A stretch of 41,083 bases of DNA, taken from positions 103,984-145,066 of the forward strand of contig CACYPV010000011.1 in NCBI GenBank assembly GCA_902776375.1. Reading direction: 5' to 3'. The DNA comes from an uncultured Ruminococcus sp. (GTDB lineage Bacteria > Bacillota > Clostridia > Oscillospirales > Acutalibacteraceae). The position numbers were made by a program, and so were the translations under genes. The notes beneath the pieces are model-generated. The model worked only from the letters and a program-made list of their open reading frames with translations. It was not told the DNA's origin and ran no database searches. How positions within the stretch are numbered: position 1 is the first letter of the stretch; each line of letters starts with the position of its first letter. Below are positions 1 to 41,083 of the stretch, piece after piece.

Positions 1-23
1 CTGCAAGATAAATTATTGTCAAC

Positions 24-56
24 TGAAAACGGAAAATTTAGCGGCTTCCGTTTTCA
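24..56 (+). terminator. Hairpin, probable terminator of an upstream gene
   Basis: A perfect 10-bp stem is formed by 24-33 (tgaaaacgga) and 47-56 (tccgttttca), followed by a T-rich but interrupted stretch. It lies between the left window edge and addB, so it most likely ends a gene lying to the left. A second 8-bp hairpin (tgccggtg/caccggca, about 67-85) follows just before addB and may be part of its leader. Confidence 0.5.
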
Positions 57-96
57 TCTCTATTTGTGCCGGTGCCGCACCGGCATGTGGATTAAT

Positions 97-3000
97 ATGT
101 TAAGGTTTATTCTCGGCAAGGGCGGCACCGGCAAGACCGCCTACATATATGACCGCGTACGCGAGCTCGTGCTCGGCGGCGAGGACGTGCTGATGCTCGT
201 TCCCGACCAGAGCACCTTTGAGGCCGAAAAGGCGTTCCTTGAAATACTCGGCGCGGCAGAATGCAAGCATGTTGAAGTGTTTGGCTTTGACGGAATGTGC
301 CGCCACGTTTTTCAGCGCACGCACACGGCTCCCAAAAACGTAATAGACAGCGGCACGCGCGCCGTACTTATGAGCGTTGCGCTTGAACAGCTAAGCGAAA
401 AGCTGACGCTGCTCAAATCCCGCAGACCCCGCGCGGTCGCCGATATGCTGCTGAATACGTTGACCGAGTGCAAGCAAAACGGCATTACTACGCCTATGCT
501 GCGCGCTGCGGCAGAGAACATCAGCGACGAAACCCTCAGCGCCAAGCTCAACGAGACCGCGCTGGTGCTCGACACCTTTGACGCGCTGCTTTCGCAAAGC
601 TATGTCGACCCTCTCGACAATACCGAACGCTTAAAAAATATTCTTTTAGAGAATAATGATATCTTTAAGAATCAGCCGCTGTTCATCGACGGCTTCAGCG
701 GCTTTACAAAAGCGCAGCTCGAGGTCGTGCGCTTGCTGCTTTCGCGCTGCCGCGAGGTGGATATCACCCTCACGCTCGACCCTGAGGGCAGCCAAAACGA
801 AGAGCTTTTCATGATCTCACAAATGACATACGACGTGCTTAAGGATATCGCCAAGCGCGACTTTGTTGACATAAAGGCTCCCGTCAAGCTGACGCAGGCT
901 CCGCGCTATGAGAATGAAGATATCGCCAAGCTGGAGCAAAACGTTTTCCGCCATCGGTTCAAAAAGTTCGAAACTGAGCCGAAGGGCGTCACCGTATACA
1001 GCGCCGCAGACCTTCACGACGAGTGCGAGTTTGTCGCGCGGCAAATAAAAAGGCTTGTTATCGAACGCGGGCTGCGCTACAAGGACATTTCAATCATTTG
1101 CCGCGACGAGAAAAATTACCGCGGTATTCTTGATGTCATCCTTGAAAAGTACGATATCCCGTTCTTTATGGACAGCCGCAAGGACGTCAATGTAAAGCCC
1201 GCCGTGCGGCTTATCCACTCTATTTTCAGGCTTATTACCGAGGGCTTTGACCGCGAGGATTTTCTGTCGCTGCTCAAAACGCGGCTGACTTATATTTCCG
1301 ATAAAGAAATAAGCGATTTTGAAAACTACATTTATATTTGGAACCTAAGCGGCAAAAAGCTTTGCGCGCCGTTCACGTTGAATCCGCGCGGTTATTCCGA
1401 CGAGTTTAAGGATTCCGACAGGGAGCAGCTTGCGATCTGCGAATCTGTGCGCCGCAGGATAGCTGACCCGCTGCTTAAATTCAGGGAAGACATCAAGGGC
1501 AAGACCGCAGGGGAGATATCCATACTGCTGTATCAGCTTCTTGTCGAGCTTGATGTTCCCACGGCGCTTTCCGCAATGTATGACGAGCTTGAAGCCGGCG
1601 TTGAAAAGGGCTTGGGCGCCGAGCAGATCAGGGTGTGGGCGCTGCTTATGGACGCGCTTGACAAGACCGTCGCCGCCGTGGGCTCGCTTGTGCTCTCAGC
1701 CGAGCGATACTATGAGCTTTTATCGATTCAAATTTCTAATATAGAATTTTCGCAGATACCGCAGACGCTAGACTGCGTAAACGTCACCACAGCCCAGCGC
1801 GTCCGCGGAGCTTCGCAGGAGGCGGCGTTCCTTATCGGCTGCTGCGACGGTGAGTTTCCCGCCGCGCCAAAAGCCTCCGGGCTGTTCTCGAGCTACGAGA
1901 TAAAGCAGCTTTTGCTCAACGACATCGCCATCAGCGACGACTTTTCTTACATAGCAAATCACGAGACCTTTATGGCGTACTGCGCCGTTATCGCGCCGTC
2001 GCAGTACCTTTTTGCCTGCTATCCTTTGGTCGATATGGAGGGCGAAAAAAAGAAGCCCTCGGCTATAATCAGCGAGATGATCAAGGTTTATCCACAGCTT
2101 AAAGTCACCGATAAAACCGACTATAACGGCAGGCGCGACGCCATGCTGGCGCTCACTCCCGCCTTTGAGGAATACGCGCGCTCGCTGTCCGGAGGTAACG
2201 CGGAGCTAAAGGGCTTGGGTGAGTTTTTCAAGGCGCATCCGCGCTATTCATCGGGTACCGAGGCGCTGAAACGCGCGCTTGACCGCTCGCCGTTCAAAAT
2301 AGAAAATCCAGCCAACGCCCGTATGCTGTTTGGCGAAAACCTCACCGTATCTGCCTCGCAGGTCGAAAAGTTCAGCAAGTGCCGCTTTTCGTATTTCTGC
2401 TGTTACGGACTGCGCGTGCGCGAGCGGCTGAAAGCTGAGATAAATCCCATGGAATACGGCACGATGGTGCACTTGATCCTAGAGCGATTCTTCACTCAAT
2501 ATTCTAAATCAGAATATTCATCGATGAATGATGAAGAGCTTACAGCCTTTATCGACAAAGCGGTCGGCGATTATCTTGAAGGCTATCTCGGCGGCAGCGA
2601 CACAAAGGAGAAGTCCTTTTTGTACCGCCTGCATGTGCTGCGCGACAATTTTCTGCTGCTGTTAAAGCACCTGATAGAGGAGCTTTGTCAAAGCGACTTT
2701 GACGTTGCCGACTGCGAGCTGGATATCGGCAAAGATATTCCTTACTACACCGTCAAGCTGCCAACGGGTGAAAACATAGCCGTGTGCGGCAGCATAGACA
2801 GGGTGGACGTAATGCACACCGACAGCGGCGATTATTTGCGCGTCGTCGACTACAAAACCGGTGGCAAGACGTTCAAACTGTCCGATATACTGTACGGGCT
2901 CAACCTGCAAATGCTGCTTTACCTCTGCGCGGTCAAGCGCGAGGGAGCAGTGCGCTACGGCGAAATAACCCCTGCGGGTATACTTTATATGCCGGCTGTC

Positions 3001-3435
3001 GTGCCGAATATCAACGCCGACGGACTTGACAGCGGCGCGGTGGAGAAGAAGATATCCGATGATTTCAAAATGAACGGTCTGCTGCTAGACGACGTAAGAG
3101 TTATAAAGGGCATGGACAAGACCGAGGGCGCAAAGTATATCCCGATCAAAATAAAGAACGGCGAAAACGTAAAAAGCGATAGCCTCGCCACCCTTGAACA
3201 GTTCGGAAAGATCTTCCAAAAGCTCAACGATACCGTCGCCGAGATGGGAGAGAAGCTTTTCGGCGGCGACATAGCGGCGGCTCCCTTGAAGGGCGGCGCC
3301 GACGCGTGCGAGTACTGCCCCTACGACAGCGTGTGCGGCTACCGTCAAAGCGCGCCGGTAAATGTTTTCCGCATGAAAAACGACGAGGTGTACGAAAAGC
3401 TTGACGAGGAACAGAACGGAGGTGAGCCGCAATGA
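97..3435 (+). CDS. addB: ATP-dependent helicase/deoxyribonuclease subunit B (AddB)
   Basis: AddB is the partner of AddA in the double-strand-break resection nuclease that replaces RecBCD in Firmicutes. The N-terminus MLRFILGKGGTGKT carries the family's Walker A-like motif. A RecB-type nuclease motif (VVDYKTGGKT) is near residue 918. Four cysteines, one near residue 762 and three at 1071, 1074 and 1080 (CEYCPYDSVC), match the AddB 4Fe-4S site. At 1112 residues it is close to the usual length of about 1150. The ATG at 97 is chosen because homologues begin with this sequence. No clear Shine-Dalgarno precedes it, nor the in-frame ATG at 85 (adds MWIN) or the TTG at 16, so the exact start is uncertain. 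Its stop overlaps the addA start by 4 bases, indicating translational coupling. Confidence 0.95.
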   Translation: MLRFILGKGGTGKTAYIYDRVRELVLGGEDVLMLVPDQSTFEAEKAFLEILGAAECKHVEVFGFDGMCRHVFQRTHTAPKNVIDSGTRAVLMSVALEQLSEKLTLLKSRRPRAVADMLLNTLTECKQNGITTPMLRAAAENISDETLSAKLNETALVLDTFDALLSQSYVDPLDNTERLKNILLENNDIFKNQPLFIDGFSGFTKAQLEVVRLLLSRCREVDITLTLDPEGSQNEELFMISQMTYDVLKDIAKRDFVDIKAPVKLTQAPRYENEDIAKLEQNVFRHRFKKFETEPKGVTVYSAADLHDECEFVARQIKRLVIERGLRYKDISIICRDEKNYRGILDVILEKYDIPFFMDSRKDVNVKPAVRLIHSIFRLITEGFDREDFLSLLKTRLTYISDKEISDFENYIYIWNLSGKKLCAPFTLNPRGYSDEFKDSDREQLAICESVRRRIADPLLKFREDIKGKTAGEISILLYQLLVELDVPTALSAMYDELEAGVEKGLGAEQIRVWALLMDALDKTVAAVGSLVLSAERYYELLSIQISNIEFSQIPQTLDCVNVTTAQRVRGASQEAAFLIGCCDGEFPAAPKASGLFSSYEIKQLLLNDIAISDDFSYIANHETFMAYCAVIAPSQYLFACYPLVDMEGEKKKPSAIISEMIKVYPQLKVTDKTDYNGRRDAMLALTPAFEEYARSLSGGNAELKGLGEFFKAHPRYSSGTEALKRALDRSPFKIENPANARMLFGENLTVSASQVEKFSKCRFSYFCCYGLRVRERLKAEINPMEYGTMVHLILERFFTQYSKSEYSSMNDEELTAFIDKAVGDYLEGYLGGSDTKEKSFLYRLHVLRDNFLLLLKHLIEELCQSDFDVADCELDIGKDIPYYTVKLPTGENIAVCGSIDRVDVMHTDSGDYLRVVDYKTGGKTFKLSDILYGLNLQMLLYLCAVKREGAVRYGEITPAGILYMPAVVPNINADGLDSGAVEKKISDDFKMNGLLLDDVRVIKGMDKTEGAKYIPIKIKNGENVKSDSLATLEQFGKIFQKLNDTVAEMGEKLFGGDIAAAPLKGGADACEYCPYDSVCGYRQSAPVNVFRMKNDEVYEKLDEEQNGGEPQ

Positions 3436-6400
3436 AGCGCGAATGGACAAAGGAACAGCTAAACGCCATAACCGCGACGGACGGCACCGTGCTGGTTTCG
3501 GCGGCGGCAGGCTCGGGCAAAACCGCCGTTTTGGTTGAGCGCGTTATCCGCATGATAACCTCAGCCGACAACCCCGTTGACGCCGACAGGCTGCTTGTTG
3601 TGACCTTCACCCGCGACGCGGCGGCGGAAATGAAACAGCGCATCGCCGACACGCTCTCAAAGCTGTTGGAGGACGACCCGTTCAACACTAAGTTGATCCA
3701 CCAAAGCAAGCTGCTGCACACCGCTTCGATCAGCACGATAGACAGCTTCTGCGGCGATCTGGTAAAGGAATACTTCCACACGCTGGGCGTGTCCGCCGAC
3801 TATCGCATAGCCGATACCGCCGAGCTGGAGCTGATGAAGACAGCGGCTATGGATATCGCTGTCGAGGCATTTTACAATGAGGGCGGCGCTGAGTTCGGCG
3901 AGCTGCTTGACGCTTTTTCAGGCAAGGGCGGCGACGTCAACCTGCGCAACACCGTTATGAAGATACACAGCTTCCTCGAAACCCAGCCGTTCCCGGATGA
4001 ATGGCTTGACGATATGCTCCAAAGCTATGGGGAGAGGAATGTGGCTGATTCCATTTGGGGGAAGATAATCATCGACTACGCCATCCCGGCGGTCGCGCAT
4101 TGTGTAAACCTGTGCGAAAGCTCCATAAGTCTGCTTTTAGACGGCGACGATAAGCTGTACGACAAGCTTGAGCCTATCATCGAGGACGATCAAGCGTATT
4201 TTCAAAAGCTTCAAAGAACGCTGTTTAGCGGCGATTGGGACGACATTTTAAAAGCTGTTCACAGTTTTTCGGCGCAAACGCTCAGAGCGCCTAAAGGGTA
4301 TGCCGACGACCCGATAAAGCTGGCTGTCGCCACAAACCGCGACAGCGTTAAAGATACGGTAAAGCGGCTGAAAAAGTATTTTTGCCGCACCGCTCAGGAG
4401 GCGCGCGAGGAATTTTCGGATTTGCAAAGGCTTGTGCGCGTGCTGTTCGACTTGACGCGCCGTTATATCTCGGAGCTGAATGAGATAAAGCGCAAAAAGA
4501 ATGTGCTCACATTCTCGGACATTGAGCTGCTCACCGTTAAGCTGCTCGCTTCGCCTGACGGAATGGGCGGCTACGAAAAGACCGTGCAGGGCTATGAGAT
4601 ATCAAGCCGCTACGACGCGGTAATCGTAGACGAATACCAAGACATAAACGACGTGCAAAACCTTATCTTCAACTGCGTTTCGCGCGACGAGCAGAACCTG
4701 TTCGCCGTCGGCGACGTCAAGCAGTGCATTTACGGCTTCCGTCAGGCAAAGCCGCAGATTTTTATCGACCGCAAGGAAAGCTTTGCACGATTTGATGATG
4801 ATGCACCGCAATACCCCGCAACTATAATTCTTGACAAGAATTTTAGAAGCCGCGCCGAGGTGTGCGACACGGTCAACTTTATCTTTTCGCGCCTTATGAC
4901 CCGCGACTCCGCTCAAATGGATTATACCGTCGATGAATTTCTCAACCCCGGTTTTCCGTACAAACCTGCCGAGGGCTGTGAAACAGAGTTTGCGGTCATC
5001 GATAAATCCGCCTTTGAGGATGAGTCGGGCATCGAGCTCGAGGCGGCGTACATAGCGCGGCGCATACGCGAGATCATGGCGTCCGACATGACTGTTACCG
5101 TAGGCGACGATACGCGCCGCCCGACATTCGGCGACTTTGCGGTGATGCTCCGCAGCGCGAAAAACAGCGCCGCGGCAATCGTTAAGGCGCTGATCGACCG
5201 CGGAATCCCCGCCTACAGCGAAGAAAAGGAGAGCGTGTTTGACGCGCTGGAGGTCAAGATACTGCTCAACCTTTTGCGTGTAATCAACAATCCTGCTTCG
5301 GATATCGCCCTGCTTTCGGTGCTGTGCAGCCCGATTTACGGCTTTACTCCCGACGAGCTCGCGCAAATGCGCGCAAAAAGCCGCAGGACGTCGCTGTTCG
5401 CTTCTCTTGAAGCCTTTCAGAGCGAAAGCAAAAAAGCAGCCGCCTTCCTGTCACAGCTTGCTTCTCTGCGCTCCTGCGCCTGCGTCACGACAGTCGATGA
5501 GCTTATCGGCAGGGCGCTTGAGCTCACCTCGCTCGGCGCAGTCACATGTGCCGTGAGCTCAGGCGAAACGCCGCTGAAAAACCTTGATTTGGTCAGGCAT
5601 TTCGCGCGGAGCTACGAGGGCGGCGGAGCTAAGACCTTATCCGATTTTATCGGTTTTATCGACAGACTTGTCGAGGGCGGTATAGAGCTTCCCTCTGCTT
5701 CTGTAAACGACGCCGACGCGCTCAACGGCGTGCGCGTGCTCAGCATCCACAAATCAAAGGGCTTGGAATACCCGTTCTGCTTCCTGGCGGGAACCGCGAA
5801 GCGCTTCAACAAAATGGACCTCAATTCCGACGTGCTTATCGACAACGCAGCGGGCTTGGGCATTAAGCGCAAGCAGGGCGTGTGCCGCTACAACACCTTG
5901 CCGAGGCTCGCTGTTGAGATCGAGATCGAGCGCAACGAGCTTGCCGAAGAGCTCCGCATACTTTACGTTGCCCTTACCCGCGCCAGAGAAAAGCTTATCA
6001 TCGTGGGCGCTGTAGCCAACGCGGAAAAGTTTATTACCGACACGTGCTCTCAGCTAATGTTTGATTCGATAATAGACCCGTTCACCGTGACAAGCGCAAA
6101 AAAGCCGCTTGACTGGCTGACTCTTTGCGCGCTTTGCAACCCTTCTTCGCGCATAAAAATGCTCGGCGGCGCTGAGCAGATAACGATACGCGGGGATTAT
6201 CCCGTCTGGGATTTCCGCTTGATCAACGACCCCGAGCAGCTTTTACTTATGGATACCGCTGATACGCTTTTGCGTGTTGCTTCCGATAAACCGGTCAGCG
6301 AGCAAAACTACGCTGAGATACTGTCTTGGAACCTTGCGTATCAGTATCCGTATGCGGCGGCAACAACGCTGCCGCAGAAGGTCAGCGCGTCGCAGATAGC

Positions 6401-6974
6401 GCACGCGGAGAGCGAGGATTACTACGAGCGTATCATCGCCAAGCCGAGGTTCCTCAGCAAAGCTCAGAGCTCCGCGGTAGAGCGCGGCTCGGCGCACCAT
6501 CTGTTTTTGCAGTACTGCGATTTTTCAAAGGCGCGCGAAAGCATCGACAGCGAGATCGCGCGGCTGAAAGGGGAGGGCATGCTGAGCGACGAACAGGCGG
6601 AACTAATCGATACCGCCGGACTCGGAAAGCTTGTTCGCAACAGGCTTTTTGACAGAGTAATAGCTTCCCCGAAGGTCTACCGCGAGGAACGCTTCACGGT
6701 CAAGATACATCCGTCGCTGATATCTGACGATTACCCCGAAACGAATGATGAGATCGTTATGCAGGGCGCAGTCGACCTTGCTTTTGAAGAAGACGGCAGG
6801 CTGGTCATCGTCGACTACAAAACCGACCGCGTGCGCGATATCAACAAGCTTGTTGCGCTTTACCAAAAGCAGCTTTTGCTGTATAAGGAGGCGCTCAGGC
6901 AGTCGCTTGAAACGGAGGTTTCCGAGTGCCTTATCTGCTCGGTGGCGCTCAATGATGTTATCAAAGTATGCTGA
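3432..6974 (+). CDS. addA: ATP-dependent helicase/nuclease subunit A (AddA)
   Basis: AddA is the UvrD-family 3'-5' helicase and nuclease subunit of AddAB, which resects broken DNA ends for RecA loading. Visible motifs are Walker A (AAAGSGKT, residues 24-31), the DEYQD Walker B box at about 400, the helicase III-like AVGDVKQCIYGFRQ, motif VI in ILYVALTRAREKL, and a C-terminal nuclease motif IVDYKTD near residue 1128. Its 1180 residues are typical of a full-length protein. The start is fixed by a ggaggtg ribosome site and an ATGA overlap with the end of addB, so the two are made from one transcript in matched amounts. A strong bidirectional hairpin terminator follows at once. Nothing appears missing. 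Confidence 0.97.
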   Translation: MKREWTKEQLNAITATDGTVLVSAAAGSGKTAVLVERVIRMITSADNPVDADRLLVVTFTRDAAAEMKQRIADTLSKLLEDDPFNTKLIHQSKLLHTASISTIDSFCGDLVKEYFHTLGVSADYRIADTAELELMKTAAMDIAVEAFYNEGGAEFGELLDAFSGKGGDVNLRNTVMKIHSFLETQPFPDEWLDDMLQSYGERNVADSIWGKIIIDYAIPAVAHCVNLCESSISLLLDGDDKLYDKLEPIIEDDQAYFQKLQRTLFSGDWDDILKAVHSFSAQTLRAPKGYADDPIKLAVATNRDSVKDTVKRLKKYFCRTAQEAREEFSDLQRLVRVLFDLTRRYISELNEIKRKKNVLTFSDIELLTVKLLASPDGMGGYEKTVQGYEISSRYDAVIVDEYQDINDVQNLIFNCVSRDEQNLFAVGDVKQCIYGFRQAKPQIFIDRKESFARFDDDAPQYPATIILDKNFRSRAEVCDTVNFIFSRLMTRDSAQMDYTVDEFLNPGFPYKPAEGCETEFAVIDKSAFEDESGIELEAAYIARRIREIMASDMTVTVGDDTRRPTFGDFAVMLRSAKNSAAAIVKALIDRGIPAYSEEKESVFDALEVKILLNLLRVINNPASDIALLSVLCSPIYGFTPDELAQMRAKSRRTSLFASLEAFQSESKKAAAFLSQLASLRSCACVTTVDELIGRALELTSLGAVTCAVSSGETPLKNLDLVRHFARSYEGGGAKTLSDFIGFIDRLVEGGIELPSASVNDADALNGVRVLSIHKSKGLEYPFCFLAGTAKRFNKMDLNSDVLIDNAAGLGIKRKQGVCRYNTLPRLAVEIEIERNELAEELRILYVALTRAREKLIIVGAVANAEKFITDTCSQLMFDSIIDPFTVTSAKKPLDWLTLCALCNPSSRIKMLGGAEQITIRGDYPVWDFRLINDPEQLLLMDTADTLLRVASDKPVSEQNYAEILSWNLAYQYPYAAATTLPQKVSASQIAHAESEDYYERIIAKPRFLSKAQSSAVERGSAHHLFLQYCDFSKARESIDSEIARLKGEGMLSDEQAELIDTAGLGKLVRNRLFDRVIASPKVYREERFTVKIHPSLISDDYPETNDEIVMQGAVDLAFEEDGRLVIVDYKTDRVRDINKLVALYQKQLLLYKEALRQSLETEVSECLICSVALNDVIKVC

Positions 6975-6976
6975 TA

Positions 6977-7026
6977 TAAAAAATCAGGCTATAAACCAAT
7001 GCGGTCTATAGCCTGATTTTTTTTTA
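6977..7026. terminator. Bidirectional intrinsic terminator between addA and the amylase gene
   Basis: The arms aaaaatcaggctata and tatagcctgattttt form a long stem around a ~13-nt loop. It has a U-tract on both strands (A-run at the left edge, T9 at the right), so it can end both the rightward addAB and the leftward amylase transcripts. Confidence 0.9.
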
Positions 7027-7031
7027 TTTGA

Positions 7032-8711
7032 TCAGATGAAGCGTGCGAGCATTTGCTGAATAACGGTTACGTCGAGGATGGTGATATCGCCGTCCTTGTC
7101 AACGTCCGCAACCATAAACTGCTTGGGATCGGTCTCGTCGATGATCGGAGCGCCGCCGGCTAAGGTGAATTTTGCAAGATGTCTTTGCAGTGTGGTGGCG
7201 TCGTCGATATCGATCTCGCCGTTGTTGTTGACGTCGCCTACGAGGACTTCTTCCGCGTCATTGTAGAGGACAACGACAGCGCTTGCTCCAACCTTACCGG
7301 TGAGCTTGCCGTTGGCAACGGTGAAGGTTTCGCCGCTTATGCGGTCGGTATATTCGCCGGCTTCCAGATTAGTCGATACGTTGACATTGGTCTCGCCGTC
7401 GGATACGCTTACAAGCACAGCGCCTTTTGTGCCGCGCTCGATCATTTGAACCTTTTGTTTGACGATCTCCACAACGTTTTTCGACTCGCCGACCATAGCG
7501 TTGCGGAAGTGGTTGACGGCGCTGACGGTCTGGCTGTAGTAGTTGCCGTCGCCTGCCTGTCCCATTTTATTCGAGCCCCACTGGCTAGTGGTTGAGCTGC
7601 CCTTGGGACGCGCAAAGAACAGGGGAGTAGAGTCGCCTTGCGCCGCGATGACCGCCCAGCCGAGATTGATTTGGTCGTTGTTGAGTGCGGACCAGGTGCC
7701 ATCGTCGGTGTAGTTGTCGTGAGATTCCACCCACATCACAGCTTGCGTGTTATCAATGTTTATCATGCGATTATTCTTGATAGCAGTTGTTGTGAGCTTT
7801 TTGTTGATGATCGCCTGCCGCAGGTTGGAGCCATAATTTGCCGCGGTGACCTTCATGATCTTTGCGTAATCCTCAATCCTGTCAGCGCCCGGGAGAATCT
7901 CGCCGTATTGGAATTCGGAGTTGTTATCGAGAACGAGCGTCCAAAAGTCGCTCGCGAAGTTATTGCCGTTGTATGGTTGTTCGTCGGGAAGCTCGATGTG
8001 CTTCGCTGCGTCATAACGGAAGCCGTCTACGCCGCATTCAAGGCATTCGTTTATCAGTGAAACCACCTTGCTCTGCACGTACTCGTTGCCAGTGTTGAGA
8101 TCGGGCATTCCCAGATGGTTCTGTGTGATACCATAGCGTGTGGTTACTCCTGTCATACCTGCGGTGTTACTGTGGAAGTATGCCGCATTGTACAAATCGG
8201 CGTCAACATTTGTGTTTACATTGCTAAAGCCGCCGCCCGCGGAATTTTTGTTTGCCAGATGGTTGGCAACTATATCGACTACGACCTTGATGCCGTATTT
8301 ATCCGCTTCTGTGCAAAGCGCCGTCAGCTCTTCTTTGCTGCCTATCCACGATGTGTTGCTGCCCGCGACGCTCAGTCCCAGCGGCTGATATAGCTTCCAC
8401 CACTGACCGCTGATATCTTTGTAAGAAACGCTGTAGTCTTTCGGACGCTGCACGGGTGAGGTTTGGACAGTCTTAAATCCCGCGGCGGCGATTTGCGGAA
8501 GGTTATCTTTGATGGTGTTATAACTCCAGCACCAGCAGTGCAGGATCGCGCCTTCCTGGATAGTTTCGGGAAGTCCGTAGGATTGGGGTGCGGAAACGGC
8601 GGACGCCGCCTCGCCTGAGTCGGCTGCGTTTGCGGAGCCGAGCGCTGTAAAGCTAAGCAGCATAACGGCTGCCAGCAATACGGATAAACTGCGTTTAAAC
8701 GTCTTTTTCAT
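7032..8711 (-). CDS. Secreted GH13 alpha-amylase with C-terminal type I dockerin
   Basis: This is an extracellular starch-degrading enzyme that cleaves internal alpha-1,4 glucan bonds. A signal peptide (MKKTFKRSLSVLLAAVMLL...ANA) ends near residue 29. The GH13 regions are all present: DIVANH (145-151), GFRYDAAKH with nucleophile D234, GEILPG with acid/base E271, and ESHDNY with D332. The opening GAILHCWCWSYNTIK resembles the AmyE-like subfamily (GH13_28; from memory). Residues about 489-559 hold two calcium-loop repeats, GDVNNNGEIDIDD and ADVDKDGDITILD, each followed by a helix, which is a type I dockerin. The protein is therefore expected to dock onto a scaffoldin cohesin. The start has a clean aaaggag site. 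It lies 15 bp after the DUF308 gene on the same strand, so it may be co-transcribed with pyrB. Confidence 0.93.
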   Translation of the reverse strand: MKKTFKRSLSVLLAAVMLLSFTALGSANAADSGEAASAVSAPQSYGLPETIQEGAILHCWCWSYNTIKDNLPQIAAAGFKTVQTSPVQRPKDYSVSYKDISGQWWKLYQPLGLSVAGSNTSWIGSKEELTALCTEADKYGIKVVVDIVANHLANKNSAGGGFSNVNTNVDADLYNAAYFHSNTAGMTGVTTRYGITQNHLGMPDLNTGNEYVQSKVVSLINECLECGVDGFRYDAAKHIELPDEQPYNGNNFASDFWTLVLDNNSEFQYGEILPGADRIEDYAKIMKVTAANYGSNLRQAIINKKLTTTAIKNNRMINIDNTQAVMWVESHDNYTDDGTWSALNNDQINLGWAVIAAQGDSTPLFFARPKGSSTTSQWGSNKMGQAGDGNYYSQTVSAVNHFRNAMVGESKNVVEIVKQKVQMIERGTKGAVLVSVSDGETNVNVSTNLEAGEYTDRISGETFTVANGKLTGKVGASAVVVLYNDAEEVLVGDVNNNGEIDIDDATTLQRHLAKFTLAGGAPIIDETDPKQFMVADVDKDGDITILDVTVIQQMLARFI

Positions 8712-8726
8712 AAACTTCTCCTTTAA

Positions 8727-9329
8727 TTATCTGTATGAATCTCTTTCGTCGCGGTCAACTCGCATAAGCTCCGAGCTGATCTTCTTGCGTGTTCTTGCGT
8801 CAATGCAAATGGTAACAAGGCTTGTAACGCCCTCATAAATCAGCGATATGCCGATAAGGATGATAACGGCTGTTTCAAAAGCATTGTAAAGAGTGATGCA
8901 GAGGATACCTAAAATCACGCCGATGATCGCGGCGATAAGGAATACGTTCCAACGGTGGAAGCCCATTGACTTAAGGTTGAACGCGCGCTTTAGGTTGACT
9001 ACGCCGTCTACGATCAGCACTGCGCCGATAGCATAAAAGATGACCATTTCAACGGTATCGGGAGCTACCAAAGCGAAAATACCAAGTCCTATCGCCAGCA
9101 CCCCGAGCGCAAGCTCCATGAACAGGTTTTCCTCGCTGTCCTTATTCAGGAAGAACGAAATGACGTTGATGATACCGTAAACCATCAGGATTATGCCTAT
9201 AACGACCCTGAATCCGCCGGCTGCCTTATCGGGATAGGCGACCATAAACACGCCCAGCACGATGTAAGCTATCGCGGCGATGATAAACGTTCCCAACATA
9301 CTTTTCTTTTTAGGTTTTTCATTTGGCAT
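8727..9329 (-). CDS. DUF308 / HdeD-like membrane protein
   Basis: This is a 200-residue polytopic inner-membrane protein made of about six hydrophobic segments in three paired repeats, e.g. GTFIIAAIAYIVLGVFMV and VEMVIFYAIGAVLIVDGVVN. That is the architecture of DUF308 (HdeD in enterobacteria, linked there to acid resistance). Both ends are short, charged and probably cytoplasmic (MPNEKPKKKS..., ...RVDRDERDSYR). No catalytic residues are evident and the role is unknown. It is preceded by a ggagg site, starts 12 bp after the pyrB stop, and ends 15 bp before the amylase start, so it sits in the middle of an apparent three-gene unit. Confidence 0.8.
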   Translation of the reverse strand: MPNEKPKKKSMLGTFIIAAIAYIVLGVFMVAYPDKAAGGFRVVIGIILMVYGIINVISFFLNKDSEENLFMELALGVLAIGLGIFALVAPDTVEMVIFYAIGAVLIVDGVVNLKRAFNLKSMGFHRWNVFLIAAIIGVILGILCITLYNAFETAVIILIGISLIYEGVTSLVTICIDARTRKKISSELMRVDRDERDSYR

Positions 9330-9341
9330 AAGAATTCCTCC

Positions 9342-10409
9342 TTAATCAATTCTTTTGTCGCAGAAGTCGCACATCTGCATACCAAGTTTTCTATAGCTCA
9401 AGTTCGGCAGGTAAGCCTCGCTTTGAGTAACACATTTGGGGTTGCTGCAGCGGTGAGGGCTGATCTCAAAGTCGCGTGACTCTATAACAAAGTCCTCGTC
9501 CTGAAGCAGCAGCAGGATAAGCGCCATCCTGCCGAACATTCCGTACTGCGCCTGCTTGAAGTACAGCGCGCGCGGGTCGTCGTCGATGTCGACAGTTATC
9601 TCGTTCACGCGGGGCAGGGGATGAAGGATAATCATATCCTCCCTCGCCTTGTCAAGCTTTTCGCGGTCGAGCACGAAAACATATTTTTGCGCCTCGTAGT
9701 CTTCCTCGCTCTTGAAGCGCTCGCGCTGGATCCTCGTCATATAAAGCATGTCAAGGTCGACTATAGCGTCCGAGAGGCTATGCGATATCTCGTAGGGGCA
9801 GCCGTTCTTTTCAAGGATATCGATTATATAAAGCGGTATACTTAATTCTTTTGTAGAAATAAGTACAAAGGAGTTGCCCTCGTATTTTGCAAGAGTTTTG
9901 ATAAGCGAGTGCACTGTCCTTCCGTTGAGCAGGTCGCCGCATACGCCGATCTTAAGATGGTCGAGCCTGCCCTTTTCGCAGCTCAGGGTGATTATGTCGG
10001 TGAGCGTCTGGGTGGGGTGCAGGTGACCGCCGTCGCCGCAGTTTATAAGCGGTACCTCCGAGTAGAGCGACGCCGCCATGGCGGTTCCCTCAACGGGGTG
10101 ACGCATCGCGATGATATCCGCGTAGCCGCTGACGATCGATATGGTGTCCTTAAGGCTTTCGCCCTTGGCAACGGAGGAGTTCATCGGGTTGTCAAAGCCG
10201 ATGGTTCGCCCGCCGAGCTTTAGCATAGCGGTCTGGAACGACATCTGCGTACGTGTGCTCGGCTCGTAAAACAGGGTCGCAAGGATCTTTCCGTCGCAGG
10301 CGTGGCGGTAATCCGAGGGGCTTTTCATTATCCTTTTAGCTTTTCTGATGAGCTTGTTTATCTGGTCTACGCTCAAAGCTTCAAGGTCGATCAGGTTCTT
10401 GTTAATCAT
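9342..10409 (-). CDS. pyrB: Aspartate carbamoyltransferase fused to a PyrI-like zinc domain
   Basis: The enzyme makes N-carbamoyl-aspartate from carbamoyl phosphate and aspartate, the committed step of pyrimidine synthesis. The catalytic chain (about residues 1-305) carries the phosphate loop STRT (51-54), the 80s-loop SVAKGES, MRHPVEG, HPTQTLTD and HPLPRVNE. The tail after about residue 315 holds C321-x4-C326 and C347-x2-C350 in the same order and near-same spacing as the zinc site of the E. coli regulatory chain PyrI. The nucleotide-binding allosteric half of PyrI is absent, making the product (355 aa) longer than a plain PyrB (about 310). No separate pyrI is present in this window. The ribosome site is aaaggtg. 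It is probably first gene of a unit with DUF308 and the amylase. Confidence 0.92.
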   Translation of the reverse strand: MINKNLIDLEALSVDQINKLIRKAKRIMKSPSDYRHACDGKILATLFYEPSTRTQMSFQTAMLKLGGRTIGFDNPMNSSVAKGESLKDTISIVSGYADIIAMRHPVEGTAMAASLYSEVPLINCGDGGHLHPTQTLTDIITLSCEKGRLDHLKIGVCGDLLNGRTVHSLIKTLAKYEGNSFVLISTKELSIPLYIIDILEKNGCPYEISHSLSDAIVDLDMLYMTRIQRERFKSEEDYEAQKYVFVLDREKLDKAREDMIILHPLPRVNEITVDIDDDPRALYFKQAQYGMFGRMALILLLLQDEDFVIESRDFEISPHRCSNPKCVTQSEAYLPNLSYRKLGMQMCDFCDKRID

Positions 10410-10556
10410 AGCAACACACCTTTCCTATCTTATTTTATTGTAGCAAAAAATGCACAAATCTTATTTCGAAAAAAGAATAATAGCAAATAATTATAGTGAA
10501 ATATTGATGAAAATTATGTAACCGTTTTGCTGTTCTTATTTTTTCTCACAAAAATA

Positions 10557-10583
10557 TAAGGGTCAGAAACAAGCTGACCCTTA
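10557..10583 (-). terminator. Terminator-like hairpin after rodA
   Basis: The 9-bp stem aagggtcag/ctgaccctt with a 7-nt loop lies just past the rodA/ftsW stop. The U-tract on the minus strand is modest (atattttt). Confidence 0.6.
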
Positions 10584-10587
10584 ATAG

Positions 10588-11757
10588 TTATAATCTTATT
10601 CTTATCTGGCTGCCCTTGCGAACCTTTGCCGTGTCCATGTCGTCCATGTTGTGCCCGCGCACGCTCTGGACAAGACCTATACATACCAGCGAGCTGAGCG
10701 CCGAGGTGCCGCCCGAGCTGAACAGCGGCAGGGTGATGCCGATAACGGGGAAAAAGCCGAGCACCATGCCGATGTTGATGATCGTCTGTGAGGCAAAAGC
10801 CGCGAACACGCCCGTGCATATCAGCTTGCCTGCGGTCTCGCCGGCGTTTGAAGCGTTCATCAGCACTTTTATAATGATGCCGAACAGTATCAAAATAAGC
10901 AGCAGGCATCCTATAAAGCCGAGCTCTTCGCCCGCGACCGTCATAATAAAGTCGTTTTCCTGCTCAGGCACAATAGCGTAATCGACGCGCGGGCCGTTGT
11001 AAAGTCCGCTGCCGCTAAGCTCGCCGCTTGCTATTGACACCTTGCCCTGATACTGCTGCCAGCCGTAGTTGGTCATCGAGTTGCCGTCGAGGTCAAACAG
11101 CGCGAGAAAGCGGTTGCGGTGCTCCTCGTTCATAAAAACGTTCCATATTATCGGAATACTCACAAGCAGCAGTCCGCCGAGCGCCGCGAAATATCTGAAC
11201 TGAACGCCGGCAACGAACGCCATTATAACGAACATCAGCGCGAAGATGAGCACGGTTCCGTCGTCGCCCTGAAAGTGGATTATCATCATGGGGATGAGCG
11301 CGTGCGCCAGCAGGGTCAGCACGCCCGCAAGGCTGTGTATAAGCTTTTTTTCGTGCAGATAGGTTATATGCTTTGAAAATGTGATGATGAAGCAGATCTT
11401 GATAAGCTCCGAGGGCTGCAGCGAAAAGCCGCCCGGCAGCTCTATCCATGCCGTGTCGTCGGTGCCGCTTACTCTCCGTCCGAAGGCGAACACCACAGCC
11501 GCCAGTAAAAGTCCGGCTATCAGCGCAAAGTACCATTTTTTGATGATGAACCTGTAATCGGCGAAGGAAATCAGTATGGCTGCCGCGAAGCCTATTATGA
11601 CCGCGATCACCTGCGAGCGGATGTAATTATAATCGCCCGCGCGCTGCATGCTTGAGATCAGCAGCATACTGTAGACGATGGCGGCTATAGTCAGCAGCCA
11701 CATCACTATATCGGTTTTTCGGAAAAAGTCCGAAAATGTATCGGAAAATTTCTTCAT
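10588..11757 (-). CDS. rodA: SEDS-family peptidoglycan polymerase (RodA/FtsW)
   Basis: SEDS proteins are membrane glycosyltransferases that polymerise lipid II with a partner class B PBP. The 389-residue product has about ten transmembrane helices and typical SEDS sequence: FGRRVSGTDDTAWIEL, GFSLQPSELIKICFII, QGDDGTVLIF, the extracellular ASGELSGSGLYNG and EQENDFIMTVAGEELGF, and FFPVIGITLPLFSSGGTS. The spacing and short N-terminus favour RodA (elongation) over FtsW or the sporulation SpoVE, but sequence alone does not settle this. It is divergent from fhs and is separated from pyrB by a hairpin and ~180 bp, so it is probably its own transcript. Confidence 0.88.
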   Translation of the reverse strand: MKKFSDTFSDFFRKTDIVMWLLTIAAIVYSMLLISSMQRAGDYNYIRSQVIAVIIGFAAAILISFADYRFIIKKWYFALIAGLLLAAVVFAFGRRVSGTDDTAWIELPGGFSLQPSELIKICFIITFSKHITYLHEKKLIHSLAGVLTLLAHALIPMMIIHFQGDDGTVLIFALMFVIMAFVAGVQFRYFAALGGLLLVSIPIIWNVFMNEEHRNRFLALFDLDGNSMTNYGWQQYQGKVSIASGELSGSGLYNGPRVDYAIVPEQENDFIMTVAGEELGFIGCLLLILILFGIIIKVLMNASNAGETAGKLICTGVFAAFASQTIINIGMVLGFFPVIGITLPLFSSGGTSALSSLVCIGLVQSVRGHNMDDMDTAKVRKGSQIRIRL

Positions 11758-11910
11758 GAAAACTCCTCTGTCTGTGGAAAATACTGTTTACCTTCTTATT
11801 ATAATAAATTCCGCGGATAATATCAAGTTATTTTTTTAATTTGGAATAATACTCTTTAAAACGTTTGTTATAATATATAGGATAATGATATTTATCGGGA
11901 GGAATGAAAA

Positions 11911-13578
11911 ATGTTATCAGATATTGAAATAGCTCAGCAGGCGAATTTGCTGCCCATAAAGGACGTAGCGGCTCAGATCGGCATATCCGAGGACGAGCTT
12001 GAATTCTACGGCAAATACAAGGCTAAGCTCTCCGACGAGCTGGCTGCGCGTGTTCAGGGCAACCCCGACGGCAAGCTTGTTTTGGTCACCGCGATCAATC
12101 CCACGCCCGCGGGCGAAGGCAAAACCACCACCACTGCCGGCTTGGGTCAGGCTATGGCTAAGATAGGTAAGAAGGCGATCATCGCTCTGCGCGAGCCGTC
12201 GCTCGGCCCAGTGTTCGGGATCAAGGGCGGAGCTGCCGGCGGCGGATACGCTCAGGTGCTGCCGATGGAGGACATCAACCTGCACTTTACCGGCGACATG
12301 CACGCCATCACCTCAGCCAATAACCTTTGCTGCGCCATGCTCGACAACCATATCCAGCAGGGCAACGAGCTCGGCATCGACCCGCGCAGGATCCTTTTCA
12401 AGCGCTGCCTCGACATGAATGACCGCGCTCTGCGCAATATTATCGTAGGACTCGGCGGTAAGGTCAACGGCGTTCCGCGCGAGGATCACTTCATCATCAC
12501 CGTTGCCTCCGAGGTCATGGCTATCCTTTGCCTTGCAGCGGATATCGACGACCTTAAGCGCAGGCTGGGCAACATACTTATCGCTTACAACTACGCGGGC
12601 GAGCCCGTTTACGCTAAGGACATCAAGGCTGACGGCGCTATGACCGCGCTGCTCAAGGACGCTATCAAGCCCAATCTTGTTCAGACTCTCGAGGGCACTC
12701 CCGCCATTATGCACGGCGGCCCCTTCGCTAATATCGCCCACGGCTGCAACAGCGTGCGCGCTACAAAGCTCGCGCTCAAGCTTGCCGATTACTGCATCAC
12801 CGAGGCGGGCTTCGGCTCCGATCTCGGCGCAGAGAAATTCCTTGATATAAAGTGCCGCTACGCCGGCTTGAAGCCCTCGGCCATCGTGGTAGTAGCCACC
12901 TGCCGCGCGCTCAAATACAACGGCGGCGTGCCTAAGTCCGAGGTCTCCATCGCTAACCTCGAAGCGCTTGAAAAGGGTATCGAAAACCTTGGCGTACATA
13001 TCGAGAACATGCGTAAATACGGTATCCCCGTTGTCGTAGCGATCAACCGCTTCGGCACCGACACTGACGGAGAGCTCAGATTTATCGAGAGCTATTGCAG
13101 ACAAAAGGGCGCTGACTTCGCGCTTTCCGAGGTGTTCGGCAAGGGCGGCGACGGCGGTATCGAGCTTGCTGAAAAGGTAGTTGAAGCGTGCGAGAAGCCG
13201 AGCAACTTCATTCCGATCTACGATATGAATCTGACCGTAAAAGAGAAGATCGAGGCGGTCGCGAAGCACATTTACGGAGCTTCAAAGGTCAATTACACCA
13301 CGGCAGCAGAAAAGGCTATTGCCGAGGTTCAGAAGCTCGGCGCGGACAAGCTGCCCGTATGCATCGCCAAGACCCAGTACTCACTTTCCGATAATCCCGC
13401 GCTGCTCGGCGCGCCCAAGGATTTTGAAATAACCGTGCGCAATGTCTCGCTCTCAAACGGAGCGGGCTTCACGGTCGTATATACCGGCGACATCATGACT
13501 ATGCCCGGACTTCCCAAGGCTCCTGCCGCTCACAACATCGACGTTGACAACAGCGGCAAGATCACGGGTCTGTTCTGA
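11911..13578 (+). CDS. fhs: Formate-tetrahydrofolate ligase
   Basis: The enzyme makes 10-formyl-THF from formate, THF and ATP, feeding purine synthesis and one-carbon metabolism (and the Wood-Ljungdahl methyl branch in acetogens). The 555-residue length and motifs are canonical: the P-loop [13 protein letters not shown] at about residues 65-77, [28 protein letters not shown]-like [11 protein letters not shown], and a C-terminal [15 protein letters not shown] gggagga site precedes the ATG, and a TATAAT -10 is seen at 11869-11874 without a convincing -35. It is followed after 1 bp by tsaE, so fhs, tsaE, tsaB and rpiB appear to form one operon. Confidence 0.97.
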
Positions 13579-13579
13579 T

Positions 13580-14005
13580 ATGATAAGGATCATTTCCGAC
13601 AGCGCCGCCGAGACCGAGCGGATAGGCGAGCGCCTCGCCGCGAAGCTCAACGGCGATGAAGTCATAGCGCTGTTCGGCGGTTTGGGCATGGGCAAGACCG
13701 CCTTTACCCGAGGGCTCGCGAGAGGTCTGGGGGTAGACGACGGCGTTTCAAGCCCGACCTTCGCGCTTGTCAACGAGTACAGGGGAAAAATCCCGATCTA
13801 CCATTTTGACATGTACAGGGTGCAGAGCTGGGACGACCTGTATTCCACGGGCTTTTTCGATTACATAGACAACGGCGTGCTCGTCATCGAGTGGAGCGAG
13901 AACATCGAGGGCGCGCTGCCCGATAACGCGCTGCGCGTAACGATAAGCCGCGGAGAGCACGACGAACAGCGGATTTTTGAGATAGAAGGTGTTGACGACC
14001 TATGA
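13580..14005 (+). CDS. tsaE: tRNA t6A biosynthesis ATPase TsaE
   Basis: TsaE is the ATPase that drives turnover of the TsaBD complex making N6-threonylcarbamoyladenosine in ANN-decoding tRNAs. The 141-residue product begins MIRIISDSAAETERIG. It has Walker A GGLGMGKTAFTRG, the switch-like SPTFALVNEY, HFDMYR, and the Walker B-like VIEWSEN. The start at 13580 is preferred over an upstream in-frame start inside fhs because it matches the family N-terminus and lies directly after the fhs stop. Its last codons overlap the tsaB start (ATGA), indicating coupling. Confidence 0.95.
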   Translation: MIRIISDSAAETERIGERLAAKLNGDEVIALFGGLGMGKTAFTRGLARGLGVDDGVSSPTFALVNEYRGKIPIYHFDMYRVQSWDDLYSTGFFDYIDNGVLVIEWSENIEGALPDNALRVTISRGEHDEQRIFEIEGVDDL

Positions 14006-14712
14006 CTATCCTTGCTATGGACACTACAGCCAAGGCGGCGTCTGTCTGCCTTGCGACCGAGGAAAAGATAATCGGAGAGTTTTTCATTAATACCGCGCTG
14101 ACCCACAGTCAAACGCTTGTCCCGATGATCGAACAGCTATGCAAAAACGCCGGAGTAAGCGGCGACGACATCGAAGCTGTCGCGGTAAACGCCGGCCCCG
14201 GCTCGTTCACGGGCGTGCGCATCGGCGTGGCGGCGGCAAAGGGCTTTGCCTTTCCGAAAAACCTGCCCTGTGTTTCGACCTCTACGCTCGAGAGCATGGC
14301 GTACAATCTGCTCGGAAGCGATTGCGTCGTCTGCGCCTTGATGGACGCGCGCTGCTCGCAGTTTTACAACGCGTTTTTCAGAGTGACGGGGGAGAAGGTC
14401 GAGCGTCTATGCGACGACCGCGCGATATCGCTTTCCGATTTGCTGCTGGAGCTGCAAGGTTACAGCGAAAAGGTCGTGCTGGTCGGCGACGGCGCGGAGA
14501 TAGCCTTCAAGGGGCTCGAAAATCCGCCCCGGAACGTAGCTTTAGCTTCGGTCAATACACGAACTCAAACAGCGTCTTCCGTCGCTTTGGCGGCGTTTAA
14601 ACGCATAACAAACGGCGAAACGCTCACGCCCGCGGAGCTTATGCCTGTATATCTCAGGCTTCCGCAGGCACAGCGCGAGCTTAATAAAAGATTAAACATT
14701 AATGGGGGTTAA
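14002..14712 (+). CDS. tsaB: tRNA t6A biosynthesis scaffold protein TsaB
   Basis: TsaB is the ASKHA-fold partner of TsaD in t6A modification of tRNA. The 236-residue protein starts MTILAMDTTAKAASV, has the diagnostic NAGPGSFTGVRIGVAAAKGF-type segment near residue 65-85, THSQTLVPMI, and MDARCSQFYNAFF. It overlaps tsaE by 4 bp and ends 3 bp before rpiB, so it is embedded in the fhs operon. The length and composition are ordinary for the family. The third gene, tsaD, is not in this window. Confidence 0.95.
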   Translation: MTILAMDTTAKAASVCLATEEKIIGEFFINTALTHSQTLVPMIEQLCKNAGVSGDDIEAVAVNAGPGSFTGVRIGVAAAKGFAFPKNLPCVSTSTLESMAYNLLGSDCVVCALMDARCSQFYNAFFRVTGEKVERLCDDRAISLSDLLLELQGYSEKVVLVGDGAEIAFKGLENPPRNVALASVNTRTQTASSVALAAFKRITNGETLTPAELMPVYLRLPQAQRELNKRLNINGG

Positions 14713-14715
14713 GAA

Positions 14716-15165
14716 ATGATAGCACTTGGATGCGATCACGGCGGCTACAACCTTATGGTCGCCATCAAAAAATATCTGGACGACAAGGGCATCGCCTACA
14801 AAGATTTCGGCACCGACAGCGACGCGAGCGTCGATTATCCTATCTACGCCTACAAGGTGGCTAAGGAGGTCGCCGAGGGCGAATGTGAGCTCGGTATCCT
14901 TTGCTGCGGCACCGGCATCGGCATCGGCATGGCGGCTAACAAGGTCAAGGGCGTACGCGCGGCGGTGGTAAACAACGCCTTCGGCGCCGAGATGACCAGA
15001 CGCCACAACCACGCCAACATCCTTTGCATGGGCGGCAGGGTCATCACCGAGGAGCAGGCGGTGGAGTTCACCGATATATTCCTTAACACACCCGAGGAAG
15101 GCGACCGTCACGACAAGCGCGTGGCGATGATCACAGCCATCGAAAACGGCACTTTTGAGGTTTGA
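14716..15165 (+). CDS. rpiB: Ribose 5-phosphate isomerase B
   Basis: RpiB interconverts ribulose 5-phosphate and ribose 5-phosphate in the pentose phosphate pathway. The 149-residue protein shows MIALGCDHGGYN, the catalytic-cysteine loop GILCCGTGIGIGMAANK, NNAFGAEMTRRHNHAN and the C-terminal GDRHDKRVAMI. The gggggtt ribosome site overlaps the end of tsaB. A T7 terminator 20 bp downstream closes the operon. Confidence 0.95.
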   Translation: MIALGCDHGGYNLMVAIKKYLDDKGIAYKDFGTDSDASVDYPIYAYKVAKEVAEGECELGILCCGTGIGIGMAANKVKGVRAAVVNNAFGAEMTRRHNHANILCMGGRVITEEQAVEFTDIFLNTPEEGDRHDKRVAMITAIENGTFEV

Positions 15166-15185
15166 TTTACTTAAAAAATGAGAAA

Positions 15186-15214
15186 GCGCACCGCTAAAAA
15201 CGGTGCGTTTTTTT
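15186..15214 (+). terminator. Intrinsic terminator after rpiB
   Basis: The stem cgcaccg/cggtgcg with a 7-nt loop is followed by seven T residues. Confidence 0.92.
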
Positions 15215-15276
15215 GTTTTGGCGGCTGTAATTAAATTGTAATCTTTGTAACCAAATTGCTTAAAAAAGCGCTTATT

Positions 15277-15341
15277 TCAACATAATCAACATCTTTCCAC
15301 AAAATTTCAGGACTTGTCAACACAATCAACAAGCTTCCACA
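15277..15341. repeat. Two 25-bp repeats with exact 40-bp period in the gap before the XRE gene
   Basis: Within the ~390-bp gene-free stretch 15215-15604, the segments 15277-15301 and 15317-15341 match at 21 of 25 positions. Each reads tcaaca(t/c)aatcaaca followed by ttccaca. The ttccaca core resembles a DnaA box with mismatches. The remainder of the gap is AT-rich and holds the promoter below. Confidence 0.6.
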
Positions 15342-15481
15342 GAGCCGAAAAAACTATTGAATATAGATAACTAACAGCAAGTATAATCTTGTAAACATAT
15401 ACAAAATAAACAATATAATTCGAAATTGTAATTAAAAGCGTGAAAAAATTTCATTTTTTTAAATTTATTTACAAAAAACAC

Positions 15482-15510
15482 TTGCTTTTTTTCTAATATA
15501 GTATTATAAT
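15482..15510 (+). promoter_or_regulatory. Sigma-A-type promoter of the small XRE gene
   Basis: A -35 TTGCTT (15482-15487) and a -10 TATAAT (15505-15510) are 17 bp apart. Downstream, at about 15556-15577, an imperfect palindrome (ggaattttttt/aaagaattcc) lies between the start site and the gene and could be a self-regulation site. Confidence 0.7.
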
Positions 15511-15604
15511 AACACCATAATGTTCTTGAAGAATTTTAATAAAGAATTTTTCACCGGAATTTTTTTAAAGAATTCCAAAAAAGAAGATATGGAGAGAGTA
15601 GAAA

Positions 15605-15853
15605 ATGAGATTACGCAAACAGGAATTGGGAGATAGAAATCTGGTAGGCAACCGTGTAGAGCTTGTCAGAAAGCAAAAGGGTATGAAGCAGAAGGAACTG
15701 CTGGCGCAGCTTCAGGTAAACGGCGTCGATATGAACGCGTCCGGCCTTTCCAAGCTTGAGGGTCAGATCCGTTTCGTCACAGACGTTGAGCTTGTCGCTC
15801 TTGCCGATATCCTTGAAGTTTCGGTAGATTATCTTCTCGGCAGGGAAAAGTAA
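15605..15853 (+). CDS. Small XRE-family helix-turn-helix regulator
   Basis: This 82-residue protein is a single Cro/C1-type DNA-binding domain. It has a helical start (LVGNRVELVRKQKGMKQKELL), a recognition region ASGLSKLEGQIRF, and the usual end LADILEVSVDYLLGREK. There is no sensor or oligomerisation domain, so it may act as a constitutive or self-tuned repressor. The ggagag site sits 9-10 bp before the ATG. It has its own promoter and two terminators after it, and is the gene immediately upstream of the 600-nt RNA locus. A control link to that locus is possible but not shown. Targets are unknown. Confidence 0.88.
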   Translation: MRLRKQELGDRNLVGNRVELVRKQKGMKQKELLAQLQVNGVDMNASGLSKLEGQIRFVTDVELVALADILEVSVDYLLGREK

Positions 15854-15856
15854 GAT

Positions 15857-15918
15857 CCCGCCGTCCGGTCCGCCCATGTTCTCACCGTGTTATCCAGGTG
15901 AGACGGCGGGCTTTTTTT
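15857..15918 (+). terminator. Long two-part terminator hairpin of the XRE gene
   Basis: The outer arms cccgccgtc and gacggcggg enclose an inner stem ctcacc/ggtgag, followed by T7. It begins only 4 bp after the stop codon. Confidence 0.88.
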
Positions 15919-15926
15919 ATTATTAA

Positions 15927-15957
15927 AAAGCCCTAAACCGATCAGGTTTAGGGCTTT
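15927..15957. terminator. Second hairpin, symmetric terminator
   Basis: A perfect 13-bp stem (aaagccctaaacc/ggtttagggcttt) with a gatca loop has A and T runs at its edges, so it can work in both directions as a back-up insulator. Confidence 0.7.
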
Positions 15958-16050
15958 AATACACTCTCGCACTTATTATTATATCACTATCCTCAGTCAA
16001 TTGCAATAGGTTTTTGAAAAATAAAATTTTAAATATTTTTATAAAAAGTA

Positions 16051-16078
16051 TTGACATTGTTATAATCTATGGTATAAT
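16051..16078 (+). promoter_or_regulatory. Perfect consensus promoter of the 600-nt RNA unit
   Basis: TTGACA (16051-16056) and TATAAT (16073-16078) are both exact consensus, 16 bp apart. Transcription should begin near 16085. This is the strongest-looking promoter in the window. Confidence 0.88.
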
Positions 16079-16115
16079 ATAGACAAAGATAAAGAAAAGC
16101 AAGGAGGTCTTCCAG

Positions 16116-16223
16116 ATGAAAGTTAAGATTATTCAAATCAGAGCGATCAAAGATTTCATTCGGAGCTTACCACCCAATGTAGAGTCCCAAAGCTTTTGGG
16201 CGAAGGGAAACGTAACTTATTAA
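16116..16223 (+). CDS. 35-residue ORF at the 5' end of the large RNA
   Basis: An ATG at 16116 follows a full aaggagg site by 8 bases, the ideal spacing, and opens a 35-codon frame (MKVKIIQIRAIKDFIRSLPP..., ending ...WAKGNVTY). The product would be basic, with no signal peptide, no transmembrane segment and no cysteines, and I do not recognise it. Its 3' half coincides with a hairpin (16186-16200) and a tcccaaag element resembling the downstream 53-nt repeats. The same bases may therefore serve RNA structure, and translation may act as a switch on folding. It could also be a fortuitous frame. Confidence 0.45.
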   Translation: MKVKIIQIRAIKDFIRSLPPNVESQSFWAKGNVTY

Positions 16224-16457
16224 GTCGAATATCAGCTAATCAGTTTTAGATGTTATTAAACATAATTATCGTAGTTTGGATTAAGACTTGAATTCGTTGC
16301 AGGAAAACTAAGGACACAAACTCAACTTTCATTTTTTGATATATTAAGTTTTCCGCCTTGGTAAGAGATGTTTCGGTGAGCAGCAAGAGTGTTTGGGATC
16401 AACGGACTTCTTACAATTTAATATTAAGTTACTTTTGAATAACCGATCTCAGTGATA

Positions 16458-16671
16458 GGAGATTAGTCCCATGAGAAGTTTAAGCTTTTAACCGATTATT
16501 CTACGAAACCGGAGAAGGTCCAATGTAATACTTAATTGATTAAACGGTTTATTCTAAGCAAAGCGAGGATTATTCCCATGTACACGGTAAGGACGATTCA
16601 GACATTCCTGTAGATATTGGAGTGAGTCCCAAGTATAGTTTAGTTTAAAAGTAATCGAACGGTCGGCAAGT
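16458..16671 (+). repeat. Four imperfect 53-nt repeats inside the RNA
   Basis: Units begin at 16458, 16511, 16564 and 16619 (steps 53, 53, 55). Each has GGAG or CGAG, then 4-6 nt, then TCCCATG/TCCAATG/TCCCATG/TCCCAAG, then ...TTA or ...GTA, and the first three end in a TTATTCTA-like segment or its variant. A weaker fifth unit may start near 16404. A step of 53 is not a multiple of 3, arguing against coding repeats. Confidence 0.65.
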
Positions 16672-16689
16672 GCACTGCCGACCGTTTTT
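16659..16689 (+). terminator. Strong terminator of the 600-nt RNA
   Basis: A perfect 10-bp GC-rich stem, acggtcggca (16659-16668) and tgccgaccgt (16676-16685), has a 7-nt loop and runs into five T residues. Confidence 0.95.
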
Positions 16690-16721
16690 GCGTGCGCGTG
16701 AATTTTATCCGATCAACAGTA

Positions 16722-16749
16722 AAAGGCAGACTCAAACGAGCCTGCCTTT
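16722..16749. terminator. Hairpin downstream of pgm
   Basis: The stem aaaggcag/ctgccttt is T-rich on both sides. It can end leftward pgm transcripts and back up the RNA terminator. Confidence 0.7.
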
Positions 16750-16763
16750 CTTTTTGATTATAA

Positions 16764-16799
16764 CAATTACGAATTATGCATTACGAATCACGCATTGAT
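16764..16799. repeat. Heptamer array (ATTACGA type)
   Basis: Five units of exactly 7 bp, attacga attatgc attacga atcacgc attgatt, lie against the pgm stop codon. Confidence 0.75.
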
Positions 16800-18521
16800 T
16801 CAAAGTCCGAGGATCTCCTTTGCGGAATCTACAAGCGTCTTGCAAACCTCAAGCGCCTCGTCCTTTGTTTTGCCGACGGCTGTTACATAGAGCTTGATCT
16901 TGGGCTCGGTGCCGCTGGGACGGATTATCACCGCGTTGTCGCCTTCAAGGTGTAGCGCGATGACGTTGGAGGTGGGGAGGGTGAGCTTTTCGGTTTTGCC
17001 CGTAAGCAGATCGGTTTCTTCTTTGAGCTGATAGTCGCTTACCTTGACCACCTTGTAGCCACCCACAGCTTCGGGGATGTCGTTTCTGACGGCTGTCATC
17101 ATGTCCGCCATCTTCTGCATGCCTGAGGCGCCCTCAAACTCAAACGCGAAGGTCTGGTTGAGGTAGAAGCCGAATTCGTCGTACAGTCCGTCGATGACCT
17201 CGGCGAGAGACCTGCCCTGCTTTCTGTAATAAGCGGTCATCTCAGCGACGAGCATAGATGCTACAACCGCGTCCTTGTCACGAACATAGGTGCCGGCGAG
17301 GTAGCCGTAGCTCTCCTCAAAGCCGAACAGATAGCGATCTTCTTCGCCCTTCTGCTCTAAGCCGAGAATTACCTCTCCGATGTATTTGAAGCCCGTGAGC
17401 ACGTTTTTGAGCTCGCAGCCGTACTTTTCGCACAGCTTGTTGATAAGCTTAGTGGTGACTATAGTCTTAACCACAACGGGATTCTCGGGCAGTTTGCCGG
17501 CTTCCTTCTTGCAGGAGAGGATGTAGTTAGTCAGCATAACGCCGTCCTCGTTGCCGGTGATAAGGCGGTAGCTGCCGTCGTAGTCGCGCACGGCGATGCC
17601 CACACGGTCGGCGTCGGGGTCGGTGGCGAGAAGCAGGTCGGGCTGCTCCTTTTCGCAGAGCTCCAAGCCCTTTTGCAGCGCTTCCTTGATCTCGGGGTTG
17701 GGGTAGGGGCAGGTGGTGAAATTGCCGTCGGGCAGCTCCTGCTCCTTGACGATCACTACGTCGTCAACGCCGATCTCTTTAAGAACTCTTCTTACCAGCT
17801 TGTTTCCGCAGCCGTTGAGCGGAGTGTAGACTATCTTCATGCCCGCGCCCTTGCAGATGCCGGGGTTGACCTGCTGCTCGAGCACCTTCTCGATATAGCT
17901 GTCGTAAACGCTGTCGTCAACATATTCGATCATGCCGGATTTGAGCGCCTCGTCAAAGTCCGCGGTCTTGACGTCCTTGAACATGTCGAGCTTCTGGATC
18001 TCATCGTAAACCGCTGCAGCGGCGGCGTCAGTCATCTGGCAGCCGTCCTCGCCATAAGCCTTGTAGCCGTTGTATTTTGCGGGGTTGTGGCTTGCTGTCA
18101 CCATAATGCCCGCCTGACACTTGAAATAGCGTACGAGGTAGGAGAGCACCGGAGTGGGCTGCAGCTCGGTGGTGATGTATACCTTGATGCCGTTGGCAGC
18201 AAGCACCTTTGCCGCCTCGATCATAAACAGGTCGGCTTTGATGCGGCTGTCGTGCGATATCGCCACAGCACCCTTGCCGTACTTGTTGAGCACGTAGTTA
18301 GCCAAGCCCTGAGTAGCCTGACGAACAACGTAGATGTTCATGCGGTTGGTGCCGGCGCCGATAACGCCTCTAAGTCCGGCGGTGCCGAATTTGAGCGCGG
18401 TGTAGAAGCGGTCGCGGATCGCTTCTTCATCTCCTTGTATAGCTTTAAGTTCTTCAATCAAATCCTTATCTTCTGTGGCGTTTTCACACCAAATGTCGTA
18501 TAATGCTTTCTCTTTGATCAT
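16800..18521 (-). CDS. pgcA: Alpha-phosphoglucomutase (phosphohexomutase family)
   Basis: The enzyme interconverts glucose 1-phosphate and glucose 6-phosphate, linking glycolysis to UDP-glucose and cell-surface glycan synthesis. The 573-residue length fits the PgcA type. Motifs are GTAGLRG (46-52), the catalytic phosphoserine S144 in TASHNPAKYNG, the metal loop DPDADRVGIAV, the sugar loop FGFEESYGYL and the C-terminal phosphate loop RPSGTEPKIKLY. The start has a gggggaa site. Adjacent surface-glycan genes suggest a supply role. A phosphomannomutase or mixed activity cannot be excluded. Confidence 0.92.
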   Translation of the reverse strand: MIKEKALYDIWCENATEDKDLIEELKAIQGDEEAIRDRFYTALKFGTAGLRGVIGAGTNRMNIYVVRQATQGLANYVLNKYGKGAVAISHDSRIKADLFMIEAAKVLAANGIKVYITTELQPTPVLSYLVRYFKCQAGIMVTASHNPAKYNGYKAYGEDGCQMTDAAAAAVYDEIQKLDMFKDVKTADFDEALKSGMIEYVDDSVYDSYIEKVLEQQVNPGICKGAGMKIVYTPLNGCGNKLVRRVLKEIGVDDVVIVKEQELPDGNFTTCPYPNPEIKEALQKGLELCEKEQPDLLLATDPDADRVGIAVRDYDGSYRLITGNEDGVMLTNYILSCKKEAGKLPENPVVVKTIVTTKLINKLCEKYGCELKNVLTGFKYIGEVILGLEQKGEEDRYLFGFEESYGYLAGTYVRDKDAVVASMLVAEMTAYYRKQGRSLAEVIDGLYDEFGFYLNQTFAFEFEGASGMQKMADMMTAVRNDIPEAVGGYKVVKVSDYQLKEETDLLTGKTEKLTLPTSNVIALHLEGDNAVIIRPSGTEPKIKLYVTAVGKTKDEALEVCKTLVDSAKEILGL

Positions 18522-18617
18522 AATCGTTCCCCCAATGAAACAATATTTTTACAGTGTATAGTAATGTATACCTATACAACCTTACTATAACATAAAACGG
18601 ATAGAATTACAAGGCTT

Positions 18618-18646
18618 TTGAAATTGAAAATTAAGTATTGAAAATT
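18618..18646. repeat. Short heptamer array (GAAATTG type)
   Basis: Units gaaattg aaaatta agtattg aaaattg keep a 7-bp step in the pgm upstream gap. Confidence 0.5.
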
Positions 18647-18667
18647 GATTTTTTAAATAAATGCAAA

Positions 18668-18700
18668 AAGAAACGCCGGCAAAGAACCGACGTTTCCAAT
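18668..18700 (-). terminator. Terminator hairpin of the acyltransferase-GT fusion gene
   Basis: The stem gaaacg-c-cgg/ccg-a-cgtttc has an A-run on the left, which is a U-tract on the minus strand. A nearly identical hairpin serves the GT2 gene at 28158-28194. Confidence 0.7.
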
Positions 18701-18725
18701 TAAGTATCACTGTTAGCTTTCAGCA

Positions 18726-18775
18726 ACTAGCCTCTAGCATCTAGCCTCTAGCTTCTAGCCTCTAGCTTCTAGCCT
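18726..18775. repeat. Heptamer array (CTAGCNT type)
   Basis: Seven 7-bp units alternating ctagcct, ctagcat and ctagctt. The array runs into the last codons of the fusion gene. Confidence 0.85.
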
Positions 18776-21700
18776 TGCTTTTCCAGCGCATAGCCCGCGT
18801 TCGTTGTGTGGTATTGATATCCCATATGGTTGAGCTCTGCCAGCAGCCAACCCATATCCCATTTGGAATCGTTCGGGACATAGATGTATTTAGGCGTTTT
18901 GTCTGGGTTGATCTTGTAGAACTCCTTCAGGCGTTTCAGCGAATTTGGCTTTTCGCCGGACAGCCACGCGGAAAACGTGCCGTAGGGCTTGTCAGCCGCA
19001 AGGTATATCCAGGTGCGTTCGGACAGCACGAGCAGGTTGTCGTCCTCTTTGCCCCAATACATCGAGATATCATCGTAAATCTGATCGTATGTCTGCGCTT
19101 TTTGATGAGTGGTGATAAGTCCCTCGGCGGGTCCCTGGGTTATCTCAAAGTTGACCTCGGTCGCCTGTGCGTCCCAGAAGCAGTGGCGCGCCTTTGAGCC
19201 GATCTCAAAGCAGCCCTGCAATATCAGCATAAACGCGACAGCCGCGAAGCTGCACCGCTTTACCCATACCGCGTAGGTGATGTTGTCGGGCGATTCCTGC
19301 ATTTCCTTAATGAGCTGTGCGAGGAACATGAGGCTTGCTATATTGACTGCTGCAAACGCCATAGATATGACGTAGAAGCCCTGATTCGAGGTGTAATGCA
19401 CGAAGAATGAATAGAGTATGCCAAGCACGAAAACTCCCGCGAAAAGCTCGCGCGGCTTGTTTTTGCAGAGCACATAAGAAGTGATGCCGATGAAAACAAG
19501 CGGGAACATGATGGCGTTGTATGTGGATTTGTGCAGCTCGGGGAAGATGAGCATGTAGGTGTACATCACTATGCCCGAGGTGATGATGAGATAAACCGAG
19601 CGGTGAAGCATTCTTTTGCGATCTATCAGCATAACGAGCGCCATTGCGCAGTAGCTGTAAATCGAATACTTGAAGTGCGGCTTCATGAAGAATATCGCCC
19701 TAAAGTATTTCCAAACCTTGTCGCCGAATTGTACGGGCGGATGCTCGGGATCCTTAAGCATGTACTGCAGGTTTTCAAACAGTCCGCTTATACCTACTCT
19801 CGGCAGGGTGAACAGCATGAAGATCACGGCAAGTATACCTGCTCCCAGTGTGAAGAACAGGAAGCTGCGCAGGCTGAACATATCGCTTTTAAGCACGAAG
19901 CGCAGGTCTTTGTTTTTGAGCAGCAGGTGGATACCCATGCAGACCGCGTAAATAACATAAACGATCAGCAGGTACGGGCAGCACAGCACCGCGCCGGCAA
20001 AGAACAGTCCGCTGAAGATCAGCGAGAGCTTCTTTTGATAATCCGCCGTTGCGAGCATCACTCCCGCCAAAGCCACAAGCTCAACGCCCATCGAGTCGTA
20101 GCTGAGCGACATGATGTTGTAGGGGGTGTAAATGAAGTACAGCACGCAGGCGATAACGGATATCACGCCGTATTTGCGCAGTCTTGTGTAAATGAGCACC
20201 GCAGCGCCGCAGTGGACGAACACATAAAATATGCGCGCCGCGAGGATGATGCCGTCGGTCGAGCCTGTGATGGTGGTGTATATCCATGTGAACGGCAGCT
20301 GCAGTATAGAGCACATCTGCGCGAGGTTCCATTCGTCGCGGAACAGCGCGTCGCCCTTTGTAAGGCGGTGGGGGATCGTGAGATAAAACGGTTCGTCGTT
20401 GCCGCCAAAGCCGTAGCGCGTTTTCCAAATAGAGAAAATGAACGCTGCGACCAACAGGGCGATGAACAAGAGATCCTGCCATTTCATATAGTTGGCTTTT
20501 TCTCTCTGCAATATCACAAAGGCTTTGATTTTCTGATAAAGAATTATAAGTCCCTTTGCCGCCGCTGTCAGAATGAACGACGAGATCATCGACAGCACGA
20601 AGCAGATCAGCACGCACGGCAGATAGAACGGCAGCTTTTCATACACATTATCAAACCAGGTGTTGAGCACGCTGTTGTATATCAGCATGTCGAAGATGAA
20701 CGACAGCAGGTACATTCCGAAGGTGACGTCCGATATCTTCCACATCGCGAACCGAACCGTCGGGTGCCAGTTGTTGGCTTTTACGCGGCTGAGCATCGTG
20801 AACAGCAGCACCGCGGTGATGTAGGGGATAACGCCGTACCAGTATATCCACGAGCCGCTTTGGAACTTGCTGCCGTAGCTGCGGTACTGGCAGTAGGCGG
20901 TGAACAGGAAGGTCAGTATGGCGAACAGCGGCAGCATTGAGCGGGTTTTGAGCTTTATGCCGTATTCGCGGATGTACGCGCCCGTAAAGTAGTAAGCAAG
21001 CGGGTACATGCTGCCCATCCAGAACGAGGGGATAAGCTTTTGATATCCCTTAGTGTCGCTCACGGGGTTGAGCCACCAGTCGGCGGAGTTGAATTTAAAG
21101 GAGTTTATAAGCGAGGGGAGGATGGCTAAAAACACCATCGTAGCCACCAGCACCTGCTTTTTCCGCTTAGAGCCGAGCTTGTTGTAGGCGAGATTCAGGA
21201 AGGGCGCGATAAGGAACAGCCCGACATACATCTCGACGTACCACGCGTAGTTGGCGCCGGAGAAACCGAATATGCTGAATATGTAGTCCTTTAGCTCATA
21301 ACTTTTTGATTTGGCTATCGCGTCGAACATGCCGGCAAAGTCAAAGTCCCAAAAGGCTTCCTTTGCCGCGGGGATCAGGTAGACCGACTTAAAGAACATG
21401 CAGACGATGCAGGCGAGCACGAATATCACCAAGGTTTTGCGGATGCCTAAGTAGTATTTGCGGCTGAGTACCTTTTTGCTCATCAGGTAGCCGGTAAGTA
21501 TCATGAATAATGGAACGCACGCCGAGAACAGCACCTTCATCAAAATAAGAAGGAACATCAACGGCCCGTGCAGACAGTCGATATCGCCGGTCTCAAAGTA
21601 TTTGAAAATGCCCTCTATCGGGCCCATACCGTCTATCTTTACGTTGTAAAAACCGTCCCTTACGTGGTTTTCAACGGTTTTAGAGGTGTGGTACAAAAAG

Positions 21701-21783
21701 TGCACCGACATCACCAGAAAGACAGCGACGATACGGATAAGATCCATACTTGAATTACGGCGATCAAGTTTTACGCGATTCAT
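18769..21783 (-). CDS. Membrane fusion: acyltransferase-3 domain plus GT-C-like polytopic domain
   Basis: The first ~425 of 1004 residues are an acyltransferase-3 (OafA/WecH-like) domain: RRNSSMDLIRIVAVFLVMSV with a following HFLYH, then about ten transmembrane helices. Such enzymes acetylate or acylate surface sugars from the cytoplasm. A linker (about 430-450) leads to a second polytopic module opening with a short loop GFGGNDEPFYL...P-R. This resembles the first extracellular acidic loop of GT-C transferases (ArnT/PMT-like), which use lipid-linked sugars. It ends in a soluble C-terminal region. The start at 21783 is chosen because aaggaga lies 7 bp before it; an ATG 9 codons upstream lacks a site. 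Its gene follows the SGNH gene after a terminator. Exact donor and acceptor are unknown. Confidence 0.75.
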   Translation of the reverse strand: MNRVKLDRRNSSMDLIRIVAVFLVMSVHFLYHTSKTVENHVRDGFYNVKIDGMGPIEGIFKYFETGDIDCLHGPLMFLLILMKVLFSACVPLFMILTGYLMSKKVLSRKYYLGIRKTLVIFVLACIVCMFFKSVYLIPAAKEAFWDFDFAGMFDAIAKSKSYELKDYIFSIFGFSGANYAWYVEMYVGLFLIAPFLNLAYNKLGSKRKKQVLVATMVFLAILPSLINSFKFNSADWWLNPVSDTKGYQKLIPSFWMGSMYPLAYYFTGAYIREYGIKLKTRSMLPLFAILTFLFTAYCQYRSYGSKFQSGSWIYWYGVIPYITAVLLFTMLSRVKANNWHPTVRFAMWKISDVTFGMYLLSFIFDMLIYNSVLNTWFDNVYEKLPFYLPCVLICFVLSMISSFILTAAAKGLIILYQKIKAFVILQREKANYMKWQDLLFIALLVAAFIFSIWKTRYGFGGNDEPFYLTIPHRLTKGDALFRDEWNLAQMCSILQLPFTWIYTTITGSTDGIILAARIFYVFVHCGAAVLIYTRLRKYGVISVIACVLYFIYTPYNIMSLSYDSMGVELVALAGVMLATADYQKKLSLIFSGLFFAGAVLCCPYLLIVYVIYAVCMGIHLLLKNKDLRFVLKSDMFSLRSFLFFTLGAGILAVIFMLFTLPRVGISGLFENLQYMLKDPEHPPVQFGDKVWKYFRAIFFMKPHFKYSIYSYCAMALVMLIDRKRMLHRSVYLIITSGIVMYTYMLIFPELHKSTYNAIMFPLVFIGITSYVLCKNKPRELFAGVFVLGILYSFFVHYTSNQGFYVISMAFAAVNIASLMFLAQLIKEMQESPDNITYAVWVKRCSFAAVAFMLILQGCFEIGSKARHCFWDAQATEVNFEITQGPAEGLITTHQKAQTYDQIYDDISMYWGKEDDNLLVLSERTWIYLAADKPYGTFSAWLSGEKPNSLKRLKEFYKINPDKTPKYIYVPNDSKWDMGWLLAELNHMGYQYHTTNAGYALEKQG

Positions 21784-21852
21784 TGCTTCTCTCCTTGCTT
21801 GGATTTTCATAGATATTTTAAATATATCACATTTTACTGCATTTTACAACCA

Positions 21853-21890
21853 TAAAAAAGAAAAACCGCACGCTTTTGTGCATGCGGTTT
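21853..21890 (-). terminator. Terminator of the dlt-like operon
   Basis: The stem aaaccgca(c)gc/gc(a)tgcggttt has a 6-nt loop, with a 10-base A-rich run at 21853-21862 giving a U-tract on the minus strand. Confidence 0.88.
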
Positions 21891-21896
21891 GAACGT

Positions 21897-23048
21897 TTAA
21901 TACTTTTCCAGCGCGTCAAGGGTCACATCGTCCTCTTCGATCTTGACCTCTGAGTAGCCGTTTTTCATCAGCCAGTCGCTGTAACGGTATATTTTGTTGA
22001 AGTAAGTGGCGGCATTGCGCCATTCTTCCTTCAGCTTATCGCTGATCTCGCGGGGGGTCACCCCGTACTTATCGCGAATGATCTTGCTCAAATACTCCGT
22101 TACCTTGACCGCGCCGTACACGTTCAGGTGGTCGTAGTTGTAGAAGTCGGTTTTGGTGTCGATGCCGATCTTTTTCCAGTCGCGCTCCAGATTGATGAAA
22201 TCGTAGCCGTAGCTGTTGATGATCTCAGCGGCGCGGTTACAGCGGCGTACCCTGTCATAGGTGCGTTTGTAAACAAGGTGCGGATTGCGCATGAATACGA
22301 CGTTCAGGTTTTCGCTCTTGCAGTAGTCAAGCATCTCGCGCAGTTTGTTTTCAAGCGAGGGTGTAAGCGCTTTTGTTTTGTTATCGTCGATTATTTTGTC
22401 GTTGAGGACCTTGTCTTTCGGACGGAACATGGTAGCCGTGGTGCGGTAGCCCTTGAACAGCGAGGTGCCGCGGTTGCGCTCCCTGAGCCTTGCGGAGACC
22501 ATCTTTAGCTGATAGGGGTATTCCTTCCAAATGCTGTGATATTTTATCAGCGGGAAGTAATACTCCGGTTGCTCATCAGGCTTTACGTTTTTGCTGATGA
22601 ATTCTATCTTGTTTTTCGTCAGAGGTATGTTATCCACAAGCTTGCGCATGTGCGCTTCGATCGATTCGTTGTTGTCGGTACCGTATAAAAAGGCGTTTAT
22701 CTCTACCATTATCAGTTCGGGACTTTGCGTCCTTACAACTTCCTTAAGAGCCGTAATAGTGCCCGACGCTGTTATCGACTGGGTGGCGAAGGGGTAGGAG
22801 GTAAAGCCGTAATCCTGATAAGCGCGCCCTGACGAAAAGCAGGTGTACACGTCGCTGGCTCCCAGCATCACCACATCCAGAGAATCCTTGTCCTCCAGAT
22901 AGTAGCCGTCCACGCGCAGGCTGTTGTGGTCTATCCTGCGCAAAAAGAGGTCGTTAAGCAAGAAAAGCGATAAGATCACAGCGAGAAAAAAGCTGCATAC
23001 TTTTACCGTTCGCTTGCCGTATTGTTTTCTATTGGTATTTTTTTTCAT
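21897..23048 (-). CDS. Membrane-anchored SGNH-like protein (DltD-like role)
   Basis: This is a 383-residue protein with one N-terminal transmembrane anchor (VCSFFLAVILSLFLLNDLF) and an extracellular SGNH-type domain. Visible blocks are DVVMLGASDVYTCFS near residue 60 (block I with a serine nucleophile candidate) and the C-terminal NYDHLNVYGA (D-x-x-H-like block V). In dlt and alginate/cellulose acetylation systems an SGNH protein of this layout accepts the acyl group from the MBOAT partner and passes it to the polymer, or acts as esterase. It starts 8 bp after the MBOAT stop with only a weak ribosome site, suggesting translational coupling. The final substrate is not readable from sequence. 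Confidence 0.75.
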   Translation of the reverse strand: MKKNTNRKQYGKRTVKVCSFFLAVILSLFLLNDLFLRRIDHNSLRVDGYYLEDKDSLDVVMLGASDVYTCFSSGRAYQDYGFTSYPFATQSITASGTITALKEVVRTQSPELIMVEINAFLYGTDNNESIEAHMRKLVDNIPLTKNKIEFISKNVKPDEQPEYYFPLIKYHSIWKEYPYQLKMVSARLRERNRGTSLFKGYRTTATMFRPKDKVLNDKIIDDNKTKALTPSLENKLREMLDYCKSENLNVVFMRNPHLVYKRTYDRVRRCNRAAEIINSYGYDFINLERDWKKIGIDTKTDFYNYDHLNVYGAVKVTEYLSKIIRDKYGVTPREISDKLKEEWRNAATYFNKIYRYSDWLMKNGYSEVKIEEDDVTLDALEKY

Positions 23049-23056
23049 AGCTTAAA

Positions 23057-24745
23057 TCAAAATTGCATGTAAACGAAGCTTGAAGCGTTGAAGCCCGAAC
23101 CGTAAATACCGAAGATCACGACTGCCATTATCGCGAGATAAAGCAGAATGAACCTGAGTGCAAAGGGCTTTTCGTCCATGCGCTCGCGAAGCGTGATCTC
23201 GGGCTTGCGCTCCTGCATGATGCTCACGAACAGCATTATCGCTATGCCAATGGCGAGGATGATGTAGTCCTGATAATCGAGCCAGCTTCCGTTGTACTGC
23301 AGACCCCAGATCTGCTCGATTCCCTGGGCGAAATTCTGATTCGTGAAGAACTTTATGATGGTGTTCATGCCTTCTCCGAAGGAGGGGGCAACGTCGAACA
23401 CATAACCGACAAGCACGATGAGGAAGGTGCGGAACATTGCGAAAAGCGCGTACCAAGGGCGTTCGCGCTTGATGTGAAGCTTATCGAGAGCGGCGTCGAA
23501 CAGCGGCTGCATAATGATGCTGAGCATGATGATAACGCCGTTCCATACGCCGAACGCCACATATTTCCAGTCGGCGCCGTGCCAGATACCTACCAGCAGG
23601 AAGACTATGAGCGAGGCTACGCTTGTGGGCAACACCTTGGATATATGAGCGCCCGCGGCGGTTTTGCCGAAGCGCGTGCCCTTCATCTTCTTGCTTGCGT
23701 TGAGGAACACATTCGACATGGCGATGGGGTAGAAGACGTAATTCTTCATCCACGCGCCGAGCGAGATGTGCCATCTGCGCCAGTATTCGTTGATAGATTT
23801 TGAGAAGTACGGACGCTTGAAGTTGTCGATGAGGTCGATGCCGAATATCTGCGCCACACCGCGTGAGATATCTATACCGCCCGAGAAGTCGGCGTAAAGC
23901 TGAAGAGCCCACATCAATACTATAAATGTAAGCGTGGTGCCGTTGTATGAGCTGTAGTGCGATATTGCGTCGCTCAGGCTGACGTTGCCGCCTACGGGCG
24001 TGCTGACCGCGTTGATGACGATAACAGCCCTGTCGGCGATAACCAGCTTTTTGAAGAAGCCCCACAGTATAAGCTCCATGCCGTGCTTAACGCGCGTAAA
24101 GTCAAACTTGTGCGGCTCGTAAAGCTGTTCAGCGAGCTGATCGTAAATGCTTATAGGTCCCTGAACGATCTGCGGGAAGAACGATACGAACAGCAAAAGC
24201 TTGAACGGGTTCTTTTGCGCGGGGGTCTTTTCGCGGTACACGTCGACTATGTAGCCCATCGACTGGAAGGTGTAGAACGAAATACCCAGCACCATGGTGA
24301 TCTGCATCATGGGCGCGGAAAAATCCATTCCGAAATTGCCCAGCACGTCGTTTAAGCTGCCCGCGAAGAAGTTGTAATACTTTACCGCCGCCAAAATGCC
24401 GAAGTTCAGCACAAGGGCAAGCGTCATTACAAGGCGCTTTTGAACCTTGATTTTGTTCTTATACGCCTTTTTTTGGTTGCGGTCCCACTCTGATTTGTTC
24501 TTTTTCAGCGCTGCCTTAGAGTCATTGGATATCTTTTCTATCCACAGGGCTATCAAATAGGTGGACAGCGAGGTGAACAAAATAAAGTAGGCGTATTTGT
24601 AACCGGCTACAGCGTAGAAGAACATGCTCGCGACAAGCAGCACTACCCACTTTTGCCTTTTCAGCGGAAGCGCAAAGTAGAACAGCATAGTCGCCGCTAC
24701 AAAGAGCAGGAAATTAAGTGATGTATAGGATATGTCAAATATCAA
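23057..24745 (-). CDS. MBOAT-family O-acyltransferase (DltB/AlgI-like)
   Basis: MBOAT proteins move an acyl or aminoacyl group across the membrane to an extracellular acceptor. The 562-residue polytopic protein carries the family signatures NEYWRRWHISLGAWMKNYVF and the catalytic-histidine segment GIWHGADWKYVAFGVWNG. A charged loop of about 40 residues around residue 75-110 (KKNKSEWDRNQKKAYKNK) is longer than in typical DltB and could be a docking loop. The start is a TTG 8 bases after ggggag. It follows the decarboxylase gene after ~50 bp that include a 7-bp repeat array. AlgI-like acetylation is an alternative, but the neighbouring carrier-protein system favours aminoacyl transfer. Confidence 0.88.
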   Translation of the reverse strand: MIFDISYTSLNFLLFVAATMLFYFALPLKRQKWVVLLVASMFFYAVAGYKYAYFILFTSLSTYLIALWIEKISNDSKAALKKNKSEWDRNQKKAYKNKIKVQKRLVMTLALVLNFGILAAVKYYNFFAGSLNDVLGNFGMDFSAPMMQITMVLGISFYTFQSMGYIVDVYREKTPAQKNPFKLLLFVSFFPQIVQGPISIYDQLAEQLYEPHKFDFTRVKHGMELILWGFFKKLVIADRAVIVINAVSTPVGGNVSLSDAISHYSSYNGTTLTFIVLMWALQLYADFSGGIDISRGVAQIFGIDLIDNFKRPYFSKSINEYWRRWHISLGAWMKNYVFYPIAMSNVFLNASKKMKGTRFGKTAAGAHISKVLPTSVASLIVFLLVGIWHGADWKYVAFGVWNGVIIMLSIIMQPLFDAALDKLHIKRERPWYALFAMFRTFLIVLVGYVFDVAPSFGEGMNTIIKFFTNQNFAQGIEQIWGLQYNGSWLDYQDYIILAIGIAIMLFVSIMQERKPEITLRERMDEKPFALRFILLYLAIMAVVIFGIYGSGFNASSFVYMQF

Positions 24746-24767
24746 AATAACAGCTCCCCTTTATGTG

Positions 24768-24792
24768 AGAGTTTAGAGTTAAGAGTTGAGTG
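24768..24792. repeat. Heptamer array inside the operon (AGAGTTN type)
   Basis: Units agagttt agagtta agagttg ag lie between the decarboxylase stop and the MBOAT start, so they are transcribed as part of the operon. Confidence 0.65.
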
Positions 24793-24796
24793 ATTA

Positions 24797-25984
24797 TCAT
24801 ACCAACGGGGTATTAAAAATGTCGGAATACAGCATTTCGCGTATCACGGTCAAGCCGTCTTTTTCGGAATAAACCGATACGACCGGCATCTCGCGGCTGA
24901 GGAACACAGCCATGCCCTCGGTCACGGAGTACGCGCCCGTGCGGCAGAATACAAGGATGTCGCCGATCTCGAGCGAATCGAACACCGCGTTGCGCGAAAG
25001 GATATCAGCGGTCGTGCAAAGGCTGCCGCAGAGCGTCCACGGCTTTTCGCCGTCTGTCACGCTATTATTCTTTAAATGAATAATTCTCGGTATCTGCATG
25101 CCCTGAAGCTGACCGTCGTATTTAAGCTGATTGAGTCCGCCGTCAACTATAGCGTAGTTTATGCCGTAGTTGGTTTTAACGTCGATGACCTTTGTCAGGT
25201 AGTAACCGCAGGGCGCGGCGAAGAACCTGCCCATCTCAACGGTGAGCTCCGCCTTTTCGGCAAGCTCTTGTATCTTTTCGGAGATAGACGCAAGGCGATC
25301 CTCTTCAAGCGCGTCAGCGTTGTCGTCAAAGTAATCTACCGCAAGTCCGGTGCCGTACTCGACGCGCTCTATAGTGAAATCGAGGTCGGTCTTAACGCGG
25401 TCGATCAGCTCGCTCAGATAATCGAGCTCGTGCAAAATAGGCTTCGCCTTCTTCTTTTGCGTGCCCGTAAAGTAGTGGATACCCACGATCTCGATGCCCT
25501 TGTAATCTGCTCTGCTGCGGATAATGTCGAGCACCTGAGCCTCTTCCATGCCGAACTGGCTGCCGCCCTTTACGTCGGTGACGCGCAGCAGCACGGGGAA
25601 GACCTTGCCGCGTGACAAAGCCTCGGCGTTTATCATTTCAACGTGCAAAATGCTTTCGGCGGTGAAGGTGCCCACCTCGTCCTCAGCGGCGCGGCGAACG
25701 TCCTTTTCGGTTTTGTTGACGCCCGAGAAGATTATCTTGCTCATGTCCACGCCCGTTTTCTCACAAACCGTGAGCTCGCCCGGGGAGCAGACCTCTATTT
25801 TGTCAAAAATTTCGGGCAGTCGTCCCAGCAAAAAGGGATTTGCCTTAATAGAAAAGCAAAGCCCTGTGTTTTTGCCGAAATATTTGTGTACCAGCGCGGC
25901 GCGCTTTTCAAACTCGTCCAAATCAAAGATGTAGGAGGGAGTGCCAAGCTGCGCGGCAAGTTTATTCAATATTTCAGTGTTCAT
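24797..25984 (-). CDS. Fold-III PLP-dependent decarboxylase (LysA/BtrK-like)
   Basis: This 395-residue protein belongs to the Orn/DAP/Arg decarboxylase group-2 family, which removes the alpha-carboxyl of amino acids. The PLP-binding lysine is K47 in FSIKANP. VCSPGEL, GIHYFTG (the HxHxGS-like strand), EMGRFFAAPCGYY and the partner-site cysteine C323 in CGSLCTTADIL are present. The start at 25984 is 4 bp after the ACP stop. A longer reading would run 40 codons back through the ACP gene out of frame and is rejected. Its place between a carrier protein and an MBOAT suggests it acts on an amino acid bound to, or destined for, that carrier, as BtrK does in butirosin synthesis. Ordinary lysine biosynthesis is the main alternative. 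Confidence 0.85.
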   Translation of the reverse strand: MNTEILNKLAAQLGTPSYIFDLDEFEKRAALVHKYFGKNTGLCFSIKANPFLLGRLPEIFDKIEVCSPGELTVCEKTGVDMSKIIFSGVNKTEKDVRRAAEDEVGTFTAESILHVEMINAEALSRGKVFPVLLRVTDVKGGSQFGMEEAQVLDIIRSRADYKGIEIVGIHYFTGTQKKKAKPILHELDYLSELIDRVKTDLDFTIERVEYGTGLAVDYFDDNADALEEDRLASISEKIQELAEKAELTVEMGRFFAAPCGYYLTKVIDVKTNYGINYAIVDGGLNQLKYDGQLQGMQIPRIIHLKNNSVTDGEKPWTLCGSLCTTADILSRNAVFDSLEIGDILVFCRTGAYSVTEGMAVFLSREMPVVSVYSEKDGLTVIREMLYSDIFNTPLV

Positions 25985-25988
25985 ATGC

Positions 25989-26216
25989 TTATTCGTCCTG
26001 AAGCTCTTCGATGAGGTTCCACATAGCCTTAGCCGAGTTGAAGTTGTCGGGCACAAGGTTGTTGGGCTTGATCTCGATGTCGAAAGCGTCGTTGAGCTCG
26101 CCAACCAGCGCTACGATGTCAAAGGAATCGAGCACGCCGTCGGTGATAAGAGCGGTTTCGTTTTCAAAATCTACGTCGGGTCTGAGTTCTTCCAGAATCT
26201 GCATTAATTCATCCAT
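25989..26216 (-). CDS. Acyl/aminoacyl carrier protein (DltC-like)
   Basis: This 75-residue acidic four-helix protein has the phosphopantetheine attachment motif GVLDSFD with S31 as the modified residue. It would carry a thioester-bound aminoacyl group made by the adjacent adenylation enzyme. The size and DSF motif resemble DltC and stand-alone NRPS carriers rather than fatty-acid AcpP (DSL). A clear aggaga site precedes the ATG. It lies 42 bp after the ligase gene and 4 bp before the decarboxylase gene, which makes a three-gene loading module. Confidence 0.9.
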   Translation of the reverse strand: MDELMQILEELRPDVDFENETALITDGVLDSFDIVALVGELNDAFDIEIKPNNLVPDNFNSAKAMWNLIEELQDE

Positions 26217-26258
26217 GATAATTTCTCCTTTTGATCATTTGTTGATTTTTATTATTTA

Positions 26259-27764
26259 TTACTTAAAATAACCTTTTAATGTCTGCATATCGGTCTTGCC
26301 GTTGGGCAGAGCGGGAAGCTTTTCAAGCGCTACAAGCTTGCGCGGCACCATGAAGGCGGGCATGTTTTGCCTGAAATAGATCGTGATGTCCTTTGCGCCG
26401 GCGTCACCGGTGTAGAAGAGGTAAAGCGTTGCCTTCTCTTTATAGTAAAGCGCGCAGCAGTCTGTCACGCCCGCTATCTTTTTGGCGGTCTCCTCGATCT
26501 CGCCCAGCTCTATGCGGTGGCCGAGGTGCTTTATCTGGCGGTCTTTTCTGCCGTGGAAGTGCAGCACGCCGTTTTCGTCAAAGCTGCCGAGGTCGCCTGT
26601 TTTGTAAATCAGCTCGCGGTACTTGTCGTTGAGCGGATTTTGCATGAACACCTTATCGGTCTGCTCGTGGTTGCCGTAGTAGCCGAGCGCGAGTATGGGA
26701 CCTGTCACGCAGATCTCGCCCTGTTCGCCCTGCTTAGTGGGGGTGTTGTCCTCGTTGAGCAGGAAAACGCGGTAGTTGTCATAGGGCTTGCCGATGGGAA
26801 GCACGGTGTCGTCGTCCACCTTTTCCTCAACTACGTAGTAGGTGCAGCTCGCGGTCGCCTCGGTGGGACCGTACTGGTTGACATACAGAACGTCGGGCAG
26901 GTGCTCCTGCCAGATCTTCAAATATTTGCAGGGCATTACCGAGCCGGAGAAGCAGAGCTTTTTGAGGTATTCGGGCTTGCCGACGTCAAACGCGCCGAGC
27001 TTTGCCGGTATCTCAACGCCCGCTACGCTCCAGCACAGCGCGGTTATCTTTTCGCGGTTGAGCGTTTCAAACAGCGTGGTAGGAACGGCGAACTCGTTTT
27101 TCGGGATGATGTAGGTCGACGCGCCGAAGCTTATCGGCAGGTAGATATCCCTTATAGCGGCGATGTAGTCGAGCGGGCTCTGATTGCCGAGCGTGTCGGT
27201 ATCGTCGATGCGCAGCACCTTTGCTACAGAGTCGATGTAACACATAAGCGACTGGTGCGAGGTGATAACGCCCTTGGGCACTCCCGTAGAGCCGGAGGTG
27301 AATATCACGTAAAGGGGAGAGGTGCACACAAGCGTGCTCTCTCTTTCGCTCAAAAGCTCCTCGTCGGGCTGAGTGTCAAGGACGTCCTCCATGACTATGA
27401 TCTGTCCGTCAAAGTCAAGCGATCGGGCGGTCTCAAGGTGAGCCTTGTCAACAAGCATTATATCAGCCTGTATAACGCCGCAGATCTGATTAAGCCTTGC
27501 CTGCGGCATGTCGCCGTCCATCGGCGCGTAAAAGCAGCCCGCGCGTACCGCGCCCAAAAAGCAGGCGGGGGTCATGATGTGTCTGCCCGACATAACGGCA
27601 ACGGGAGCTCCGCAGGGAACAAGCTTTGCCAATGCGGTGCCGATGACCTTTGTCAGCGCGTTGAACTCGCCGAAGGTGATCTGTCCGTGCTCATCTTTGA
27701 ACATGACCTTGTCGGCGTATTTCTCCGCGGTTTTATTTAGTCTGTTAAGAATCGATGTTTCCAT
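26259..27764 (-). CDS. Amino-acid adenylation enzyme (DltA-like AMP ligase)
   Basis: The enzyme activates an amino or other carboxylic acid as its adenylate and loads it on the carrier protein. The 501-residue product has the full core motif set: A3 FTSGSTGVPKGV, A5 NQYGPTEAT, A7 YKTGDLG, A8 GRKDRQIKHLGHRIELGEIE and A10 LPNGKTD. The position matching the cysteine said to enforce D-alanine choice in DltA (FCGEVLP) reads FSGSVMP here, with the same 25-residue spacing to the A5 tyrosine. The substrate may therefore not be D-Ala; this comparison is from memory. The start METSILN is taken because gagga lies just upstream; an ATG four codons earlier overlaps that site. It is the first gene of the operon, with a good promoter. 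Confidence 0.88.
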   Translation of the reverse strand: METSILNRLNKTAEKYADKVMFKDEHGQITFGEFNALTKVIGTALAKLVPCGAPVAVMSGRHIMTPACFLGAVRAGCFYAPMDGDMPQARLNQICGVIQADIMLVDKAHLETARSLDFDGQIIVMEDVLDTQPDEELLSERESTLVCTSPLYVIFTSGSTGVPKGVITSHQSLMCYIDSVAKVLRIDDTDTLGNQSPLDYIAAIRDIYLPISFGASTYIIPKNEFAVPTTLFETLNREKITALCWSVAGVEIPAKLGAFDVGKPEYLKKLCFSGSVMPCKYLKIWQEHLPDVLYVNQYGPTEATASCTYYVVEEKVDDDTVLPIGKPYDNYRVFLLNEDNTPTKQGEQGEICVTGPILALGYYGNHEQTDKVFMQNPLNDKYRELIYKTGDLGSFDENGVLHFHGRKDRQIKHLGHRIELGEIEETAKKIAGVTDCCALYYKEKATLYLFYTGDAGAKDITIYFRQNMPAFMVPRKLVALEKLPALPNGKTDMQTLKGYFK

Positions 27765-27802
27765 AAAAATCCTCATATAAATAAATATATTATTCCTTCA
27801 TT

Positions 27803-27830
27803 ATTATATCAAAAAAAGACTTAAAGTCAA
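27803..27830 (-). promoter_or_regulatory. Promoter of the dlt-like operon
   Basis: On the minus strand TTGACT (27830-27825) and TATAAT (27808-27803) are 16 bp apart, about 40 bp before the ligase start. Confidence 0.75.
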
Positions 27831-27926
27831 TCGATTTGACTAAATCCGAGCGATTTTTCCTGAATTTTTCACGATTAAAAAGTAACACAAGGGATTAACG
27901 TGTTTTTTTGTTGAATATACACAATA

Positions 27927-28003
27927 TAGAAGCTAGATGCTAGAGGCTAGAGGCTAGATGTTGTAGTTGAAGTTAGGTACTAGGTATTAGGTATTAGGTA
28001 TTA
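27927..28003. repeat. Heptamer arrays (GCTAGAG then TAGGTAT types)
   Basis: In the 450-bp gap 27777-28225, gctagatgctagaggctagag-type units are followed by aggtactaggtattaggtatt-type units. Both have a 7-bp step, and they lead straight into the palindromic element. Confidence 0.8.
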
Positions 28004-28012
28004 GAGTCGGTG

Positions 28013-28085
28013 TAGGGGCAGACCCATGTGTCTGCCCGAAAACGCTGCAATAATTTGCGGGCGCACACATGGGTGCGCCCCTACG
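28013..28085. repeat. 73-bp palindromic element, copy 1
   Basis: The left arm gtaggggcagacccatgtg... and right arm ...cacatgggtgcgcccctac pair over ~27 bp with few mismatches, separated by ~19 bp. The second copy is at 33572-33644, and both are preceded by a TATTAG(A/G)GTCGGT junction with a heptamer array. Confidence 0.85.
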
Positions 28086-28099
28086 TCGTTGATCAAACC

Positions 28100-28147
28100 A
28101 TTGCATTTGTCGGAAACGTTTGTTCATTGCCGAGGGGGATCCTTTGA
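28100..28147 (-). repeat. GGATCC-containing interspersed repeat, copy 1
   Basis: The reverse complement matches 32064-32110 closely: ggatcccc(c/t)tcggcaatg, then acaaacgttt. A third, shorter copy lies at 35569-35602. Confidence 0.75.
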
Positions 28148-28154
28148 TTTTTAA

Positions 28155-28194
28155 TGCCGAAAAAAAGAAACGCCGGTCAAAAACCAACGTTTCC
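28155..28194 (-). terminator. Terminator of the GT2 gene
   Basis: The stem gaaacg-c-cggt/acca-acgtttc has an A7 run at its left, which is a U-tract on the minus strand. It shares sequence with the hairpin at 18668-18700. The gap also holds a CAACTTT heptamer array at 28199-28227 next to the stop codon. Confidence 0.8.
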
Positions 28195-28225
28195 GTAAAT
28201 AACTTTCAACTTTCAATTTTCAACT

Positions 28226-29188
28226 TTAAGCTTCTTCGTCGTTCTCGTCGTCGAGCACAGTTTCAACGATGTAGCGCGGGCGGCGTTTTGTTTCAAGGTA
28301 GATCTTGCCGATGTATTCGCCGATTATTCCTATCGCCAAAAGCTGCAGGCCGCCGAGCGCCCAGATAGAGCACAGCGTGCTTGTCCAGCCGCTGACCGTC
28401 CAGCCTATGAAGAAGCTGACGATCGAGTAGATTATCATTGCAAGGCTTATCAGGAAGATTATAAGTCCCAGCCACGTGATCATGCGTATAGGCTGGATGC
28501 TCAGCGAGGTTATGCCCTCCCAAGCCAGAGCGAGCATCTTTTTGAGCGGGTATTTGCTTTCGCCCGCCAGACGTTCGGAACGCTCGTATTTTACCACGTC
28601 GGACTTGTAGCCGATAAGCGGCACCATGCCGCGCAGGAAGATATTGGTCTCGCGGTACAGCGAAAAGGCTTCAAGCGCGCGGCGGCTCATAAGGCGGAAA
28701 TCCGCGTGATTGAAGATGACCTTCGCGCCCATTTTGTTGAGTATCTTATAGAACGACTCCGCGGTGAAGCGCTTGAAGAAGGTGTCGGTCTCGCGCTTTG
28801 AGCGCACGCCGTAAACGACGTCGCAGCCCTTCTCAAATTTATCGAGCATTTCGTCAAAAACGTTGATATCGTCCTGAAGGTCGGCGTCGATCGAGATCAC
28901 CGCGTCCGCCTTGTCCTTTAGGGTCATAAGGCCGCATAGCAGAGCGTTCTGGTGGCCTCTGTTGCGGCTGAGCTTGATGCCCTGAAAAACAGCGTTCTGA
29001 TTGTGCAGATCAGAAATGATATCCCACGTTTTGTCGCGCGAGCCGTCGTCGATAAAAACGATTTTGCTGTCGTCGGTTATTTTGCCTGCCGACATCAGAT
29101 CATAATACTTGTTCAGAAGTTTTTCAGCCGAATCCCACAGCACTTCTTCTTCGTTGTAGCAGGGGATGGCGAGATAAAGCTTTGTCAT
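28226..29188 (-). CDS. Family 2 glycosyltransferase, polyprenyl-phosphate sugar transferase (GtrB/DPM-like)
   Basis: This family moves glucose or a related sugar from a nucleotide donor to undecaprenyl phosphate at the cytoplasmic face, making a lipid-linked donor for extracytoplasmic transferases. The GT-A domain has YLAIPCYNEEEV, the donor strand VFIDDGSRDKTW, the metal motif SIDADLQDD, and RNRGHQNALLCG. Two C-terminal transmembrane helices (ITWLGLIIFLISLAMIIYS, and LCSIWALGGLQLLAIGIIGEY) plus a basic/acidic tail are typical. At 320 residues it is full length. Lying upstream of the dlt-like and GT-C-like genes, it plausibly supplies lipid-linked sugar to the same surface polymer. Confidence 0.9.
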   Translation of the reverse strand: MTKLYLAIPCYNEEEVLWDSAEKLLNKYYDLMSAGKITDDSKIVFIDDGSRDKTWDIISDLHNQNAVFQGIKLSRNRGHQNALLCGLMTLKDKADAVISIDADLQDDINVFDEMLDKFEKGCDVVYGVRSKRETDTFFKRFTAESFYKILNKMGAKVIFNHADFRLMSRRALEAFSLYRETNIFLRGMVPLIGYKSDVVKYERSERLAGESKYPLKKMLALAWEGITSLSIQPIRMITWLGLIIFLISLAMIIYSIVSFFIGWTVSGWTSTLCSIWALGGLQLLAIGIIGEYIGKIYLETKRRPRYIVETVLDDENDEEA

Positions 29189-29324
29189 ACATTCACCTTA
29201 TTTGTAGTTTAATTCTATATTATCATAATACTACTCGCGCGAAATGTCAAGCTAATTGTAATAACAATAGTGAAGCGCGGCTTGTATATTTTGTAATATT
29301 TTTTAGAAAATTTATAAAAATCCC

Positions 29325-29353
29325 TTGTAAACACACCTGTTTTGTATTATAAT
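29325..29353 (+). promoter_or_regulatory. Promoter of pfkA
   Basis: TTGTAA (29325-29330) and TATAAT (29348-29353) are 17 bp apart, with a start expected near 29360. Confidence 0.75.
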
Positions 29354-29392
29354 AGTATGGAAAAAAATGATTTATCCTATGGAGGTAATGAT

Positions 29393-30361
29393 ATGGCACA
29401 AAAAACAATTGCGGTATTGACAAGCGGCGGCGACGCTCCGGGCATGAACGCGGCTGTAAGAGCGGTCGTTCGTTCGGGCATAAACAGAAACATGCGCGTT
29501 TTCGGTATCTATCGCGGTTTTAACGGCTTGCTTAACGGCGATATCGAAGAGATGAACCTGCGCTCTGTTTCCGACATCATCGGCAACGGCGGCACCATGC
29601 TCTACACCGCCAGAAGCGAAGAGTTCAAGCAGAAGGAAGCTCAGGAGAGAGCGGCTGATTTCTGCCGCAGCAAGGGCATCGAGGGCGTTGTTGTCATCGG
29701 CGGCGACGGTTCCTTCCGCGGCGCCAGAGCGCTCACGGCGGCGGGCATCAACTGCATCGGCGTTCCCGGCACTATCGACAACGACATAGCCTGCTCCGAA
29801 TACACCGTTGGCTTTGACACGGCTATCAACACCGCTATCGATATGGTAGACCGTATCCGCGACACCGCTCAGTCCCACGACCGCTGCTCTATCGTTGAGG
29901 TTATGGGCAGACGCTGCGGCGACATAGCCTTGCAGACCGGTATCGCTGCGGGCGCAACCGCTATCCTTATTCCTGAGGTTGAGTACAACACCGAGCGCGA
30001 CGTTATCGCAAGGATAGTCAACACCCAGAAAACCGGCAAAAAGCACTTTGTTATCGTAGTTGCCGAGGGCGTAGGTCATGTGGGCGACCTCGCTAAGTAC
30101 ATTGAGCAGAGGCTCGGCATCGAGGCGAGAGCCACTATCCTCGGTCACGTTCAGCGCGGCGGCAGCCCCACCGTGCGCGACAGAGTTGTCGCCAGCCAGA
30201 TGGGTTACGAGGCTGTTTCCCTGCTCGACCAGGGCTTGGGCAACCGCGTAGTCGTTATGCGCGACGGCAAGATCACCGACCTCGACATCAACGAGGCGCT
30301 TGATATGGAGCGCGTATTCGACGATAAGCTCTACAAGGTCGCTATGTCAGTTTCTATCTGA
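29393..30361 (+). CDS. pfkA: ATP-dependent 6-phosphofructokinase
   Basis: PfkA phosphorylates fructose 6-phosphate to the 1,6-bisphosphate, the committed step of glycolysis. The 322-residue product shows TSGGDAPGMNAAVRAVV, GGDGSFRGA, the catalytic PGTIDNDI, GFDTAINT, MGRRCGDIALQ and LGHVQRGGSPTVRDR, the standard ATP-type order. The GGDGS glycine rather than a GGDDS-type motif argues against a PPi-dependent enzyme. The start at 29393 follows a full ggagg by 7 bases; an apparent earlier in-frame start lies inside the promoter. A terminator follows, so it is probably monocistronic. Confidence 0.96.
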   Translation: MAQKTIAVLTSGGDAPGMNAAVRAVVRSGINRNMRVFGIYRGFNGLLNGDIEEMNLRSVSDIIGNGGTMLYTARSEEFKQKEAQERAADFCRSKGIEGVVVIGGDGSFRGARALTAAGINCIGVPGTIDNDIACSEYTVGFDTAINTAIDMVDRIRDTAQSHDRCSIVEVMGRRCGDIALQTGIAAGATAILIPEVEYNTERDVIARIVNTQKTGKKHFVIVVAEGVGHVGDLAKYIEQRLGIEARATILGHVQRGGSPTVRDRVVASQMGYEAVSLLDQGLGNRVVVMRDGKITDLDINEALDMERVFDDKLYKVAMSVSI

Positions 30362-30381
30362 TTTTACTGTTTTGTTTATAG

Positions 30382-30426
30382 GAGCCGTCTCAAAGCTCAC
30401 AGGAGTGTTGGGCGGCTCTTTTCTTT
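30382..30426 (+). terminator. Terminator of pfkA
   Basis: The stem gagccg/cggctc with a ~25-nt loop is followed by ttttcttt. Confidence 0.8.
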
Positions 30427-30452
30427 AATAATTCTGTAAAGGAAATATAATC

Positions 30453-31973
30453 ATGCTTTCCAAATTACAAAAAGTATCCAAAGACCTTATCATATACTCG
30501 GCGCTTGTTTCTGAATTTGAGCGGCTGGATTTTAAGGACGACGCTTTGGCCGGCGTTAGGGCGAACTTTTTTAACTCTAAAGGCTCGCCGCAGGTCGAAA
30601 AGACCGAGATCAGCCTCAACGGCGTCATGCACAGCCTGACTTATTCCATGAAAAACGGCGAGCCCCTTTCGTGGAAGATAAGCAGCGACCGCCGACCCGT
30701 TCAGACCGTAAAGCGCGCCTCGGACGGAGGCTACAGCGTTATGAGTTACAGCGCGAGCGGTATCGTGTTCAAGCGTCAGTATTTTAACAGCGCGCATGAA
30801 TGGCTGCGCACGGAGTACTATGACCGCGAGCTTGAGAACAGGCTTGCGGCGGTCATTTATTCCAAGCGCGTCGAAAAGCTTGTGGTGCTTTGCCTGCAGC
30901 GCTTTAAGCCCTCCGGCATGTCAACGGTAGATCTGTACCCGTCGCTTACTTCGCCAAAAAGGCGCTGCGCCGCGCTTATCTACTCAAACTCCGGCATGCT
31001 GTGGTATGACAGCTCGTTCAAGCCCGAGGAGGTAAAGCAGGAGGAGCCCGCCGCCGGCGACGGATTCCGATTTACGCGCGAGACGTTCATTTCGGCAAAC
31101 GTCAGGGATGTGCTGAAGCTTAAGTTCGCGCCGTATCTCAGCAAGGACGATATTTCCGTTCCTATCGAAGCTCCCGTGCAGGAGGAGCCTGTGGCGTATT
31201 CCGCGTACGACAAGATCGAGAATATTTTATTCGAGGCGCATAAAACCAACAAAAACATTTTCGGCGAGCTTGCGGGTCACGCTATGGAAGAAAGCGGCGG
31301 CGAAGATGAAGCCGAACCGGAGCAGACGGAAGCAATTGAGAAGACGGAAGCAGCCGAGCAGGCGGATGCCGTTGAGCAGCCCGATGCTGAGGCTGTTGAA
31401 GAGCCCGCGAAAGAAGCTCCGGCTGCCTCAGAGGAAGCTCCCGTTCAGGCAGAGCAGGCGGAAAGCGTTGACGAAACCGCCGAACAGCCCGAAATCATCG
31501 TTGCCGAGCTGCCAGAAGCCGACAGTGTGATAAACACAAGGCAGGGCGAATACTCTTACTACGGCAAGGTCGACGAAAGCGGAAAGCGCGTCGGCAGAGG
31601 CAGGACAGTAACTCCCGACGGACTGACGGCTTACGAGGGCTACTACGTCGATGATAAGCGCGAGGGCTTCGGTGTTTGCTATTACAAGGACGGCAGCGCG
31701 AATTACATCGGCGGCTGGAACGGCGGCAACCGCTCCGGCACGGGCGTGGGATTCAGGCAAAGCGACGGCACCATGCACGCCGGCAAATGGAACGACAACA
31801 AGCCCGACGGCTTCGGCGCGCGGTTTGATAAAAACGGAGATTTCCTCGACGTTTGCACCTATGTTGACGGAAAGCGCAACGGCAAAAGCGTTTCGTTCGA
31901 CGAGGAAGGCAACGTTGTCATCAAGCTGTGGAAGGACGGCGAGCAGGTCAGCGAGCATATCGTCAGTGACTAG
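30453..31973 (+). CDS. MORN-repeat protein with acidic linker
   Basis: This is a 506-residue cytoplasmic-looking protein without signal or membrane segment. Residues 1 to about 225 form an unrecognised folded region (LSKLQKVSKDLIIYSALVSE...). About 275-355 is a Glu/Ala/Pro-rich low-complexity linker. From about 362 several MORN motifs follow: YYGKVDESGKRVGRGR, YEGYYVDDKREGFGVCYY, YIGGWNGGNRSGTGVGF, HAGKWNDNKPDGFGARF. MORN repeats form elongated beta-hairpin rods used in protein or lipid binding; the function here is unknown. A gtaaagga site lies 9 bases before the ATG. There is no clear terminator; repeats begin at the stop codon. Confidence 0.85.
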   Translation: MLSKLQKVSKDLIIYSALVSEFERLDFKDDALAGVRANFFNSKGSPQVEKTEISLNGVMHSLTYSMKNGEPLSWKISSDRRPVQTVKRASDGGYSVMSYSASGIVFKRQYFNSAHEWLRTEYYDRELENRLAAVIYSKRVEKLVVLCLQRFKPSGMSTVDLYPSLTSPKRRCAALIYSNSGMLWYDSSFKPEEVKQEEPAAGDGFRFTRETFISANVRDVLKLKFAPYLSKDDISVPIEAPVQEEPVAYSAYDKIENILFEAHKTNKNIFGELAGHAMEESGGEDEAEPEQTEAIEKTEAAEQADAVEQPDAEAVEEPAKEAPAASEEAPVQAEQAESVDETAEQPEIIVAELPEADSVINTRQGEYSYYGKVDESGKRVGRGRTVTPDGLTAYEGYYVDDKREGFGVCYYKDGSANYIGGWNGGNRSGTGVGFRQSDGTMHAGKWNDNKPDGFGARFDKNGDFLDVCTYVDGKRNGKSVSFDEEGNVVIKLWKDGEQVSEHIVSD

Positions 31974-32008
31974 AGGCTAGTGAGTAATAAGTAATAAGTA
32001 ATAAGTTG
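31970..32008. repeat. Composite heptamer array (TAGAGGC into TAATAAG)
   Basis: Units tagaggc tagtgag taataag taataag taataag ttgtaag run in one unbroken 7-bp phase, beginning in the stop region of the MORN gene. Confidence 0.8.
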
Positions 32009-32012
32009 TAAG

Positions 32013-32110
32013 AAATTGTCATCCTGAGCGGTGCCGGAGGCAAAATCGCGTTCAGCGATTTAGTCGAAGGATCCCCTTCGGCAATGCACAAACGTTTCTG
32101 CTAAATAAAA
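32013..32110 (+). repeat. GTCATCCTGAGCG / GGATCC interspersed element, copy 2
   Basis: It opens with attgtcatcctgagcg, has a small inner palindrome (aatcgcg-ttcag-cgattt), and ends tcgaaggatcccc...acaaacgtttctg. The 3' part matches 28100-28147 in reverse; both ends recur inverted at 35569-35750. Confidence 0.75.
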
Positions 32111-32160
32111 TCCGCATTCCGCATTCCGAATTCCGCATTAATCTAATACCTATACTAAAA
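32108..32160. repeat. Heptamer array (ATTCCGC into TAATACC)
   Basis: Units attccgc attccgc attccga attccgc attaatc taatacc tatacta form an array immediately before the mscS ribosome site. The same order occurs at 35746-35812. Confidence 0.8.
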
Positions 32161-32174
32161 CCGAGGTGATATAA

Positions 32175-32996
32175 TTGTATTGGGATAAAGTAAAGCAAGG
32201 CTTGTGGGACTTTGCTCACGGCTTTTTGATGTTTGCCGTCATAATGATAGTCGGCGTTATCGTTGTGCGCCTTCTGCTTATCCCCGTAAAAAAGGTGCTT
32301 GTTAAATCAAAGCTTGAACACACCGCTAAAACCTTCCTGTATTCGCTTTTGCGCTTTGTGCTTTACGGCGTGATCGTCATCACTGCTATGGGCACCGCGG
32401 GCATTAACATCACATCGCTCATCACGGCGCTGGGCGCGGCAGCCCTTACCGCAGGACTCGCCTTTCAGGACACGCTCAAAAACTTTGTCAGCGGAATAAT
32501 CATCCTTATCAACAAGCCTATTATCGCAGGCGATCTGGTCAGGATAAACGGCTACGAGGGCTATGTCGACAGCATCCGCATGTTCTATACGCAGATACAC
32601 ACCTTTGACAACCTCACGGTGCATATCCCGAACTCTCTGCTCACATCCGGCAGCATCGTCAATTGCTCCGTTGCCGGCACGCGCAGAATATGCATCAAGT
32701 GCTCGGTGAGCTACGAGGATAACCTTACGAAGGTCAAGAGCGTTATATATAACGTGCTTTCGAAAAACCCGAAGGTACTGGACGACCCCGAATCAAAGGT
32801 CTACGTTTCAGACCACCTCGACAGCGGGATCGAGATTACGGTTTTTATCTGGGTGAAGCAGGAGGATTACTATCCCGTGCTTTTCCAAACCGAGGAGGAA
32901 ATCAAAAACGCCTTTGACGAAAACGGCATAACCATACCGTATCCGCATGTTCAGCTTGCCGAAAAGGCTGATAAAAAAGATGAATTTAAAGTATAA
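32175..32996 (+). CDS. mscS: Small-conductance mechanosensitive channel (MscS family)
   Basis: This is a membrane channel that opens under tension to release solutes during hypo-osmotic shock. The 273-residue protein has three transmembrane helices; the pore helix ITSLITALGAAALTAGLAFQDTLKN shows the alanine/glycine packing pattern of TM3. Following are the beta domain (GDLVRINGYEGYVDSI, VHIPNSLLTSGSIVN) and the alpha/beta C-terminal domain ending FDENGITIPYPHVQLA, all diagnostic. The start is TTG, supported by gaggtg six bases upstream and no alternative ATG nearby. It is about the size of the E. coli protein (286). Confidence 0.93.
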   Translation: MYWDKVKQGLWDFAHGFLMFAVIMIVGVIVVRLLLIPVKKVLVKSKLEHTAKTFLYSLLRFVLYGVIVITAMGTAGINITSLITALGAAALTAGLAFQDTLKNFVSGIIILINKPIIAGDLVRINGYEGYVDSIRMFYTQIHTFDNLTVHIPNSLLTSGSIVNCSVAGTRRICIKCSVSYEDNLTKVKSVIYNVLSKNPKVLDDPESKVYVSDHLDSGIEITVFIWVKQEDYYPVLFQTEEEIKNAFDENGITIPYPHVQLAEKADKKDEFKV

Positions 32997-33006
32997 AAAA
33001 TAAAAA

Positions 33007-33059
33007 TCCTCATATACTAATGGCGTCGTGTAATGCGGCGTCATTTTTATATATGAGGA
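33007..33059 (+). promoter_or_regulatory. Inverted repeat covering the ribosome site of the lipoprotein gene
   Basis: tcctcatata (33007-33016) is the exact complement of tatatgagga (33050-33059), whose gagga is part of the gene's Shine-Dalgarno. If formed, the stem would hide the site; it may also help end mscS transcription. Confidence 0.45.
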
Positions 33060-33068
33060 AGTATTATA

Positions 33069-33332
33069 ATGAAAAATATCAAAAGAATCATTTGTGCGGC
33101 GTTTGCCGCGCTGACTTTGACCGCGGCGCTTGCAGGCTGCGGAAACGAAGGCTCATCTTCATCGGTCGTGTCCGATATGAAGTCGAACGCTAAGGAGCTG
33201 GTGAGCGATATCCGCGAGGAGATCACACAGGCGCAGACCGACATCACCGAAGCTGTAGAAAGAATGTACAGCGACGGTCAGGTATCCGACGGCGACGGCA
33301 TTATTGGCAACGAGGGCAGTCGGGACGAGTGA
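33069..33332 (+). CDS. Small secreted lipoprotein of unknown function
   Basis: This 87-residue protein has a basic N-terminus, a hydrophobic stretch and a lipobox LAGC ending near residue 24, so mature protein would be lipid-anchored on the outer face of the membrane. After a Ser-rich tether (GNEGSSSSV) comes one amphipathic helix (MKSNAKELVSDIREEITQAQ...) and a Gly/Asp tail. I do not recognise a domain. It lies 72 bp after mscS on the same strand, and its gaggaag site is inside an inverted repeat. A hairpin without U-tract (33349-33383) follows. Confidence 0.8.
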   Translation: MKNIKRIICAAFAALTLTAALAGCGNEGSSSSVVSDMKSNAKELVSDIREEITQAQTDITEAVERMYSDGQVSDGDGIIGNEGSRDE

Positions 33333-33335
33333 TTT

Positions 33336-33450
33336 TTGTAGCAGGTCTGTAGCAGGTTGGGATAGATCCAATCAACCTGCTACGTGAAATAACAGCTTGC
33401 TTATGCGGAAAATACGCTTTGTAGCAAGTTGTAGCAGGTTTTTATAGGAC
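33336..33450. repeat. GTAGCAGGTT repeats and hairpin after the lipoprotein gene
   Basis: Copies of gtagca(g/a)gt(t/c) occur at about 33338, 33349, 33421 and 33431, as two pairs ~83 bp apart. The second copy pairs perfectly with aacctgctac at 33374-33383 (10 bp), with a small ggat/atcc stem inside. Alternative pairings with the first copy are possible. Confidence 0.6.
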
Positions 33451-33513
33451 TTTTATAAAACTGAAAAAAAAATATAAAAGTATGTAATTTTTTCTGGTAT
33501 ATAGAAAGTTTGC

Positions 33514-33566
33514 AGGGTTAGGTACTAGGTATTAGGTATTAGGTATCAGGTATCAGGTATTAGGGT
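33514..33566. repeat. Heptamer array (TAGGTAT type)
   Basis: At least six units of taggtat/taggtac/caggtat with a 7-bp step lead into palindromic element copy 2. Confidence 0.82.
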
Positions 33567-33571
33567 CGGTG

Positions 33572-33644
33572 TAGGGGCGGACCCGCGTGTCCGCCCGAAA
33601 ACGTTGCGCATGTCTATGCGGGCGCACACATGGGTGCGCCCCTA
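33572..33644. repeat. 73-bp palindromic element, copy 2
   Basis: Its right arm is identical to copy 1 (cgggcgcacacatgggtgcg then cccctac). The left arm differs at a few bases (ggacccgcgtgtccg). Confidence 0.85.
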
Positions 33645-33693
33645 CTTATAACTTATTACTCACTAGCCTCTAGCTTCTAGCTTCTAGCTTCTG
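33644..33693. repeat. Composite heptamer array (CTTATTA into GCTTCTA)
   Basis: Units cttataa cttatta ctcacta gcctcta gcttcta gcttcta gcttctg are in one phase. This is the reverse-complement arrangement of the array at 31970-32008. It ends just before the sigE stop codon. Confidence 0.82.
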
Positions 33694-33698
33694 GCATG

Positions 33699-34394
33699 TC
33701 AGCAGCGGCTGACAAGCTCGCTTTTCAAGTGCTTTATTATCTTTTTTTCAAGCCTTGAAATATAGGACTGCGATATCCCCATCATGTCCGCAACCTGCTT
33801 TTGCGTGTGCTCGCGGTTGCCGTTCAGCCCGAAGCGCAGCTCCATTATGCGACATTCGCGCGGGCAGAGCTTTGACACCTCGTCCAGCACTAGCTGCTTT
33901 TCAGCCTCGCGCTCGAGGTTTTGGTTGATATCCTCGGCGTCGCTGCCAAGTATATCGCAGAGCAGCAGCTCGTTGCCGTCCCAGTCGGTGTTCAGCGGCT
34001 CGTCGATCGAGATCTCGTTTTTTAGCTGCGAGGACTTGCGCAGGTGCATCAGTATCTCGTTTTCGATGCAGCGCGAGGCGTAGGTCGCAAGCTTGATGTT
34101 CTTTTCGGGCGAAAAAGTGTTCACCGCCTTGATAAGCCCTATAGTGCCAATGGATATCAAGTCCTCGGTGGACGCTCCGGGCGACTCAAATTTCTTGGCG
34201 ATGTACACAACTAAGCGTAGGTTGTGTACGATAAGCGGCTCACGCGCGCGGTTGTCGCCCGATTTTATGCGGTCAAGCACCGCGCGTTCCTCCGCCTTGC
34301 CGAGCGGCGGGGGAAGAGAGTCGCTCCCGTTGATGTAAAATACCGTGTTGTCGTCTGTGAAAAACAGCCGCAGACGAAGCAGTATCCCTTTCAT
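33699..34394 (-). CDS. sigE: Mother-cell sporulation sigma factor E precursor
   Basis: SigE drives early mother-cell gene expression after asymmetric division. The 231-residue protein has a short pro-region ([12 protein letters not shown]...) followed by [17 protein letters not shown], which matches the pro-SigE processing neighbourhood. Region 2 ([46 protein letters not shown]), then [16 protein letters not shown] and region 4 ([30 protein letters not shown]) follow. These are near-identical in order to B. subtilis SigE rather than SigK/SigG. It lies 4 bp after spoIIGA. The sigG gene usually found next is not here; the downstream gene is convergent. Confidence 0.95.
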
Positions 34395-34398
34395 TTCA

Positions 34399-35199
34399 TT
34401 ACCTCTCTCTCAAAATTTCCGACGGCACTATCGCCTTGACGTCGCCGCGCAGCACTCCGTCGCACAATCCGATGTACACGCGCTCAGGCAAAGCCTTGCC
34501 GTCTATGCTTATCTCTTTGGCGGGTATGCCTTCAAGCGCGCCGCTGCCGCCGAGACTTTCAAAGGGTATAATTCTTATTTGGAAATTTAAAAGTGGAATA
34601 TCCTTTAGCAGGGCTTTTTCGGCTATTATAACCGCGTCGCCCGAGAAGGGTTCGGTCACGTGACAGCCGGAATCCACCAGCGCCGTAAACTCTGCGGTAT
34701 CGTTGCCTAGCCGCGCCTGTACGGTGCAAACACGCTTTGCGGCGGCTTTGTGCGTCAGTCTGCCGAACAGCTTAAGCGCGTAAAAGCACAGCAGCGACAG
34801 CAGTATGAGCCATATCGGCGAAATGTTGAAATACACCACGTCGTTTATCACCGCAATGCCTTTAGGCTTGAAGATAGTACACACGAACAGCATTATCCCG
34901 CAGAATGAAAACGAAGCCGCGAACAGCGCAGCCGTGCGTATCAAAAACCGTTTCGGGCTCGCTCTGCCGAATGTCGCCAGTATCATCAGCGCCGCGAAGA
35001 TAAGATCCAGCGCCGCGGTCAAAGCAGACGGAAGCTCCGGCAACAGCGCCGCAAGGCTGCACGCGCCGCCGACCGCTCCGCCCAGAATTATCCGCCACGG
35101 CTTTGTTTGCAGGCGCAGCAGCCTGCAGACCGACATCAACAGCATGCAGTCTGTCAGAAGATTTACCGCGACCAAAACATCCACATACACCGTTCGCAT
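34399..35199 (-). CDS. spoIIGA: Sporulation sigma-E processing peptidase SpoIIGA
   Basis: SpoIIGA is a membrane aspartic protease that cuts the pro-sequence from SigE. About five N-terminal transmembrane helices ([18 protein letters not shown] onward) precede a protease domain with the active-site triad ALVDSGC (D176) and [17 protein letters not shown]. The 266-residue length is a little short of the ~309 of B. subtilis. The start at 35199 follows ggggtga by 6 bases; a GTG three codons earlier overlaps that site and is less likely. A TTTGACA on the minus strand at 35250-35244 is one mismatch from a Spo0A box and could double as a -35, as in the spoIIG promoter, but this is tentative. Confidence 0.92.
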
Positions 35200-35272
35200 A
35201 AGAATCACCCCATATCATTATTACATATAATGTATGGAATAAATGTCAAAAAAAGATCGGGAGGAAAATTTT

Positions 35273-35359
35273 ATGATCGCGGGTATTATTATAGGAATGT
35301 TCATCGGCGGATTCTTGGGCGTAGGGTTTATGTGCTTGCTGTATTACAGCAAAGGTTAG
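35273..35359 (+). CDS. 28-residue single-pass membrane peptide (DUF3789-like)
   Basis: The frame begins 8 bases after a full gggagga site and reads MIAGIIIGMFIGGFLGVGF then MCLLYYSKG. It is one glycine-zipper transmembrane helix with a short basic tail. Length and the G-x3-GG-x2-G-F pattern recall DUF3789, a family of ~25-35-residue Firmicute peptides of unknown role. It is divergent from spoIIGA, with 73 bp between. The strong ribosome site and composition make it likely real despite its size. Confidence 0.65.
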   Translation: MIAGIIIGMFIGGFLGVGFMCLLYYSKG

Positions 35360-35361
35360 AT

Positions 35362-35434
35362 GCCGGAAGCTAGAGGCTAGATGCTAGAGGCTAGAGGCTA
35401 GAAGCTAGATTAGGTATCAGGTATCAGGTATTAG
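35362..35434. repeat. Composite heptamer array (GAGGCTA into TATCAGG)
   Basis: Units gaagcta gaggcta gatgcta gaggcta gaggcta gaagcta gattagg tatcagg tatcagg tattagg keep the same 7-bp phase across the change of unit. They start at the stop of the small peptide gene. Confidence 0.82.
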
Positions 35435-35456
35435 GGAACGTTGCCGAGAGGGAAAG

Positions 35457-35533
35457 CCTTCCCCCTTGTGGGGAAGGTGGGCAATTCGCTTGCGAATTGG
35501 TCGGATGAGGGTATTCGCCGCAGGGCGGCGAAT
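35457..35533. repeat. Triple-hairpin intergenic element
   Basis: Three perfect 8-bp stems follow each other: ccttcccc/ggggaagg (35457-35477), caattcgc/gcgaattg (35482-35499) and attcgccg/cggcgaat (35513-35533). They are joined by ggtcggatgagg. No ORF or other feature covers this part of the 507-bp gap 35360-35866. Confidence 0.75.
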
Positions 35534-35568
35534 GGGCGGCGGCAAGCATCGCCCCTGCGTATTATAAT

Positions 35569-35750
35569 CAACGTTTCTGCCCCACATTGGGGGATCCTTC
35601 GATTTTTTCAGTACGCGCTTTATACAGATAGATTTAGGTCACCGTTTTAGCACGCGTTATGACGCGGCGTTTATCCGAAGTTGCGGTTATGCTTTTCTAT
35701 CAAAAGCCGCACTGCCCTCCCGTGGCAACGGGCGCTCAGGATGACAATTC
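35569..35750 (-). repeat. GTCATCCTGAGCG / GGATCC element, copy 3 with longer interior
   Basis: In reverse orientation it begins attgtcatcctgagcg (35750-35735) and reaches tcgaaggatcccc (35602-35590) and agaaacgttg (to 35569). The ends match copy 2, but ~130 bp of unrelated sequence lies between them instead of ~35 bp. Confidence 0.65.
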
Positions 35751-35812
35751 CGCATTCCGAATTCCGAATTCCGCATTAATCTAGTACCTAATACCTAGTA
35801 CCTAATACCTAT
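35746..35812. repeat. Composite heptamer array (ATTCCGC into TAGTACC)
   Basis: Units attccgc attccga attccga attccgc attaatc tagtacc taatacc tagtacc taatacc are all in phase. The order matches that at 32108-32160. Confidence 0.82.
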
Positions 35813-35837
35813 AAAAAAACGGCTGCCTGAAAAGCCG
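35812..35837 (-). terminator. Terminator of the two-component operon
   Basis: The stem cggct/agccg with an 8-nt loop has A7 on its left, giving a U7 tract on the minus strand. Confidence 0.78.
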
Positions 35838-35866
35838 AAGCTTTCCAAACAGCTGTTGTGTATAAA

Positions 35867-37132
35867 TCAATTGAATTTTACCGTAAATGTCGTACCGTTT
35901 TCTTTGTTGCTTTCTACCGTGATTTTTCCGTTCATGCTCTCCGTGATGCGCTGGGCTATAGAAAGCCCCAAGCCGTAGCCCTTTGTGGTGCGGCTTTTTT
36001 CCGCGCGGTAAAAGCGGTCGAAAATGTGCTCCAGATCCTCGGGAGGGATGGGGGCGCCGAGGTTGTTTACGGAAAACTCTTTTTTATCGCCGTGCTTTTT
36101 CAGCCTGATCGTCACCGTCGTGCCGCTTTCGCCGTACTTTACCGCGTTGTCCGTGAGTATGTGCGCCAGCTGATTGAGCTGGGTCGCGTCGCCTTTCAGC
36201 GTGACGTTTTCGGCTATGTCGGTTTCTATCATAATATCCTTCTCGAACGCCACGGGCTCAAAGTTCAGCGCGCAGCCCTCGACTATATCGCTGAAATCGA
36301 CGTCGCTCATGACGGGCTTTATTTCATCCGCGTCGGATTTCGCGAGGAACAGCATGTTTTCGATAAGCTTTTTCATGTGCTGCGCTTCCTCGTCGGTGCT
36401 TTCGAGCCATTGCTGCTCGTCTGCGACGGTGGAATCCTTGTGCGACATCATGATATTGTTGTTTGCCATGATGACCGTCAGCGGCGTTTTCAGCTCGTGC
36501 GACGCGTCGGCTACAAACTGCTTTTGCTGCTCCCACGCGCGCTTTACGGGCTTGACCGCGAGCCCCGACAGCAGCAGGCTTATCACGAAAATTATCGCCA
36601 TGCTTCCAAAAAACAGCAGCGAGCTGATTATTATTGATTCGCGCAGATTTGAAAAGATATAGTTGTTGCTTGCAAAAATGATCTTTGCGTGCCCGAATTC
36701 GTTCTTCTTAACGAACATCAGCCCCTCGTCAAAAAGCTGACCGAAGCCCTCGCCTTTATCGCTGACCGCTTCAACGCACCTTTTCAGCGTTTCTTCGTCA
36801 AGGGTGATATTTGACTCGGTGACAGATAGTGTGGTTCCGTTTTCGTCGAGCTCAACTATAACATAGTCCGAGATCTGTATCGGAGCCTCGTCGCCGAAGT
36901 CCCGCTTTTCCTTCTTGAAATCGTTTGTTTTATCCTCGCCGCTAAAGCCTTCGGGAGGGGCGTCAAACTGCTGCCTTCCGCTTTTTTCGACCGCCTGATT
37001 CAAGCCGCGATCCATCGTGTGCAGCGAGGTTGAATAGCTGTTCACGTTCACAACCACGATGATCGACAAAATGACCGCGCCGATAAGCAGCATATTGATC
37101 AGTATAATGCGGCGTCTGAGCTTTTTAATCAT
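35867..37132 (-). CDS. Sensor histidine kinase (OmpR-type partner)
   Basis: This is a membrane sensor that autophosphorylates on histidine and passes phosphate to the adjacent regulator. The 421-residue protein has TM1 (about 9-30), an extracellular domain of ~130 residues rich in acidic residues (GFSGEDKTNDFKKEKRDFGDE, then a compact FDEGLMFVKKNEFGHAKIIF part), and TM2 (about 167-190). HisKA follows with H212 in DASHELKTPLTV, then a HATPase domain with N box (TDNAVKYGE), NLGAPIPPEDLEHIFDRFYR and the G box KGYGLGLSIA. Its start overlaps the regulator stop by 8 bp. The ligand is not readable; the acidic loop could bind a cation or cationic peptide. Confidence 0.92.
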   Translation of the reverse strand: MIKKLRRRIILINMLLIGAVILSIIVVVNVNSYSTSLHTMDRGLNQAVEKSGRQQFDAPPEGFSGEDKTNDFKKEKRDFGDEAPIQISDYVIVELDENGTTLSVTESNITLDEETLKRCVEAVSDKGEGFGQLFDEGLMFVKKNEFGHAKIIFASNNYIFSNLRESIIISSLLFFGSMAIIFVISLLLSGLAVKPVKRAWEQQKQFVADASHELKTPLTVIMANNNIMMSHKDSTVADEQQWLESTDEEAQHMKKLIENMLFLAKSDADEIKPVMSDVDFSDIVEGCALNFEPVAFEKDIMIETDIAENVTLKGDATQLNQLAHILTDNAVKYGESGTTVTIRLKKHGDKKEFSVNNLGAPIPPEDLEHIFDRFYRAEKSRTTKGYGLGLSIAQRITESMNGKITVESNKENGTTFTVKFN

Positions 37133-37802
37133 GGCTTTGCTCCAGTCTGTAGCCCATCTTTTTGATGGACTTTATTTCTGTAGAAGAATTAATGAAGTTG
37201 AGCTTGCGGCGCAGGAACGAAACGTAAGCCTCAACGTTGTTCGAGCCCGCGTCGGAGTCGTAGCCCCACACCTTTGTTATTATATCTTCCTTTGAAATTA
37301 TCGTGTCGCGGTTCGCGAGCAGCAGCTTCAAGATCTCTGCTTCCTTAAAGTTGAGCCGCACGCTCTTGGCGCCCTTGCTCAGCTCGCTTGTAGAGGCGTT
37401 GAAGCTGAAATCGCCAAAGCCCGTTTCGTCCAGCATAACCTCGCCGCGCCGTCTTGTAAGCGCCTTGATACGGGCGAGCAGCTCCTCGGGCGCGAAGGGC
37501 TTGGTCATGTAGTCGTCGGCTCCGCTGTTCAGCCCGCTCACCTTATCGGGAACAGTGTCCTTTGCCGTCAGCATAAGTATGGGTGTTTCTATTTTGTTCT
37601 TGCGCAGCTCGTAGGCTATCTCGAAGCCGTCGCGGTAGGGGAGCATGACGTCCAGGATTATCACGTCATATATCCCGCTCATGGCGTAATCCAGCCCGTC
37701 CCTGCCGTCGTGAACCATGTCCACCATATATTTTTGTTCCGTCAAAATCTGTTTAAGCGCCTTCGCCAGCCGCTTTTCATCCTCCACAATAAGTACCTGC
37801 AT
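37125..37802 (-). CDS. OmpR-family response regulator
   Basis: This 225-residue DNA-binding regulator has a receiver domain with phospho-acceptor D51 (DVIILDVMLPYRDG), acidic pocket VEDE, T79 and K101 (MTKPF), and a C-terminal winged helix (LNFKEAEILKLLLAN, SNNVEAYVSFLRRKL). The start at 37802 follows gggagg by 7 bases and gives the family N-terminus MQVLIVEDE; a longer reading with 17 extra codons has no site. It is translated before and coupled to the kinase. A TTTAAG-N5-TTTAAG box lies just ahead of its promoter, suggesting self-control. Confidence 0.94.
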   Translation of the reverse strand: MQVLIVEDEKRLAKALKQILTEQKYMVDMVHDGRDGLDYAMSGIYDVIILDVMLPYRDGFEIAYELRKNKIETPILMLTAKDTVPDKVSGLNSGADDYMTKPFAPEELLARIKALTRRRGEVMLDETGFGDFSFNASTSELSKGAKSVRLNFKEAEILKLLLANRDTIISKEDIITKVWGYDSDAGSNNVEAYVSFLRRKLNFINSSTEIKSIKKMGYRLEQSHD

Positions 37803-37824
37803 AATGCCGCCTCCCTTTTTCATT

Positions 37825-37872
37825 ATTATAACAAGTATATTTATATTATACAATACTTAAATAAAGCTTAAA
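37825..37872 (-). promoter_or_regulatory. Promoter and direct-repeat box of the two-component operon
   Basis: On the minus strand: TTTAAG (37872-37867), 5 bp, TTTAAG (37861-37856), 2 bp, -35 TTGTAT (37853-37848), 17 bp, -10 TATAAT (37830-37825). The 11-bp step is that of OmpR-family direct-repeat sites. Confidence 0.65.
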
Positions 37873-37929
37873 ATGCCGATAAATCGGACTTTTTTAAAAT
37901 AATTCACAAAAAATAAAAAACTTAAAACT

Positions 37930-37965
37930 TTTAAGGCTTTTTTAAGGTTGACAGGTTATTATATA
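37930..37965 (+). promoter_or_regulatory. Direct-repeat box and promoter region of the VTC operon
   Basis: TTTAAG (37930-37935), 5 bp, TTTAAG (37941-37946), 1 bp, TTGACA (37948-37953). A -10-like tattatata (37957-37965) is too close for that TTGACA, so the true -35 may be weak and replaced by regulator binding. Confidence 0.55.
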
Positions 37966-37994
37966 GCCACAACAAACGGAAAGGGGACAGCGAG

Positions 37995-38717
37995 ATGAAA
38001 ATACAAAGCGTTTTCGAGAGAACCGAAAAGAAATACATAATCACTCTGAAACAACGCAAGGCGCTGCTTGATTTGATAAACGAACACATAAAACCGGACG
38101 AGTACGGCGAGAGCACAGTGTGCTCGCTCTACTTTGACACCGACGACTACCGCCTGATACGCAATTCGATGGAAAAGCCGGCGTATAAAGAAAAAATCAG
38201 GCTGAGAAGCTACTCGACCCCGAAGGCGGGCAGCAAGGTGTTTCTGGAGTTAAAGAAGAAATACGACGGCGTCGTTTATAAGCGCAGACAGACGCTTGAA
38301 TATTTACAGGCGATGAGGTATATCCTCGGGCGCGAAATGCCCAACGATTCGCAGATAATGCGCGAGATCGACTGGTCGATGAACTACTACAAGACCATCT
38401 CGCCAAAAATGTTCATCGCCTACGACCGCACGGCGTTTTACAGCAAAACGGATCACGAGCTGAGGATAACCTTTGACCGCAACGTGCGGTTCCGCACAGA
38501 TAACCTCGACCTTGCAAAGGGTCACTACGGCGAGAGAATACTCGACGGCGGTCTGTGCATAATGGAGATCAAGGCGCTTTGCGCCATGCCGCTCTGGCTT
38601 ACAGCGGCGCTGAAGGAGCTGCGTATCTTCCCCGGCACCTTCTCAAAATACGGAACGGCTTATCAAATAACAGAAGCAAGAAAAAACTACTACAGAGGAG
38701 GGCAAAACTGTGCTTGA
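37995..38717 (+). CDS. VTC-domain protein (polyphosphate polymerase-like, CYTH/tunnel fold)
   Basis: VTC domains form a basic beta-barrel tunnel that polymerises or binds polyphosphate; Vtc4 in yeast is the model. The 240-residue protein carries ERTEKKYIIT, the strand STVCSLYFDTDDYRLI, the basic tunnel segments YKEKIRLRSY and VFLELKKKYDGVVYKRR, FIAYDRTAFY, LRITFDRNVRFR and the acidic metal-site strand LCIMEIKAL, in the family's order. It is soluble and lacks membrane helices, which the overlapping downstream DUF4956 gene supplies. It has an aaagggg ribosome site. In bacteria the activity of these proteins is mostly inferred. Confidence 0.87.
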   Translation: MKIQSVFERTEKKYIITLKQRKALLDLINEHIKPDEYGESTVCSLYFDTDDYRLIRNSMEKPAYKEKIRLRSYSTPKAGSKVFLELKKKYDGVVYKRRQTLEYLQAMRYILGREMPNDSQIMREIDWSMNYYKTISPKMFIAYDRTAFYSKTDHELRITFDRNVRFRTDNLDLAKGHYGERILDGGLCIMEIKALCAMPLWLTAALKELRIFPGTFSKYGTAYQITEARKNYYRGGQNCA

Positions 38718-39393
38718 TAACTTTTTTTCACCGATTTATAATTCCACAGCAGAACTATCCACCTATACATATGTAATATGTTCGTTAGCTTCGCTGCTTT
38801 TCGGCGCGATAATAGCGTTCGCGTCGGGCTTCAAAAGCCGCCAAAGCAAGGGCTTTTTGCTGGCGGTGCTGCTGATACCCGTTATAGTCCAAATGGTCAT
38901 CATGCTCGTCAGCGACAGCGTGGGCGCCGGTATAGCGGTAATGGGCGCGTTCTCACTGGTGCGCTTCCGCAGCGCGCCGGGCTCGGCAAAGGAGATCGTC
39001 AGCATCTTCCTCGCTATGGCGTCCGGACTTGCCTCGGCAAAGGGATACCTCGGACTCGCCTTGGTGTTCGTAGTCGCGGTAAGCGCTATAATGATGCTTT
39101 CAACCGTAGTCCGCTTTAAGGAAACCGACGATATGCAGCGCGACCTTAAGATAACCATTCCCGAAGACCTCAACTATGCGCATGAATTCGACGATCTTTT
39201 CGACAAATACACCAAGCAGGCTAAGCTTTTGAATGTAAAGACCACCAACATGGGCAGCCTGTACAAGCTGAGCTACCGCGTTGAGCTCAGAGATGAAGAC
39301 GAGGTTCAGGCGTTTATCGACGAATTAAGGTGCCGCAACGGCAACCTCGAGATCGCCATAATGCTCCCTCCCGTCGAGGAAAGGGTGCTTTGA
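38710..39393 (+). CDS. DUF4956 membrane protein
   Basis: This 227-residue protein has about four transmembrane helices in its first ~130 residues. The conserved segment GAGIAVMGAFSLVRFRSAPGSAKEI holds paired arginines near the membrane, and a soluble ferredoxin-like C-terminal domain (LSYRVELRDEDEVQAFIDELR) follows. DUF4956 genes commonly sit beside VTC-domain genes. The likely role is the membrane half of a polyphosphate-linked complex, by analogy with eukaryotic VTC. The start is GTG, supported by gaggagg and an 8-bp overlap with the VTC gene. Confidence 0.85.
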   Translation: MLDNFFSPIYNSTAELSTYTYVICSLASLLFGAIIAFASGFKSRQSKGFLLAVLLIPVIVQMVIMLVSDSVGAGIAVMGAFSLVRFRSAPGSAKEIVSIFLAMASGLASAKGYLGLALVFVVAVSAIMMLSTVVRFKETDDMQRDLKITIPEDLNYAHEFDDLFDKYTKQAKLLNVKTTNMGSLYKLSYRVELRDEDEVQAFIDELRCRNGNLEIAIMLPPVEERVL

Positions 39394-39433
39394 TCAGACA
39401 TTACACTTTTCTTAATGTATCTCCTTAAAACCG

Positions 39434-39464
39434 AAAGGGCAGGCTCTGTCGAGTCTGCTCTTTT
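39434..39464. terminator. Terminator between convergent DUF4956 and XRE genes
   Basis: The stem aaagggcaggctc/gagtctgctcttt (two G-T pairs) with a tgtc loop is followed by T4 on the plus strand and has A-rich sequence on the other side. Confidence 0.8.
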
Positions 39465-39475
39465 GGCGTATAATA

Positions 39476-40162
39476 TTAATTGTTATCGGCGCGGTTGTGG
39501 CTGCGCACGTTCCTTTCAGCAAATTGAATGAGGTTGAACAGCGAGGACGCTCCGTTTTCAAAGTATCCCGAAATGATGTCGGGCGAAAGTGTCAGAGCCA
39601 GATTTTCGCGTTCGGCGACCGCGTCGGCTATTTCAAGGTCGAGCAGCATAGCAGCCGAGGTGAGATTCTTATAGCGTTTTTGGTCGAGCGTGAACATAAC
39701 GGAGGGATTTGACGGATTTGAGCTGTAAATGCTGCGGAAGATCTGATACTCGGCGCACATCAGGTAATTGCTTACGGCGTTCGTAAGCCGCTTGCTGCCC
39801 ATCTGTGCCAGCAGGTCGTAGATGATGCCGGTGGTGTTTGAAAGCAGACGGCGGTTGATTTGGTTTATCATGTTGCCCTTCAAGCGGCTGAATTCGTCGC
39901 TTTCGGGCAGCTCGCTAATGGTCACGGGGCTGCGCTGTACCGTCCTGCCCAGCAGATAGTCCGTGCTCACTTCGTAATAATCCGCCGCTCTTACAAGAAA
40001 ATCAAGCCCGCATTCGCGTATTCCTTTTTCATAATGCGACAGCAAAGCCTGCGATACGCCCAGATCTGCGGCAGCCTGTTTTTGGCTTATACCTCTTTCT
40101 TTGCGCAAAAAAACAATAATCCGCGAAAAATCCTTGTTCAAACTCTTGACACTCCTTTTCAT
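39476..40162 (-). CDS. XRE-family transcriptional regulator with C-terminal domain
   Basis: This 228-residue protein has an N-terminal Cro/C1 helix-turn-helix (IIVFLRKERGISQKQAAADL, SQALLSHYEKGIRECGLDFL, ADYYEVSTDYLLGR). A linker and an all-helical C-terminal domain of ~140 residues follow (MINQINRRLLSNTTGIIYDL, KRLTNAVSNYLMCAEYQIF, ADAVAERENLALTLSPDI). The C-terminal part is not a peptidase or cupin and I do not recognise it; it may be an oligomerisation or peptide-sensing domain. It is divergent from the histidine phosphatase gene. The 86-bp gap contains two GTATAC-type palindromes that could be its operator. Confidence 0.85.
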   Translation of the reverse strand: MKRSVKSLNKDFSRIIVFLRKERGISQKQAAADLGVSQALLSHYEKGIRECGLDFLVRAADYYEVSTDYLLGRTVQRSPVTISELPESDEFSRLKGNMINQINRRLLSNTTGIIYDLLAQMGSKRLTNAVSNYLMCAEYQIFRSIYSSNPSNPSVMFTLDQKRYKNLTSAAMLLDLEIADAVAERENLALTLSPDIISGYFENGASSLFNLIQFAERNVRSHNRADNN

Positions 40163-40184
40163 ATAGTAGTATAATAAATTGATA

Positions 40185-40211
40185 AGTGAATAGTATACAA
40201 TCAGTATATAC
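40185..40211. promoter_or_regulatory. Possible operator palindromes in the divergent gap
   Basis: agtatac (near 40192) and the perfect palindrome agtatatact (40203-40212) lie about 10 bp apart between the XRE and phosphatase genes, a plausible pair of half-turn-spaced binding sites. Confidence 0.35.
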
Positions 40212-40248
40212 TTAAATAAACATTTTGTAAAGTGTAATCGGAGATTTT

Positions 40249-40872
40249 ATGAAATCTTATGTCATACATCTTATCCGCCACGGCGCGATAGACGAAACGC
40301 TCTCGGGCAAATACATCGGTACCACCGACCCCTCGCTTTCCGACAAGGGCGCGCTGGCGCTTAAAAAGCTTGCGTCGGAGCTTGAGTATCCGAAGGTGAG
40401 CGTAGTATTTACAAGCCCGTTAAAGCGCTGCACGGAGAGCTGTAAAATTCTTTATCCGAATATTAACCCCTTATCTATCGCCGATTTGCGCGAATGCAGC
40501 TTCGGCGACTGGGAGGGCAAGACAGCGGACGAGCTCAAAGACAGCGAGGATTTTCAAAAATGGCTCGCGGGCGACAATACCGTAAAGCCGCCCGGAGGGG
40601 AGAGCAACGCCGATTTTGTGCGCCGCGTCTGCAAAATGTTTGAAAGCATAGTCGAGGGGCTTATGAAAACCGGCACCACCGACAGCGCCATCGTGACCCA
40701 CGGCGGCGTTATAATGACCCTGCTGGCGGTCTACGGGCTCCCGCAGGCAAAACCGTTTGAGTGGGCTATGGACAACGGCTGCGGCTACTCTATTCGCGTC
40801 ACCCCGATGCTCTGGCAAAGGGGAAAGGTCACGGAGGTATTTCAAAAGATACCTTCTGAAGTTGAGAGTTGA
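40249..40872 (+). CDS. Histidine phosphatase family protein (CobC/GpmB-like)
   Basis: Branch-1 histidine phosphatases use a phospho-histidine intermediate. The 207-residue protein has the catalytic LIRHGAID (RHG at about 10-12), second arginine in FTSPLKRCTES, the acid residue region LRECSFGDWEGKT, PGGESNADF and the second histidine in IVTHGGVIM. This pattern fits alpha-ribazole phosphatase (CobC) and small-molecule phosphatases equally; no cobalamin genes are nearby to favour CobC. A cggaga site precedes the ATG. Heptamer arrays begin within its last codons. Confidence 0.88.
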   Translation: MKSYVIHLIRHGAIDETLSGKYIGTTDPSLSDKGALALKKLASELEYPKVSVVFTSPLKRCTESCKILYPNINPLSIADLRECSFGDWEGKTADELKDSEDFQKWLAGDNTVKPPGGESNADFVRRVCKMFESIVEGLMKTGTTDSAIVTHGGVIMTLLAVYGLPQAKPFEWAMDNGCGYSIRVTPMLWQRGKVTEVFQKIPSEVES

Positions 40873-40987
40873 GAGTTGAGAGTTTTTTTTAAGTTGATAA
40901 TTACAAATTACAAATTGCAAGTTTTTTTATCAAAAAAACGTTGAGCTTCAATCAACTTGTCATTTGTCGTTTGTAACTTGTCATTGA
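40858..40987. repeat. Three heptamer arrays after the phosphatase gene
   Basis: gttgaga units (40862-40882), attacaa units (40897-40920) and cttgtca/tttgtcg units (40956-40986) all have a 7-bp step. The first covers the stop codon. Confidence 0.7.
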
Positions 40988-41083
40988 AGTGTACCCTTTG
41001 TCAAGTACAATTTTGAAGTTTAGTCAAATAAATTAAAAAAAGTGTGGTATAATGCCGGTGCTTTGCCAACAAGGAGGATAGGG
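40985..41083 (+). mobile_element. Possible left end of an insertion sequence or other gene leader
   Basis: tgaagtgtacccttt at 40985 resembles the terminal repeats of IS3-type elements as I remember them. It is followed by an extended -10 (TGgTATAAT, 41045-41053) and a full aaggagg (41071-41077) at the very edge, so a gene must start just beyond the window. Without the other end this is a guess. Confidence 0.3.

Follow-up and report, generated by a model that had tools for sequence, protein, structure and literature searches.

A putative free-standing RNA of Ruminococcus with a conserved short reading frame and a row of Shine-Dalgarno-start-stop modules, a candidate ribosome-engaging RNA

In the analyzed stretch of DNA, 41,083 nucleotides from an uncultured Ruminococcus sp. 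(contig CACYPV010000011.1; hereafter the window), we found a free-standing unit of ~600 nt between a promoter at 16051-16078 and a terminator stem at 16658-16686. This predicted transcription unit is undescribed, lies outside Rfam, carries its own promoter, and is conserved within one genus. Comparison of homologues supports its anatomy of promoter, short open reading frame (ORF1), modules consisting of a Shine-Dalgarno (SD) sequence, a start, and a stop, and terminator, with both the transcript and its translation being putative. Our best explanation, to which we assign a probability of roughly 0.4, is that the RNA is free-standing and trans-acting and would engage or park several ribosomes. 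The features of the locus are as follows.

16017..16050, + strand: A/T-rich block 5′ of the −35 element, possibly UP-element-like; numerous columns invariant among the 31 aligned rows.
16051..16078, + strand: promoter TTGACA-N16-TATAAT; 12/12 consensus match, TTGACA in 31/31 aligned rows.
16101..16107, + strand: SD sequence AAGGAGG of ORF1, 8 nt 5′ of the ATG; GGAGG in 31/31 rows.
16116..16223, + strand: ORF1, 35 codons (MKVKIIQIRAIKDFIRSLPPNVESQSFWAKGNVTY), conserved over codons 1-21; codon-level conservation, RS[LF]PPN in 79/79 RNAs.
16161..16178, + strand: internal GGAG resembling an SD, ahead of the codons for Leu-Pro-Pro-Asn, a proposed pause site; GGAG in 79/79 RNAs.
16186..16397, + strand: folded middle domain with a long outer helix, a helix 16215-16224/16357-16366, and inner hairpins; covariation.
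16458..16491, + strand: module 1, GGAG-ATTAGTCCC-ATG, mini-ORF MRSLSF-stop; frame-0 stop enrichment across the family.
16511..16528, + strand: module 2, GGAG-AAGGTCCA-ATG-TAA, start-stop (M-stop); module pattern.
16565..16613, + strand: module 3, GAGG-ATTATTCCC-ATG, mini-ORF MYTVRTIQTFL-stop; module pattern, at 11 codons long for a module.
16619..16648, + strand: module 4 (last), GGAGTGAGTCCC-AAG, with an in-frame GTG at 16622 and the stop TAA at 16646-16648; AAG modules are last in 42/43.
16658..16689, + strand: predicted intrinsic terminator with an 11-bp stem and a 7-nt loop, then T; terminators in homologues.

The exact TTGACA-N16-TATAAT pointed out in an earlier note on this DNA is present at all 12 positions and was the sole 12-of-12 match among those listed in 14.5-18 kb, a scan that gave 10 promoter-like sites compared to a shuffle mean of 4.0. 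The 31 alignment rows had been excised by locating TTGACA, and no row was lost for want of it. From the promoter only, we infer that the RNA is abundant. The terminator, previously described as a 10-bp stem with T5, has a perfect stem of 11 bp (16658-16668/16676-16686); the T5 (16685-16689) is likewise present, although two of its T belong to the stem. In the terminator scan, this stem is reported for the minus strand alone, so that its placement on the + strand rests on the sequence and the homologues. A terminator was found near the equivalent place in 28/34 homologues (none in 6/34) and in 21/21 loci of the clade that we call D, with the stems of homologues differing in sequence from that of the window; over the set used for counting modules, the search detected none in 14/79 RNAs.

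Rfam covariance models gave 0 matches in the window at the gathering threshold, and relaxed thresholds at 15850-16850 returned only scores far under the gathering scores. The same search on the RNAs of 20 homologous loci gave no match for the RNA, the single match being a tRNA gene, and the tmRNA model matched neither the window nor these loci. Together with conservation in the genus, the search without a match agrees with the earlier claim of an undescribed RNA family; the kinship with ROOL, GOLLD, or OLE suggested there found no Rfam counterpart.

The unit had also been placed outside the neighboring genes. Indeed, an XRE ORF of 82 aa (15605-15853) lies upstream and a convergent 573-aa ORF (16800-18521), which we take to be phosphoglucomutase, lies downstream; the terminators said to follow the XRE gene are visible by eye, but the scan does not list them on the + strand. 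In the set of loci around the window's clade, XRE is found upstream in 21/33 and a convergent phosphoglucomutase-like gene downstream in 17/33, with some genes hidden by contig ends or overlapping antisense ORFs. A functional link between the RNA and XRE was considered and rejected: we inspected 20 regions beside XRE, mostly from genomes without a BLAST match, and recognized XRE in 17, with the RNA downstream in just 3 (L105, L106, and L121); the clade D RNA sits elsewhere. XRE matches (E ≤ 0.001) occur in 149/161 genus genomes, some of them to other XRE proteins. The protein itself is nearly invariant, with 100% identity along all 82 aa in many genomes of the genus, and thus far more conserved than the neighboring RNA. 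Elsewhere in the window, positions 18769-21810 of the minus strand hold a 1013-aa ORF whose translation gives the impression of a fusion of an acyltransferase-like half with a second membrane half.

The neighbors of clade D (loci L194-L217) differ, with a same-strand, presumably trkA-like gene downstream, beyond the terminator, in 14 loci but not in the rest. Another recurrent gene, of cluster C3, lies downstream of the clade D RNA in six loci. Because no downstream gene common to all clades was seen within 1.6-3.2 kb, a cis-regulated target is unlikely, and we infer a role in trans.

DNA relatives at E ≤ 0.001 were present in 39/161 genus genomes, and a draw of 250 family genomes gave DNA matches only in the window's own genome and one other (34 bases). 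Among the matches listed, a sequence model of the promoter and ORF1 was matched to its end in at least 80 of the 161 genus genomes; a match was counted if it reached position 157 or beyond, and 79 begin by position 12, G018 being cut by a contig end. None of the matches listed from 300 family genomes, at least 4 of which belong to the same genus, reached the model end outside the genus, where the best had 37 bits over model positions 10-119. In the raw tallies of 137/161 (genus) and 166/300 (family), many matches are partial and fall in the AT-rich promoter region. From end-reaching and neighboring matches we took 48 loci, 45 of which have an ORF containing RS[LF]PP; the rest are L215 (RS[LF]PP with a GGGGG SD), L217 (cut by a contig end), and L216 (a false match). 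A pattern scan identified carriers (35 stretches) in assemblies of Ruminococcus, Clostridia, and Clostridiales, some of them rumen-labeled, and in Ruminococcaceae bacterium P7. Regarding a phage origin, one pattern scan of viral contigs gave 0 matches with a pattern that suits the window's clade and not the clade D ORF1 codons. L006, L105, L106, L171 (the L035 locus), L172, and L177 (the L060 locus) form a clade with a diverged middle domain and an ORF1 of the type MMKRK../MMNKK..RHIKDFLRSLPPN[I/S]; a terminator search in L006, L105, L106, and L177 found none.

The earlier view that the locus has no long frame misses ORF1, a 35-codon frame that is preceded by an SD and shows conservation at the codon level. 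Across 33 distinct sequences (35 homologues), the variability of the first 21 codons was 0.48, 0.55, and 1.00 bits at codon positions 1, 2, and 3, respectively. The pN/pS of these 33 sequences was 0.39, with 0.04 over the last six codons and 0.48 over codons 2-15, and 3/300 column shuffles of a 15-sequence subset gave a value as low; for the codon test, the first M was removed from three MM starts. Part of the last codons is prescribed by the extraction pattern, yet this pattern suits 31/31 of the loci that BLAST found and that cleared the score filter. Divergent copies found via the model also retain the peptide (MLHRPYRISIKDLKRSLPPN, MKARKPYFKQIRDYMRSLPPNS.., and MKAKIPYNFRIMNYIRSLPPNV). Homologous ORF1 lengths are 20-35 codons, and the frame ends directly after the Asn of RS[LF]PPN in 17/79 RNAs and one residue on in 26/79.

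The RS[LF]PPN motif is present in all 79 distinct RNAs, with Leu in 67 and Phe in 12. Its Arg-Ser codons are exclusively [C/A]GG-AGY (79/79; CGG 75, AGG 4; Ser AGY only), whereas for the second Pro all four codons occur (CCC 36, CCT 32, CCA 10, CCG 1). Thus, with GGAG retained and the second Pro codon variable, protein and RNA constraints seem to coincide in ORF1. From the end of the internal GG to the second Pro codon the distance is nine nucleotides, which is near the GG-to-start distance of the modules. In an RNAalifold prediction from 16 sequences, the SD of ORF1 is additionally paired with the codons for RSLP. In an E. coli efp-deletion profile, PPD and PPN are reported only among the pausing Pro-Pro-X motifs, strong pausing in the absence of EF-P was seen at just 2.8% of PPX motifs, and upstream internal SDs had no effect on EF-P-dependent efficiency (PMC4140641).

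Located 3′ of ORF1 are modules of the form GG-N-[T/A]CC-N-start, of which we counted 294 in 79 RNAs, with 3 or 4 per RNA in 65/79 (range 1-7). For these counts L216, L188, and L217 were excluded beforehand, and 82 RNAs became 79 after removal of exact duplicates over 200 nt, two near-identical pairs staying in. All loci were found through similarity to the promoter/ORF1 part, and the counts are not independent, as relatives share ancestry. The start triplets were ATG 237, AAG 43, GTG 8, GAG 3, TTG 2, and TAG 1, under a pattern that permitted only [AGT][TA]G at this place. The distance from the end of GG to the start triplet was 8-12 nt in 195/196 distinct modules. From start to start, the modules are spaced by a median of 55 nt (25-75%, 52-59; n = 215), with 147/215 spacings falling within 50-59 nt.

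An in-frame stop within four codons was found in 181 of the 219 distinct ATG/GTG/TTG modules, compared to 89 and 61 in the +1 and +2 frames, while 500 shuffles of the same composition gave a mean of 77.6 (sd 7.3; maximum 96). Clustering at 60% identity left 33/41 modules with an early in-frame stop versus 14 and 13 in the other frames (maximum of 1000 shuffles, 26), and a by-eye choice of a single RNA from each lineage (23 RNAs) gave 60/69 versus 29 and 20. ATGs outside modules in the same RNAs had a stop within four codons in 130/332 and within one codon in 66/332; short frames are thus common in this AT-rich RNA, and the information lies in the excess alone. Within six codons, the stops of 247 modules were TAA 150, TAG 59, and TGA 22. 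The commonest module peptides are M, MF, MR, MRS, MI, MYR, and MYA; 40/219 distinct modules are start-stop without a second codon, and the second codons are variable. In clade D, the start of module 1 is ATG or GTG in 19/19 rows, and the early in-frame stop is retained through indels (ATGTAA, GTGTAA, ATGTACATTTAA, and ATGTGCATTTGA). The peptides of the mini-ORFs thus vary while their shortness and the ~55-nt spacing persist, which makes ribosome binding and abortive termination, not the peptide, their likely function.

The AAG modules (43/294) are terminal in their RNA in 42/43 cases. An in-frame NTG lies 9 nt upstream in 40/43 (ATG 15, GTG 15, TTG 8, CTG 2), and its frame meets a stop within six codons in 39/39 distinct modules, compared to 17 and 16 in the other frames. 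These modules may not initiate, because the upstream NTG has no well-spaced SD, and the NTG may be no start at all, because all four bases precede TG. AAG modules may be remnants, or places at which translation re-initiates.

Predicted pairing of the modules with a 16S tail is stronger than that of spacer-shuffled controls, at −11.8 versus −10.0 kcal/mol (n = 176); this is inseparable from self-pairing, because GGAG..TCC fits both. A scan for the module pattern gave 10 sites in the window's genome (2 in the locus) versus 4 in the reversed control, and 4-24 versus 2-14 in seven other genomes, among which G106 stands out through a repeat and G200 is of another genus. In G106, GGAGAGAAGTCCCATG occurs six times outside the RNA locus (contigs C52, C62, C63, C82, C83, and C86), probably as a repeat that carries a start site itself. 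Within ~570 nt of the predicted transcript start, L212 and L215 have gained modules as similar adjoining copies, with 7 modules in L215, suggestive of recent expansion.

The earlier proposal of a structured RNA holds for the middle domain, where covariation is strong, but not in the sense of a purely noncoding RNA, given ORF1, the minigenes, and smaller homologues without this domain. In 22 long homologues, 36 pairs were identified, 23 of which had changed on both sides; 87.4% of cells were paired versus at most 53.0% with partners slid, and 0/500 shuffles reached any of the five observed measures. Loci without a found end motif and distant clades were excluded from this 22-row alignment, and kinship of the sequences inflates both the covariation and the hairpin counts given below. 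The complementary pair gaataaccg/cggtttattc, offered earlier as an example, is not conserved in homologue alignments as judged by eye. Folding of the window's RNA was better than in 20/20 shuffles (z = −1.95), a result that is weak on its own. The clade D RNAs are smaller (326-571 nt) and lack the middle domain, while the promoter, ORF1, modules, and terminator are kept; these elements thus constitute the core. For 19 clade D rows (without L204, L195, L205, L209, L217, and L197, a near-duplicate), RNAalifold predicted 12 pairs, including two short, hardly varying module hairpins.

We consider it unlikely that the locus encodes a small-protein mRNA, with the 20-35-aa peptide as its product and the modules and fold serving to load ribosomes or to shield the message from RNases. 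Such a product would agree with the presence of ORF1 in 79/79 RNAs and with its codon-level conservation, and the two-codon minigene of axe-txe is reported to act in cis, possibly via higher mRNA stability (PMC8708949). However, a protective 3′ region needs neither SD-start-stop modules at 55-nt spacing nor a codon-costly internal GGAG. In addition, four ORF1 peptides matched no family in Pfam or NCBIfam, a weak point since such a search is little informative for 20-35 aa.

Since GG..CC also fits a small hairpin, the module could be a protein site. On this account, which appears rather unlikely, the RNA would be a sponge in the manner of CsrB/RsmZ, titrating an RNA-binding protein through GGA in small hairpins. 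The GGA is indeed repeated in GG..CC hairpins, the third pair of which is formed in 149/196 distinct modules compared to 120 (sd 5.1) under the null (A-T 119, T-A 27; unpaired A-A 31, T-T 15), and the RNAalifold prediction pairs two clade D modules. Nevertheless, CsrA was above the cut-off in 0/161 genus genomes, with 3 below it and 3/14 controls positive, although another protein might take its place, and a sponge leaves the start codons and the frame-specific stops unexplained.

It is improbable that the RNA inhibits translation as lambda bar does, through abortive translation and peptidyl-tRNA drop-off that would drain particular tRNAs or Pth. Many modules do contain two-codon minigenes (MF, MR, MI, or MC before the stop), with TAA as the commonest stop, and two codons, strong SDs, and UAA are reported to increase minigene toxicity (PMC8708949). 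Yet 40/219 modules are start-stop and second codons vary, so that no single tRNA would be drained; the constitutive-looking promoter would presumably make such an RNA costly, and the axe-txe minigene is reported as nontoxic in the same source. Last, an ordinary structured noncoding RNA in the style of ROOL, GOLLD, or OLE with incidental ORFs is very improbable despite the strong covariation of the middle domain, considering the coding and frame statistics, the Rfam search without a match, and clade D, which keeps ORF1 and the modules without that domain.

We thus return to a trans-acting RNA that would engage several ribosomes. In this model, ribosomes would load at each site along the RNA. 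The internal GGAG of ORF1 is placed such that a ribosome would have Pro-Pro in its P site and Asn in its A site, an arrangement at which ribosomes pause in other systems. A ribosome on a minigene would sit on the AUG, its A site taking either a stop codon or one codon that a stop follows. Common to both would be a GG-rich SD-like stretch at a fixed distance from the codon in the P site, with a codon in the A site that is slow or stops translation, and this arrangement would be repeated along the RNA. In this way, the RNA would act in trans, holding, counting, or buffering ribosomes or initiation factors. We put forward only tentatively the narrower version in which each site, whether the GGAG-Pro-Pro-Asn of ORF1 or the SD-start-stop of a module, parks one ribosome at ~55-nt intervals and the RNA stores or counts ribosomes.

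If true, the locus would represent a class of bacterial RNA in which what is conserved is a regular row of aborted starts of translation, and the question of whether cells use RNA to capture, measure, or store ribosomes becomes testable. The locus also supplies natural AUG-stop and Pro-Pro-Asn sites for study, and the coding part of such RNAs escapes small-ORF pipelines that impose a minimum length. Our literature search found no description of such an RNA, and our claim is limited to that search. To our knowledge, neither a free-standing RNA made of a minigene row nor, in bacteria, a ribosome-parking RNA acting as a buffer of translation capacity is known.

Among known systems, ROOL, GOLLD, OLE, and raiA are alike as large, free-standing structured bacterial RNAs; here, however, there is no sequence-structure match, putative translated elements are conserved, and smaller forms occur without the large fold. 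CsrB, RsmY, and RsmZ share repeated GGA modules in small hairpins, which here have only 3-4 bp, whereas the 161 genus genomes gave no CsrA over the cut-off. RNAIII and SgrS are dual-function RNAs and likewise carry a small conserved ORF within a structured, separately transcribed RNA, a likeness that here comes from sequence comparison only; neither is known to us to carry a row of start-stop sites. Arrest and leader peptides with EF-P-relieved Pro-Pro-X pausing resemble the C-terminal Pro-Pro-Asn, which often stands just 5′ of the stop, while classical leader peptides control a downstream gene in cis and here none is conserved across clades.

Lambda bar minigenes sit in a phage transcript. 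With these and with the axe-txe minigene, our modules have in common an SD, a start codon, zero to few codons, and a stop, here beyond chance. The two-codon axe-txe minigene is reported to be located in an mRNA leader and to act in cis and not in trans (PMC8708949). The AUGUAA stall element of plant NIP5;1, in which the start codon is directly followed by the stop, is also reported to hold ribosomes, but it is eukaryotic and located in an mRNA leader (PMC11915504). Unlike in lambda bar and axe-txe, where a phage transcript or mRNA leader contains one or two minigenes, the putative minigenes described here form a regular row in a free-standing chromosomal unit, after a conserved peptide.
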